From NCBI GenBank assembly GCA_026400105.1, contig JAPLPQ010000083.1:45817-109816 (forward strand): DNA of 64,000 nt, given 5' to 3'. Shown here in pieces: positions 1 to 64,000 of this stretch (its first letter is position 1; the number at the start of each line of letters is the position of its first letter). A model generated the notes under the pieces. That model saw only the letters and a list, made by a program, of their open reading frames with translations, was not told where the DNA came from and ran no database searches. The DNA comes from Burkholderiales bacterium (GTDB lineage Bacteria > Pseudomonadota > Gammaproteobacteria > Burkholderiales > Burkholderiaceae_C). The translations under genes and the position numbers were made by a program.

Positions 1-732
1 CACGACCGTTTCAAGGCCGGCACGCCGATCTCGGTGCACGAGTTCCTCTATCCGCTGATGCAGGGCTACGACTCGGTCGCGCTGAAATCCGACCTCGAGC
101 TCGGCGGCACCGACCAGAAGTTCAACCTGCTGATGGGCCGTCACCTGCAGGCCGAGTATGGCCAGGAGCCGCAGTGCATCCTGACCATGCCGCTGCTCGA
201 GGGCCTGGACGGCGTCGACAAGATGTCGAAGTCGAAGAACAACTACATCGGCATCACCGAGCCGGCCAACTCGATGTTCGCCAAGGTGCTGTCGATCTCC
301 GATGTGCTGATGTGGAAGTGGTACACCCTGCTGTCGTTCCGCAGCGAGGCCGAGATCGCCGCGCTCAAGGCCGCGATCGCCCAGGGTGCCAACCCCAAGG
401 AAGCCAAGGTCGCGCTGGCCAAGGAGATCACCGCGCGCTTCCACAGCGCGGCGGCCGCCGATGCGGCCGAGCAGGACTTCATCAACCGCAGCAAGGGCGG
501 CGTGCCGGACGAGATTCCCGAGGTTGCGCTGTCGGGCGCGCCGCTGGGCATCGGTGCGCTGCTGAAGTCGGCCGGACTGGCACCCTCGACCAGCGAGGCG
601 AACCGCCTGATCGACGGCGGCGGCGTGCGCGTTGAAGGCTCGGTAGTCAGCGACAAGGGCCTCAAGCTCGAGGCCGGTACCTTCGTGGTCCAGGTCGGCA
701 AGCGCAAGTTCGCGCGCGTGACGCTGGCATGA
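1..732 (+). CDS. tyrS: Tyrosyl-tRNA synthetase, C-terminal part (5' truncated by window edge)
   Basis: Frame +1 open from base 1 ([47 protein letters not shown]...KMSKSKNN), class I KMSKS motif and C-terminal S4-like domain. Confidence 0.95.
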
Positions 733-1172
733 AGGCGGTCCTGCAGCGCGTCAGCGAAGCCCGGGTCACGGTCGAGGGCGAAGTCATCGGCGAAATCGGG
801 CCGGGCCTGCTGGTGCTGCTGTGCGCCGAGCGCGGCGACACCGAGGCGGTGGCCGACAAGCTGCTGGCGAAGATGCTCAAGCTGCGCATCTTTGCCGACG
901 AGGCCGGCAAGATGAACCGCAGCCTGCAGGACATCGGCGGCGGCCTGCTGCTGGTGAGCCAGTTCACGCTGGCGGCCGATACCTCGGGCGGCAACCGGCC
1001 CAGCTTCGGCCAGGCCGCCGCGCCCGACGAGGGCCGCCGGCTCTACGACTATGTTGTCGCGCAGGCACGCGCCGCTCACCCAGTGGTGCAGACCGGGCGC
1101 TTCGCGGCCGACATGCAGGTGCAACTGGTCAACGACGGTCCGGTCACGATCCCGATGCAGATGAGCGCCTGA
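729..1172 (+). CDS. dtd: D-aminoacyl-tRNA deacylase
   Basis: [31 protein letters not shown]...[17 protein letters not shown] typical DTD; overlaps tyrS stop by 4 nt. Confidence 0.95.
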
Positions 1173-1176
1173 GCCG

Positions 1177-1944
1177 ATGCACGAGTCGAGTCACCGCCCC
1201 GAATCCGGTTCCGGCCAGGGCCAGTTACCGCCATCCACTGCCGGCGCGGCGCTGTTTTCCGGCCTGAGCCAGCACGGCCTGAACCTGCAGGCGGTGTTCG
1301 ACCTGGCCGATCTGCCGCCCGAGGTGCTGGCGACGCTGGGCCTGGACGGGGCAGGGCGCTCGCGCTTTCGTCAGCTGATCCTGATCGGTCACCTCGGGCG
1401 CGATTTCTGGGCCGCGCTGCAGCGACGCGGGATGCATGGCGCGCATCCGGTGGACCAGTTCGTGACCGAGCGCGTCGCGGCCTGGATGGCGGAGGCGCTG
1501 CCGGACCATCAATGGCAGCAGGTCTTTCCCGGCCCGGCACCGGTCGGGCTGCAGCGGCTGGGCGCGCTGGCGGGCTGGCACCAGGCCTCGCCGTTCTGGG
1601 TCGGTGTCGATGCCGAGTGGGGCAGCTGGTTCGCCTATCGCGCCGTCCTGCTGGCCGATACCACGCTGCCCGTCACGCCCAGGCGCGAGGCCGGATCGCC
1701 CTGCGCCAGTTGCGTGGACAAGCCCTGCCTCGGCGCCTGTCCGGCCGGTGCGCTGGCGTCCGAGCCGGGCGGCCCCTGGCGGCTGCAGGCCTGCCTGGAC
1801 TGGCGCAAGCAGCCTGGTTCGTCCTGCCTGGACCGTTGCCTGGCGCGCAACGCCTGTCCGGTCGGCGAGCGCTACCGCTATGCCGACCAGCAGATCGCCT
1901 ATCACTACCTGCACTCGATGCATTTCATCCGCCAGCATTGCTGA
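1177..1944 (+). CDS. 4Fe-4S ferredoxin-like protein
   Basis: Cys-rich C-terminal motif CASCVDKPCLGACPAGAL...CLDRCLARNACPVG, QueG-ferredoxin-domain-like; no clear catalytic domain. Confidence 0.6.
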   Translation: MHESSHRPESGSGQGQLPPSTAGAALFSGLSQHGLNLQAVFDLADLPPEVLATLGLDGAGRSRFRQLILIGHLGRDFWAALQRRGMHGAHPVDQFVTERVAAWMAEALPDHQWQQVFPGPAPVGLQRLGALAGWHQASPFWVGVDAEWGSWFAYRAVLLADTTLPVTPRREAGSPCASCVDKPCLGACPAGALASEPGGPWRLQACLDWRKQPGSSCLDRCLARNACPVGERYRYADQQIAYHYLHSMHFIRQHC

Positions 1945-1961
1945 GGAGTTGCACGCTCCAT

Positions 1962-2025
1962 GGCCGGGGTGACGCCGGGCTCCTCATGCTGCAAGCAGAA
2001 ATCGTCGCCCGGCGCCACCCCGGCC
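1962..2025. repeat. Imperfect-palindrome intergenic repeat, copy 1
   Basis: GGCCGGGGTG-a-CGCCGGGC tcctcatgctgcaagcagaaatcgtc GCCCGGCG-c-CACCCCGGCC; loop shared with copies at 2048 and 3576. Confidence 0.75.
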
Positions 2026-2047
2026 CTGTCGCTTCGGGCGTGGCACC

Positions 2048-2086
2048 AGGCTCCTGATGCCGCGAGCAGAAATCGCCGCCCAGCGC
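2048..2086. repeat. Degenerate copy 2 of the same intergenic repeat
   Basis: aggctcctgatgccgcgagcagaaatcgccgcccagcgc matches the loop of copies 1 and 3; flanked by a repeated CGGCCCTGTCGCT segment. Confidence 0.6.
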
Positions 2087-2132
2087 TCCCCCGGCCCTGT
2101 CGCTATCGGGCCGCCGCGCCGATAATCGCGCG

Positions 2133-3536
<1,404 letters not shown>

Positions 3537-3575
3537 GCCACTGGCTTGCTGCCGGAGCTTGGTTGGGCGCTCGCT

Positions 3576-3649
3576 GCCGGGGCGAGGGCCGCGCCGGGCT
3601 CCTCATGCTGCGAGCAGAAATCGTCGCCCGGCGCAGCCCTCGCCCCGGC
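3576..3649. repeat. Imperfect-palindrome intergenic repeat, copy 3
   Basis: GCCGGGGCGAGGGC-c-GCGCCGGGC tcctcatgctgcgagcagaaatcgtc GCCCGGCGC-a-GCCCTCGCCCCGGC; about 23 bp stem. Confidence 0.78.
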
Positions 3650-3725
3650 TGCTGCCTGGCGATCGCCAGTATGGCTGTCTGGTGACGTGGTGCGCTAGCT
3701 CTGGCCTGGCTCTTGCGAGCCAGTG

Positions 3726-4217
3726 TCACTCGGCGTAGGGGTTCGGGAAGCCCAGGCCTGCCAGGATCTCGATCTCGTAGGCCTCCATCTCCTCGGCATC
3801 CTGTTCGCTGGTCTCGTGGTCCCAGCCCTGGGCGTGCAGCGCGCCGTGCACCAGCAGGTGGGCGTAATGCTGTTGCAGCGTCTTGCCCTGCTCGGCCGCT
3901 TCGCGCGCGACCACCGGCGCGCACAGCACCAGGTCGGCCATCACGACCGGCTCCTGCGCGTAGTCGAAGGTCAGCACATTGGTCGCGTAGTCCTTTTGCC
4001 GGTAGTCGCGGTTCAGGCTCTGGCCTTCCTCGGCATCGACGATGCGCACGGTGATTTCGCCGTCGTCGGCCAGCGCGTGGCGCAGCCAGCGCATGACTTT
4101 CTGGCGCGGCAGCGCGGCGCGGTGTTCGGCCACGCCGTCGAAGCGGGCGAATTGCAGGGAGAGGGTCAGGTCGGGCAGGGCCATGTCAGTCTTTCGGGGC
4201 AGTTTTGTCGTAGGCAT
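3726..4217 (-). CDS. ybeY: Endoribonuclease YbeY (rRNA maturation)
   Basis: [39 protein letters not shown], metal-binding His motif. Confidence 0.93.
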
Positions 4218-5154
4218 CGACGATACGTGCGACCAGCGGATGGCGCACCACGTCGGCGCTGGTCAGGCGGTTGAAGGCAATGCCCTGCACGCGCTTGAGG
4301 ATGCGCTCGGCGTCGATCAGTCCGCTGAGCTGGGTGCGCGGCAGGTCGACCTGGCTCACGTCGCCGGTGATGACGGCCTTGCTGCCGAAGCCGATCCGGG
4401 TCAGGAACATCTTCATCTGCTCGGGCGTGGTGTTCTGCGCCTCGTCGAGGATCACGAAGGCGTGGTTCAGCGTACGCCCGCGCATGAAGGCCAGCGGCGC
4501 GATCTCGATCTGCTGGCGCTCGAAAGCCTTTTGCACCTTGTCGACGCCCATCAGGTCGTAGAGCGCGTCGTAGAGCGGGCGCAGATAGGGGTCGACCTTC
4601 TGCGTCAGGTCGCCGGGCAGGAAGCCCAGCCGCTCGCCGGCCTCGACCGCCGGGCGCGTCAGCACGATGCGCTGCACCGCGCTGCGCTCAAGCGCATCGA
4701 CCGCGCAGGCCACCGCGAGGTAGGTCTTGCCGGTGCCGGCCGGGCCGATGCCGAAGGTGATGTCGTGGCAGGCCATCTGATCCAGGTAGCGCTGCTGGTT
4801 GGCGGTGCGTCCGCGCACTTCGCCGCGTCTGGTCTGCATCGCCACATGCTCGACGCTGTCCGCGGGCAGGGCGCTGTCGCCGGCGAGCATGAGCTGGACC
4901 TGTTCGGCCGGAACCGGCTGGCGCGCGAGCTCGTACAGGGCCTGGATCACCTCCATCGCCTGCTCGGCCTTGGCTTTCGGACCCTCGACGCGGAACTGCT
5001 CGAAGCGGTGCGCGACCTTGACTTGCAGCGCGGCCTCGATCGTGCGCAGATGGCTGTCGAGCGGGCCGCACAGATGGGCCATGCGGGTGTTGTCGGGCGG
5101 AGAGAAATGGTGGCGGAGAATCAAACCGATAATTCCATCTAAAGGAAACGTCAA
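4186..5154 (-). CDS. PhoH family protein (YbeZ)
   Basis: [16 protein letters not shown] Walker [29 protein letters not shown] start at 5154 uncertain (ATG at 5082 possible). Confidence 0.9.
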
Positions 5155-5735
5155 TGATAGGCAAACTGAGCGGAACGCTGCTGGAAAAATCCCCTCCCCA
5201 GGTCCTGGTCGACTGCGGTGGCGTGGGCTACGAGGTCGATGTGCCGATGAGCACCTTCTACGGCCTGCCTCACCTGGGCGAGAAAGTCGCGCTGCTGACG
5301 CATTTTGTCGTGCGCGAGGACGCGCAGCTGCTGTACGGATTCGCGACTGCTACTGAACGTGAGGCCTTTCGGCAATTGATCAAGGTCAGCGGCGTCGGTC
5401 CGCGCATGGCGCTGAGCCTGCTGTCGGGCATGAGCGTGGCCGAGCTGGCGCAGGCCGTGACCGCGCAGGAGACCGGCCGCCTGGTCAAGGTGCCCGGCAT
5501 CGGCAAGAAGACCGCCGAGCGCCTGCTGCTCGAGCTCAAGGGCAAGCTGGGTGCCGATCTCGGGCCGTTGGCGGGCGGTGGCCTGCTGCTGGGCGACGCG
5601 CATGGCGATATCCAGCAGGCGCTGATCGCGCTCGGCTACAACGAGAAGGAGGCAGCCGCCGCGCTCAAGGCGCTGCCGGCCGAGGTGGGCGTCAGCGAGG
5701 GCATCAAGCTCGCGCTCAGGGCGTTGGCGCGGTGA
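5154..5735 (+). CDS. ruvA: Holliday junction branch migration protein RuvA
   Basis: [31 protein letters not shown]...[13 protein letters not shown]...[17 protein letters not shown]. Confidence 0.95.
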
Positions 5736-5757
5736 TTTTCAAACGGGGTAAGCGCAG

Positions 5758-6825
5758 ATGGCAATAGAAACCGACGATTTCGCCCGGGCACCGCGCCAAC
5801 CGCGCATGGTCTCTGCCGCGCCCGAATCCGGCCGCGAGGAGGCGCTCGAGCGCGCGCTGCGGCCCAAGGGCTTGCAGGAATATGTGGGTCAGGCCAAGGT
5901 GCGCGAGCAGCTCGAGATCTTCATCGGCGCGGCCAAGAAGCGCCAGGAAGCGCTCGACCATGTGCTGCTGTTCGGCCCGCCGGGCCTGGGCAAGACCACG
6001 CTGAGCCACATCATTGCCTACGAGCTTGGCGTCAACCTGCGCCAGACCAGCGGTCCGGTGCTCGAGAAGCCGAAGGACCTGGCCGCGCTGCTGACCAACC
6101 TCGAGCCCAATGACGTGCTGTTCATCGACGAGATCCATCGACTCTCGCCGGTCGTCGAGGAGATTTTGTACCCGGCGCTGGAGGACTACCAGATCGACAT
6201 CATGATCGGCGAGGGGCCGGCGGCGCGCTCGATCAAGCTCGACCTGCAGCCCTTCACGCTGGTCGGCGCGACCACGCGCGCCGGCATGCTGACCAATCCG
6301 CTGCGCGACCGCTTCGGCATCGTCGGCCGGCTCGAGTTCTACAACGCGAGCGAGCTGGCGCTGATCGTCAAGCGCAGCGCCGGCCTGCTGCATACGCCGA
6401 TGGACGAGGCGGCGGCGTTCGAGGTCGCGCGTCGTTCGCGCGGCACGCCGCGCATTGCCAACCGGCTGCTGCGCCGGGTGCGCGACTATGCCGATGTCAA
6501 GGGCAACGGCCACATCACGCTCGACATGGCGAACCGCGCGCTGACCATGCTCGATGTCGACCCGATCGGCTTCGACCTGATGGACAGGAAGCTGCTCGAG
6601 GCCCTGATCCACAAGTTCGACGGCGGCCCGGTCGGCCTCGACAACATCGCCGCCAGCATCGGCGAGGAGGCGGGCACGATCGAGGACGTGATCGAGCCCT
6701 ACCTGATCCAGCAGGGCTATCTGCAGCGCACCACGCGCGGGCGCATCGCGACCCAGGCGGCGTTTCGCCATCTTGGCCTGGAGCCGCCCAAGATCGAGCC
6801 AGGACTGCTGTCGGGCGGGGACTGA
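5758..6825 (+). CDS. ruvB: Holliday junction branch migration ATPase RuvB
   Basis: [23 protein letters not shown]...[13 protein letters not shown]...[10 protein letters not shown]. Confidence 0.97.
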
Positions 6826-6874
6826 GGCCTCTTGCCTGCTGCCGGCCCTGGCTCGCCGGGTCGGCCAGCCGGTC

Positions 6875-7516
6875 TCAGGTGCTGGTGTCGTCGTCCGAGG
6901 TTTCCTCGAGATGGCCGCGGTCGGCCCAGCCGACCAGGCTCATCCCCTCGGGGGTCCAGAGCAGGCGGTGGATCGCGGCATTCTCGACCAGCCAGGTGCG
7001 CGGCGCCTGGACCTCAAGCCCGGTCGACAGCCGGTACAGCATGTCGAGCACGCCGCCATGCGCGACGATGACGATCTGCTCGCCGCTGTGGCGTGCTGCG
7101 ATCTCGTTGATGGTGCTCTCGATGCGTTCGCGCAGTTGCAGCAGCGTCTCGCCGCCGCCGCCCGGCGCGAAGTCCGGCACCCGGGTGCGCCAGGCCAGCG
7201 CGGCCTCGGGTTCCTCGAGCTCGAGCTCGGTCCAGGTCTTGCCCTGGAAGTCGCCGAAATGGCGTTCGCGCAGGCCGCTGTGGGTGCGCACGTCCATGGC
7301 CAACGCGGTCGCGATGGCGCTGGCGGTCTGTTGCGCCCGTTCCAGGTCGCTCGAGTAGACCGCCGCGATCGCTTCCTCGCGCAGCGCGTCGGCCGCGCGC
7401 GCGGCCTGCCAGTAGCCACGCTCGTTGAGCGGGATGTCGAGATGACCCTGCAGGCGCTTGTCCTGGTTCCAGGTCGTTTCGCCGTGGCGCAGCGCCAGGA
7501 TGCGGGTGAATTCCAT
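6875..7516 (-). CDS. Histidine phosphatase family protein (phosphoglycerate mutase-like)
   Basis: MEFTRILALRHGETTWNQDKRLQGHLDIPLNERG; ATG at 7516 chosen within the longer ORF. Confidence 0.88.
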   Translation of the reverse strand: MEFTRILALRHGETTWNQDKRLQGHLDIPLNERGYWQAARAADALREEAIAAVYSSDLERAQQTASAIATALAMDVRTHSGLRERHFGDFQGKTWTELELEEPEAALAWRTRVPDFAPGGGGETLLQLRERIESTINEIAARHSGEQIVIVAHGGVLDMLYRLSTGLEVQAPRTWLVENAAIHRLLWTPEGMSLVGWADRGHLEETSDDDTST

Positions 7517-7596
7517 ATGGGGGCTTCGTGGGGCGGTGTTGGGGGGGGGCTGGCGCGAGCGGATCGCCGCGCAGCGGGTCAGCGTATTCGGCGCGG

Positions 7597-8250
7597 TCAG
7601 CGCGGGACTTCGATCACGACCCGGCGCGGGCCGGCTGGCGCTTGCGGGAAGCCCTGCAGCGCCGCGTCGAGCAGCGCGGCCCAGAGCGTCGGGTTGTCGG
7701 CCCAGGGGCCGTCGTGCGAGGCCTGGGTCTCGTAGACCACCCGGGCGCTGCGTGCGTCGCGCAGCACGAGCGAGACCTCGCGCTGGTAGTAGGGCGTCGT
7801 CAGGTGCGGAAACAGCGGCATGCCGAAGCCGACCGAGCCATGCGGAAACACATGGCCGATGCCGACGTTGACGCCAAAGCTCGGCCTGTCGGGCTCGTCC
7901 CAGGGCGCGTAGGGCAGGCGCACCGAGCGCGCGCCGAGCTCGACCGTCCAGCGCGGCAGCGCCGCGCCGGCGGGCAGCGGTTCGGGCGCGGCACGCAGGC
8001 CAACCCGCTCCAGCGCCTGGCGCGTCAGCGTCTCGAGCGCTTCCTGCTGCTGGCTCGGCGCCTGCAGCTGCGAGGGTCGGCGCTCGAAGCGGTAGCGGTC
8101 GCCGGGGACCGGCCTGGCCGCCTCGCCAGTCGGGCCAGCTGGCCAGTCGGCGTAACTGCGCACGTCGTTCTCGAGCCGGATCGCGCCGGCACAGCCGCCC
8201 AGCAGCAGCGCGCCGGCCAGCAGGCTCAGGCCGCCCAGCCGACAGGTCAT
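7597..8250 (-). CDS. Putative lipoprotein, DUF4136-like
   Basis: Signal with lipobox LLAGALLLGGCAG; C-terminal region resembles DUF4136-type lipoproteins. Confidence 0.6.
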   Translation of the reverse strand: MTCRLGGLSLLAGALLLGGCAGAIRLENDVRSYADWPAGPTGEAARPVPGDRYRFERRPSQLQAPSQQQEALETLTRQALERVGLRAAPEPLPAGAALPRWTVELGARSVRLPYAPWDEPDRPSFGVNVGIGHVFPHGSVGFGMPLFPHLTTPYYQREVSLVLRDARSARVVYETQASHDGPWADNPTLWAALLDAALQGFPQAPAGPRRVVIEVPR

Positions 8251-8356
8251 GGCCCTGCCGGACCGGGTGGAGACTGGGGGACGGGACATGACTGGCTCCT
8301 GCATGAGGTGGGGCGTCCGGTGGCAGCTGCGGCCCCGCCACCGGCAGGGCGCAGCT

Positions 8357-9343
8357 TCAGCGCGCCGGGGTCAGGCTGATGATCTGCTCGGTCGGCAGCG
8401 CCGGTGGCAGCGGCAGCTCTTCCTCGTCGAACACCATGTCGCCATTCTCGTCGGCGACGCCGGTGGTGCGCAAGGTCTCGAACGGGTGCAGCTGGCGGTC
8501 CATCAGGTGGCTCGGCACGACGTTCTGCAGCGCGCCGAGCATGCTCTCGACCCGGCCCGGGAACTTCTTCTCCCATTCGCGCAGCATGTTGCCGATCTGC
8601 TTGCGTTGCAGGTTCTCCTGGCTGCCGCAGAGCGTGCAGGGAATGATCGGGAACTCGCGCACCTGGGCCCAGCGGATCAGGTCCTTCTCGGGCACATAGG
8701 CCAGCGGGCGGATCACCATGAACTCGCCGTTGTCGCTGACCAGCTTGGCCGGCATGCCCTTGAGCTTGGCGCCGAAGAACATGTTGAGGAAGAAGGTCTG
8801 CAGGATGTCGTCGCGGTGGTGTCCGAGCGCGATCTTGCTGCAGCCGAGCTCCTTGGCCACCCGGTACAGGATGCCGCGGCGCAGCCGGCTGCACAGGCTG
8901 CACATGGTCTTGCCCTCGGGGATCACCTTCTTGACGATCGAGTAGGTGTCCTGGGTCTCGATGTGGAACTTGACGCCGAGTTGCTTGAGGTACTCGGGCA
9001 GGATATGGTCGGGAAAGCCCGGCTGCTTCTGGTCCAGGTTGACCGCGATCAGCTCGAAGTTGACCGGGGCGCGCTTTTGCAGCTTGAGCAGGATGTCGAG
9101 CAGGCCGTAGCTGTCCTTGCCGCCCGACAGGCAGACCATCACGCGGTCGCCTTCCTCGATCATGTTGTAGTCGGCGATCGCGCGGCCGACCTCGCGGCAC
9201 AGGCGCTTTTCGAGCTTGCGGTCCTCGCGCTCGATCTTGTGCTTCTTCTGCGTCTCGGCGGCCTCGGCCGGATCGGCGGCAATAACAGGGGTGGTCTCGG
9301 CAGCGGTCTCGGCGGCCTCGGTCCAGTTGGCGGTGTCGTTCAT
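8357..9343 (-). CDS. ttcA: tRNA 2-thiocytidine(32) synthetase TtcA
   Basis: [18 protein letters not shown]-loop, [13 protein letters not shown] and CTLCGSQ Cys motifs. Confidence 0.94.
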
Positions 9344-9383
9344 TTCAATCTCGGGTGTGGGGTGCTGATGGTGGTAGATCGGC

Positions 9384-9764
9384 TCACCATTGGCCGCTTT
9401 CCATGCGGATCGCGACCTCGCAGTCGTCGAAGATCTCGAGCTTGGCGATCTTGACGCGCACGCCGATCACGCCGGGCAGCCGCAGCAGGCGGTGGGCCAG
9501 CTTGCCGATCAGCGTCTCGAGCAGGTTCACATGCTCGGCGGTGCATTCGTCGATGATGATCTGGCGCACCTTGCGGTAGTCCAGCACATGCTCGATATCG
9601 TCTTGCGGCAGCAGCGGTTGCACGCCCTGGTTCAGCTCGGCATCGACCTGGATCGGCTGCGGGCTGGTCTTTTCGTGGTCGAGGATGCCGAGGTTGGCGA
9701 CGAAGCGCAGTCCGGTCAGGGTCAAGATCTGCTGGCCGGTTTTCGGGGCTTGGATGGGGTTCAT
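9384..9764 (-). CDS. folB: Dihydroneopterin aldolase, copy A
   Basis: [29 protein letters not shown]...[40 protein letters not shown]. Confidence 0.85.
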
Positions 9765-10195
9765 GGCTGGGCAGTGGCGGGCTTGACGTGGAAGACTTCC
9801 ACGCCGACGGCCTCGCAGTCGGGGTAGACGTCGGGTTTGCAGGTCGACAGGCGCACGGCGCGCACGCCGGGGTGGGCCAGCAGGCGTTGCGCGAGGTCGT
9901 CGCACAGGGTTTCCTGCAGCTCGACATGGCCTTGCTGCAGGCGCAGCGCGACCTCGGCGCGCACGAAGTCGTAGTCGACCACTTCGTGCAGCGAGTCGAG
10001 CGCGGGGGTGGAGCGCTCGAACGGCACCCAGAGCTCGACATCGATCCAGAGCCGCTGGGTCACGCCCTTCTCGAAGTCGTGCGCGCCGATATGGGCCTGC
10101 ACCTCGTGGCGGCGCAGGAAGAGCTTGCGGCAGCTCAGGCGCAGCTCGTCCATCAGGGACAGCTGCACGGGCAGGGTCAGGTCGGGAGCGTTCAT
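9761..10195 (-). CDS. Dihydroneopterin aldolase-like, copy B (divergent paralogue)
   Basis: RRHEVQAHIGAHDFEKGVTQRLWIDVEL...LHEVVDYDFVRAEVALRLQQGHVELQETLCDDLAQRLL; stop/start overlap with both neighbours. Confidence 0.78.
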   Translation of the reverse strand: MNAPDLTLPVQLSLMDELRLSCRKLFLRRHEVQAHIGAHDFEKGVTQRLWIDVELWVPFERSTPALDSLHEVVDYDFVRAEVALRLQQGHVELQETLCDDLAQRLLAHPGVRAVRLSTCKPDVYPDCEAVGVEVFHVKPATAQP

Positions 10196-10992
10196 GGCTG
10201 GGGATTGTCCTCGACCGCGAACATCACGTCGCGCGCCAGCGGCACCAGATGCTGGCCGCTGTCGACGCACAGGGTCGAGCCGGTGATGGCGCGGGTCTGG
10301 GCCAGGAACAGGCAGGTCCGCGCCACGTCGGCCGGATCGGTCGGCCGGCGCAGCAGGTTGACGCGGCTGGCGCGGTCGAAGTTCTCCTGCGTCTGCGGGC
10401 CGCTCAGGTACATCAGGCCCGGCGCCACGCCACAGACGCGCACGCGCGGCGCCAGCGCCTGGGCCTGCAGCGCGACCGCGCGCTCGAGCGCCAGCTTGGT
10501 CACGGTATAGGAGAAATAGTCCGGGTTCAGGTTGAACACCTTCTGGTCCAGGATATGGATCACGCTGGCATCGATATCGGTGCCGGCGGGCAGGCCGGCG
10601 CCGAGTTCGCGCGCCAGCGACAGCGGCGCGATCAGGTTGACCTCGAGCTGCAGCCTGGCCAGTTCGGCATCGAAGCCGGCGCCGGTGTCGGGCTCGAAGG
10701 CCGAGGCGTTGTTGACCAGGCAGCTGACCGGGCCGGCGACCGCGGCGGCCTGCGCCATCAGGGCGCGCCGGCCGGCCTCGCTGGCCAGGTCGCCCTCGAT
10801 CGCTGTCGCGTCCAGGCCCTGCTCGCGCAGCGCCTGACAAAGCGCCTGCGCTGCCTCGCCCGAGCGCCGGTACTGGCACAGCACGCGCCAGCCGGCCTGC
10901 GCGAAGGCGCGGCAGATCTCGGCGCCCAGGCGCACGCCGCCGCCCGTGACGAGCACGGTCGGGACCGGGGCGATGGCGGTGCTGCGGCTCAT
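10192..10992 (-). CDS. SDR family oxidoreductase, pteridine-reductase/FolM-like
   Basis: VLVTGGGVRLGAEICRAF, NNASAFEP, YTVTKLALE; co-located with two folB genes. Confidence 0.75.
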   Translation of the reverse strand: MSRSTAIAPVPTVLVTGGGVRLGAEICRAFAQAGWRVLCQYRRSGEAAQALCQALREQGLDATAIEGDLASEAGRRALMAQAAAVAGPVSCLVNNASAFEPDTGAGFDAELARLQLEVNLIAPLSLARELGAGLPAGTDIDASVIHILDQKVFNLNPDYFSYTVTKLALERAVALQAQALAPRVRVCGVAPGLMYLSGPQTQENFDRASRVNLLRRPTDPADVARTCLFLAQTRAITGSTLCVDSGQHLVPLARDVMFAVEDNPQP

Positions 10993-11059
10993 GGCGCGTC
11001 CTTCATGGGGTGGTCGGGCGCTTATGATGGCGCCGCACCCGTAACCAGATGGCAGAACC

Positions 11060-12163
11060 ATGTTGAGCGATTTGTCCGAGAAGCTGAAAGCCCATATTGT
11101 CCGCGAGCTGGAGATTTCCGGCGGCTGGCTGTCCTTTGACCGCTTCATGGCGCTCGCGCTCTATCAGCCCGGCCTGGGCTATTACGCCAACGACAGCGTC
11201 AAGTTCGGTGCCATGCCCGGCAGCGGCAGCGACTTCGTGACCGCACCCGAGCTTTCGCCCTGGTTCGGTCGCACGCTCGGGCGCCAGGTCGCGCAGGCGC
11301 TCGCAGCCACTGGCACCGCTGAGGTCTGGGAGTTCGGCGCCGGCAGCGGCGCGCTGGCGCAGCAGATCCTGACCCAGCTCGACGCCATGGGCCACGGCGA
11401 TGTCCGCTACCGCATCGTCGACCTCTCGGGCACGCTGCGTGCGCGTCAGCAGCAGACCCTGGCGGCTTTCGGCGACCGGGTCGAGTGGGTCGACCGGCTG
11501 CCGGAACGCTTCGAGGGCGTGATCGTCGGCAACGAGGTGCTCGACGCGATGCCGGTCCAGTTGCTGCAGCGCCGCGGCGCGGCCTGGTTCGAGCGCGGCG
11601 TCGCGCTGCAGGGTGGCGCTTTCGTCTGGGAGGACCGGCCGACCGCGTTGCGTCCGCCGTGCGAGATCGAGGGCCCCCACGACTACCTGACCGAGATCCA
11701 CCCGCAGGCCGAGGCCTTCGTGCGCACACTGGCCGAGCGCTGGACCCGCGGCGCGGCCTTCTTCATCGACTACGGCTTCCCCGAGTCCGAGTATTACCAC
11801 CCGCAGCGCCACATGGGCACGCTGATCTGCCACCGCAGTCACAAGACCGACCATGACCCGCTGGCCGAGGTCGGGCTCAAGGACATCACGGCCCATGTCA
11901 ACTTCACCGGCATCGCGCTGGCAGCGCAGGACGCCGGCCTGCCGGTGCTGGGCTACACCAGCCAGGGCCGCTTCCTGATCAACGCCGGCCTGATCGAGCT
12001 CGCCGGCGAGCCGCCGGTGGCGCAGCGCGCCAACCTGGCCAAGCTGGTCAACGAGCACGAGATGGGCGAGCTGTTCAAGGTGCTGGCCTTCGCGCCGGCG
12101 GCTTGCGCCGAGGGCTGGGTTCCGCTCGGCTTCACTGCCGGCGACCGCAGCCATACGCTGTGA
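11060..12163 (+). CDS. Class I SAM-dependent methyltransferase, NDUFAF7/COG1565 family
   Basis: FDRFMALALYQPGLGYYA...FVTAPELSPWFGRTLGRQ...EFGAGSGALA...GNEVLDAMPV. Confidence 0.88.
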   Translation: MLSDLSEKLKAHIVRELEISGGWLSFDRFMALALYQPGLGYYANDSVKFGAMPGSGSDFVTAPELSPWFGRTLGRQVAQALAATGTAEVWEFGAGSGALAQQILTQLDAMGHGDVRYRIVDLSGTLRARQQQTLAAFGDRVEWVDRLPERFEGVIVGNEVLDAMPVQLLQRRGAAWFERGVALQGGAFVWEDRPTALRPPCEIEGPHDYLTEIHPQAEAFVRTLAERWTRGAAFFIDYGFPESEYYHPQRHMGTLICHRSHKTDHDPLAEVGLKDITAHVNFTGIALAAQDAGLPVLGYTSQGRFLINAGLIELAGEPPVAQRANLAKLVNEHEMGELFKVLAFAPAACAEGWVPLGFTAGDRSHTL

Positions 12164-12173
12164 GCGAATCCTG

Positions 12174-12368
12174 ATGCTGCGCTGGCTGATCGTCGTGCTG
12201 CTGGCCATGGTGCTGGTGCAGGGGCTGACGGGGTGGCTGCGCAAGATCGGACTCGGGCGGCTGCCGGGCGACCTGCGCTTTCGCGCCTTCGGTCGCTACT
12301 GGGAGCTGCCGATCGCGACCGCGCTGCTGCTGAGCTGGATCGCCGCGCTGCTGCAGCATCTGTTTTGA
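12174..12368 (+). CDS. DUF2905-type small membrane protein
   Basis: 64 aa, two TM segments, GWLRKIGLGRLPGDLRF typical of DUF2905. Confidence 0.75.
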   Translation: MLRWLIVVLLAMVLVQGLTGWLRKIGLGRLPGDLRFRAFGRYWELPIATALLLSWIAALLQHLF

Positions 12369-12378
12369 AGGAGAAGCC

Positions 12379-12837
<459 letters not shown>

Positions 12838-12873
12838 CTCTGGTCGACGCGCCGTGGCCGTGCGCCGCCGGTT

Positions 12874-14235
12874 TCAGGCGCTGATCCCGGCCTCGCGCTG
12901 CGCCGGGTTCAGTGCCTGCGCGATCGCCGCGCTGCGCGCCTGCTCGATCGCCAGTGCGATCATCGGGCCGATCTTGCGCGGGTCGCCGCTCTGCAGCCGG
13001 ACTTCCTCGCTCACGCGCGCCGCGATCGGCGCGGTCGCCACCGCCAGCGCGGCATCGAGCGCGGTTTGCAGCCGCGCCGCCTGGGGATAGGGCGCTTCCT
13101 CGAAGTGAAGCCGGCCGCGCGCGTCGCACTCGCAGGCCTGCAGGAACTCGACGAAGCGCTCGGGCCGGCGGATCGCGTCGCAGCGCTCGAGCAGGCGCAG
13201 CGTGGCCGGCGCCGACAGGTCGGCGCAGCGGTGGATATGGCCATGCTCGCGCGCCACCACTTCGGCCAGCTCCTTGCAGTCGCGCGGCACGCGCCAGCGT
13301 TCGCACAGCTTGAGCAGCAGCTTGACGCTGCGCATCTCGTGGCCTATATGGCGCGGCAGCACGTCGGCGGGCGTGTTGCCCTTGCCGAGGTCGTGGCACA
13401 GGCAGGCGAAGCGCACCGTCAGCGGCGCCTGCAGCCGGGCCGACATGTCGAGCACCATGCCCAGGTGCACGCCGGTGTCGACCTCGGGGTGGTAGTCGGC
13501 GCGCTGCGGCACGCCCCAGAGCCGGTCGACCTCGGGCAGCAGTACCTTCAAGGCGCCGCAGTCGCGCAGCAGTTCCAGCATGCGCGAGGGTTTGCGCTCC
13601 ATCAGGCCGCGCGAGAGTTCCTGCCAGACCCGCTCGGGCACCAGATGGTCGACCTCGCCCTGCTCGACCATCGATCGCATCAGCTCCAGCGTCTCGGGAG
13701 CAACCTCGAAATCGGGCCAGCGCGCGGCAAAGCGCGCCATGCGCAGGATGCGCACCGGGTCCTCGTGGAAGGCATCGGTGACATGGCGCAGCACCCGCTG
13801 CTGCAGGTCGCGCCGGCCGTCATGGGGGTCGACCAGGCGCGGGTCGTTGGGGTCGAAGCGGCCGTCCGCGTCCAGCGCATCGGCCGGCAGCGCGATCGCG
13901 TTGACGGTCAGATCGCGCCGCGCCAGGTCTTCCTCCAGGCTCACGCCGGCATCGGTATGGAAGGCAAAGCCATGGTAGCCGCGCGCGGTCTTGCGTTCGG
14001 TGCGGGCCAGCGCGTATTCCTCGCGCGTGCGCGGATGCAGGAAGACCGGGAAATCGCGCCCGACCGGCAGGAAGCCCTGCGCCGTCATGGCCTCGGGCGT
14101 GCTGCCAACGACGACCCAGTCGCGGTCGGCATGTGGGCTGCCGTCGGGCAGCCGGTGCACGGTATGGAAATGACCCAGCAGGCCGTCGCGCACCGCGCCG
14201 CCGACCAGGTAAATCTGCCCGCTGGCCGGCTTCAT
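12874..14235 (-). CDS. cca: CCA tRNA nucleotidyltransferase
   Basis: [21 protein letters not shown]...RDWVVVG...[16 protein letters not shown] at 14235 within longer ORF. Confidence 0.92.
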
Positions 14236-14543
14236 GCGTATTTTTCCAGGATGCGGGTCGAGCGCTCGACGCCCTCGACCGAGTCGCCCTGGTTCACGGC
14301 TTCCAGCATCGAGCAGGCCATCAGGCGGTAGAAGGCCTTGTCCATCGCCTTGCGTGCGGCCGACATCTGTTGCGCGATGTCCTCGCAGGGGCGCCCGGCG
14401 TCGACCATCTCGGCCAGGGCCCGGACCTGGCCCTCGATGCGGCGCAGCCGGTTGACGATGTCGCGCTGGTGCTCGCTGCGCTGCACGGCGGCGCCGGACA
14501 TCGGCGTGGGGCTGGCCAGGGCAGCAGTCTTGTTCGCGGGCAT
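14232..14543 (-). CDS. Metal/formaldehyde-sensing transcriptional regulator (CsoR/RcnR/FrmR, DUF156)
   Basis: [46 protein letters not shown]; overlaps cca start by 4 nt. Confidence 0.88.
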
Positions 14544-14582
14544 GTGGGAAAAATCTTTCTGGTGTTCGGGACCGAGCGGGAC

Positions 14583-15527
14583 TCAGCCCCGGGTGTAGCG
14601 TTGGCGCATGGCCAGCAGCGGGTCGGCGCGGCCCTGCAGTTCGAGGTAGCTGGCCACGACCGGCTCGAGCGCCTCGGCGCTGATGCCGAGCTCGGCCAGG
14701 CCGGGCAGGGTGCCGCTGGCGACGTTGTCGACCTTGAGCGAGGCGAAATTGTCGGTGCTCATGAGCGGCTCGCCCGGCAGGGATTGCAGCAGCAGCGCCT
14801 GCAGGTAGCCGAAGGCGCGCGGCATGCCGATCACCGGACGCGGATGGCCCGACAGCCGGCCGGCGATCTGCACCAGCTCGCGCAGCGGGTAGGCACGCGG
14901 CCCGGCCAGCTCGTAGGTCTGGCCGATGGTCGCTGGGTCCTGCAGGCAATGGACGACGGCGCGCGCGACATCGCCGACCCAGACCGGCTGCAGGCGCGCG
15001 GCTGCGCCAGGCAGCAGCATGACGGGCAGCACGGCTTGCAGGCGGGCGAACAGCGTCAGGAAGCTGTCGCCGGCGCCGAAGATCACGCTCGGGCGCAGCA
15101 GGGTCAGCTCCAGCCCGGCCTCGCGCAGCACCGCTTCGCCGGCAGCCTTGCTGCGCTGGTATTGCGAGGGGCCGCTGGCGCTGGCGCCCAGGGCGCTGAC
15201 ATGCACCAGCCGCCTGATGCCGGCGGACTGCATCGCGCGCGCCAGCTTGCGTGGCAGCTCCACATGCGCCTGCTCGAAGCGCTGTTCGCTGCCATGCAGC
15301 ACGCCGATCAGGTTGATGACAGCGTCATGGCCCGGCAGCAGGCGTGCCAGTGCGGCCTCGTCATGCACATTGGCTTCGAGCACGGTCACGCCGGGCAGGA
15401 TCTGCACCGCGCTGGCGTTGGCCTCGCGTCGGGTCGCTACCGTCACGCGCATGCCGGCGCGGACCAGCTGTTCGCAGATCTGTCGGCCGACAAAGCCGGT
15501 TCCCCCCAGCAGCAGGATGTTCTTCAT
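14583..15527 (-). CDS. NAD(P)-binding complex I NDUFA9-like protein
   Basis: [34 protein letters not shown] Rossmann fold; extended SDR. Confidence 0.85.
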
Positions 15528-15548
15528 GTGCTTCTCCTCTCGTGCGGT

Positions 15549-17540
15549 TCAGGGCAGATCGGCATTCGGGGCCAGGTTGCCCAGGCGCGGACCAATGGCG
15601 GCCAGGCGGCTGCCGATGCGTTGCGGTTGTCCGCTCAGCAGCGCGGCGTATTGGGTGGTGTTGGCGATCACTTTCTTGACGTAGTCGCGCGTCTCGGTGA
15701 ACGGGATGTTCTCGATCCAGGCTGGCGCCTCGAGCACCGGACCGTTGCGCCAGACGCGCGGCCGTCCGGGGCCGGCGTTGTAGGCGGCGGCGGCCATCGG
15801 CATCGAACCCTCGAAGTCGTCCAGCGCCAGCTTGAGGTAGGCGGTGCCGATCATGATGTTGGTGTCGCGCTCGGCGATCTGGTGCGGCTTGTAGTCGGTC
15901 AGGCCGATGCGCTTGGCGGTCCATTGCGCGGTCGCCGGCATGACCTGCATCAGTCCCGAGGCCCCGACGCCCGAGCGCGCCTCGGTGACGAAACGGCTTT
16001 CCTGCCGGATCAGTCCGTAGACATAGGCCGGGTCGAGCCCGACCTCGCGTGCGCGCTTGACCACCTGCTCGCGGTGCGGGGTCGGGAAGCGCTGGCTGTA
16101 GTCGATCTCGGTCCGGGTGCGCTCGCTGGTGTTGATGCAGCGGTCCCAGACCTGCTGCTGGCAGGCCAGGTCGGCCGCGGCCAGCAGCTCGCGGTCGCTC
16201 ATGCCGCCGCGCTGGTGCAGATTGGTCTGGTAGTTCCATTCGCGCACGCCTTCGCTGCGCAGGCCGTTGCCGATGGCCCAGAGCGCGCGCTGCAGGCCGG
16301 GATTCTGTTGTGCCGCTGCCTTTTCAGCCGGGCTCAGGGGCGCGGGGGTCGGTGCCACCACGGTGGCCTGGCCCAGCGCTTCCTGCGCCAGCTGTTCGTA
16401 GAAGCCGGTGCCGTTCGCGATGCGCTGCAGCAGCGCGCGTGCCTGGGCATCATGGTCCGGCCCCTGCAGCGCGAGCAGCGCGCGCGCCTGCCAGTAGGTC
16501 CAGCTCGGGTCGCGCCGCTGCGCCTCGCCCATCTGGGCGATCGCGCTCTGCACCTGCTTCCAGTCGGCCGAACGCAGCGCGGCACGCGTCTTCCAGGCCA
16601 GCATCTCGTCGTTGAGGTAGCGCTCCTGCGCCTGGTTGAAATAGTCGAGCGCACGCGGCGACAGCTTGAGTGCCGCCTGGCGGCCGATCACGCCCCAGAC
16701 CCAGCTGCGTTCCTCGTCGGTCAGCTGGGTGCGCCAGCGCAGCTTGCCGAGCTGTTCGGCCGCTTCCTCGTGATCCTTGGCTGCCAGCCGCACCAGCGCC
16801 AGCGTGACCAGCTCCTTGGTGCGCGGGCGCAGCGCGGTCAGCTTGTCATCGAGGTAGCGCGCCGGGTTGGCGTAGAGGTCCTCGACTATCACGGCCCACT
16901 GCTTGTCGAGCATGGCGACGGCCTGGGTCGCGACGCGCAGGCGGCCGCTTTCCATCCCGAGGCGGGCGCGTTGCCAGGCGGCATCGACCTCGAGCTCCTC
17001 GCGCTGCAGCAGCGCGCGCGCGGCGCTGGCACAGCCTTCATCGGCCTCCTTCTGGCCCAGCCAGAGCTGGCGCACGGTCTCGGCGGCCGGCGCGCGCGGG
17101 CTCTGGGGATCGGCCAGCAAGGCATAGCACTGGACCTCGCGGTCATCGTTCATGCGGTATTGCGCCTGCTCGATGCGGAAGTTGTTCCAGTCGCCACGCC
17201 GGCCCAGCAGCAGCAGCCAGTCGTTGCGCAGCCGGTCTTCGTAGTAGCTGCCCGACCAGCGGCTCAGGAAGGCGCGGATCTCGTCCGGGCTCGCGCTTTC
17301 GAGCCGGGCCCGCAGCTCCCAGTAGGCACCCAGGGGTTCGAGCAGGTGGCCTTGCAGGCGTGGCAAGGCCGCGCTCAGCGTGCGCTGGTCATTCTTGCGA
17401 AAGGCTTCGCGCATGTCCTGCAGCGCCCGCTCGGGCCCGCTCTGGGCGCTTGCCAGCGCGGGGGCGCCCAGCAAGGCGGTCGACATGGAAAGCGTGGTAA
17501 AAATCGACCACAATCCTGCCAAGGTCACATTTCTCATCAT
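15549..17540 (-). CDS. Soluble lytic murein transglycosylase (Slt70-like)
   Basis: VGLDPAYVYGLIRQESRFVTEARSGVGASGLMQVMPATAQW catalytic region; Sec signal at N-terminus; ATG at 17540 chosen. Confidence 0.9.
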   Translation of the reverse strand: MMRNVTLAGLWSIFTTLSMSTALLGAPALASAQSGPERALQDMREAFRKNDQRTLSAALPRLQGHLLEPLGAYWELRARLESASPDEIRAFLSRWSGSYYEDRLRNDWLLLLGRRGDWNNFRIEQAQYRMNDDREVQCYALLADPQSPRAPAAETVRQLWLGQKEADEGCASAARALLQREELEVDAAWQRARLGMESGRLRVATQAVAMLDKQWAVIVEDLYANPARYLDDKLTALRPRTKELVTLALVRLAAKDHEEAAEQLGKLRWRTQLTDEERSWVWGVIGRQAALKLSPRALDYFNQAQERYLNDEMLAWKTRAALRSADWKQVQSAIAQMGEAQRRDPSWTYWQARALLALQGPDHDAQARALLQRIANGTGFYEQLAQEALGQATVVAPTPAPLSPAEKAAAQQNPGLQRALWAIGNGLRSEGVREWNYQTNLHQRGGMSDRELLAAADLACQQQVWDRCINTSERTRTEIDYSQRFPTPHREQVVKRAREVGLDPAYVYGLIRQESRFVTEARSGVGASGLMQVMPATAQWTAKRIGLTDYKPHQIAERDTNIMIGTAYLKLALDDFEGSMPMAAAAYNAGPGRPRVWRNGPVLEAPAWIENIPFTETRDYVKKVIANTTQYAALLSGQPQRIGSRLAAIGPRLGNLAPNADLP

Positions 17541-17549
17541 AGGGCGATT

Positions 17550-18173
17550 ATGGACAACAATGACCGAATCGTGCAGGCGGGCCGAGCGGCCCAGAAAGCC
17601 ATCTGGCGCAAGCGGCTGGTGGCCGAGCGCCTGCAACTGGAGGACAGGCTGGCGCGCAACGAGGCCCTGCAGCGCGTCATGCGGGTCTGGCTGGTCGATC
17701 GTCCCGATGCCGTGATCGGTGCCTACTGGCCGATCAAGGGCGAGTTCGACCCGCTGCCGGCGCTGTTCCGCTGGCAGGAGGCCGGCATGGAGGCCGACGC
17801 GGCCGGCGCCTCGCAGCGGCGTCGGATCGGGCTGCCGGTCATCAACAAGATCGACAAGACGCTGAGTTTTCATCGCTGGTACCCCGGTTGCGAGATGGAA
17901 GAGGATGCCTTCGGCATTCCCAAGCCCAAGGACACTGAGTTGGTGCATCCGACCCTGCTGTTTGTTCCCTGCGTCGGCTATGGGCCGGGCGGTTACCGGC
18001 TCGGCTACGGCGGCGGCTTCTACGACCGCACCCTGGCCGCGCTGGCGCCCCGGCCTTTCACCGTCGGCCTGGGCTACACCCACGGCTTCCTGCCTGAACT
18101 CGAGCCCGAGCCGCATGACCTCGCGCTCGACGCGCTGCTCAACGACAACGGGGTGGTCTGGCCGCTGCCCTGA
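17550..18173 (+). CDS. 5-formyltetrahydrofolate cyclo-ligase
   Basis: MDNNDRIVQAGRAAQKAIWRKRL...PCVGYGPGGYRLGYGGGFYDRTLAAL. Confidence 0.9.
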   Translation: MDNNDRIVQAGRAAQKAIWRKRLVAERLQLEDRLARNEALQRVMRVWLVDRPDAVIGAYWPIKGEFDPLPALFRWQEAGMEADAAGASQRRRIGLPVINKIDKTLSFHRWYPGCEMEEDAFGIPKPKDTELVHPTLLFVPCVGYGPGGYRLGYGGGFYDRTLAALAPRPFTVGLGYTHGFLPELEPEPHDLALDALLNDNGVVWPLP

Positions 18174-18239
18174 GGAATGCCGCGCTCCTTATGATGTCGG
18201 GACAATCCTGTCCGGTCATCCCGACTCCTTGCCGCCGCC

Positions 18240-19361
18240 ATGCAACCGATCCAGCTCTTCGATCCCGACTCCAGCACCTACACCTACCTGCTGTTCGATG
18301 AATCCAGCCGCGAGGCGCTGATCATCGACCCGGTCGACAGCCAGCTCGAGCGCGATCTGGCCGTGCTGCGCCAGTACGGGCTCAGGCTGCTGTGGACGAT
18401 CGAGACCCATGCCCATGCCGACCACATCACGAGCGCGGGCCTGCTGGCCGAGCATGCCGGCGCGCGCACCGCAGTGCCGGCCGCTTGCGGCATCAGCACG
18501 GCAGCAGTCCAGTTGCAGGACGGCGACCGGCTCGAGTTCGGCCGTCAGTCGCTCCAGGCCCTGGCCACGCCCGGCCATACCGCCGGCAGCATGAGCTATT
18601 ACTGGGATTGCGCCGACAAGCGCCATGTCTTCACCGGCGACACGCTGCTGATCAACGGCTGCGGCCGCACCGACTTCCAGTCGGGCAGCGCCGAGGCGCT
18701 CTGGCACAGCATCACCGGCCGCCTGTTTGCCTTGCCGGCCGACACCACGGTCTGGCCCGGTCATGATTACCATGGCCACAAGCATTCGAGCATCGGCCAT
18801 GAGAAGGCGCACAACCCGCGCCTGGCCGGCAAGACGCAGCAGGAGTTCATCGCGATCATGGACAGCCTGCACCTGCCCAAGCCGCGCCGGATCGACGAGG
18901 CCGTGCCGGCCAATCTGAGCTCGGGCCTGCGCCACGACGCCGATGGTGCCTGGCTGCTGCAGCCGCGTCCGGCCGCCGGCTATGCGGGCGATGTCTCGCC
19001 GCAGCTGGCCTGGGCCTGGGTCCAGGCTGGCGAAGCGGTGCTGGTCGACGTGCGCACCGATGCCGAGCGGGCCTGGGTCGGCTTCGTGCCCGAGGCGGTT
19101 CCGATTGCCTGGAAGCAGTGGCCCGGCATGGCGATGAACCCGGACTTCGACAGCGCGCTGCTGCAGGCTGGCGCCGGCCGCAAGGTCGTGCTGCTGTGCC
19201 GCAGCGGCGTGCGTTCGGTGGCGGCGGCCAAACGCGCGACCGAACTCGACATCGAGGCCTACAACATCCTCGAGGGCTTCGAGGGCGATCCGGATGACCA
19301 CGGGCAGCGCGGCCACCTGGGTGGCTGGCGTTTTCATGCGCTGCCCTGGCGCCAGAACTGA
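18240..19361 (+). CDS. MBL-fold persulfide dioxygenase (ETHE1-like) fused to rhodanese domain
   Basis: ETHAHADHITSAG, TPGHTAGS, FTGDTLLINGCGRTDFQ; C-terminal rhodanese loop LLCRSGVRS. Confidence 0.88.
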   Translation: MQPIQLFDPDSSTYTYLLFDESSREALIIDPVDSQLERDLAVLRQYGLRLLWTIETHAHADHITSAGLLAEHAGARTAVPAACGISTAAVQLQDGDRLEFGRQSLQALATPGHTAGSMSYYWDCADKRHVFTGDTLLINGCGRTDFQSGSAEALWHSITGRLFALPADTTVWPGHDYHGHKHSSIGHEKAHNPRLAGKTQQEFIAIMDSLHLPKPRRIDEAVPANLSSGLRHDADGAWLLQPRPAAGYAGDVSPQLAWAWVQAGEAVLVDVRTDAERAWVGFVPEAVPIAWKQWPGMAMNPDFDSALLQAGAGRKVVLLCRSGVRSVAAAKRATELDIEAYNILEGFEGDPDDHGQRGHLGGWRFHALPWRQN

Positions 19362-19378
19362 GGCGGTTTTGCTGAAAC

Positions 19379-19392
19379 CAGGGTTAACCCTG
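19379..19392. promoter_or_regulatory. Perfect 14-bp palindrome CAGGGTTAACCCTG upstream of coaX (candidate operator)
   Basis: Seen directly, 26 bp upstream of the coaX start. Confidence 0.4.
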
Positions 19393-19417
19393 ATGACGGT
19401 CTGATTATCATCGCGCC

Positions 19418-20197
19418 ATGAGTTTTCTTGCCATCGACGTTGGTAACACCCGCCTCAAGTGGGCGCTTTACGACAAGCCTGCCGTGGATGCCCGCCTGCT
19501 CGCGCATGGGGTGCAGTTCCTCGAGAACATCGAGACCCTGGCCGAGGGTGACTGGAGCCGCATCGCTGCGCCCAAGCAGGTGCTCGGTTGCGTGGTCGCT
19601 GGCGAGGCCGTCAGGCGCCGCGTCATCGAGCAGCTCGAACTCTGGGATGTCACGCCGCAGTGGGTGGTCTCGAGCGCTGCCGAGGCCGGCCTGGTCAACG
19701 GCTACGACCACCCGTCGCGGCTGGGTTCGGACCGCTGGGTCGCGATGATCGGCGCGCGTCAGCGCCTGATCGCGCGTGACCAGCGCCGCCCCTGCGTGCT
19801 CGTGATGGTCGGCACCGCGGTCACGGTCGAGGCGATCGATGCCGACGGCCGCTTCCTGGGTGGCATCATCCTGCCGGGCCACGGCATCATGCTGCGCGCA
19901 CTCGAGTCCGGCACCGCAGGCCTGCATGTGCCGACCGGCGAGGTGCGCGATTTCCCGACCAATACCAGCGATGCGCTGACCAGCGGCGGCACCTTCGCGA
20001 TCGCCGGCGCGGTGCAGCGCATGGTCGACAACCTGCGCCACCACAGCGGCCAGGAGCCGGCCTGCATCATGACCGGTGGCGCCGGCTGGAAGATGGCGCC
20101 CAGCATGACGGTCCAGTCCGAGCTGGTCGAAAGCCTGATCTTCGACGGCCTGCTCGCGATCGCGCATCACCGCTTCGGCACCGCCACGGCGGCCTGA
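19418..20197 (+). CDS. coaX: Type III pantothenate kinase
   Basis: [19 protein letters not shown]...[25 protein letters not shown]. Confidence 0.94.
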
Positions 20198-20244
20198 GCC
20201 GCGCGCCGGTCAGCCGCCTTTGCGGCGAGCCGGGCAGGGCTGGC

Positions 20245-21462
20245 TCAGGTGGCCGGTCGGCCCAGCCAGCGCCGGGCCAGTTCGACCCAGAAGCTGGCGC
20301 CGACCGGAATCAGTTCGTCGTTGAAGTCGTAATGCGGGTTGTGCAGCGTGCAGGGACCCGCGTCATGGCCGCCGCCGGTGTAGCCGGCGCGATGGTCGCC
20401 GTCGCCGTTGCCCAGGAACAGGTAGGCCCCTGGCCTGGCTAGCAGCATGAAGGCGAAATCCTCGGCGCTCATGGTCGGTTCCTGCGTCAGCGTCAGCCCG
20501 GGACCGACCAGATCCAGCATCACCTCGCGCGCGAAGGCGGCTTCTGGGGCGCTGTTGACCGTGGGCGGGTAGTTGCGCTCGAACTCGAACTCGCAGCTGG
20601 CGCCGAAGGCCGCGCAGCTGTGGATCGAGAGCTCGCGCATGCGCCGTTCGATCAGGTCCAGCACCTCGGTCGTGAAGGTGCGCACCGTGCCCTGGATCTC
20701 GCAGCTGTCCGGCACCACATTGGTGGCCTCGCCGGCATGGATCATCGTGACCGAGATCACGCCGGTATCGATCGGCTTCTTGTTGCGCGAGATGATGGTC
20801 TGGAAGGACTGCACCAGCTGGCAGGCGAGAGGGATCGGATCGATCGATCGATCCGGCATCGCCGCGTGGCCGCCTTTGCCGCGGATCGTGATCTTGAATT
20901 CGTTGCTCGACGCCATCACCGGCCCCGGGCTCACGGCCAGGCTGCCGGTCGGCAGGCCTGGCCAGTTGTGCAGGCCGAACACCGCCTCCACCGGCCAGCG
21001 CTCGAACAGGCCGTCGGCGATCATTTTGTGCGCACCGCCACCGTCTTCCTCGGCCGGCTGGAAGATCAGCACCACGCTGCCGTCGAAGTCGCGCCGCCGT
21101 GCCAGTTCGCGCGCCGCCGCCAGCAGGATCGCGACATGGCCGTCGTGGCCGCAGCCGTGCATCCGGCCCGGGTGGCGGCTTGCGTGCTCGAAGCGGTTGA
21201 GCTCGGTCATCGGCAGCGCGTCCATGTCGGCGCGCAGGCCGATGGCGCGGCCGCAGGCGCCGCCGTCATGGCCATGGATCAGACCGACCAGGCCGGTGCG
21301 GCCCAGGCCCCGGTGCACCGGTATGCCCCATTCGGTCAGCCGGTCCGCGATCAGGTCAGCGGTGCGCCGCTCCTCGAAGGCCAGCTCGGGGTGGGCGTGG
21401 ATGTCGCGGCGCAGTTGCGCCATTTCGGGCGCCTGCGCGACCAGGGTATCGATCAGTTTCAT
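20245..21462 (-). CDS. M20 family amidohydrolase/metallopeptidase
   Basis: RRDIHAHPELAFEE, MHGCGHDGHVAILLAAA, GKGGHAAMP. Confidence 0.92.
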   Translation of the reverse strand: MKLIDTLVAQAPEMAQLRRDIHAHPELAFEERRTADLIADRLTEWGIPVHRGLGRTGLVGLIHGHDGGACGRAIGLRADMDALPMTELNRFEHASRHPGRMHGCGHDGHVAILLAAARELARRRDFDGSVVLIFQPAEEDGGGAHKMIADGLFERWPVEAVFGLHNWPGLPTGSLAVSPGPVMASSNEFKITIRGKGGHAAMPDRSIDPIPLACQLVQSFQTIISRNKKPIDTGVISVTMIHAGEATNVVPDSCEIQGTVRTFTTEVLDLIERRMRELSIHSCAAFGASCEFEFERNYPPTVNSAPEAAFAREVMLDLVGPGLTLTQEPTMSAEDFAFMLLARPGAYLFLGNGDGDHRAGYTGGGHDAGPCTLHNPHYDFNDELIPVGASFWVELARRWLGRPAT

Positions 21463-21643
21463 AGCAAGGCTCCGGCCATGGCTACATATTAGGCCATCAG
21501 CATGTCGCTTGCCCAGGTCCGGGTTTTGCGATGATGGCGGATCTGAACGATTCGATAATCAGCAAATATCGAACACCAGGGACCGATTCATGATTCCGGT
21601 CTTCGGTTGCAGCGGCAGCAAGGCCTGACCAATTCGACTCGCG

Positions 21644-22891
21644 ATGAACATCCTCTTTGTCCACCAGAACTTTCCCGGCCAGTTCAAGCACCTGGCGCCC
21701 GCGTTGGTCCGCCAGGGGCACCGGGTGTCGGCCATGACGATGCGCCAGGTCGAGCCGGGTTTCTGGCAGGGCGTGCGCATTCTGCCCTACCGCGCCCAGC
21801 GCGGCACCACGCCCGGCATCCATCCCTGGGTGCAGGATATCGAGACCAAGACGCTGCGCGGCGAGGCCTGTTTTCGTGCCGCGTTGGCGCTTCAGCGCGA
21901 GGGCTTCGAGCCCGACGTGATCGTGGCGCATCCCGGCTGGGGCGAGAGCCTCTTCCTCAAGGAAGTCTGGCCACGGGCAAAGCTGGGCCTCTACTGCGAG
22001 TTCTTCTACCGGGCACAGGGTGCAGACGCCGGCTTTGACGCCGAGTTTGCGTCCACCGATCCGGCGGGCGATGCCTGCCGGCTGCGGCTCAAGAACCTCA
22101 ACAACCTGCTGCATTTCGAGGTCGCCGATGCCGGCCTCTCGCCGACGCAATGGCAGGCCAGCACCTTCCCGGTGCCATTGCGCGACCGGATCACGGTGGT
22201 GCACGATGGCATCGATACCGCCGCCCTTGCGCCCCGCCCGGAGGTCAGCCTGACGCTCAACGGCAGCCTCAGGCTGGAGCGTGGCGACGAGATCATCACC
22301 TTCGTCAATCGCCAGCTTGAGCCCTACCGCGGCTACCATGTCTTCATGCGGGCGCTGCCCGAGATCCTGCGCCGCCGGCCCCGGGCTCGGGTGATGATCG
22401 TCGGTGGCGAGGGCGTGAGCTACGGGGCGGCCCCTGATCCGGTGCGCCATGGGGGAAGCAGCTGGAAGCGGATCTTTGCCGACGAGGTCAGGCCCCGGAT
22501 TCCCGACGCCGATTGGGCCCGGGTGCATTTCCTGGGCAATCTGCCTTATCAGCAGTTTGTGCCGCTGCTGCAGCTCAGCGCCGTCCATGTCTATCTGACC
22601 TACCCCTTTGTGCTGAGCTGGAGTCTGCTCGAGGCCATGAGCGTGGGCTGCGCCATCGTCGCCAGCGACACCGCCCCGGTGCGCGAGGCCATCGTTCACG
22701 GTGCAACCGGACGCCTGGTCGACTTCTTCGACGTCGCGGGACTGGCGCAGCAGGTCTGCGAGCTGCTCGAGGACCCAGTCGAACGGGCCCGCCTGGGCCA
22801 GCAGGCCAGGGCGTTTGCGCGCGAGCGCTACGATCTTTCGACGGTATGCCTGCCGCGCCAGCTGGCCTGGGTCGGTGAGCTGGCGGGGTAG
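21644..22891 (+). CDS. Glycosyltransferase family 4 protein
   Basis: MNILFVHQNFPGQFKHLAPAL...PYRGYHVFMRALPEI...LSWSLLEAMSVGCAIVASDTAPVRE. Confidence 0.88.
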   Translation: MNILFVHQNFPGQFKHLAPALVRQGHRVSAMTMRQVEPGFWQGVRILPYRAQRGTTPGIHPWVQDIETKTLRGEACFRAALALQREGFEPDVIVAHPGWGESLFLKEVWPRAKLGLYCEFFYRAQGADAGFDAEFASTDPAGDACRLRLKNLNNLLHFEVADAGLSPTQWQASTFPVPLRDRITVVHDGIDTAALAPRPEVSLTLNGSLRLERGDEIITFVNRQLEPYRGYHVFMRALPEILRRRPRARVMIVGGEGVSYGAAPDPVRHGGSSWKRIFADEVRPRIPDADWARVHFLGNLPYQQFVPLLQLSAVHVYLTYPFVLSWSLLEAMSVGCAIVASDTAPVREAIVHGATGRLVDFFDVAGLAQQVCELLEDPVERARLGQQARAFARERYDLSTVCLPRQLAWVGELAG

Positions 22892-22995
22892 GGCCGAGCT
22901 GGAACTGAAATTTCCCATCCGAAAGCCTGGGTCGCGAAAACGCCAAATTTTCTGTATATAATCACGGCTTCTGATTGATGCGCAATGCATCATAT

Positions 22996-23071
22996 TCCTC
23001 GATAGCTCAGTCGGTAGAGCGCCGGACTGTTAATCCGTAGGTCCCTGGTTCGAGCCCAGGTCGAGGAGCCA
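22996..23071 (+). tRNA. tRNA-Asn(GTT)
   Basis: TCCTCGA acceptor pairs TCGAGGA, anticodon loop CTGTTAA, GGTTCGAGCCC T-arm, encoded CCA. Confidence 0.95.
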
Positions 23072-23081
23072 GAATTGCAAT

Positions 23082-23157
23082 GCGGGATTAGCTCAGTTGG
23101 TAGAGCGATACCTTGCCAAGGTATAGGTCGAGAGTTCGAGTCTCTTATCCCGCTCCA
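23082..23157 (+). tRNA. tRNA-Gly(GCC)
   Basis: GCGGGAT...ATCCCGC acceptor, anticodon loop TTGCCAA, encoded CCA. Confidence 0.95.
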
Positions 23158-23180
23158 GCGCTTTCGCGCTTGAGCAGTCC

Positions 23181-23255
23181 GCCCATGTGGCTCAGTGGTA
23201 GAGCACCCCCTTGGTAAGGGGGAGGTCGGCAGTTCGATCCTGCCCATGGGCACCA
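23181..23255 (+). tRNA. tRNA-Thr(GGT)
   Basis: GCCCATG...CATGGGC acceptor, anticodon loop TTGGTAA, encoded CCA. Confidence 0.95.
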
Positions 23256-23505
23256 CGCCTTTCTCGTCATCTCGTGCCGCCATTCAGGCTGTCCGATTCC
23301 CCCCCCATTTTTTTCTTGTTGACCGCGCAGTCGCGTCCAGGCCAGGTCCTGGCTGCGTCGTCTTTGCATGTGGCGAAGCTTTCATATGACATTGCTAGAA
23401 TGTCCCAATATGAAAAAAATGTGGCGGATCAGCCGGCAGACCAGTAAGGGGCTGGAGGTCTAGCGATGAATGACCTGAATACCTGATGGTGGAAGAGCAA
23501 GCTGC

Positions 23506-25272
23506 ATGAGGCCTGACAAGAAGACGACCGAGCTGGCCGGGGCCCTGCTGGCCTTGAAGCCTCACTACTGGCGGGCCTTCGGCTTTGCCCTCGTGGCAGG
23601 CCTGCTGGTGCTGATGCCCACGCTTTACATGCTGGAAGTCTACGACCGGGTGATCAACAGCCGCAGCCACATGACATTGGCCATGTTGACGCTGCTGGTG
23701 CTGCTGGCCTACCTGGTGATGGAAGTGCTGGATTGGGCGCGCGCCGAGACCCTGCGCGAGGCCGGGCTGGCATTGGACAGAAGCCTGGCGCCGCGCGTGT
23801 TCCAGGCCATCTACGAGTCCAATCTGCGCCGTCCGGGGCCGCCCTCGATCCAGCCGATGAACGATTTCCGCACCCTGCGTGACTTCCTGCATCACCCGCT
23901 GCTGGGGTCGTTGCTGGAGTCACCGGTGTCGCTGGTGTTCGCGCTGATCCTGTTCATGATGAGTCCGGTGCTGGGCTGGTCTTCCGTCGCAGGCGCTGTG
24001 GTTCAGGTGGCGCTGGCCTGGCTCAACGAACGCAGCACGCAGCCGCCGTTGCTGGCGGCCAACCGCGCCGCGATTGCCGCCCAGCAATACGCCGACAGCT
24101 CGTTGCGCAACGCCGAGGTGATCGAGTCGATGGGCATGCTGCACCATATTCACGGCCGCTGGATGAGCAAGCAGCGCGAGTTCCTGGGCTTGCAGGCCCT
24201 GGCCTCCGACCGCGCTGGCGCCTTCCAGGCTGCCAGCAAGTTCGTCCAGACCACCATGGCCTCGCTGTTGCTCGGCGTGGGGGCCTGGTTGATACTCGAG
24301 AATGCCCTGCCCGGGGGTGGTGGCGCGATGATCGTCGGCTCGGTGCTGGGTGGGCGCATGCTGGCGCCGCTGGTGCAGCTGGTGAGCCAGTGGCGCGCGG
24401 TCGTCAACACGCGCGATGCCTGGGGCCGACTCGATCAGTTGCTGACGCAGTTGCCCGCCAAGCCGCCCGCCATGCCCTTGCCTGCGCCCAGGGGGCGACT
24501 GCAGGTGGAAAACCTGATGGCGGCAGCTCCGGGCTCGAATGCCGCCATCCTCAAGGGCGTGGCCTTCGCCTTGCAGCCGGGCGAAGCGCTGGCCGTGGTC
24601 GGACCATCCGCCTCGGGCAAGACCACGCTGGCCAGGCTGCTGGTCGGGCTCTGGCCTGCCGCCAGCGGCAAGGTCAGGCTGGATGGCGCCGACATATTCG
24701 CCTGGGACAAGCTTGAGTTGGGTCCGCATCTGGGCTATCTGCCGCAGGGCGTCGAACTGCTTGAAGGCACTCTGGCCGAGAACATCGCGCGCTTCGGCGA
24801 CCTCAGCCCGGTCAGGCTGGAGGCGGCGGCGCGCGCCGTGGGCCTGCACGAATTCATCCTGAGCCTGCCCCAGGGCTACGACAGCCCGGTCGGTCGCGAC
24901 GGCGCCATGCTCTCGGGCGGTCAGCGTCAGCGCGTCGCGCTGGCCCGCGCGCTCTATGGCGATCCGGTATTGGTCGTGCTCGACGAGCCCAACTCCAGCC
25001 TGGACGAGGCCGGTGATCTGGCGCTGGCGCAGGCCATCGCCCAGCTCAAGGCGCGCGGCACCACCTTTGTCGTGATGACCCACCGCACCAGCGTGCTGGG
25101 CGTGGCCGACAAGCTGCTGGTGTTGCGCGACGGCGCGCAGCAGGCCTTCGGCCCGCGCGACGAGGTGCTGGCGGCGCTGAACAAGGCGGCGCAGCAGGCG
25201 CAACAGCAGGCCCAGAAAGCGCAGCCGGCTGTGCCGCAAGCTGCCGCCTGGATGGCATCCCCGGCCCCCTGA
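23506..25272 (+). CDS. Type I secretion system permease/ATPase (PrtD-like), first copy
   Basis: N-terminal TMD, Walker A GPSASGKTTLARLL, signature LSGGQRQRVALARAL, Walker B VLVVLDEPNSSLD. Confidence 0.9.
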   Translation: MRPDKKTTELAGALLALKPHYWRAFGFALVAGLLVLMPTLYMLEVYDRVINSRSHMTLAMLTLLVLLAYLVMEVLDWARAETLREAGLALDRSLAPRVFQAIYESNLRRPGPPSIQPMNDFRTLRDFLHHPLLGSLLESPVSLVFALILFMMSPVLGWSSVAGAVVQVALAWLNERSTQPPLLAANRAAIAAQQYADSSLRNAEVIESMGMLHHIHGRWMSKQREFLGLQALASDRAGAFQAASKFVQTTMASLLLGVGAWLILENALPGGGGAMIVGSVLGGRMLAPLVQLVSQWRAVVNTRDAWGRLDQLLTQLPAKPPAMPLPAPRGRLQVENLMAAAPGSNAAILKGVAFALQPGEALAVVGPSASGKTTLARLLVGLWPAASGKVRLDGADIFAWDKLELGPHLGYLPQGVELLEGTLAENIARFGDLSPVRLEAAARAVGLHEFILSLPQGYDSPVGRDGAMLSGGQRQRVALARALYGDPVLVVLDEPNSSLDEAGDLALAQAIAQLKARGTTFVVMTHRTSVLGVADKLLVLRDGAQQAFGPRDEVLAALNKAAQQAQQQAQKAQPAVPQAAAWMASPAP

Positions 25273-27047
25273 TGGCTGCGCACGAACTGGACGGATCGAA
25301 CAAGATGACAAGCAAGGGGTTTTTTGCGCGCAGCGAGCTCACGGCCACGCTGTGGACCTTCCGGCGTGAATTCTTGGTGGCAGGCCTTTTCAGCCTGGTG
25401 GTCAACCTGCTGCTGCTGTCGCCCACGCTCTACATGCTGCAAGTCTATGACCGCGTGCTGGTCAGTCGCAGCGAGCTGACCTTGCTGGCGGTGTCCCTGC
25501 TCACCTTGTTCCTGTTTGCCGTGATGGCATTTGCCGAATGGTCGCGCTCGCGTTTGCTGGTGCGCGCCGGCGTGAGGCTGGACGCCGTGCTGGGCACCAG
25601 GGTCTTCAATGCGACCTTCGAAGCCAACCTGAGCCAGTCGGGCGCGCCAGTGCAGCGTGCCTTTTCCGATCTGGCCGAGATCCGCCAGTTCCTGACTGGC
25701 AACGGCATCTTCGCCTTCTTCGATGCGCCCTGGACGCCGATCTACATCGCGGTGCTGTTCTTCCTTCATCCCTTCCTGGGCTGGGTCGCCATTGTTTTTG
25801 CCCTGGTCCAGGCCGCGCTGGCCTGGCTCGGCCACCGCCACACCGTCGCGCCGACCGAGGCGGCTGCCAAGGCTCAGAGCGAGGTCAACCAGTTCCTGCA
25901 GCACAAGCTGCGCAACGCCGAGGTGGTCGAGGCCATGGGCATGCTGGTTGGACTGCGCCAGCGCTGGCAGCAGCGCCACGCCGCCAGCATGGCCTTGCAC
26001 GGGGCTGCGCAGGGCCTGACACACCGCATCACGGCCACCAGCAAATGGGTGCGCTACTGTCAGCAGTCCCTGGCCCTGGGGGCCGGCGCCCTGCTGGTGA
26101 TCGACGGCCAGCTGAGTCCTGGCGCCATGATCGCGGCCAATGTGCTGATGACCCGCGCCCTGGCGCCGATCGACCTGATGGTCAGCAGCTGGCGCAGCTT
26201 CCTCGGCGCGCGCAGCGCGTTCGATCGACTCGAACAGCTGCTGGCGCTCCATCCGGAGCGCGACCCGGCGCTGACCCGCGTCCCGCCCAGGGGCTCGGTG
26301 TGCCTGCGCCAGGTGCAGGCCAGCGCCCCGGGGCGTTCCCGTCCCATCTTGCAGGACGTGAGCCTGCAGGCCGAACCCGGCAGCGTGACGGTGGTGCTGG
26401 GCCCCTCGGGGTCGGGCAAGTCCACGCTGGCGCGTGTGCTGGTCGGCATCTGGCCCGAGGTCCAGGGCGAGGTGCTGCTCGACGGGCGACCCCTGGATGG
26501 CTGGAGCCGTACCGAGCTGGGCCCGCATCTGGGCTATCTGCCGCAGGACATCGAGTTGTTCGACGGCACGATTGCCGAGAACATCGCCCGTTTCGCCCAG
26601 GTTGATTCCGGCCAGGTGATTGCGGCCGCGCAAAGCGCCGGCCTGCACGAGATGATCCTGCGCTTGCCCAAGGGCTACGACACCCCGATCGGCGAGGCCG
26701 GCGGCATGCTGTCGGGTGGCCAGCGCCAGCGCATTGCGCTGGCGCGCGCGATCTATGGCGAGCCTGCGCTGATCGTGCTCGACGAGCCCAACGCCAACCT
26801 GGATGACGTCGGCGAAGCCGCGCTGAACCAGGCGGTGCGCGAACTCAAGGCCAAGGGCAAGACGGTGTTCCTGATTACCCATCGCCCTGCTGCCGTTCAG
26901 TTGGCCGACCAGTTGCTGGTGCTGCAGGAGGGCCGCATCGTCATGCAGGGGCCGCGCCCTGCGGTGCTGGCGCAGTTGCAGGCGCGAGCCCAGGCTCAGG
27001 CTGCCAGGCCGGCTACGGCTCCCGGTGCCTGGCCGGCCTCGGCCTGA
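25272..27047 (+). CDS. Type I secretion system permease/ATPase (PrtD-like), second copy
   Basis: TMD, Walker A GPSGSGKSTLARVL, LSGGQRQRIALARAI, LIVLDEPNANLD; start overlaps previous stop. Confidence 0.9.
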   Translation: MAAHELDGSNKMTSKGFFARSELTATLWTFRREFLVAGLFSLVVNLLLLSPTLYMLQVYDRVLVSRSELTLLAVSLLTLFLFAVMAFAEWSRSRLLVRAGVRLDAVLGTRVFNATFEANLSQSGAPVQRAFSDLAEIRQFLTGNGIFAFFDAPWTPIYIAVLFFLHPFLGWVAIVFALVQAALAWLGHRHTVAPTEAAAKAQSEVNQFLQHKLRNAEVVEAMGMLVGLRQRWQQRHAASMALHGAAQGLTHRITATSKWVRYCQQSLALGAGALLVIDGQLSPGAMIAANVLMTRALAPIDLMVSSWRSFLGARSAFDRLEQLLALHPERDPALTRVPPRGSVCLRQVQASAPGRSRPILQDVSLQAEPGSVTVVLGPSGSGKSTLARVLVGIWPEVQGEVLLDGRPLDGWSRTELGPHLGYLPQDIELFDGTIAENIARFAQVDSGQVIAAAQSAGLHEMILRLPKGYDTPIGEAGGMLSGGQRQRIALARAIYGEPALIVLDEPNANLDDVGEAALNQAVRELKAKGKTVFLITHRPAAVQLADQLLVLQEGRIVMQGPRPAVLAQLQARAQAQAARPATAPGAWPASA

Positions 27048-27107
27048 GCCTCGGCTCCTGCTGTCCAGCCTTTTCCGTTCCGACCGATTTCGACCGAAAC
27101 ACTTACC

Positions 27108-28466
27108 ATGGCCCATCCTCAGCAACCCCTGACTCCCGCCTCCGCCACGCCCGGGACGGCCTCATCCAGCCAACCGCCAGCCGATGCCGGTCGCGTGGCT
27201 CGCATCGGTCTGTGGACCCTGGGCCTGGGCTTCGGCGGCTTTCTGCTCTGGGCCGGACTGGCTCCGCTCGACGAGGGGGTGCCGACCCACGGCATGGTCG
27301 CGATTGACACCAAGCGCAAGGCTGTCCAGCACCTGAGCGGCGGCATCGTCAAGCGGGTGCTCGTCAGGGAAGGCGATCAGGTCCAGCAGGGCCAGACCCT
27401 GGTTGAGCTCGACCCGGCGGTGGCGCGCGCCAATTACGAAGCCGTGCGTCAGCGCTACCTGGGCTTGCGCGCGATGCAGGGCCGGCTGCTGGCCGAGCAG
27501 TCCGGTGCTGCTGGTGTCAGCTTTCATCCCGAGCTCCAGCAGGCGGCGAGCGACCCGCTGATCCAGAGCCAGGTCGAGACGCAGCGCCAGCTGTTTCGCT
27601 CGCGCCGCGCGGCCTTGCGCGCCGATCTGCAGGGCATTGAAGAAAACATCCAGGGTCAGCAGGCCCAGTTGCAGGCTTACCAGAGCATGTCGATCAACCG
27701 CAGCAGCCAGCTTGCGCTGCTGCAGGACGAGCTCCAGCATACGCGCGAGCTGGTGGCCGAGGGCTACGCCCCGCGTAACCGTCAACTCGAGCTGGAGCGC
27801 TCGGTGGCCGATATCCAGGTCGCCATCGCTGATCTGAACGGCAACAGCCTGCGCGGCCAGCGCACGATTGCCGAACTGCGCCAGCGCGCGCTGGCGCGCC
27901 AGCAGGAATACCGCAAGGAGGTCGAGACCGCGCTGGCCGACGTCACACGCGAGGTCCAGTCCGACGCCGAGAAGTTCGTGGCCGTCAAGGCTGACCTCGA
28001 GCGCACCGAGATCCGGTCGCCGGCTTCCGGCCAAGTGGTCGGGTTGGCGGTGCAAACCGAGGGCGGCGTGGTCCAGCCGGGCCAGAAGCTGATGGATGTG
28101 GTGCCGGCCGATGCACCATTGCTGCTCGAGGCGCGCATCGAGCCGCACCTGATCGACAAGGTCAGTGCCGGGCTGCCGGCCGACCTGCGCTTCAGTGCTT
28201 TCGCGCATTCGCCACAGCTCGTGGTTGCCGGCGAGGTGGTGTCGATCTCGAGCGATCTGTTGTCCGAACAGCAGGGCAACGCGGTGTTTTCCTATTACCT
28301 GGCGCGCGTCAAGGTCACGCCCGAAGGCATGAAGACCTTGGGCCAGCGCCAGCTGCAGCCCGGCATGCCGGTCGAGGTCATTATCAAGACCGGCGAGCGT
28401 TCGCTGCTGACCTACCTGCTGCATCCGCTGACCAAGCGCCTGGCGGCGTCGCTGAAGGAGGAGTGA
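27108..28466 (+). CDS. HlyD family type I secretion periplasmic adaptor (PrtE-like)
   Basis: APLDEGVPTHGMVAIDTKRKAVQHLSGGIVKRVLVREGDQVQQGQTL; C-terminal PGMPVEVIIKTGERSLLTYLLHPL. Confidence 0.93.
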   Translation: MAHPQQPLTPASATPGTASSSQPPADAGRVARIGLWTLGLGFGGFLLWAGLAPLDEGVPTHGMVAIDTKRKAVQHLSGGIVKRVLVREGDQVQQGQTLVELDPAVARANYEAVRQRYLGLRAMQGRLLAEQSGAAGVSFHPELQQAASDPLIQSQVETQRQLFRSRRAALRADLQGIEENIQGQQAQLQAYQSMSINRSSQLALLQDELQHTRELVAEGYAPRNRQLELERSVADIQVAIADLNGNSLRGQRTIAELRQRALARQQEYRKEVETALADVTREVQSDAEKFVAVKADLERTEIRSPASGQVVGLAVQTEGGVVQPGQKLMDVVPADAPLLLEARIEPHLIDKVSAGLPADLRFSAFAHSPQLVVAGEVVSISSDLLSEQQGNAVFSYYLARVKVTPEGMKTLGQRQLQPGMPVEVIIKTGERSLLTYLLHPLTKRLAASLKEE

Positions 28467-29839
28467 ACATGCACGGATTGTCGACTTCGTCCGCCCAATC
28501 GAGCCGCCCGTGCCTTGTGCCCCGGTTGGCCAGCCTCGCGCTGACCGCCGTCCTGCTGACCGGTCTGCCCGCCTGGAGTCTTGACTTGCAGCAGGCCTAT
28601 GAGTCGGCGCAAGCGCATGATGCGACCGCGCGCGCGGCCGCCGCCGCTGCCGATGCCGCGCGTGAGCGCCTGCCGCAGGCCCGGGCGCAATTGCTGCCCA
28701 ATATTGCCTTCAGCGCCGGGCGCAATCGCAACGACCTGTCGCGCGAGCAGGCTGGAGTTTCCATTCCCGAGGCGCCTTATTACAGCGTCAACCAGACCCT
28801 GCAGCTGCGCCAGCCGATCTACCGCCGGCCGCTGATGCTCGCGCTCGAGCAGGCCGACCATCTGGTCGCCGATGCCGAAGCCACGCTGGAGCGCGAGCGG
28901 CAGAATCTGGGGGTACGGGTGACTGGTGCCTATCTGGAGGCGCTGCTGGCGCAGGATCAGCTCGATCTGGTATTGCACCAGCATGCCTTCACTCTGGCTT
29001 ATCTGGACGCGGCGCGCAAGGCGCTGGCAGCGGGTTCCGGTACCCGGACCGAGATCGACGAGGCGCAAGCCCGGTTGGACCTGAACCTGGCGCAGCAGCT
29101 CGAGGCGCGCCAGCAGGTCGACTACACCCGTCGCCAGCTCGAGTCCATGACCGGCCAGCCAGCCGGCGAGCTGGTACCGATCGATCCGCAGCGGCTGACC
29201 CTGGTGGCGCCGCAACCGGCCGCGCTGGAGGACTGGCTGGTGCTGGCCGAGTCCGGCAGCCCGGAGCTGCTCGAGCTCAAGTCGCGGCTGGAGGCCGCAC
29301 GGCTGGAAGTCGGCAAGGCCCAGGGTGCCCATTACCCGACCCTCGATGCCGTGCTGCAGGTGACCCGCAGTGCGAGCGAGAACGTGACCTCGCCCGAATC
29401 GAGCTATCTCAACCGCATGATCGGTCTGCAGCTCAATGTGCCGATCTATGCCGGCGGCTACGCCAGTTCGGTGCTGCGCCAGGCCGCGGCAGAGAGCTTG
29501 CGCGCCGAGGAGACGCTGGAGGCAACCCGGCGCGATCTCGGTCTGCGCATGCAGCGCGAGTTCCGCGGCGTGACCGAGGGCGTGCTCAAGGTCCGGGCGC
29601 TGGAGCAGGCGGTGCGCTCGGCCGAGCAACTCGTCAAGTCGAGCCGGCGCTCGTTCGAGGCCGGCAGCCGCAGCCTACTCGACGTCCTGAATGCCGAGCA
29701 GCAGCAGCAGACCGCGCTGCGTGACCTGGCTCAGGCGCGTTACCTCTATCTGCTCTCGCATGTGCGCTTGCAGGCCCTGGCCGGCACCGATCAGGCGGCC
29801 GCCATCAACCAGGTCAATCGCTGGCTCGCGCTGCCATGA
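28463..29839 (+). CDS. TolC family type I secretion outer membrane protein
   Basis: LDLQQAYESAQAHDATARAA...LNVPIYAGGYASSVLRQA...RSLLDVLNAEQQQ. Confidence 0.9.
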   Translation: MNMHGLSTSSAQSSRPCLVPRLASLALTAVLLTGLPAWSLDLQQAYESAQAHDATARAAAAAADAARERLPQARAQLLPNIAFSAGRNRNDLSREQAGVSIPEAPYYSVNQTLQLRQPIYRRPLMLALEQADHLVADAEATLERERQNLGVRVTGAYLEALLAQDQLDLVLHQHAFTLAYLDAARKALAAGSGTRTEIDEAQARLDLNLAQQLEARQQVDYTRRQLESMTGQPAGELVPIDPQRLTLVAPQPAALEDWLVLAESGSPELLELKSRLEAARLEVGKAQGAHYPTLDAVLQVTRSASENVTSPESSYLNRMIGLQLNVPIYAGGYASSVLRQAAAESLRAEETLEATRRDLGLRMQREFRGVTEGVLKVRALEQAVRSAEQLVKSSRRSFEAGSRSLLDVLNAEQQQQTALRDLAQARYLYLLSHVRLQALAGTDQAAAINQVNRWLALP

Positions 29840-29879
29840 CCTGAGTCGATGGAGCGGTTCAGCGTGGCATTGGATGCAA

Positions 29880-29894
29880 GGGGCTGAAAGCCCC
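29880..29894. terminator. Hairpin between convergent tolC-like and metK genes (possible bidirectional terminator)
   Basis: GGGGCTGAAAGCCCC; no strong T tract. Confidence 0.35.
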
Positions 29895-29899
29895 CCGGA

Positions 29900-31090
29900 T
29901 CAGGCTGCCGACAGTCCAGCCAGATCGCGCAGCAGCTGGACCTTGTCGGTCCTCTCCCAGGTGAACTCGGGTTCGTCGCGACCGAAGTGGCCGTAGGCGG
30001 CGGTCTTGCTGTAGATCGGGCGCAGCAGGTCCAGCATCTGGATGATGCCGCGCGGACGCAGATCGAACACCTCGCGCACGATCTGGGCGATGCGTTCGTC
30101 GGCAATCACGCCGGTGCCCTCGGTGTAGACCGTGATGTTCATCGGCTGCGCGACGCCGATCGCGTAGGCGACCTGGATCTGGCATTGCTTGGCCAGGCCG
30201 GCGGCGACGATGTTCTTGGCCACATAGCGTGCGGCATAGGCGGCCGAGCGGTCGACCTTGGTCGGGTCCTTGCCGCTGAACGCGCCACCACCGTGCGGGC
30301 AGGCTCCGCCGTAGGTGTCGACGATGATCTTGCGACCGGTCAGGCCGCAGTCGCCCTGCGGGCCGCCGATGACGAAGCGGCCGGTCGGGTTGATCAGGTA
30401 CTTGGTGTCCTGCAGCCACTCCTTGGGCAGCACCGGCTTGATGATCTCCTCGATGATGGCCTCGGTGAAGCTGGCCTTCATCCTGGTCGGCGACTCCGAC
30501 TGGTCCGGGCTGTGCTGGGTCGACAGCACCACGGTGTCGATGCTGTGCGGCTTGCCGTCGACATAGCGCAGCGTGACCTGGCTCTTGGCGTCGGGGCGCA
30601 GGAAGGGCAGGCGGCCGTCCTTGCGCAGCTGGGCCTGGCGCTCGACCAGGCGGTGCGCGTAATAGATCGGCGCCGGCATCAGGTCGGGCGTCTCGTCGCA
30701 GGCGTAGCCGAACATCAGGCCCTGGTCGCCAGCGCCGATATTGAGGTAGTCGTCCGAGGCGTGGTCCACGCCCTGGGCGATGTCGTTGCTCTGCTTGTCA
30801 TAGGCCACCAGCACCGCGCAACCCTTGTAGTCGATGCCGTACTCGGTGTTGTCGTAGCCGATGCGCTTGATCGTGTCGCGCGCGACCTGGATGTAGTCGA
30901 CATTGGCCTGGGTCGTGATCTCGCCGGCCAGCACCACCAGACCGGTGTTGGTCAGGGTCTCGGCCGCCACGCGGCTGCGCGGGTCCTGCTCAAGGATCGC
31001 GTCGAGGATGGCGTCCGAGATCTGGTCCGCCACCTTGTCGGGGTGGCCTTCGGAAACCGATTCGGAAGTGAAGAGGTAGTCGCTGGACAT
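29900..31090 (-). CDS. metK: S-adenosylmethionine synthetase
   Basis: [33 protein letters not shown]...[12 protein letters not shown]...[23 protein letters not shown]. Confidence 0.97.
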
Positions 31091-31096
31091 TCAATT

Positions 31097-31139
31097 GGCT
31101 CCGTGAAAAGTTGGCGCGTTGCCAACTCCTCACGGAGCC
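31097..31139 (-). promoter_or_regulatory. Long hairpin in metK 5' UTR that sequesters the putative SD
   Basis: Minus-strand RNA GGCUCCGUGA-GG-AGUUGGC-aacgc-GCCAACU-UU-UCACGGAGCC; GGAG of the 3' arm lies about 8-9 nt before the ATG. Confidence 0.7.
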
Positions 31140-31140
31140 T

Positions 31141-31200
31141 GGCGAACGCTTTAGCAGGATTTATGAGTCGCCCTGCAAGTAGTTCATTAACTCGGCGATG
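31141..31200 (-). ncRNA. SAM-II-like riboswitch candidate upstream of metK
   Basis: Minus-strand RNA GAGUUAAUGAACUACUUGCAGGGCGACUCAUAAAUCCUGCUAAAGC: GAGU/ACUC stem with crossing GCAGG/CCUGC pairing and GCUAAA motif. Confidence 0.6.
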
Positions 31201-31244
31201 TCGCGATTCTACGACTTGCCGGGGCTAGCGTCGATAATTACCCC

Positions 31245-32096
31245 GTGATGAAACATGTCTTTCGATCGTTGGCGGCCTGGCCGCTGCCCCTGCTGCACGC
31301 CCTGGGCTGGCTGCTGGGCTGGCTGTCCTGGCTGGGTTCGCCGTCCTACCGGCGCCGCTGGGCCTGCAACACCGGCCTGGCCGGTGTGACGGGCGCGGCG
31401 CGCTGGGCCTCGATCGGCGAGGCCGGCAAGCTCAGCGCCGAGCTGCCCCGGCTCTGGCTGGGCCGGCCGGTGCCTTGGCGCTGGGACGGCTCCGAGCATA
31501 TCGAGGCCGCGCGCCAGGCCGGGCAGGGCATGCTGTTGCTGACGCCGCACCTGGGCAGCTTCGAGATCGCGGCCCAGGCCTACGCGGCCTCCTTCGGTCT
31601 CGGTCCCGATGCCCGGCCGATGACGGTGCTGTACCGGCCGCCGCGCCAGACCTGGCTGCGCGAGGTGGTCGAGGCCAGCCGGGCCCGGCCGGGGCTGGCG
31701 ACGGCGCCGACCACGCTGGCCGGTGTGCGCCAGCTGATCGTGGCGCTCAAGCGGGGCGAGGCGGTTGGACTGCTGCCCGACCAGGTGCCGCCCGAGGGCC
31801 AGGGCCTGTGGGCGCCATTCTTCGGCCAGCCGGCCTACACCATGACGCTGTCGGCGCGCTTCGCTCGCCTGCCCAACACCCGCGTGCTGCTGGCCTGGGG
31901 CGAGCGCCTGTCCTGGGGCCGCGGCTATGTCGTGCATATCCTGCCGCTCGAGCAGGTGCTCGAGGTGCCGCTCTCGGACGAGATGTCCGAACTGACGGCC
32001 CAGATCAATCTCGCGATGGAGCGGGTGATCGCGCTCTGCCCGCAGCAATACCTCTGGGGTTACGCGCGCTACAAGTCGCCGCGCTCAGCGGCCTGA
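31245..32096 (+). CDS. Lysophospholipid/lipid A acyltransferase (LpxL/HtrB family)
   Basis: GMLLLTPHLGSFEIAAQAYA (HX4D/E-like), LLPDQVPPEGQGLWAPFFGQPAYT. Confidence 0.88.
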   Translation: MMKHVFRSLAAWPLPLLHALGWLLGWLSWLGSPSYRRRWACNTGLAGVTGAARWASIGEAGKLSAELPRLWLGRPVPWRWDGSEHIEAARQAGQGMLLLTPHLGSFEIAAQAYAASFGLGPDARPMTVLYRPPRQTWLREVVEASRARPGLATAPTTLAGVRQLIVALKRGEAVGLLPDQVPPEGQGLWAPFFGQPAYTMTLSARFARLPNTRVLLAWGERLSWGRGYVVHILPLEQVLEVPLSDEMSELTAQINLAMERVIALCPQQYLWGYARYKSPRSAA

Positions 32097-32141
32097 GGCC
32101 GGGCCTGGACTCAGGCTCGAGGCCGTCACAGGCGGTTCATT

Positions 32142-32870
32142 TCAGGCGTCGGCTGCCGGCGCCTCAGGGGCATCCGGTGCAGCGGCGGCGGCATCGACCG
32201 GATGGGTCCAGTCCCAGAGCAGGGTCGCGACATCGTCGAGCCCCTGTTTCTTGAGCGCCGAGAACAGCCGGACCTCGCCGCCGCCGGCCTGCAGCCGCGT
32301 GATCGACAGCACCTTGGCCGCCTCGCTGCGGGTCAGCTTGTCGGATTTGGTCAGCAGCACCAGGAACTTGAGCCCCTGTTCGACGCGCGGCCGCACGATC
32401 TCGAGCAGCGCCTCGTCGAGCTCGGTCAGGCCCAGGCGCGGATCGCACAGCAGCACGATGCCGCGCAGATTGGGCCGGCTGACCAGATAGTTGGCCATCA
32501 CCTGCTGCCAGCGCCGCTTGGCTTCCTGCGGCACGGCGGCATAGCCGTAGCCCGGCAGGTCGGCCAGCACCGCATCGACCGCGCCCTGCTTGCCGAGCGC
32601 GAACAGGTTGATGCTCTGCGTGCGGCCCGGCGTCTTGGAGGCGAAGGCCAGCCGCTTTTGCTGGGTCAGCGTGTTGATGCTGGTCGACTTGCCCGCATTG
32701 GAGCGGCCGACGAAGGCGATCTCGGGCACATCGAGCGCCGGCAGGTGGTGCAACTGCGGCGCCTCGGTCAGGAAACGCGCGGTATGCAGCCAGCCGTGCG
32801 CCGTTTTGACATCGAATGCGGGCCGGGCAGCGGGCTGGATTTTGCGGTCGGAGGCGGGTTCTGAGCTCAT
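32142..32870 (-). CDS. engB: Ribosome biogenesis GTPase YihA/YsxC (EngB)
   Basis: EIAFVGRSNAGKSTSINTL...FASKTPGRTQSINLF...DLPGYGYA; start uncertain (ORF open to 32906). Confidence 0.93.
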   Translation of the reverse strand: MSSEPASDRKIQPAARPAFDVKTAHGWLHTARFLTEAPQLHHLPALDVPEIAFVGRSNAGKSTSINTLTQQKRLAFASKTPGRTQSINLFALGKQGAVDAVLADLPGYGYAAVPQEAKRRWQQVMANYLVSRPNLRGIVLLCDPRLGLTELDEALLEIVRPRVEQGLKFLVLLTKSDKLTRSEAAKVLSITRLQAGGGEVRLFSALKKQGLDDVATLLWDWTHPVDAAAAAPDAPEAPAADA

Positions 32871-32979
32871 GTGCGGTTCTGCGGTCATCGTCCATTGTAA
32901 AATCATCTCGTTCTGCGTCTTGCGTGTTCATAGTTACGCAAGTCGTTCCTTCGCCAACCGACGCCATCTGCCCCTCGAA

Positions 32980-33594
32980 ATGAAACTGATCGCATCCCTC
33001 ATCGGCGCCGCTGCGCTCGCAGCCCTGTCGTTGTCCGCCCACGCGCAGGCCGTCAAGCCCGATCTGGGTAAGGGCGCTGCATCCTTTGGCCAGGTGTGCG
33101 CGGCTTGCCACGCCGCCGATGGCAACTCGGTCATCGGCGCCAACCCCAAGTTGGCCGGCCAGCACCCCGAGTACCTGGTCAAGCAGCTGACCGAATTCAA
33201 GTCCGGCAAGCGCGCCAACGCCGTGATGTCCGGCATGGCCGCCACCCTGAGCGACGAGGACATGCGCAACATCGGTTTCTGGCTCGCGAGCCAGAAACCG
33301 GTCCCCGGCGCTGCCAAGGACAAGGATCTGGTCGCCCTGGGCGAGCGCATCTACCGCGGTGGCATTGCTGATCGCCAGATCGCCGCCTGCGCCGGCTGCC
33401 ATTCGCCCAACGGCGCCGGCATCCCGGCCCAGTACCCGCGCCTGTCGGGTCAGCATGCCGAGTACACCTCCACCCAGCTCAAGTCCTTCCGCAGCGGCGA
33501 GCGCAAGAACAGCGCCCAGATGACCGGCATTGCCGGCTACCTGACCGACAAGGAAATCACGGCGGTTTCCGACTACATCGCCGGCCTGCGCTGA
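32980..33594 (+). CDS. Cytochrome c4-type diheme cytochrome c
   Basis: Signal peptide MKLIASLIGAAALAALSLSAHAQA; two CXXCH motifs CAACH and CAGCH. Confidence 0.92.
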   Translation: MKLIASLIGAAALAALSLSAHAQAVKPDLGKGAASFGQVCAACHAADGNSVIGANPKLAGQHPEYLVKQLTEFKSGKRANAVMSGMAATLSDEDMRNIGFWLASQKPVPGAAKDKDLVALGERIYRGGIADRQIAACAGCHSPNGAGIPAQYPRLSGQHAEYTSTQLKSFRSGERKNSAQMTGIAGYLTDKEITAVSDYIAGLR

Positions 33595-33706
33595 GCGGCT
33601 CCAGGCGCGGCAATGCCCTCCGTCATGCGGGGGCAATAAGCTGGCCTTAATCTTGGGCAGGATAATCCGGGTGCTGGCAGTCCAGCTCTCCCATCAGCCC
33701 ACCCAG

Positions 33707-33735
33707 GCAGGCCCGGACTTCTGGCCTGCTTTTTT
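33707..33735 (+). terminator. Rho-independent-type terminator just upstream of resB
   Basis: GCAGGCC cggacttct GGCCTGC followed by TTTTTT. Confidence 0.75.
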
Positions 33736-33746
33736 ATGCCTGAATC

Positions 33747-35873
33747 ATGAGCGCTTCCACCACCGGTTTTGAACTCGAACGGGGCTCGCATCGCCTGCGC
33801 GCTGCGGTGGAATTGCTGTCGTCGATGCGGTTCGCGATTGCCTTGCTGACCGTCATCTGCATCGCCTCGGTCATCGGCACCGTGCTCAAGCAGCACGAGC
33901 CCGTCAACAATTATGTCAACCAGTTCGGTCCCTTCTGGGCCGAGCTGTTCGGCAAGGCCCAGCTCTACGCGGTCTATGGCGCCTGGTGGTTCATGCTGAT
34001 CCTGGCCTTCCTGGTGACCAGCACCAGCCTGTGCATCGCGCGCAACACGCCCAAGATCTTCAAGGACCTCAAGTCCTACAAGGAGTCGGTGCGCGAGCAG
34101 AGCCTCAAGGCCTTTGCCCACCGTGCCGAGGCCGATCTGGCGGCCTCGCCCGAGGCCACCGCGCAATCCATGGGTCAGGCGCTGGCCGGAGCCGGCTGGA
34201 AGGTCAAGCTGCAGCAGCGCGAGACCGGTGTCATGCTGGCCGCCAAGGCCGGTGCGGCCAACAAGCTGGGCTATCTGGCCGCGCACAGCGCGATCGTGCT
34301 GATCTGTCTGGGCGGCCTGTTCGACGGTGATCTGGTCGTCAAGGCCCAGACCTGGTTCCAGGGCAAGACCCCGTTCATGGGTGGCGGCATGATCGCCGAC
34401 GTGGCCGACCAGCACCGCCTGTCCGATCGCAACCCGACCTTCCGCGGCAACCTGCTCGTCAGCGAGGGCCAGCGTTCCGGCACCGCGATCCTGTCCCAGC
34501 CCGACGGCGTGCTGCTGCAGGACCTGCCGTTCGACATCGAGCTCAAGAAGTTCAGCGTCGATTACTACTCGACCGGCATGCCCAAGCTGTTCGCGAGCGA
34601 CATCGTGATCCACGACCGCTACAGCGGCGAGACCAAGGAAGCCCGGGTCGAGGTCAACCATCCGGTCAGCTACCGCGGCGTCGAGATCTACCAGTCCAGC
34701 TTCGACGACGGCGGCTCCAAGCTCAAGCTCAAGGGCGTCGCGATCAACGGCAAGCCCGGCTCGCTCGAGATCGAGGGTCGGGTCGGGGAATCGGCCCGGA
34801 TCGAAATCGGCGGCAAGCCCATGACGCTGGAATTCACCGCCCTGCGCGTGATCAACGTCGAGAACCTCGGCCAGACTGCGGCCAGCGGTGTCGATGTGCG
34901 CAAGGTCGACCTGCGCCATGCGATCGAAGGCCGCCTGGGTGCCGGCAACAAGACCATGAGCCGGCAGGAACGGCGCAACGTCGGCCCGAGCGTGAACTAC
35001 AAGCTGCGCGACGCCTCCGGCCAGGCCACCGAGTACAACAACTACATGCTGCCGCTCGAGCTCGATGGCCGCCGTGTCTTCCTGCTCGGCGTGCGCGACA
35101 CGCCGGCCGAGCCCTTCCGCTACCTGCGCCTGCCGGTCGACGAGTCCGACAGCATGGCCGGCTTCCTGAACCTGCGCGCCGCGCTGGCCGACCCGGCGCA
35201 GCGGCGCGAGGCCGTGCGCCGCTATGCCGCAGACGCCACCGAAGGCCAGCGCCGCGATCTGACCCAGGCGCTCGAGGCCTCGGCCACCCGTGCGCTCGAC
35301 CTGTTCGCCGGCGTCGAATCGTCGAATGCAGCCCGGGACCCGGCGCGTCCGCCCGGTGGCCTGCCCGCGCTGTCGCAGTTCATCGAATCCCAGGTGCCCG
35401 AAGCCGAGCGCGAGCGTGCCAGCGAGATGCTGCTGCGCATCCTCAATGGCTCGCTGTTCGAGCTGGCACAGGTCGGACGCGCGCGCGCCGGAATGCCGGC
35501 CCTGGCGCGCGACGAGCGCAGCGTGGCCTTCATGACCCAGGCCCTGATCGCGCTGAGCGACAGCTTCTACTATCCGGTGCCGATGGCGCTTGAGCTCGAC
35601 GCCTTCACCCAGGTCCAGGCCAGCGTGTTCCAGGTCGCGCGCGCGCCCGGCAAGACCGTGGTCTACCTCGGCTGCCTGTTCCTGATCCTGGGCGTGTTCG
35701 CCATGCTCTATGTGCGCGAGCGTCGCCTCTGGGTCTGGCTGGCACCGCGCGCCGACGGCGGGCTGCACGCCACGCTCGCGTTCTCGAGCAATCGCAAGAC
35801 GATGGACACCGAGCGCGAATTCGAGACCCTCAAGACCCTGCTGTTGCAGACCCCTACCGAGGTGAAAGCATGA
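33747..35873 (+). CDS. Cytochrome c biogenesis protein ResB (Ccs1)
   Basis: VELLSSMRFAIALLTVICIASVIGTVLKQ...NYVNQFGPFWAELF; C-terminal TM region. Confidence 0.93.
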   Translation: MSASTTGFELERGSHRLRAAVELLSSMRFAIALLTVICIASVIGTVLKQHEPVNNYVNQFGPFWAELFGKAQLYAVYGAWWFMLILAFLVTSTSLCIARNTPKIFKDLKSYKESVREQSLKAFAHRAEADLAASPEATAQSMGQALAGAGWKVKLQQRETGVMLAAKAGAANKLGYLAAHSAIVLICLGGLFDGDLVVKAQTWFQGKTPFMGGGMIADVADQHRLSDRNPTFRGNLLVSEGQRSGTAILSQPDGVLLQDLPFDIELKKFSVDYYSTGMPKLFASDIVIHDRYSGETKEARVEVNHPVSYRGVEIYQSSFDDGGSKLKLKGVAINGKPGSLEIEGRVGESARIEIGGKPMTLEFTALRVINVENLGQTAASGVDVRKVDLRHAIEGRLGAGNKTMSRQERRNVGPSVNYKLRDASGQATEYNNYMLPLELDGRRVFLLGVRDTPAEPFRYLRLPVDESDSMAGFLNLRAALADPAQRREAVRRYAADATEGQRRDLTQALEASATRALDLFAGVESSNAARDPARPPGGLPALSQFIESQVPEAERERASEMLLRILNGSLFELAQVGRARAGMPALARDERSVAFMTQALIALSDSFYYPVPMALELDAFTQVQASVFQVARAPGKTVVYLGCLFLILGVFAMLYVRERRLWVWLAPRADGGLHATLAFSSNRKTMDTEREFETLKTLLLQTPTEVKA

Positions 35874-37213
35874 CCACCGCCACCCAGACCCTTGCCTTGC
35901 AACTGCCCCCCGGCTATTTCGGCCGCAGAAACCTGTCGGACTGGCTGTTCGCCCTGTTCGTCGCTGCGGGAGCCGGCATCGTCTTGGCGCTTTACAGTTC
36001 GTACATGGATGGCTACGAGCAGGCGATCCTGATCGGCGCGGTGCCTTCCCTGGTCGCGCTGGCCTGGTTCTGGCGCCCGGTGCGCCAGCTGACCGTGGCG
36101 GTCGCCGCCCTGTCGCTGCTCGCGATCTGGCTCTACCAGTCGTCCGGTGGCCAGCCCGACCTCGCGCGCGCCGAACAGGCTTTCCTGCTCAAGTATTTCC
36201 TCTCGAGTCAGTCCGCCATCCTCTGGATGAGCATGCTGTTCTTCATGGCCACCGCCTTTTACTGGGTCGGTCTGCTGTCGCGCGCTCACGGCGACGGTTT
36301 CGAGAAGCTGGGCTCGCGGCTGACCTGGGTCGCGATCACGCTCGCGCTGGTCGGCTCGCTGGTGCGCTGGTTCGAGAGCTACCTGATCGGCGCCGATGTC
36401 GGCCATATCCCGGTCAGCAACCTGTACGAGGTGTTCGTGCTGTTCTCCTGGCTGACGGCGGTCTATTACCTCTACTACGAGGACCAGTACCAGACCCGCC
36501 GCATGGGCGCCTTCGTGATGCTGGTCGTCAGCGCGGCAGTCGGCTTCCTGCTCTGGTACACCGTGGTGCGCGAGGCGCACCAGATCCAGCCCCTGGTCCC
36601 GGCGCTGCAGAGCTGGTGGATGAAGCTGCATGTGCCGGCCAACTTCATCGGCTACGGCACCTTCGCGCTCGCGGCCATGCTGGCCTTTGCCTACCTGATC
36701 AAGCACAGCGCGGGCGAAACGCGCTGGTTCAAGCTCGCGCCGCTCTGGCTGCTGGGCATCGTGCTGTGCTTCGAGCCGCTGGTGTTCCGCCGTGGCGCGA
36801 CCGAGGCCGGCGGCAGCTACTGGTTCGTCTACTTCGGGATCTCGGCCTTGATCGTGGGCACCATCCTGTTCGGGCGTCGGCGCATCGCCGAGCGCCTGCC
36901 CACGCTCGAGGTGCTCGATGACGTGATGTACAAGTCGATCGCGGTCGGCTTCGCCTTCTTCACGATCGCGACCGTGCTCGGCGCGCTCTGGGCCGCCGAA
37001 GCCTGGGGCGGCTACTGGAGCTGGGACCCGAAGGAGACCTGGGCCCTGATCGTCTGGCTCAACTATGCCGCCTGGCTGCACATGCGCCTGATGAAGGGCC
37101 TGCGCGGCACGCTAGCAGCCTGGTGGGCGCTGACCGGCCTGGTCATCACGACTTTCGCCTTCCTGGGCGTCAACATGTTCCTGAGCGGCCTGCACAGCTA
37201 CGGCACGCTCTGA
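35870..37213 (+). CDS. ccsB: c-type cytochrome biogenesis protein CcsB (ResC)
   Basis: [31 protein letters not shown] tryptophan-rich heme handling motif. Confidence 0.95.
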
Positions 37214-37232
37214 TCGGCGCCAAGCCCCGCGC

Positions 37233-37280
37233 AACCCGGACAGACTCCACCCAGGGGCTGCCCGGGTTTCTTGTTTCTGT
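37233..37280 (+). terminator. Terminator-like hairpin between ccsB and msrP
   Basis: AACCCGG ... CCGGGTT followed by TCTTGTTTCT. Confidence 0.45.
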
Positions 37281-37326
37281 TACCTTGTCCGAACGCCATT
37301 CCTGCTGTCGTGAAAGTACCGTCACC

Positions 37327-38316
<990 letters not shown>

Positions 38317-38344
38317 AGACGGCTCAGTCCGTCCGCCGCCGCCG

Positions 38345-38791
38345 CTAGCGGTTCCAGCAATCCGCCACGCCGAGCGACCCGCTCACGCCCTGGGTGCCGG
38401 TCTGGTCAAGCGTGAAATTGCCGCATTCGTCGCTGGCCATCGAATTCACTGCCGTGGCCGTCAGTAGGTAGCCTATGTTCGTGACGCTGGCACTCAAGGT
38501 GTAGTTCTCGCTGCCCGACCTGGGCACCTGGGTCACCGGCAGGGTGGGGGCGGTGTTGTTGCCCTTGGCCGTCGAATAGAAGCCGCGCGTCGTGTAGTGG
38601 GTTTCTAGGAACAAGGCGTTCTCCAGCAGGGCCTGCTTGGCCTCGGCCCGCTTGCCCCGCGCCAGATAGCTGACATAGGACGGCATGGCGATCGAGGCCA
38701 GGATGCCGACGATGGCGATCGTGATCATCAGCTCGATCAAGCTGAAGCCGCAAGAGTTGCGCATCGGTCGCAGGTGTCTAGTCAAGCTCAT
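38345..38791 (-). CDS. Type IV pilin PilE-like protein
   Basis: [43 protein letters not shown] prepilin signature; C-terminal Cys pair. Confidence 0.9.
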
Positions 38792-38803
38792 TTCCTAATC
38801 TTG

Positions 38804-41800
38804 TCACATCAACTGCTGCCAGTTGACGCGCCGGGGGGTGCCGGCTACACCTCGTCCGCGGTTGGTGATGGTCTGGACCTTGCCCCGCGTTCCCGGCACC
38901 AGTTTGAAGCCGACCTTGGCATCCCGGTCCAGCCAGGTCACCGAGTCCATCAGTCCGACGATGGAGCCCATTCCGGTCGGGATCACGCCGTCGAGCACGG
39001 TATCGTCGCCGGTCTTGAATTGGTAGTCCTGGTTCAAGTCGAACACCGGTTTGCTCGGACGTCGCCCCTTGAACGACAGTTCCATCAGCCAGCTCGAGCC
39101 CTGCGCGTTGCAAGGGTCGGCAGACGGAATGGCAGTCGTGAAGATGATGCGGTTGTCGGCCGAACTGACGTTGTCGACCACGATCGTGGCTTCTGCGATC
39201 ACCCGCTCGCCGCTGTCGGGCAGGTCCATGTACCAGCCGCGCTGGTTGGGGTTGCTGAGATCGACCGCGTTGTCCGATGTGACCCGCAAGCTCATGCCGT
39301 TCTTGCTCGTGGTGTTCGTGACCTTCTGCTCAACCAGCGCGTTGCGCCCGCTGATTGACAGGCCATTGTCCCAGAGCCCGTAGAAACTCTGCAGGCGCGA
39401 CATGGCGGTCGCCCCGATGTCCTCTTTCGCGAGCAGTCGGCCGGTGCCCAGGAACACCCAGAAACCGTCATCGCCCTTGATGGCGCTGGGCTGGACCGTG
39501 ATCGGCTGTGCGTTGCCGCTGCTGTCCAGGGCCGTGAACAGCTTGGACACGCTCCAACTCGAAGAGGACCCCGACTTGAGGTCGAACTTCCACAGATTGC
39601 CCTTCAGGTCGCCGGCATAGGCCATGTCGACGATGTGGTCGCCATCGCTGTCGACCAGAGTCGGGGTCGACAGGCCATTGTCGCTGTCGGTCGCCAGGGC
39701 CGTGATCTTCTTGATCAGGGCCCCGTCGGACAGCCTGACGACATAGAGGTGAACCCCGCCCTTGCTGCTGTTGTAGCCATTGCCGAACACGGCGGCCCAG
39801 TTGCCGTCATTGAGTCTGACCACCTGCGGCTGGCTGTAGCTGTAGCCCATGTCGTTGTCGGACTCGTCGGCGTTGAACTCCCACATGAACCTCGCGGGCG
39901 AAGCGTTGGCCGGGTTGGTGGCGTCGACTGCGAACACTGACTTGCCGCCGCTGCGCAAGCCGGAGACGACCACGCTGTTCCAGCCCGAGCTGTCTGACAG
40001 GTCATTCTTGAGGTAGGCATCGCCCGCGCCGGGCGAGCCGTCCACGAAGTAGCGGTGGCTGTAGTCCGGACTGGTCAGCAGGTGCAGGTTGGGAAAGACG
40101 GCGTTTGGAATCACCGCAAATTGTTCGACGCCATCGCTGGCCCGGAACGCATGCAGCATGCCGTCATTGGCACCGACATAGATCATCGGTGCCCGGGTTT
40201 TCTTGTAGCTGACATAGGCCGCATAACTGGACTTGCCGTCGCTGCCCGCCGCCAGCTGGTCGTAATGCTGGTTGTCGGTGCCGAGGTAGGCCGGGTCCGA
40301 GGAAATGATGTCGCCCAGCACCCATTCGCTGCGGTCCTGCCTGGCTGTGCCGTCGTACTGGCGCTCGAAGGCGATCCGGTTGCGAAACAGGCCTCCGGTG
40401 TAGCGCTGTTCCATGCTGTGGTCGCCGCGCAGCCAGTTCAGGCGCTGGCTGCCCAGGTTGTCTGACTTGTTCAGATGGTTTTTCTGGTCGTTCGTCAGAT
40501 TGCCCCAGGCCAGGTTTTCACTGGCGTTGCCTTTCCTGATGTAGATCGACCTGGCGTCGGGCGCGGGCAGCATGGTCGCAGCGTTCCAGAGCGGACCGCT
40601 CACGCTGCCGCTGACCGCATTGACTTCGAGTGCATACAGTTGTCCGCTCCAGTAGCGCGTGTCGAAGCGGGCCTGGAAGATGCGAGTGCTCTGGCCCGAA
40701 CTGCCGCTGGTCCTGGTCGAGTTGGTTGCCAGTGCGGCGGCGGTCGGGGTGGCCGCCTCGATCAGGGACAGCAGCTTCTCGAACGAGTACTGCAGGGTTT
40801 CGGGCGTCTCGGCGCTGAAGAAGCGACCGCGGCTGTTGACGGCCGTATGCCAGAGGTCGGGAGCGCTCTGGCCGTAGATGTCGGCGTATTTCGGATCGGT
40901 TTTGCCCATCCACTTGGTTGCTGGCGGCCATTCCAGTGCGCCCGAGCGCAAGCTCGAGTAGCTGCCGCCGTACATGTCGCCGTTCCAGTTCAGCCCGGCG
41001 GCGCCCAGGAAATCGGTCAGGCCGAGACCGATCGTGAAGTTCACCATATGCTGCCAGCTGGCCGGATTGTTCTTCGGGTTCCAGTAGATCGTCTCGGCCT
41101 GGTCCAGCACCCCGTTGCCGTCGCTGTCCTCTTCGGTCGTGATGGGGCTGAGGTTGTCGCTCAACGATGGCGCCAGATCGGTCAGCCAGTAGTAGAAAGC
41201 CATGTCGGCCAGGGTGTGCGGCGTGGTGTCGGCGTAGACCTGGGCGTAGTCGGCGCTGTTCTTGTAGCGGGTGCCATCCGGCATGGTCTGCCCGTTGTTG
41301 TCATCGGTGTCGTTGAAGTCCTTTTCGTCGTTCCAGATGCCGTCGGTCATCAGCGCGTGGTAGTTGCGCCGGCAGCTGAACTGGCCTGAACCGACGATGC
41401 CGGGGCTGTTGGCGTAGGGGCTGTTGGCCGTCGTGGTGTCGCTGAAATACAGGCCGGCTCGACTCATGGCCTGGCGCAGCGGCGTGTCGCCAGAGGTGGG
41501 CAGCCTGAACAGCCAGTTGTAGAAGTTCTGGCGGTGCTGGCTCGTGCTGTCGCCGAATTCCTGGATCGCATTGCTGCCGAACTTGATTCCCTGGCCCTGC
41601 CAGCCCCAGCAATCGGGTGTGACCAGCTTGTCGCCCACCTTGTCGTAGCAGGTGTTGAGCGCCTGCCAGGCCACACGAATCCTGGGGCTGAGCTGCGAGA
41701 AGGCCAGCGAGGCGCTGCCCTGCGTCGCGAGGTTGCGGGTGCGGTAGAAGGAATACCAGTTGGCGAAATTCTGCCGCTCGTCGCTGCCGTTGGGCCCCGA

Positions 41801-42754
41801 GGTGGCGCTGACCTGCACATAGCGGTAGCAGCTGTTGTTCTTTTTTTGCGCCACTGGGTCGGCGCAGCCGGACTGGCTCGCATCGAACAGATAGTAATAG
41901 GCGGGCACACCACCAAAAGCCTTGCTGGGTTCTCCGACCTGGCTTGGCGCCGACACCTTGAGGCGAGCGACCACCGCCGCACCACTGTTGTTTTCATTGA
42001 AGCACAGGCGCAGGGTGTTGCTGTTGATGAGCCTGCTCCTGAAGCGTCCGTCCGCGGGCTGGACGCTGGGGTTGCAATTGTCCCTGCTGGAGTTGCCGTC
42101 GCCGCTGAACGGGACGCCGTTGACGCTCACGCTGACCAGATTGCTGCCGGGGTCGACACCCTTGACGCTGCCGTCCACATCGACAAAACCGGTGATATCG
42201 AAGTAGGGCACCTCTTGGTTGTTCTTGTTGCCCAGCATCACGCCGCTGACTTCCCGCTCGCTGTTCTGGCCGATGAAATGCCCCATATAGCATTCGTAGT
42301 TGCCATCGCCACCTTCAACGCCGATGCACGACTGAAAACCCGTCATGTCGAGTGCTGCGGTCGGCCGGTAGTTGCTCGACAGGTCTACTTTTACCTCGAA
42401 ACCAGATCCATTCCTGTAGTAGCCATTGCGCCAGGCGGCATCGAACTGGGTGTCGAGCGTCTTTCGGTCCGCGCCCACTGGCGCCGAATAGACCACCCTG
42501 GGGTTGTAGTAGAGCCCGTTGCCTTGCGCGGATTTGGCCCAGCGGTTGTCAAGCGCGGCGCAGTCGCTGCTGTCGCCGCAAAGCTCGGGTACATAGGCCC
42601 GCCTCATGCTGCCGGAATCATCGAGCGTCAGGATCAGGTTCGGATCGACCTGGTTCGACAGGAACAGTGGCACATGCTCGATGTCGAAGCTGTCCGCCGG
42701 GCCAGACAGCAGCAGCACGCTTGTCAGGGCCAGTTTCAGGCTGATGCGCTTCAT
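38804..42754 (-). CDS. PilY1/PilC-family type IV pilus adhesin/assembly protein
   Basis: 1316 aa; C-terminal beta-propeller region (YVGANDGMLHAFRASDG...GDLKGNLWKFDL) and Ca-binding-type DSDGDHIVD; ATG at 42754 chosen. Confidence 0.9.
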   Translation of the reverse strand: MKRISLKLALTSVLLLSGPADSFDIEHVPLFLSNQVDPNLILTLDDSGSMRRAYVPELCGDSSDCAALDNRWAKSAQGNGLYYNPRVVYSAPVGADRKTLDTQFDAAWRNGYYRNGSGFEVKVDLSSNYRPTAALDMTGFQSCIGVEGGDGNYECYMGHFIGQNSEREVSGVMLGNKNNQEVPYFDITGFVDVDGSVKGVDPGSNLVSVSVNGVPFSGDGNSSRDNCNPSVQPADGRFRSRLINSNTLRLCFNENNSGAAVVARLKVSAPSQVGEPSKAFGGVPAYYYLFDASQSGCADPVAQKKNNSCYRYVQVSATSGPNGSDERQNFANWYSFYRTRNLATQGSASLAFSQLSPRIRVAWQALNTCYDKVGDKLVTPDCWGWQGQGIKFGSNAIQEFGDSTSQHRQNFYNWLFRLPTSGDTPLRQAMSRAGLYFSDTTTANSPYANSPGIVGSGQFSCRRNYHALMTDGIWNDEKDFNDTDDNNGQTMPDGTRYKNSADYAQVYADTTPHTLADMAFYYWLTDLAPSLSDNLSPITTEEDSDGNGVLDQAETIYWNPKNNPASWQHMVNFTIGLGLTDFLGAAGLNWNGDMYGGSYSSLRSGALEWPPATKWMGKTDPKYADIYGQSAPDLWHTAVNSRGRFFSAETPETLQYSFEKLLSLIEAATPTAAALATNSTRTSGSSGQSTRIFQARFDTRYWSGQLYALEVNAVSGSVSGPLWNAATMLPAPDARSIYIRKGNASENLAWGNLTNDQKNHLNKSDNLGSQRLNWLRGDHSMEQRYTGGLFRNRIAFERQYDGTARQDRSEWVLGDIISSDPAYLGTDNQHYDQLAAGSDGKSSYAAYVSYKKTRAPMIYVGANDGMLHAFRASDGVEQFAVIPNAVFPNLHLLTSPDYSHRYFVDGSPGAGDAYLKNDLSDSSGWNSVVVSGLRSGGKSVFAVDATNPANASPARFMWEFNADESDNDMGYSYSQPQVVRLNDGNWAAVFGNGYNSSKGGVHLYVVRLSDGALIKKITALATDSDNGLSTPTLVDSDGDHIVDMAYAGDLKGNLWKFDLKSGSSSSWSVSKLFTALDSSGNAQPITVQPSAIKGDDGFWVFLGTGRLLAKEDIGATAMSRLQSFYGLWDNGLSISGRNALVEQKVTNTTSKNGMSLRVTSDNAVDLSNPNQRGWYMDLPDSGERVIAEATIVVDNVSSADNRIIFTTAIPSADPCNAQGSSWLMELSFKGRRPSKPVFDLNQDYQFKTGDDTVLDGVIPTGMGSIVGLMDSVTWLDRDAKVGFKLVPGTRGKVQTITNRGRGVAGTPRRVNWQQLM

Positions 42755-42794
42755 GGTGGGATTCCCTCTGGGCATGTAGGTGGGGCGGCTGGCT

Positions 42795-43445
42795 TCAGCT
42801 GGCTTCCAGGCACAGGCGGTATTCGCTCTGCAGCAGCACCCGGGTGTCGGCCTGCTTGCGCGACCCGGTCGAGGCTCCAACCGCCAGCGCGGTGATGCGG
42901 TAGCGGTAGTGCGTCTGAGGCAACGTGCAGTCCACTGAAGGTGCGGCCGTGCCCAGGTATTCGATCGCGAACCTTGGCTGCTGATCCACGCCCTGGATGG
43001 CATGGCTGGTCGCGATCGACCTGCTGTTGTTGACCGCTCCGTTGGCGTCGAACCAGCCGTAGCCGTTCGCGCCAGCGGGACTGACCCAGTAATCGGCTTT
43101 CGATGCCTGAACGATGATCGAAGTCTTGGCGCTTGCACTGAGTGTGGCGGAGTTCCGGTTGAGCAGGCCTGCCGCCACGTTTTCCACGTTGCTGTTGATG
43201 CTGTCCGCGAGGATGGCATGGAACTCGAACGCCAGCCTTTCCTCGGCGTCCACCAGCGCGGCTTCGGCCGCCTGGAAGGCCAGGTCACGGTCGCGCGTGT
43301 TGCTGCTCATGACGGCCTGCAGGCGTCCGCTGCGCGATGCCGCCAGCACGACCAGCGTGATCAGCACCAGCAGCAGCAGGCCGGTGATCAGCACGATGCC
43401 GCGCTGACCATGGAGGGATCTGGGGCGATGGCGGTAGTTGTTCAT
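42795..43445 (-). CDS. Type IV pilus minor pilin PilX
   Basis: QRGIVLITGLLLLVLITLVVLAASRSGRLQAVMSSNTRDRDLAFQAAEAAL. Confidence 0.85.
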   Translation of the reverse strand: MNNYRHRPRSLHGQRGIVLITGLLLLVLITLVVLAASRSGRLQAVMSSNTRDRDLAFQAAEAALVDAEERLAFEFHAILADSINSNVENVAAGLLNRNSATLSASAKTSIIVQASKADYWVSPAGANGYGWFDANGAVNNSRSIATSHAIQGVDQQPRFAIEYLGTAAPSVDCTLPQTHYRYRITALAVGASTGSRKQADTRVLLQSEYRLCLEAS

Positions 43446-44491
43446 GACAGTCGCTTGCGCAGGCCGAAAGTCATCGTGTAGCTGCGCCGCAGCCGGCGGT
43501 CGGTGATGACGGTCCCGTTGCCGAGCGTGAAGCTGCTGCTTTCGGTGCTCACGTTGTCGTCCTGGGATTCGAGCATCACGGTCACGCGCACCGCCAGCAC
43601 CCTGGTCCAGTCGGTCACGTTCCTTGCCTCGACATAGGCACTGATGACCAGGGTACCGTCGGCGTTGGGTGTTCCCACGCCATAGAGAATCTGCAGATCC
43701 GTGACGCCGCTGACCAGTTCTTCGGCCGAGGTGGCAGGGGCATTGCTGCTGGTCGTCAAGGTCTGACGGTAGAGCGACGGGATGAAGCTGTTGCTGCGGC
43801 TGTACTTGCGGCCACTGTTGCGCAGGTAGTAGGCGTTGGCAGAGAGCGGCAACAGCTTGGCTCCGGTCATGTTCTGGCTGGAGCCGGTGGCCAGTGCTGT
43901 GCTGTGCTGGATGCCGCCTGTATTGCCCGTCGTCTGGAACAGCGAGGCCGTCGTTTGGCAGTCGGTCAGCAGCAGCAGGCTGCCGATATTGAAACTGCCG
44001 CTGCTCAAGGCAATCGGGTTGGTGGAGCCGGTGCTGTAACTGGAAACGACACCAGGCGCTGTGTCGTCGGCGTTGGCGCGCAGCACGATCAGGGTGTCGC
44101 CTCTGAGCGCGTTGGGTCCGTAGCCGCCCGGTGCGGTCTGGGGGAAGTTCGCATCGCCCACCGCGTTGCTGTCTGCGGTCTCGTCCTGTCCGAACAGCGG
44201 CCGGTCGGTGTTGCTCCACCATTGGGTGGCGTAGTTGTTGATGAAATTGGCGGGCTTGGCCTGGCTCGGTATCTGGCAAGTCATGTTGCCCGCCATCCGG
44301 ATGTCGTAGCCCATGATCTCGAACACATAACGCGCATTCGACTGCAGTTGACCCAGTGCCTCGAGCTGGCGGTAGCTGCCGGCCGTACTCAGGTAGAGGG
44401 CCACCAGGGCGCCGACGACGACCAGTCCGATGCTGATGCTGACCAGCAGTTCGACCAGGGTCAGCCCGCGGGCATGGCGACGCGATTTCAT
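43442..44491 (-). CDS. Type IV pilus minor pilin PilW
   Basis: ARGLTLVELLVSISIGLVVVGALVALYLSTAGSYRQLEALGQLQSNARYVFEIMGYDIR. Confidence 0.87.
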   Translation of the reverse strand: MKSRRHARGLTLVELLVSISIGLVVVGALVALYLSTAGSYRQLEALGQLQSNARYVFEIMGYDIRMAGNMTCQIPSQAKPANFINNYATQWWSNTDRPLFGQDETADSNAVGDANFPQTAPGGYGPNALRGDTLIVLRANADDTAPGVVSSYSTGSTNPIALSSGSFNIGSLLLLTDCQTTASLFQTTGNTGGIQHSTALATGSSQNMTGAKLLPLSANAYYLRNSGRKYSRSNSFIPSLYRQTLTTSSNAPATSAEELVSGVTDLQILYGVGTPNADGTLVISAYVEARNVTDWTRVLAVRVTVMLESQDDNVSTESSSFTLGNGTVITDRRLRRSYTMTFGLRKRLS

Positions 44492-44967
44492 ACCCCCCCC
44501 TCCGTCTTGAAGCAAGCGGGCCTGGTCTCGGTGCAGCTGCAGCCTGCTTCGCAGTCAGGCGCGCCTGATCGGCGGTCGTTCCATTCGATCCAGATCCTGG
44601 CAATGCGGGAGTCTGCGTCAAACTCGACATGGCCGTCGCCATCCGGCAGCGCCTGCGCGATCCGGTCCTTCCAATGTTCGATGTCTTCAATTGCTACGGT
44701 GCTGGGGCCTGCGGCTGCCGAATCGCCGCCGGGCGCCACCACGTAAGCCGCTGACTGGTCGTGATTGATGTTGTTGAGCACGCGCATGCTGTCGAGGATG
44801 TCGTTGGCCAGGAAGGTGGCTTCTGCGCGGTGGAGGGTGCTTTGGTTGTTGTGCAGGTTGCTGACCTGCAGCTTGGCCAGACCCAGCAGTCCGATCGTCA
44901 TGATCACGATGGTGACCAGGACTTCCAGCAGGGAACTGCCGCGCGCGGGGTAGGAGTGACGGGTCAT
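44488..44967 (-). CDS. Type IV pilus minor pilin PilV
   Basis: ARGSSLLEVLVTIVIMTIGLLGLAKLQVSNLHNNQSTLHRAEATFLANDILDSMR. Confidence 0.87.
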   Translation of the reverse strand: MTRHSYPARGSSLLEVLVTIVIMTIGLLGLAKLQVSNLHNNQSTLHRAEATFLANDILDSMRVLNNINHDQSAAYVVAPGGDSAAAGPSTVAIEDIEHWKDRIAQALPDGDGHVEFDADSRIARIWIEWNDRRSGAPDCEAGCSCTETRPACFKTEGGV

Positions 44968-45617
44968 GGGCTCTCGCAGTTCTGCAGATTGCTGCCGTCG
45001 CCTTTTTCGGGGATGCCGTTGTTATCGCTGTCGGTCGCCAGCACCGATCGGGTCGCGATCACCAGGATAGCCTGGGACTTGTTCAGCTCCCTGTTGGCGC
45101 AAACCGCGAAGGTTCCACTTCCCAGCCCCCAGACCAGGCCTGTGCGCAGGAAGGTGATTCCGTTCGTGAAGTTGCTGTTCGGGCGCACGGTAACCCCAGT
45201 CGGCAGGTCTTGTCTGGTCTGTAGCAGTAACTCATTGTTGTCGCGTGCGGGCACCGCCCCCTCGCTGATGCCGTCCTCGTTGACGAAGGCGATCCATCCG
45301 CTGTCCCAGCCAGTGCCCGTGGATGAGCAGCTGCTGCCGTCGCTGCTGGGGCAGATGCTGACAGGCTGGCCGCGGCGAGCGGCCTCGGAGCGGGCCAGAT
45401 TCAACATGCCCATCAACTCGCTGGCTACGGTTCGGGTCCGGTTGGCCTGGATCATGGTCTTGAAAGACGGGGCGGCGAGCGCGCCGAGAATTGCCACGAT
45501 CGCGACCGTCACCATCAGCTCCAGCAGGGTCAAGCCATGCTGGCGCCTGGCCGGCCAGCCGCCTTGTGGCGAGGAGGGTATGGATCGCAGCATGTTCCGG
45601 TATGTCAATGAAAGCAA
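44964..45617 (-). CDS. FimT/GspH-family pseudopilin
   Basis: QHGLTLLELMVTVAIVAILGALAAPSFKTMIQANRTRTVASELMGMLNLARSEAARRG. Confidence 0.87.
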   Translation of the reverse strand: MLSLTYRNMLRSIPSSPQGGWPARRQHGLTLLELMVTVAIVAILGALAAPSFKTMIQANRTRTVASELMGMLNLARSEAARRGQPVSICPSSDGSSCSSTGTGWDSGWIAFVNEDGISEGAVPARDNNELLLQTRQDLPTGVTVRPNSNFTNGITFLRTGLVWGLGSGTFAVCANRELNKSQAILVIATRSVLATDSDNNGIPEKGDGSNLQNCESP

Positions 45618-45713
45618 TGTGAGACCATGTATCCATGCTGGTATGTCCTTGTTGGATATCTCAGCATTTCGGTTTCTGTCAGTTTAAATCCAAAAGACCG
45701 AAAAGTGTTTGAT

Positions 45714-48700
45714 TCAGTGCGGGCTTGCTGACTGGCCGCTGGCGCGTGCATGCAGGGTTGCTTTTTCGCCTATGTGGTCCAGGCCCTCGAAGGGGAATTC
45801 GGCCGCGACGAATTCCCGCACTGGCACGGCCATGACGATGGCGTCGACGCGGGTCGACAGCGCGAGCGCGCGCGCGCGCGGGTAGCTGCCTGTCAGCGCC
45901 ATCTGGCAGCGGGCGCCCGAGGGTTCGAGCGTCAGGTCGGGGCCGGTCAGGTAGGCCCGCAGACCGTCCGTCAGCAAGGCCTGCCAGCGCTGGCTGGCCG
46001 CGGTCCAGGCGGCTTCGCCGCCGACGAACACCTCGATCGGTATCCGGCCCCGGTCCTCGATCAGCCAGTCCAGCAGGACCGGGATCTGGCGGCGCGAGAT
46101 CTCCCCGCCGCCCAGTTGCGGCGCATGGTTGACTTCGTTGATGATGGCGCCGTTCTCGAACCAGGGGCGAGCGATGTCGGGCGTGATCAGGTCGATGCCG
46201 GCGATGTCGAGCCCGAACAGCCGGCTGGCCTCGAGTGCGATCCTGAGGTTTTCCGGGTGGACGATGGCGCTGACCTTTTCGTCGACGCCGCCCCATGCGG
46301 TTGACTCGATCCGGCGCAGGGCTATCCGGCTGCCAGCGGGCGGCACGGAGTCGGCGCTGTAGCCAGCCGCCGCGAGCGCGCTCAGTGCCAGCGCGTCGAG
46401 CGGCTGGATTTTCGAGCGTTGCCAGGGCGGCAGGCGTCGCTGCGCCTCGAGCTCGGCCTGCACGAGCTCGGCGATCGGATGCCGGCCATCAGCCATGACT
46501 GACATCGGCAGGCGCTTGACGGCATACAGCAGCCGGCCCCTGGCGATGAAGAGTCGGTGACAGCAGCCGGCCACCTGCCGCTCCACGATCACCTGCCTTG
46601 ATGGCGAAAGGCCTTGCACCGCGGCGAAGGCGGCCTCAAGCGCGGCCTGATCGGCGACATCAACCGTCACGCCTTCGCCCCGGTCCAGGTCCAGTGGCTT
46701 GACCACCACCGGCCAGCCCAGCCGCTGCGCCGTCGCCAGCGCAGTGTCCGCGTCGGTCACGACCTGGTGCTGCGGCGCTGGCAGTCCCGCCCCTTGCAAC
46801 AGCCTGGCGGTCAGCGCTTTGTTTTGCGCCAGCCGCGCGCCGATGGCCGAGTCGAGCTCGGTCGCGCTGCGGTCGATCCGGTGCGACTTGCTGCCCCAGC
46901 CGAGCTGGAAGACCCCGCCGCCCAGATGAATGAAGGGAATGCCCTGGTCATGGGCGGCCTGCAGCAGCGGCAGGGTGGACTTGCCGGGCGGCATCAGTCT
47001 TGTCAGCCGGCCGATCACCCGGCTGGCCTCGTCGTAGAAGCCCTGGAGGCTGGCTTCGGTCAGCGTCTGGCTGGCGGCCAGATCGCAGAGTCCGAGCGCC
47101 GCCGTCAGGGCTTCGCTGTAGGCCGAAACGGGCAGCTGCTGGACCAGGGCCAGCGCGACCCGCGCCTGCCAGCGGCCCGTTTCGGCGTCGGGCCCGTTGA
47201 GCGAGATGATCTGCGGCGGGTCGAACACCGGAATCCGGCTTGCCTGCAGCAACTGGCGCGCGAGCAGCAGGGCGCGCCACAGCCATTGGCCGGCGCGTTC
47301 CTGCGGCGCTGATGGAGGCGACTGCGAGCAGCTGGCCGCCGGATCGATGGCTTCGATCGGTGTCTGCAGGACCCGCATCAGCCAGCCGTCCAGCGCTGGC
47401 AGGTCGACTGCTGCGGGCAGGGTGAAGCGCTGCTCGAAGCTCTGCAGTCGCTGCCGGCGCTGGCTGGCTGCTGGCGCCGGTTTTTGGCCCTGCGAATCGG
47501 CCTGTGCGCCAGGCGTGAGCAGCCTGGCGCCGATCAGGCGCAGCAGCTCCGCGCGCATGAGCTTGCCTTCATGGTTGCGCGGGATCGCATCGACGATCAG
47601 CACCCGATAAGGGCCACGCGCGCCGAGCTGGCTGCTGGCATGCTCGAGCAAGGCCTGTTCCGATACGGTCGCTCCGGCTCTGAGGGTCAGCGCGCAGACC
47701 GGAATGTCCTGGTGCACCCGGTGTTGCACCGGCACCACGGCCACGTCGGCGACGGCGGGGTGGGCGGCCATCAGCTGCTCGATCTCGGCCGGGTAGATGT
47801 TGATCCCGTTCATGATCAGCATATGGTCGGCGCGGCCGTAAAACACCAGCTGTCCCTCGCGGGTCAGCAGGCCGAGATCGCCGGGCAGGAACCAGCCGTC
47901 CTGGAAGCTCGCCCGCGAGGCCTCTGCGTCGCCGAGGTAGCCATCGACCAGCGCCGGCGTCCTGATCCGGACCAGACCGACCGTGGCGGGCGGCAGCGCC
48001 TGTCCGCGCCGGTCGACCAGCTCGATCTCGACCCCGGCCGGTGGGCGGCCGACCGTGCCCGCGATCTGATAGACCTCGGGTGGACCCGCGATCGCGACCG
48101 GTCCGGCCTCGTTGATGCCGTAGCGGACGTAGAGCTGCGGGGTCAGCCGCTGTCTGAAGCGCTGGCGCAGGTCGTCGCTGACCGTCGAGGCCGTGAGCTC
48201 GAACGCCCGCAGCATCGGCAGGGCCGGCGGAGTCTCTCGGTTGCCCGCCGGCAGCGCGGCGATCAGCTGCTCGGCATGGAAGACGGTGCCGTAGAGCACC
48301 GAGAGCCTGTCGCTGGCGCAGCGCTGCAGCACGGTGGCGGTATCGGTCCACAGTTCCAGCGCGCAGGCGGCACCGGCCCACAGGGCTTCGTGCAGGCGGA
48401 ACTTCGAGGTCGAGAAGTCGAAATGGCTCAGTGCCGCTACCCGGTCCGACGCTGTCAGCCCGAGCGCCCTGGCGCCCAGTTCCGACCTGGCGCGTCCTTG
48501 GGCGTGACTGACCGGGATCAGCTTGGGCCTGCCGGTCGAACCCGAACCCGTGATCAGCAGCCAGGGGGCTTCCGGCGCTGGCACCAGCAAGCGGCTGTCG
48601 ATCCGGGCCGGGCTGGCCTCGATCGCCTGGCGCTCCAGCCGCAGGCTGGCGACGCCAGATTCGAAGCGCTCGGGCTGGTCGCTCGCGAGCCAGACCATGG

Positions 48701-48998
48701 CAGCCCGTTGCGCCATCTGCCGACGCTGGCTGGCGGTCGCGCTGCGCGGGATCGAGTAGGCGGTCGCACCGAGGCGGGCCAGCGCCAGCAGCGCCAGCAC
48801 CAGGCCGAGTTCCTCGACGAAGCTCAAGCCCACGACCTGGCCGGCCCGCACGCCCTGGGCCTGCAGCGCAGCGGCGTATTGCCAGACCGACTGGTCGAGC
48901 GCGCGAAAACCTATCGTCCTCTGGGGCAGCAGCAGGGCCGCAGCATCCGGGCGCGCCTGGGCATGCCCGATCAGGTCAAAAGTGATATTTCTCTGCAC
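45714..48998 (-). CDS. Fusion of adenylate-forming (AMP-binding) ligase and cyanophycin-synthetase-like ATP-grasp ligase
   Basis: AMP-binding motifs GSGSTGRPK, YGINEAG, GWFLPGDLG, YGRADHMLIMNGINIYPAEIE, NHEGKLMR; ATP-grasp motifs KPLDLDRGEGVTVDV, VERQVAGCCHRLFI, INEVNHAPQLGG; GTG start at 48998. Confidence 0.85.
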   Translation of the reverse strand: MQRNITFDLIGHAQARPDAAALLLPQRTIGFRALDQSVWQYAAALQAQGVRAGQVVGLSFVEELGLVLALLALARLGATAYSIPRSATASQRRQMAQRAAMVWLASDQPERFESGVASLRLERQAIEASPARIDSRLLVPAPEAPWLLITGSGSTGRPKLIPVSHAQGRARSELGARALGLTASDRVAALSHFDFSTSKFRLHEALWAGAACALELWTDTATVLQRCASDRLSVLYGTVFHAEQLIAALPAGNRETPPALPMLRAFELTASTVSDDLRQRFRQRLTPQLYVRYGINEAGPVAIAGPPEVYQIAGTVGRPPAGVEIELVDRRGQALPPATVGLVRIRTPALVDGYLGDAEASRASFQDGWFLPGDLGLLTREGQLVFYGRADHMLIMNGINIYPAEIEQLMAAHPAVADVAVVPVQHRVHQDIPVCALTLRAGATVSEQALLEHASSQLGARGPYRVLIVDAIPRNHEGKLMRAELLRLIGARLLTPGAQADSQGQKPAPAASQRRQRLQSFEQRFTLPAAVDLPALDGWLMRVLQTPIEAIDPAASCSQSPPSAPQERAGQWLWRALLLARQLLQASRIPVFDPPQIISLNGPDAETGRWQARVALALVQQLPVSAYSEALTAALGLCDLAASQTLTEASLQGFYDEASRVIGRLTRLMPPGKSTLPLLQAAHDQGIPFIHLGGGVFQLGWGSKSHRIDRSATELDSAIGARLAQNKALTARLLQGAGLPAPQHQVVTDADTALATAQRLGWPVVVKPLDLDRGEGVTVDVADQAALEAAFAAVQGLSPSRQVIVERQVAGCCHRLFIARGRLLYAVKRLPMSVMADGRHPIAELVQAELEAQRRLPPWQRSKIQPLDALALSALAAAGYSADSVPPAGSRIALRRIESTAWGGVDEKVSAIVHPENLRIALEASRLFGLDIAGIDLITPDIARPWFENGAIINEVNHAPQLGGGEISRRQIPVLLDWLIEDRGRIPIEVFVGGEAAWTAASQRWQALLTDGLRAYLTGPDLTLEPSGARCQMALTGSYPRARALALSTRVDAIVMAVPVREFVAAEFPFEGLDHIGEKATLHARASGQSASPH

Positions 48999-49016
48999 GG
49001 CGACCTCCGCCGTGCA
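48994..49016 (-). promoter_or_regulatory. Hairpin with SD in loop and GTG start in stem
   Basis: Minus-strand RNA UGCACGGCG-GAGGU-CGCCGUGCA, 9-bp perfect stem. Confidence 0.65.
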
Positions 49017-49018
49017 GT

Positions 49019-49045
49019 CTAGTCCTGGGGTTCTTTCCAGGCTAG
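49019..49045 (-). promoter_or_regulatory. Second hairpin between lysA stop and ligase-fusion start
   Basis: Minus-strand RNA CUAGCCUGG-aaagaacc-CCAGG(a)CUAG, 9 bp with one bulged A; no U tract. Confidence 0.55.
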
Positions 49046-49052
49046 TGCTGAT

Positions 49053-50345
49053 TTATATCGATTCGAGTCGTAGTTGATCCTCGACCGATTCGCGTGCACG
49101 CACCAGTCGCGCCTGATCGCCATCGACCAGCACCTCGGCGGCCCGGCCGCGACTGTTGTAGTTGCTCGACATGCTCATGCAGTAGGCGCCCGCCGAGCAG
49201 ACCGCCAGCAGGTCGCCGGCTTGCACCGCCAGCTGGCGGTCGCGTCCCAGCCAGTCGCCGCTCTCGCAGACCGGGCCGACCACGTCCCAGGTCTGGATTT
49301 CGCCATTGGCCTCGCGCGGCTGCACCGGCACGATCGCGTGGTAGGCCTCGTACATGGCGGGGCGCGGCAGGTCGTTCATCGCCGCATCGACGATCAGGAA
49401 GTTCTTCTGTTCGCCGGGCTTGAGGAATACGGTTTCGGTCAGGCAGATGCCGGCGTTGCCGATCAGCGAACGGCCCGGCTCGATCACGAGCTTGCGCTGG
49501 CCGTAGCCACGCGCGTCGAGCTTGGCCAGCAGCAGTTGCCACAGCGCGTCGGCCGCCGGCGGGGTCTCGCCGTGGTAGTTGATGCCCAGGCCGCCGCCGA
49601 AGTCGATATGTTCGAGCGTGATGCCGCCGGCCTCGATCGCATCGACCAGATCGAGCACGCGGTCCATCGCGTCGAGGTAGGGCGAGGTCTCGGTGATCTG
49701 CGAGCCGATATGGCAGTCGATGCCGGTGACTTTCAGTCCGGGCAGCGCAGCGGCATGGCGGTAGGCTGCCAGTGCGTCGGTGTGCGCGATGCCGAACTTG
49801 TTGCCCTTGAGACCGGTCGAGATATAGGGATGGGTCTTGGCGTCGACATCGGGGTTGACGCGCAGGCTGACCGGTGCACGCAGGCCCATGCCAGCAGCGA
49901 CTTCGCTCAGCACATCGAGCTCGGGCAGGCTCTCGACGTTGAAGCAGCCGATGCCGGCCTCGAGGGCCAGGCGCATCTCGGCGCGGGTCTTGCCCACGCC
50001 CGAGAAGATCACCTTGGCCGGCTCCACGCCGGCGCGCAGCGCGCGCTCGAGCTCGCCGCCCGAGACGATGTCGAGGCCGCAGCCGGCCTGGACGAAGGTG
50101 CGCAGCACGGCCAGCGTCGAGTTGGCCTTCATCGCGTAGCAGATCAGGGCCTGGCGGCCGGCGAAGCCACGCTGATAGGCCGCGAGCGCGTCCAGCATCG
50201 CGGCCTGGGAATAGACGAACAGCGGCGTGCCGTGCTCGCGCGCGAGTTCGGCGGCGGACACGCCCTCGACCATCAGCTGGCCGTCGCGGTAATCGATGAA
50301 GGGACGTGCCGGCAAATCGGTCCGGGCTTGTTCGAGTGAAGACAT
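49053..50345 (-). CDS. lysA: Diaminopimelate decarboxylase
   Basis: CYAMKANSTLAVLRTFVQAGCGLDIVSGGEL PLP site, EPGRSLIGNAG, CESGDWLGRDR. Confidence 0.96.
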   Translation of the reverse strand: MSSLEQARTDLPARPFIDYRDGQLMVEGVSAAELAREHGTPLFVYSQAAMLDALAAYQRGFAGRQALICYAMKANSTLAVLRTFVQAGCGLDIVSGGELERALRAGVEPAKVIFSGVGKTRAEMRLALEAGIGCFNVESLPELDVLSEVAAGMGLRAPVSLRVNPDVDAKTHPYISTGLKGNKFGIAHTDALAAYRHAAALPGLKVTGIDCHIGSQITETSPYLDAMDRVLDLVDAIEAGGITLEHIDFGGGLGINYHGETPPAADALWQLLLAKLDARGYGQRKLVIEPGRSLIGNAGICLTETVFLKPGEQKNFLIVDAAMNDLPRPAMYEAYHAIVPVQPREANGEIQTWDVVGPVCESGDWLGRDRQLAVQAGDLLAVCSAGAYCMSMSSNYNSRGRAAEVLVDGDQARLVRARESVEDQLRLESI

Positions 50346-50352
50346 GGTGCGC

Positions 50353-50577
50353 TTATCGGATAGGCTTGGCGGGGGAGGGGGCCGTGGCGGGCACGGTGGA
50401 AGCCTGATGCCCAGGCAGATAGAGCGGGCCCTTCTGGCCGCAGCCGCTCAAGACCAGCAGGGCGGCGCTGCAACAGCCGAGCAGCGCCAGTCGGCCCGGG
50501 CAGGCCAAGGCCCTGGCCCTGATGGGGCCAAGGGCTGGGAGGCCGGGCAGGCCTAAAATTCGGCAGATTTCAAACAT
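50353..50577 (-). CDS. Small LptM/YifL-like lipoprotein
   Basis: 74 aa, lipobox [15 protein letters not shown] typical of this family; located before lysA. Confidence 0.82.
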
Positions 50578-50589
50578 CCGGGAATTGTA

Positions 50590-50919
50590 ATGACCGACCT
50601 CGAATATATGGATCGCGCCGAAGCGGTACTCCAGGCCATCGAACTGGTTTGCGACCGCATCAACGACGAGAGCGATGCCGACATCGACAACCAGCGCGTC
50701 GGCGGCATGATCACGCTGACCTTCGCCAATCGCAGCCAGATCGTGATCAACCTGCAAAAACCGCTGCAGGAGATCTGGCTGGCCGCGCGCTCGGGCGGTT
50801 ACCACTACCAGTTCGATGGCAGCCAGTGGCAGGACACCAAGGGTCAGGGCGAGTTCTTCGCCCATCTGACGCGCGAGGCCAGCGCGCAGGCGGGCCAGCC
50901 GCTGGTCTTCAGTTCCTGA
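50590..50919 (+). CDS. cyaY: Iron donor protein CyaY (frataxin homologue)
   Basis: [49 protein letters not shown]. Confidence 0.94.
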
Positions 50920-53272
50920 ACAGGTCGAGGATGCTGCGCTTCTCGTCCGATTCGGCCGGTGCGGCTTCGCCTTCACCGCCGCCGATCCTCGCCATGCCGC
51001 TGCCAGGCGCATAGTTGTCGTAGTACCACTCGCCTGCGACGTTCACCACGCCGGCAGGAACGGGCAGCTCCATCACCGGTGTATCGCGCAGCGCCTCGGA
51101 CATGAAGTTGATCCAGATCGGCAGCGAAAGGCCGCCGCCGGTCTCGCGGCTGCCCAGGTTGCGCGGGGTGTCGTAGCCGACCCAGACCGCACCGACCAGG
51201 GTCGGCTGGAAGCCCACGAACCAGGCATCGACGGCATCGTTGGTGGTGCCGGTCTTGCCATAGAGATCGCGTCGCTTGAGCGTGGCCTGGGCCCTGGCCG
51301 CGGTGCCCGAGCGCGCGACCTCGTTGAGCAGCTGGTCCATGATGAAGGCATTGCGCGGCTCGATCACCTGCGGCATCTCTTCCGGGACCTGCGACTTGAA
51401 CTCCTGCAGCACGCGGCCCTTGTGGTCGTCTATGCGGCTGATGAAGCGCGGCGCGGCATAGTGTCCGCCGTTGGCGAACACGCCGTAGCCGGCGGCCATC
51501 TGCAGCGGCGTGACCGAGCCTGCGCCCAGCGCCATCGTCAGGTAGGGTGGGTGCTTGTCGGCGTCGAAGCCGAAGCGGGTAACCCATTGCTGTGCTTCCC
51601 TGGCCCCGACGGTTTGCAGGATGCGGATCGACACCATGTTCTTGGACTTGGCCAGTGCGGTGCGCACGCTCATCGGGCCTTCAAACTTGCCGTCGTAGTT
51701 CTTGGGTTCCCAGGGCTGTCCGCCCGTGACCCCGGCGCTGAAATACAGCGGAGCGTCGTTGACCATGGTCGCTGGCGTCACGCCATGCTCGAGCGCCGCC
51801 GAATAGATGAAGGGCTTGAAGCTCGAGCCCGGCTGGCGCCAGGCCTGGGTCACATGGTTGAACTTGTTCTTCTCGAAGTCGAAGCCACCGACCAGCGCGC
51901 GAATCTCGCCGCTGCGCGGATCGAGCGCGACGAAGGCCGCCTCGACCTCGGGCAGCTGGGTCAGCTCCCAGTTGCTGGCACCCTTGACCACGCGCACCAC
52001 GGCGCCCGGGCGCAGCTTGAGGTTGGGCGGCGCCTTGGCCGACAGGCCCGATTGGACCGGCTTCAGGCCTTCGCCCGTGATCTCGATCGGTTCGTCGTCG
52101 CCGCGCAGCACCACCACCTTGCGTGGTCCGGCCTCCAGCACCACCGCCGTGCGCAGTTCGCCGCTGTCGGGGTGGCTGGCAATCACTTCGTCAATCGCAT
52201 CGGCGCGCGCCTTGGGGTCAGCCGGCAGTTCGATGAATTTTTCCGGCCCGCGGTAATGCTGACGGCGCTCGAAGTCGAGCACGCCCCGGCGCAGTGCCTG
52301 GTAGGCGGCTTGCTGTGCGCGCGAGTCCAGCGTCGTGTGCACCGTCAGGCCCCGGGTGTAGGTTTCGGGACCGTATTGCTCGAACACCGCCTGGCGCACC
52401 ATCTCGGCCAGGTATTCGGCATGCAGCGGCGGCTTGCCGTTGTCACGGCGCAATACCAGTGTCTCTTCCTTGGCCAGGCGAGCTTGCTCGGCGCTGATGA
52501 AGCCGTTTTCCTGCATGCGCTCGATGATGTATTGCTGGCGGATGCGGGCGCGCTTGGGGTTGGTGATCGGGTTGTAGGCCGAAGGTGCCTTGGGCAGACC
52601 GGCCAGCATCGCGGCTTCGGCGACAGTGAGGTCCTTGAGCGGCTTGCCGAAGTAGACCTGTGACGCGGCGGCGAAACCATAGGCCCGGTGACCCAGGAAG
52701 ATCTGGTTCATGTAGATCTCGAGGATCTGGTCCTTGCCCAGCAGGGCCTCGAGCTTGAAGGTCAGCAGCACCTCGTAGATCTTGCGCAGGTAGCTCTTCT
52801 CGCTCGAGAGATAGACGTTGCGCGCCACCTGCATCGTGATGGTCGAGGCGCCCTGGCTCTTGGACTGCCCCAGGTTGGCCAGCGCCGCGCGCAACATCCC
52901 GATGTAGTCGACCCCGCTGTGCTCGTAGAAGCGGGCATCCTCGATCGCCAGCACGGCATTGATCATGACCGGTGGGATGTCCTCGATCGGCGTCAGGTTG
53001 CGGCGCTCCTCGCCGAACTCGGCGATCGTTTCGCCATCGGCGCTCAGCACGCGCAGCGGCAACTTGGGCCGGTAGTCAGCCAGGGCGGCCACGTCGGGCA
53101 GCTTGGGGAATGCCAGGGCCAGCGCAATGCCCGCGGCCAGCAGCAATGCCAGCACGCCAGCGACAGTCGCTCCGAGCAGCCACTTGAGCCAACGCCAGCC
53201 CGAGGAGGCTTGCTGGCCGCGGGGGGAGGAGGGATCCTCCTGCGAGTACGAGTGTGGGGGGCGAGCAGGCAT
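50909..53272 (-). CDS. mrcA: Penicillin-binding protein 1A (class A PBP)
   Basis: Glycosyltransferase [30 protein letters not shown]; transpeptidase [19 protein letters not shown]. Confidence 0.95.
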
Positions 53273-53472
53273 GGATGTCCGTCTGAAGGTAGTGCTGGAT
53301 TATAGAAATCCGGCCGTTCTTTCGCTTGGCCTGTTTCTTGTTGCTACAAGTCAATTGACATTTATGAAAATAAATAAGACTCCAAACAGTCTTGTTGCCT
53401 TTGATGTCTTGCTGCTAGTATGCAAGTAACAAAAAGATACGCCATGCAGGCACCTTTCGAAGGAGAGAGGAA

Positions 53473-54552
53473 TTGATCTCATTCGGGACACTCATCAGTC
53501 GTGGACCAGCGCCCATGCTCGGTATCGACATCAGTTCATCCACCGTCAAGCTGGTCGAGCTGGGGCGCAATCCGGACGGCCAGTTGGTGCTGGAACGCTG
53601 TGCCATGGAGCCGCTCGAGCGTGGCTGGATCAATGAAGGCAACGTCGAGCGCTTTGACGAGGTGGCTGATGCCCTGCGCCGTCTGCTGCAGCGCAGCGGC
53701 AGCAAGACCCGCAATGCCGCGCTGGCGTTGCCGGGTTCGGCGGTCATCACCAAGAGGATCGTGCTGGCGGCCGGCCTGAGCGACCTCGAGCTCGAGTCGC
53801 TGGTCGAGGTCGAGGCCTCCCAGTGCATTCCCTTTCCCCTGCCTGAAGTCAGTCTGGACTTTTGCGTGATCGGGCCCTCGGCCGGTTCGGCCGAGATGGT
53901 CGATGTGCTGCTGGCTGCCTCGCGCAAGGAAAAGGTCTCGGACCGCCAGGCCCTGGCCGAGGCGGTCGGCCTGCTGCCGGTCGTGATGGATGTCGAGTCC
54001 TATGCCATGCGCCTGGCGGCGGGCCGTGTCATGGACGCGCTGCCCAATCAGGGCCGCGACGCGCTGATCGCGCTGATCGAGGTCGGTTCGCACAGCACCA
54101 GCTTGCAGGTCATACGCAACGACGACATGCTCTACGAGCGCGATCAGGTCTTTGGTGGCGCCGTCCTGAGCCAGCAGATCGCGCGCCAGTACGGCCTGAG
54201 CTTCGAGGAGGCCGATGCGAGAAAGAAGAGCGGCGACCTGCCGCCCGACTATTCGGACCAGGTGCTGCGCCCCTTCATGGACAGCCTGGGCCAGGAGATC
54301 GGGCGCGCGCTGCAGTTCTTCTTCACCAGCACGCCGCACAACAAGGTCGACCATATCCTGCTGTCGGGCGGCTGTGCGGCCCTGCCCGGGGTGGTCGAGA
54401 CCGTGGCCGCCCAGACCGCATTCCCCTGCAAGCTGGTCGATCCCTTTGACGGCATGCTGTTCGGGCCCGAGGTCAAGTCAGCCGGGCTGGCGCTCGAGTC
54501 GACCTCTTACCTGGTTGCCACCGGGCTGGCATTGCGGAGGTTCTACCCATGA
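53473..54552 (+). CDS. pilM: Type IV pilus assembly protein PilM
   Basis: MLGIDISSSTVKLVELGRNPDGQLVLERCA; TTG start with upstream AAGGAGAG. Confidence 0.93.
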   Translation: MISFGTLISRGPAPMLGIDISSSTVKLVELGRNPDGQLVLERCAMEPLERGWINEGNVERFDEVADALRRLLQRSGSKTRNAALALPGSAVITKRIVLAAGLSDLELESLVEVEASQCIPFPLPEVSLDFCVIGPSAGSAEMVDVLLAASRKEKVSDRQALAEAVGLLPVVMDVESYAMRLAAGRVMDALPNQGRDALIALIEVGSHSTSLQVIRNDDMLYERDQVFGGAVLSQQIARQYGLSFEEADARKKSGDLPPDYSDQVLRPFMDSLGQEIGRALQFFFTSTPHNKVDHILLSGGCAALPGVVETVAAQTAFPCKLVDPFDGMLFGPEVKSAGLALESTSYLVATGLALRRFYP

Positions 54553-55169
54553 TCCTGATCAACCTGCTGCCGCATCGCGAAGCGGCGCGCAAGCGGCGTC
54601 GCGAGCTGTTCCTGTTTCAGCTCCTGTTCGCCCTGCTGGTCGGCCTGCTGCTGGTCGGCGCCGTGGCGCTGTCCTACCAGGCGCGTATCGATTCCCAGCG
54701 TGATCGCAACGACCTGTTTCGGGCCGAGATCGCCCTGCTCGATGCGCAGATCAAGGAAGTCGCCAGCCTCAAGACCCAGGTCGAGGCCCTCAAGGCGCGC
54801 CAGCAGGCGGTCGAACGGCTGCAGGCGGATCGCAACCTGCCGGTGCATTTGCTCGAGGAAATGGTCAAGCAGGTGCCCGATGGCGTCTACCTGAGCTCGC
54901 TCAAGCAGGAGGGCTCCAGCATCGTGATCGCAGGCATGGCGCAGTCGCAGGAGCGGGTCTCGGAGTTGCTGCGCAATCTGGGCAACCACAGCGCCTGGCT
55001 GCGTCAGCCGCAACTGGTCGAGATCGTGGCGGGCGAGGTCAACGTGCCCCAGCGCGGGACCCGGCGGGTGTCCAACTTCTCGATCCGCGTCGCGCTCGTG
55101 CGCAGCCAGGAAGCCGAGGCCCACCCGTCTGCTGCCAAGCCGGATAGCGTTCCGGCCGGCAAGGTCTGA
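54549..55169 (+). CDS. pilN: Type IV pilus assembly protein PilN
   Basis: MILINLLPHREAARKRRRELF. Confidence 0.93.
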   Translation: MILINLLPHREAARKRRRELFLFQLLFALLVGLLLVGAVALSYQARIDSQRDRNDLFRAEIALLDAQIKEVASLKTQVEALKARQQAVERLQADRNLPVHLLEEMVKQVPDGVYLSSLKQEGSSIVIAGMAQSQERVSELLRNLGNHSAWLRQPQLVEIVAGEVNVPQRGTRRVSNFSIRVALVRSQEAEAHPSAAKPDSVPAGKV

Positions 55170-55182
55170 GGAGAAAGCGACC

Positions 55183-55884
55183 ATGGCCACACTCAAGCCC
55201 CAGCCGTCCGTCGATTTCTCCGCCTGGCGCCAGCGGCTGCGTCAGGATTTCACGAATCTCGACCGCAGCGACCCGTCGCGCTGGCCCTCGCTGCCGCGTT
55301 ACCTGCTGCTGTGCGCTGCAGTGGTGCTGGTCTTCGTGGCGCTCTGGTACGGCTGGCTCAGCGGTCGGGCCGAAGAGCTCGAAGCCGAGCGGCGGCAGGA
55401 AATCGAGCTGCGCGCGACCTACACCAGCAAGCTGGCCCAGGCCGTCAACCTCGAGGTGCTCAAGCTCCAGCTCGAACAGGTCCAGGTCTATGTCAATCAG
55501 CTCGAAAAGCAGCTGCCGAGCAAGGCCGAGATGGATGCGCTGCTGTCCGACATCAACCAGGCCGGTCTCGGGCGCAGCCTGCAGTTCGAGCTGTTCCGGC
55601 CCGGCAGCGTGAACGTGCAGGAATACTACGCCGAGCAGCCGATCGCCTTGCGCGTCAGCGGTGGCTACCACGACATCGCGCTGTTTGCTGCCGACATCGC
55701 CGGGCTGTCGCGCATCGTCACGCTCAACGACCTGACGATCGCTCCGATGCTCAACAAGCCCAATCTGCTGACACTGGAAGCCACGGCCAAGACTTTCCGC
55801 TATCTGGACCCCGACGAGGTCCTGGTCCAGCAGGCGGCCGCCAAGGCCAACAAGGCCGCCGAGAAAAAGGGGAAGCAGCAATGA
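55183..55884 (+). CDS. pilO: Type IV pilus assembly protein PilO
   Basis: Position in pilMNOPQ; LEKQLPSKAEMDALLSDINQAGLGRSLQFELFRPG. Confidence 0.92.
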   Translation: MATLKPQPSVDFSAWRQRLRQDFTNLDRSDPSRWPSLPRYLLLCAAVVLVFVALWYGWLSGRAEELEAERRQEIELRATYTSKLAQAVNLEVLKLQLEQVQVYVNQLEKQLPSKAEMDALLSDINQAGLGRSLQFELFRPGSVNVQEYYAEQPIALRVSGGYHDIALFAADIAGLSRIVTLNDLTIAPMLNKPNLLTLEATAKTFRYLDPDEVLVQQAAAKANKAAEKKGKQQ

Positions 55885-56432
55885 AGCCCATCCATCCCGC
55901 TTCGCTCAGCGTGACCTTGGGCCTGGTCCTGCTGCTGGCGGCCTGCGGCCAGGCCAATCAGGAAGAAATTCGGCAATGGATGGCCGAGCAGCGTCAAGCC
56001 GTCTCGCCCCAGGTCGAACCCATACCCGAGCCCACCCGCTTCGTGCCGCAGGCCTATGGATCCGGGTCGGCCCTGGCGCCCTTCAGTTCCGAGAAGCTGT
56101 TCGTTGCGCTGCGCAGCGAGAGTGCGTCGGGTGCCGGCGGCGCCCTGATCCGGGCCGAGCTGAACCGGCGCAAGGAAGCACTCGAGTTCGTTCCGCTCGA
56201 TGCCATGTCCATGGTCGGTTTGCTGGACCGGCGCGGCCGCAAGGTGGCCCTGGTCCGGGTGGACAAGCTGCTCTATCAGGTCGGCATCGGACAGTATCTG
56301 GGACAGAACTTTGGCCGTGTCATGAAGATCAGCGAGCACGAAATCGCCTTGCGCGAGATTGTTCAGGACGCCGCTGGCGACTGGGTCGAGCGCCCGGTCA
56401 CGCTGCAGCTACAGGAGGAGACCCGCAAATGA
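55881..56432 (+). CDS. pilP: Type IV pilus lipoprotein PilP
   Basis: Lipobox LLLAACGQ; LVRVDKLLYQVGIGQYLGQNFGRVMKI. Confidence 0.92.
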   Translation: MKPIHPASLSVTLGLVLLLAACGQANQEEIRQWMAEQRQAVSPQVEPIPEPTRFVPQAYGSGSALAPFSSEKLFVALRSESASGAGGALIRAELNRRKEALEFVPLDAMSMVGLLDRRGRKVALVRVDKLLYQVGIGQYLGQNFGRVMKISEHEIALREIVQDAAGDWVERPVTLQLQEETRK

Positions 56433-58588
56433 AGCATATCCAGAAATCGACCGCGGGCCGGATCGGCTGGCGTCGCTTGCCCTTATTGCTGCTGCCCCTG
56501 CTGGCATCCGGGCTGGTACAGGCCAAGCTCGCGATCGAGTCGGTCACGGCCTCGACGCAGAACGGCTCCGAGGTCTTGCGCATCCAGACCAGTGAGCCCT
56601 TGTCGCAGCTTCCGACCAGCTTCGCGATCCAGTCGCCCGCGCGCATTGCGCTCGATCTGCCTGCTGCGAGCAATGCCACCGGGCGCAACTCGTTTGACCT
56701 CAAGCAGGGCAAGCTGCGCTCGGTCAATCTGGTCCAGTCCGGCGACCGGACCCGGGTCGTGCTGAACCTCAGCCGTGCCGCCACGCACCAGGCCCGGATC
56801 GAGGGCAATACCCTGATCGTGCAGCTTGACCCCGGTGCGACTCCCGCGGCGGTCAAGCCGGTCTTCGCCGCAGGTCCTGACAACGCCGTGCTGCCGCTGC
56901 AGGATGTGGATTTCCGCCGTGGCCCCGAGGGCGTTGGCCGCGTGCTCGTGAGTCTCTCGAGCAGCCAGGTCGGGGTCGATGTGCGCCAGCAGGGCAACAA
57001 GCTCGTGGTCGATTTCCTCAAGACCTCGCTGTCCGAAGGACTGCGCCGCCGTCTCGATGTCAGCGACTTCGGCACCCCGGTGCAGACCGTCAGTACGACC
57101 CAGGTCGGCGACCGCGTGCGCATGGTGGTCGAGGCCCGGGGTCGCTGGGAGCATAGCGTCTATCAGAGCGACAAGCAGTTCGTGCTCGAGGTGCGTGAGC
57201 CCAAGGTCGATCCGAACAAGCTGACCCAGGGACCGGGCTATGTCGGCGAAAAGCTCACCTTGAATTTCCAGAACATCGAGGTGCGGTCGCTGTTGCAGGT
57301 GATCGCGGACTTCACCAACTTCAATATCGTGACCTCGGACACCGTGACTGGCAACGTCACTCTGCGGCTCAAGGACGTGCCCTGGGATCAGGCGCTCGAC
57401 ATCATCCTGCAGGCCAAGGGCCTGGGCATGCGCAAGACCGGCAACGTGATCTGGGTCGCGCCCAAGGACGAGATCGCGGCGCGCGAGAAGCAGGAATTCG
57501 AGGCTAAGGCAGCGATGCACACGCTCGAGCCGGTGCGCACCCAGTCCTTCCAGATGAACTATGCCAAGGCGATCGACATTGCCGCGCAACTGCGTGGCGA
57601 GGTGACTGGGCAGCAGGGTTCTACTAGCGTTTCCACCGGAGGCGCGCGCTTGCTGTCGCCGCGTGGCAGTGCCGTGCCAGAGCCGCGCACCAATCAGCTG
57701 TTCGTGACCGATATTCCGTCGCGGCTCGAGGCGGTGCAGGAGTTGATCAAGAAGCTCGACATTCCGGTGCGCCAGGTCATGATCGAGGCCCGCATCGTCG
57801 AAGCCAGCGACACCTTCGGCCGCTCGCTCGGCGTCAAGCTCGGCGGCAGCGACCTGCGCGGCATCCGCGGCGGCGATGCCGGCTACTCCATCAGTGGGGG
57901 CAACCGGGCCGCCTTCGGTGGCAGCTACGACGCGGTTTCGGCGACCACGCTCGAGCGGGCCAATGCCCTGACCTCGGCCAACACCCAGTTCGTCAACCTG
58001 CCCGCGCTCGGGATCGGAACCACCAGTCCGCCCGCGTTCGCGCTCTCGCTGTTCAGTCCGACCGCCAACCGCTTCCTCGATCTCGAGATCTCGGCCCTGC
58101 AGGCCGACGGCAAGGGCAAGGTGGTCGCGAGCCCGCGCGTCATCACCGCCGACCAGACCCAGGCCGAAATCGAGCAGGGTGTGGACATCCCGTACCAGGC
58201 TGCGGCAGGCGTGACCGGAGCGACGACGGTGCAGTTCCGCAAGGCCAGCCTGCGGCTGACGGTGACGCCGCAGATCACGCCCGACGGCGGCATCATCTTG
58301 AACGTCGAGGTGGCCAAGGACACGCCCGGCACCGTCTACAACGGCGGCGTCGCGATCAACACCAAGCGCGTCAAGACCAATGTGCTGGTCGAGAACGGTG
58401 GCACCGTGGTCATCGGCGGCATCTTCAGCTCGACCGAGCAGGAAGACGTCAACAAGGTGCCCTTGCTCGGCGACATTCCGTTTGCCGGCAACCTGTTCAA
58501 GAACCGCACGATCAAGACTGAAAAGACCGAGCTGCTGGTGTTCCTGACGCCGCGCACGCTGTCCGACGTCATCACCTCGGCGCGCTGA
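56429..58588 (+). CDS. pilQ: Type IV pilus secretin PilQ
   Basis: AMIN domain region, secretin LQADGKGKVVASPRVITADQTQAEIEQGVDIPYQ. Confidence 0.95.
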   Translation: MKHIQKSTAGRIGWRRLPLLLLPLLASGLVQAKLAIESVTASTQNGSEVLRIQTSEPLSQLPTSFAIQSPARIALDLPAASNATGRNSFDLKQGKLRSVNLVQSGDRTRVVLNLSRAATHQARIEGNTLIVQLDPGATPAAVKPVFAAGPDNAVLPLQDVDFRRGPEGVGRVLVSLSSSQVGVDVRQQGNKLVVDFLKTSLSEGLRRRLDVSDFGTPVQTVSTTQVGDRVRMVVEARGRWEHSVYQSDKQFVLEVREPKVDPNKLTQGPGYVGEKLTLNFQNIEVRSLLQVIADFTNFNIVTSDTVTGNVTLRLKDVPWDQALDIILQAKGLGMRKTGNVIWVAPKDEIAAREKQEFEAKAAMHTLEPVRTQSFQMNYAKAIDIAAQLRGEVTGQQGSTSVSTGGARLLSPRGSAVPEPRTNQLFVTDIPSRLEAVQELIKKLDIPVRQVMIEARIVEASDTFGRSLGVKLGGSDLRGIRGGDAGYSISGGNRAAFGGSYDAVSATTLERANALTSANTQFVNLPALGIGTTSPPAFALSLFSPTANRFLDLEISALQADGKGKVVASPRVITADQTQAEIEQGVDIPYQAAAGVTGATTVQFRKASLRLTVTPQITPDGGIILNVEVAKDTPGTVYNGGVAINTKRVKTNVLVENGGTVVIGGIFSSTEQEDVNKVPLLGDIPFAGNLFKNRTIKTEKTELLVFLTPRTLSDVITSAR

Positions 58589-58615
58589 GCCAGGCAATCA
58601 ATAGAGGAGTTAACC

Positions 58616-60511
58616 ATGAAGATCTTCAAATGGCTCGTGGCCTTGCTGGTGACGCTGGCGCTGGGGGCTTGTGGTGGGGGAGGGGGGAGTCCGGGGACGG
58701 TGGCAGGTGGAAGTAATGTGCCTGACAAGACGATTGCCCCAGCTTCCGTCGAGGTCTTGGCATCGAACACGACGTTGCAGTCGACCGGCGAAACCGTCAA
58801 CATTACGGCCTTTGTCAAGACCAGTGGCAATGTAGCGATTGCGAATCAGGTCGTGACTTTCAATGCCGATTCCGGCCTGCTGCAAGCTGTTTCAGCTACG
58901 ACCGACGATAACGGTGTCGCTAGCGCCAAGCTGGCTGCCGGCTCCAATAAGGCCAACCGGGATATCGTCGTCAAGGTCACGTCGGGCGGCGTGTCGGGTC
59001 AGGTTGTCGTCAGCGTCAAAGGTATACAGCTTGCTCTGGCGGGAGAGCTGGCACTGAAGTTGGGCGCCAGCACAAAGTACACCTTGAAGGTTATGGACGG
59101 GACAGGCAAGGTGGTTTCCGGCGCTTCGGTGGTGCTGTCATCATCCTTGGGCAATGTCTTGAGCGAGAGCGTCGTCACGACCGATACCGCTGGCACGGCA
59201 ACCTTCACCTATACGGCTACCAAGGCGGGCGACGACACGATTACGGCTCAGTCCCTGGGGACTAACGTGCAGCAGACGGTTGCTGTCAGCGCTGTCGACT
59301 TGGCATTCATGTCACCAGTTGCCAGCACGCTAATACCTGTCGGAACTACGCAAATTTTCACCATGCGTTATCTGAGCGGCGGTTCGGGGGTGGCGGGTAA
59401 GACAGTGTCGTTCAGTACGACTAGGGGTGTTCTGGTGTCGTCGTCCACTGTTGTGACTAATGCCAGTGGAGAAGCTTCTGTCTCCGTGTCGTCGAACAGT
59501 GCTGGTCCGGCCACCGTGGTTGCAGTGATTGATGGAGTTGGCCGGGCCAGCATCGCGGCGGATTTCATCGCCCAGACACCGAGCACCATCGTGATGCAGT
59601 CCAGTTTGGGAGCCATTCCGCCCAACAGTTCTGGCAGCAACTCGAGTCAGAGCACGATCGAGGCGACGGTGCGTGACGCCGCAGGCAATCTTGTCACAGG
59701 CAAGGCGGTTAACTTCAACATCGTCAGCGATGTCAGCGGCGGCTATCTGTCCACAGCCACTGTCAGTACTGATCAGTACGGCAAGGCCAAGGTGCAGTAT
59801 GTGGCTGGGACTAGTTCCACGGCAGCCGATGGCGTGGTGATCAGCGGCACAGTCGCCGGCGTCGGCATTGTCTCGAACGTGAAACTGACGGTGAACGCGA
59901 AGGCGCTGTTCATCAACATCGCCTACGGCAACACGATGACTAACTTGGATGAGACCACGTATAGCAAGCCGTTCAGTATTTACGTGACCGATGCCACAGG
60001 CAATCCCGTTGGTAACCAACAGGTGACGGTTTCAGTCATACCCAAAAGCTATATGAAAGGGTGGCTTTCCTCGCAAGCTACGGGTTGGCTCTATTCAAGC
60101 GGATCGCCAACGTTTTTCTGCCGTAACACCGATATCAATAGGAACGGCATCTATGATCCGTCTGTGTTTGAAGATGCAAATGGCAATGGCGTGTGGGATA
60201 CGGTAGAGTTGAGAGAGACAAGTCCCTTGAGGCCAGGGAATGTAGTAGTAGCGACGCCAGGGCTGCTGACCACGGATTCGAGTGGCCGTGCCAGTTTTTC
60301 ATTGCAGTATGGCGAGCAGTACGCTTGGTGGGTGGGGGTGGACCTGACGGCGAAGGCGCTGGTGGCAGGGACCGAGTCCCGTACCACGCAGACTCTCTTG
60401 CTTGACATGTTGGCGGATGATGCCAGTGATATTCTTACAAGTCCTGCCAATAGGATCAGTCCGTTTGGAACCGGGTTCAGTCCGACCGGAGCCGCTGAAC
60501 CCTGCCCCTGA
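58616..60511 (+). CDS. Ig-like (Big_1/invasin-like) repeat lipoprotein
   Basis: Signal and lipobox LALGACGGGGGSPG; repeated Ig-like segments (DDNGVASAKLAAGS, DTAGTATFTYTATKAG, NASGEASVSVSSNSAG, DQYGKAKVQYVAGTS); Ca-loop-like DINRNGIYD, DANGNGVWD. Confidence 0.82.
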   Translation: MKIFKWLVALLVTLALGACGGGGGSPGTVAGGSNVPDKTIAPASVEVLASNTTLQSTGETVNITAFVKTSGNVAIANQVVTFNADSGLLQAVSATTDDNGVASAKLAAGSNKANRDIVVKVTSGGVSGQVVVSVKGIQLALAGELALKLGASTKYTLKVMDGTGKVVSGASVVLSSSLGNVLSESVVTTDTAGTATFTYTATKAGDDTITAQSLGTNVQQTVAVSAVDLAFMSPVASTLIPVGTTQIFTMRYLSGGSGVAGKTVSFSTTRGVLVSSSTVVTNASGEASVSVSSNSAGPATVVAVIDGVGRASIAADFIAQTPSTIVMQSSLGAIPPNSSGSNSSQSTIEATVRDAAGNLVTGKAVNFNIVSDVSGGYLSTATVSTDQYGKAKVQYVAGTSSTAADGVVISGTVAGVGIVSNVKLTVNAKALFINIAYGNTMTNLDETTYSKPFSIYVTDATGNPVGNQQVTVSVIPKSYMKGWLSSQATGWLYSSGSPTFFCRNTDINRNGIYDPSVFEDANGNGVWDTVELRETSPLRPGNVVVATPGLLTTDSSGRASFSLQYGEQYAWWVGVDLTAKALVAGTESRTTQTLLLDMLADDASDILTSPANRISPFGTGFSPTGAAEPCP

Positions 60512-60537
60512 ACAAGTAGGGGGTAGTTCACGGGCGT

Positions 60538-61164
60538 TTGATCGCTGAGGTTAAACTTGCAGGGCTAGTGCCGGGGGGTGAACCTGCCCGGCCTCACACG
60601 CCTTGCACCAATCATTGCCTCACTGTCCACTTGACCATCGTCCTCGTCGGCCTGCCCGGTTCAGGCAAATCCACTGTCGGGCGCCAGCTCGCCCGGCGCT
60701 TGACCATTCCCTTCGTCGATTCGGACCAGGTGATCGAGCAGCGCCTGGGCTGCTCGATCCGCGAGTTCTTCGAGCGCGAAGGCGAGGCACGCTTTCGCGA
60801 CATCGAGCAGGACACACTCGATGACCTGACCCGGGGTCCGGCCATGGTGCTGTCGACCGGCGGCGGTTCCTGCATGCGCGAGGCTACCCGGGCTTTCCTG
60901 CACGAACGCGGTCAGGTGATCTATCTGCGCTCGACGCCCGAGGACATCTACCGCCGCATCAAGCATGATCGCGGCCGTCCGCTGCTGCTGGTGGCCGATC
61001 CGCTGCAGCGCCTGCGCGACCTGCACGAGGCGCGCGATCCGCAGTATCGTGAGTGCGCGCACTACGTGATCGAGACCGGAAGGCCTTCGGTGGCCACCCT
61101 GGTCAACATGATCGTGATGCAGCTGGAGCTGGCCGGCAACCTACCGGTCCCCGCCCCCCGCTAA
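60538..61164 (+). CDS. aroK: Shikimate kinase
   Basis: VLVGLPGSGKSTVGRQLARRL Walker A, FVDSDQVIEQRLG; start codon uncertain, no in-frame ATG (TTG 60538, GTG 60568 or TTG 60631). Confidence 0.92.
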   Translation: MIAEVKLAGLVPGGEPARPHTPCTNHCLTVHLTIVLVGLPGSGKSTVGRQLARRLTIPFVDSDQVIEQRLGCSIREFFEREGEARFRDIEQDTLDDLTRGPAMVLSTGGGSCMREATRAFLHERGQVIYLRSTPEDIYRRIKHDRGRPLLLVADPLQRLRDLHEARDPQYRECAHYVIETGRPSVATLVNMIVMQLELAGNLPVPAPR

Positions 61165-61173
61165 ACTAGCGGG

Positions 61174-62330
61174 ATGACCCCAGCCACCCTCCAGCCGCCC
61201 GCAGGCGGACAAGTCCATGCTCGCGTCGAGATCGACCTAGGCGAACGCAGCTACCCGATCCTGATCGGTTCCTCGCTGCTCGATGATCCGGCCACCTGGT
61301 CCGGCCTGCCAAGGCCGCCACCGCCTTGATCGTGACCAACGAGACCGTCGGCCCGCTCTATGCCGCCCGGCTGCAGCAGGCCTTGAGCCAGCAATATCCG
61401 CAGATCCATGTCCTGTCCCTGCCTGATGGCGAGGCCTACAAGACCTGGGATTCGCTGAACCTGATCTTCGACGCGCTGCTGTCGAAAGGCTGTGACCGCA
61501 AGACGGTGCTGTTCGCGCTTGGCGGCGGCGTGGTGGGCGACATGACCGGCTTTGCTGCCGCCTGCTACATGCGTGGCGTACCCTTCGTGCAGGTGCCGAC
61601 CACGCTGCTGGCGCAGGTCGATTCGTCGGTTGGTGGCAAGACCGCGATCAACCACCCGCTGGGCAAGAACATGATCGGCGCCTTCTACCAGCCGGTGCGC
61701 GTGGTCTGCGACCTCGACACGCTGCAGACCCTGCCCGAGCGCGAGCTCAGCGCAGGTCTGGCCGAGGTGATCAAGTACGGCCCGATCCACGACCTGGCCT
61801 TCCTGGACTGGATCGAGGCGAATCTGCCGGCGCTGCGCGCGCGTGACCCGCAGGCGCTGGCGCATGCGGTGCAGCGCAGCTGCGAGATCAAGGCCGAGGT
61901 GGTCGGCCAGGACGAGCGCGAGGCGGGGCTGCGCGCGATCCTGAACTTCGGCCATACCTTCGGTCACGCCATCGAGGCCGGCCTGGGCTATGGCGAGTGG
62001 CTGCATGGCGAGGGCGTGGGTTGCGGCATGGTGATGGCCGCGCGCCTGTCGCAGCGCCTGGGCCTGCTGACCGAGGACAAGGTCGAGCGGCTGGTGCGAC
62101 TGGTCGAGGCCGCCGGCCTGCCGGTGCGTGGGCCGCAGCTCAAGGTCGGCCACGGCGAGGGCTGCGCGGACTTGAGCAACGCGCAGCGCTATCTGCAGCT
62201 GATGCGGGTCGACAAGAAGGCCGAGGCTGGCGAGATCAAGTTCGTGCTGGTCGAGGATGCCGGCCGGGCCGTGGTGCGTGGCGCACCCGACGCGCTGGTG
62301 GCCGAGGTCATCGATGCCTGTTGCGCCTGA
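61174..62330 (+). CDS. aroB: 3-dehydroquinate synthase with apparent frameshift near 61309-61311
   Basis: N-terminal piece [46 protein letters not shown] in frame of 61174; remainder [23 protein letters not shown]... in the frame of 61326. Confidence 0.85.
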
Positions 62331-63507
62331 GGCGCCGGGCCTTCAGTCCTATGCGTGCGATCCGGCACGCACCCAGGGGCGGCGCTTTGCCGAGAGTCCG
62401 GCGCCGACGCGCAACGACTTCCAGCGCGACCGCGACCGCATCGTCCATTCGAGCGCGTTCCGGCGCCTGGTCTACAAGACACAGGTCTTCCTGAACCACG
62501 AGGGCGACCTGTTCCGCACCCGCTTGACCCATTCGCTCGAGGTGGCGCAGCTCGCGCGCAGCATCGCGCGCAGCCTGGGTCTGCACGAGGACCTGGTCGA
62601 GGCGATCGCGCTCGCGCATGATCTCGGGCACACGCCCTTCGGGCACGCCGGCCAGGATGCGCTCAACGCCTGTCTGCAGGGCGACGAGGCGCAGGCCGCC
62701 GCGCCGGGGCCGGACGAGCCGCGTGGCGGCTTCGAACACAATATGCAGAGCCTGCGCGTGGTCGATGCGCTCGAGCAGCGCTATCCGTCCTTCGACGGGC
62801 TCAATCTCTGCTTCGAGACGCGCGAGGGCATCCTCAAGCATTGTTCGCGTGCCAATGCCGAATGGCTCGAGGCGCGCGAGCCGGCCGGGGTCGGCCAGCG
62901 TTTCCTGAGCGGGCGCTCGCCCTCGCTCGAGGCGCAGCTGGCCAACCTGGCCGACGAGATCGCCTACAACGCGCACGACATCGACGACGGGGTGCGCTCG
63001 GGCCTGCTGAGCCTGGAGCAGCTCGAGGCGGTGCCGCTGTTCGACTGCCACCGGCGCGAGGTGCTGGCCGAGTTTCCCGCGCTGCAGGGCCGGCGCCTGC
63101 TGTACGAGGCGATCCGGCGCATGCTGAGCGTGCAGATCTACGACGTGATCGATGCGACCCGGGCGGCGGTGCAGGCGGCGGGAGTCGATTCGCTCGCGGC
63201 GGTCCGGGCGGTGCCGGTGCTGGTGCAGTTCTCGCCGGCCATGCGCGAGCAGTCCGCGCTGCTCAAGCGCTTCCTGTTTCGCAACCTCTATCGCCATCCG
63301 CAGGTGCTCGAGACCACCGGCCGCGGCTGCCAGGTGGTCAGCGAGCTGTATGCGGCCTACTGCGCCGAGCCGGCGCAGATGCCCGATTCGGCGCGTCGCG
63401 CGGGCATGGGTCTGCGGCGCCAGTCGGCCGACTACATTGCCGGCATGACCGACCGCTTCGCGATCCGCGAGCACCAGCGGCTGACCGGCGGCAGCCCATT
63501 TTCCTGA
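62314..63507 (+). CDS. dgt: Deoxyguanosinetriphosphate triphosphohydrolase-like protein
   Basis: [61 protein letters not shown] motifs; ATG at 62314 overlaps aroB end. Confidence 0.9.
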
Positions 63508-63513
63508 GATTCC

Positions 63514-64000
63514 ATGCGCCCTTTGCCTGACAGTCCTGTTGCTGCTTCGCTCCACGCCGACCGGGTCGCTGCTGCGCTGGACGGCCGTGCGGCCTGGCTG
63601 GTGATCGTCGCCGGCGTGGTGGCGGCCCTGCATGTGGGCAAGCTGCCGCCAGGAATCCCGATCCTGCGTGCCGAGCTGGGCCTGACCCTGGTCCAGGCCG
63701 GCTTCCTGCTGTCGGTGATGCAGGTGGCCGGCATGTTGCTCGGGGCATTGGCCGGCTTGCTGGCCGACCGGATGGGACTGCGCCGTACCATGTTGCTGGG
63801 CCTTTGCCTGCTGGCTCTGGGTTGTGCGCTGGGTGCCACGGCATCCCGAGTCTCGCTGCTGCTGGCCGCGCGCATGCTCGAGGGGATAGGCTTGTTGCTG
63901 GCCGTCTTGCCGGCGCCGGGCCTGATCCGGCGTCTGGTGCAGGGGCCGCAGGCGCTGAGCCGGCTGCTGGGCGCCTGGGGGGCTTACATGCCGACCGGGG
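63514..64000 (+). CDS. MFS transporter, N-terminal part (truncated by window edge)
   Basis: MRPLPDSPVAASLHADRVAAALDGRAAWLVIVAGVVAALHVGKLPPGIPILRAELGLTLVQAGFLLSVMQVAGMLLGALAGLLADRMGLRRTMLLG, multiple TM segments. Confidence 0.82.
   Translation, partial: MRPLPDSPVAASLHADRVAAALDGRAAWLVIVAGVVAALHVGKLPPGIPILRAELGLTLVQAGFLLSVMQVAGMLLGALAGLLADRMGLRRTMLLGLCLLALGCALGATASRVSLLLAARMLEGIGLLLAVLPAPGLIRRLVQGPQALSRLLGAWGAYMPTG

Follow-up and report, generated by a model that had tools for sequence, protein, structure and literature searches.

We describe a protein encoded in a 64,000-nucleotide stretch of DNA (the window) from a Malikia-type genome of the Comamonadaceae (G000:C71; named relatives M. spinosa and M. 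granosa), in which an AMP-forming ligase (A half) is fused to an ATP-grasp ligase of the type found in the cyanophycin synthetase CphA. With two acid-activating ligases in one chain, and the same two as neighbour genes in relatives from distant bacteria, the system looks like a compact, carrier-free amide or peptide builder. Our main reading, to which we give a probability of about 0.5, is that the fusion is an NRPS-independent, two-step amide synthase giving an acyl-dipeptide-like product. The sequences themselves show both ligase types, their intact catalytic residues, purifying selection on both, one clade of partnered forms and exchange of the A gene next to a constant ATP-grasp partner.

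Table 1 Features of the fusion gene and its surroundings (window coordinates).
Feature	Coordinates	Strand	Remarks
Minor-pilin/PilY1 operon, downstream	38345-45617	(-)	In the same swapped lysA-msrP block as the fusion gene
Fused AMP-forming ligase and CphA-type ATP-grasp ligase	45714-48998	(-)	1094 aa, GTG start; four Malikia genomes
Remnant of CphA Mur (M) domain, residues ~976-1080	45759-46073	(-)	P-loop absent; collinear alignment, hhalign
CphA-type G domain (ATP-grasp), residues ~666-975	46074-47003	(-)	Catalytic residues retained; Asp-recognition residues replaced by LRRIESTAWGGVDE
CphA-type N domain, residues ~526-665	47004-47423	(-)	Assigned by position and collinear alignment
Linker, residues ~491-525, ~35 aa	47424-47528	(-)	Variable, Pro/Gln/Ala-rich; without carrier-protein domain
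A half, residues 1-490, ANL enzyme with large and small subdomain	47529-48998	(-)	Pfam PF00501 and PF13193, aligned motifs
Leader hairpin 2, 10-bp stem	48993-49017	(-)	GTG (48996-48998) in 3' arm; Shine-Dalgarno GGAGG at loop
Leader hairpin 1, between lysA and fusion gene	49019-49045	(-)	
lysA (diaminopimelate decarboxylase)	49053-50345	(-)	54 bp upstream of fusion gene; adjacency Malikia-only

The reading frame had been placed correctly in a preliminary description of this DNA, and three other Malikia-type genomes carry it uninterrupted, with 76-90% identity. The same description saw two types of ATP-dependent ligase in one chain, and the Pfam, NCBIfam and PDB matches agree. Pfam recognizes AMP-binding at residues 12-355 (E 1e-35) and AMP-binding_C at 405-479, together with ATP-grasp/RimK matches; the top NCBIfam match is cyanophycin synthetase at residues 662-962 (E 1e-71), a score far under the family cut-off; and PDB matches are to CphA1 structures (7lgn) at 636-1021 and to MenE and acyl-CoA ligases at 10-486. 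The view that no carrier domain lies between the halves and that the protein is not an NRPS also holds, since Pfam gave no carrier or condensation domain in the window protein at E ≤ 1 and the linker spans only ~35 aa. An NRPS fragment is ruled out by the absence of these domains, and a frameshift or assembly artefact by the conservation of the fusion in four genomes under purifying selection. An AlphaFold model built from eight sequences reached a pLDDT of 58.5, and pocket geometry is therefore not derivable from it.

We compared the ATP-grasp half with CphA1 using the residue roles given in the TeCphA1 structure paper (PMC9427784). The catalytic residues K220, K261, R309, R323, D431 and E450 are retained in nearly all family members, including the window protein, whose phosphate loop reads KPLDLDRGEG against KPLDGNHGRG in SuCphA1, with H267 changed to Arg. 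In TeCphA1 the incoming Asp is held by N394, S396 and R458, and the primer arginine is contacted by E215 (PMC9427784); at these positions the window protein has S, A, G and R, respectively. Most members share in place of the Asp-recognition residues a common signature, LRxIESTxxGGxDE; the product is therefore probably not cyanophycin, and the loss of the Asp-binding residues means that the nucleophile is probably not aspartate. Judged by these residues, the ATP-grasp half is probably active, although probably not on cyanophycin substrates, and cyanophycin synthesis by the fusion is unlikely. A partner of basic or lysine-like character would be consistent with the lost Asp-binding residues.

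The preliminary description had reported no Mur ligase domain after the ATP-grasp. No working Mur domain is present, but a Mur remnant of ~100 aa without a P-loop persists at the C-terminus. The family profile runs collinear with the beginning of the M domain of CphA1, at an hhalign probability of 86% (E 6e-7) compared with 1.5% for the N domain as control, and the C-terminal stretch RIPIEVFVGGEAAW aligns with CphA RIPVVAVTGTNGKTT. The remnant reads VGGEAAW where the CphA P-loop is TGTNGKTT, so the arginine-adding site is gone. Profile comparison gave a weak match of the family's N region to the CphA1 N domain. Altered Asp recognition, the lost Mur P-loop and an AMP ligase in front uphold the earlier statement that the protein is not CphA.

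The A half carries the features of the ANL superfamily, namely the P-loop TGS/TGRPK, YGxxE, GDL, the hinge motif and the C-terminal catalytic Lys, and all eight A partners aligned keep motifs A3, A5, A7, A8 and A10 and the catalytic lysine. By sequence, acyl/aryl-CoA ligases are nearest to the A half. Foldseek returned only ANL enzymes among the matches listed, acyl-CoA ligases and McbA among them. The FDxS-like motif of the Malikia A half (NRPS specificity code) is not kept in other A partners, and the code therefore gave no substrate prediction. Between Malikia species, Nei-Gojobori omega (dN/dS) lies at 0.16-0.23 in the A half and at 0.14-0.28 in the ATP-grasp domain, which indicates that both catalytic parts are maintained; it is 0.28-0.48 for the Mur remnant and looser, at 0.47-0.79, for the N domain. 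Both halves thus retain their catalytic residues and evolve under purifying selection.

A search for AMP-binding plus ATP-grasp fusions, as the preliminary description had suggested, found full-length examples in G523 besides the four Malikia genomes; G523 belongs to the window genome's phylum but to a different class, and its ATP-grasp half is 44% identical. Three more genomes encode the parts as separate genes close together: the Chlorobiaceae MAGs L029 (9560-11065 and 11171-12829) and L030 (9974-11476 and 12687-14345, with a DUF772 transposase gene in between) and G903 (L072, 6991-8493 and 8563-10365). The two ligases are thus genetically coupled by fusion in Malikia and G523 and by adjacency elsewhere. 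ATP-grasp members also stand alone in G067, G147 (as a tandem pair), G221, G688, G780, G214, G1777 and G1519, and the many relatives lacking an A partner indicate that the ATP-grasp half can act alone. Members are rare: matches at E ≤ 1e-62 occur in 4 of 399 genomes of the window's phylum, its own genome counted, and of the 248 genomes searched in the phylum of the Chlorobiaceae, none but the two MAGs matched at E ≤ 1e-72. Searching plasmids for close homologues gave no full-length match.

A second, different short CphA-like ligase lies immediately upstream in G523 (L043, 10785-12761) and G903 (L072, 4997-7012), hinting at a three-ligase pathway there. In G1573 a relative is spread over two ORFs (L094, 8592-10414), possibly a decayed gene.

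The ATP-grasp units paired with an A half group together in a single clade (97/97) within the signature family (100/99), with the stand-alone members outside it, and the A partners form one clade (100/99) against sampled ANL enzymes, with limited outgroup sampling. A single origin of the partnership is therefore likely. The two trees place G523 differently, beside Malikia for the A half (95/92) and among the split forms for the ATP-grasp half (86/89), so that either one fusion event or two would fit. In Chlorobiaceae, DNA identity between L029 and L030 is 94% through glmS as far as the A gene and 93% from the ATP-grasp gene on, whereas the A genes, in the interval between (L029 9445-11164 versus L030 9941-12680), have no nucleotide match and encode proteins only 30% identical; a sister relationship of the two A proteins was rejected (AU p 0.002). 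These data are best read as replacement of the AMP-ligase gene next to a constant ATP-grasp partner. Faulty binning or assembly of one of the MAGs is a less likely cause of the difference: chance contamination would not predict that both A genes fall in the same A-partner clade. Given that the A gene is swapped while its flanks and partner stay at 93-94%, it behaves as an exchangeable specificity module.

For the two-step synthase, we infer an acyl-AMP plus acyl-phosphate mechanism, with direct amidation by the A half, the order of steps set out below and both halves serving one product. The A half would adenylate a carboxylic acid to R-CO-AMP and use this to acylate an amino acid or another amine, as amide bond synthetases do. 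The ATP-grasp half would then act on a carboxylate, which most likely belongs to the N-acyl amino acid just formed; it would phosphorylate this group and couple the acyl-phosphate to a second amine, yielding an acyl-dipeptide-like product. Tentatively, at somewhat less than even odds, the family may constitute a new class of modular carrier-free amide/peptide synthase, in which an ATP-grasp core derived from CphA combines with an AMP-ligase module that can be exchanged, either by fusion or in an operon and sometimes with a second CphA-like ligase (G523, G903), to make undescribed acyl-peptides in distant bacteria. If so, cyanophycin-type chemistry would reach small-molecule assembly, and the fusion would offer two amide-forming sites within one biocatalyst chain. 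That the AMP ligase has been swapped in nature while its partner stayed constant suggests that acid specificity could be changed via module exchange, and the IEST signature offers a means to find the family in genomes annotated just as 'cyanophycin synthetase' or 'AMP-binding protein'.

The pairing of AMP ligase and ATP-grasp chemistry is itself already known. ABS and ATP-grasp enzymes are paired in CysC/CysD (cystargolide) and BelV/BelU (belactosin) (PMC11427300) and in DdaG/DdaF (dapdiamide) and Cp1B/Cp1D (PMC12568646). As proposed here, DdaG/DdaF, CysC/CysD and BelV/BelU use an AMP-forming amide ligase and an ATP-grasp ligase to make an acyl-dipeptide scaffold with no NRPS assembly line; however, they are separate proteins whose ATP-grasp partner is not reported to be CphA-derived, and the likeness drawn here is one of logic. 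McbA-type amide bond synthetases share the ANL fold but have no ATP-grasp partner and are ~20-22% identical to the A half. The bifunctional CysFE (PMC11427300), a fusion that involves an adenylate-forming enzyme, likewise unites two active sites, yet it forms a beta-lactone and removes its methyl ester, with no ATP-grasp involved.

On the cyanophycin side, CphA1 shares the N domain and ATP-grasp G domain (G domain ~35-38% identity) and the same ATP and acyl-phosphate residues, but differs in its Asp-recognition residues, in having a full Mur domain where the window protein has a P-loop-less stump, and in lacking an AMP ligase fused ahead. Short CphA-type proteins without a working Mur (PDB 8fxh and 7ta5), which we take to be CphA2, have ~630-640 aa, comparable to the stand-alone relatives, and one ATP-grasp active site; unlike the fusion, they have no AMP ligase partner. 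The layout of N, G and truncated M domains fits CphA2, although the N-domain profile match is weak. CphA2 joins beta-Asp-Arg dipeptides (PMC10206079), whereas the residues by which CphA1 holds Asp and Arg groups are not retained in the window protein. No named family or paper for an AMP-ligase/CphA-type fusion was found in the available literature, which included few subscription journals, and to that extent the enzyme remains undescribed, as first supposed. The same literature gave no account of the two ligases in one chain, of an ATP-grasp partner derived from CphA, of the altered signature or of the swapped A module.

The position of the gene next to lysA had been taken as a hint of a lysine- or diaminopimelate-related substrate. 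This guide is weakened, as the adjacency is unconserved outside Malikia, where family members adjoin glmS, nap or other genes, and the block is exchanged within the genus. G003, a fifth genome of Malikia, matches the window in DNA up to the end of lysA and again from msrP on (window 38314-49062 versus L085 6824-10317); the interval holds a divergent pilin set in opposite orientation, with 26-46% protein identity where matched, and the fusion gene is absent. Given that the fusion gene and the minor-pilin operon lie within one exchanged block, adjacency to lysA is weak evidence for a lysine substrate. No consistent pathway genes were found in the neighbourhoods of family members, which, like the many ATP-grasp relatives without an A partner, counts against the two-step synthase. 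Stand-alone relatives adjoin autotransporters in G147 and G221 or a two-partner-secretion protein in G1777 (L033 13317-15308, L044 11535-13733, L092 11520-18296), 2OG-Fe(II) oxygenase genes lie near those of G147 and G221, and SulP-type anion transporter genes neighbour two stand-alone relatives in different genomes (L032 12747-14570, L093 10908-12416). The window genome also has two ordinary cyanophycin synthetase genes in tandem (L086 1-3738).

Several other readings were weighed against the two-step synthase. The A half could be an acyl-CoA or acyl-carrier ligase that charges CoA or a carrier encoded elsewhere, the ATP-grasp half performing a separate step of the same pathway. Sequence does not separate such a ligase from an amide bond synthetase, the top scores of the A half are to acyl-CoA ligases (MenE, FadD-like), and its closest outside relatives are Comamonadaceae AMP-binding proteins adjoining acyl-CoA dehydrogenase and alpha/beta-hydrolase genes. 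However, no acyltransferase, carrier or thioesterase gene was recognized around partnered members, and an A half fused to an amide-forming ligase would more likely use its acyl-AMP directly; we regard this arrangement as unlikely, though it is the foremost alternative. The order of steps could also be reversed, such that the ATP-grasp half first joins an acid to an amino acid and the A half then amidates the C-terminus. The E-64 pathway, which has ATP-grasp and ABS enzymes of its own, runs in exactly this order (PMC12568646), and the stand-alone relatives show an ATP-grasp half able to act alone. Since the usual substrate of the CphA G domain is a chain already linked by amide bonds, whose C-terminal carboxylate it activates, this domain suits the second step better, and an E-64-like order seems rather improbable.

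Two further readings were considered. Protein modification by RimK-like peptide tagging, for example of a surface protein encoded nearby, appears quite doubtful. In its favour are the RimK Pfam match and the surface proteins that adjoin members (autotransporters, the two-partner-secretion protein and, in Malikia, the minor-pilin operon); against it, these proteins differ in kind, the Chlorobiaceae, G523 and G903 forms are without such neighbours, and an AMP ligase would be unexpected for such a function. Least probable of all is a modified synthetase of a cyanophycin-type storage polymer, its acyl starter supplied by the A half. Short CphA-type proteins have a similar N-G-truncated M layout, and a standard cphA pair also occurs in Malikia, but N394, S396, R458 and the primer contact E215 are all altered and the arginine-adding Mur site is gone.

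The 54-nt gap between lysA and the fusion gene contains two hairpins in all four Malikia species (shuffle z -5.9, -6.9, -1.7 and -2.6). In the stem of hairpin 2, one pair is altered on both sides in L028 and M. granosa has one mismatch; covariation counts were matched by 126 of 500 shuffles, not clearly above chance, and the pairing is therefore suggestive only. Hairpin 2, which sequesters the GTG start codon, may control translation. L028 is titled as a Chitinophaga pinensis MAG, yet its contig is Malikia-like across 23 kb and appears mislabelled.
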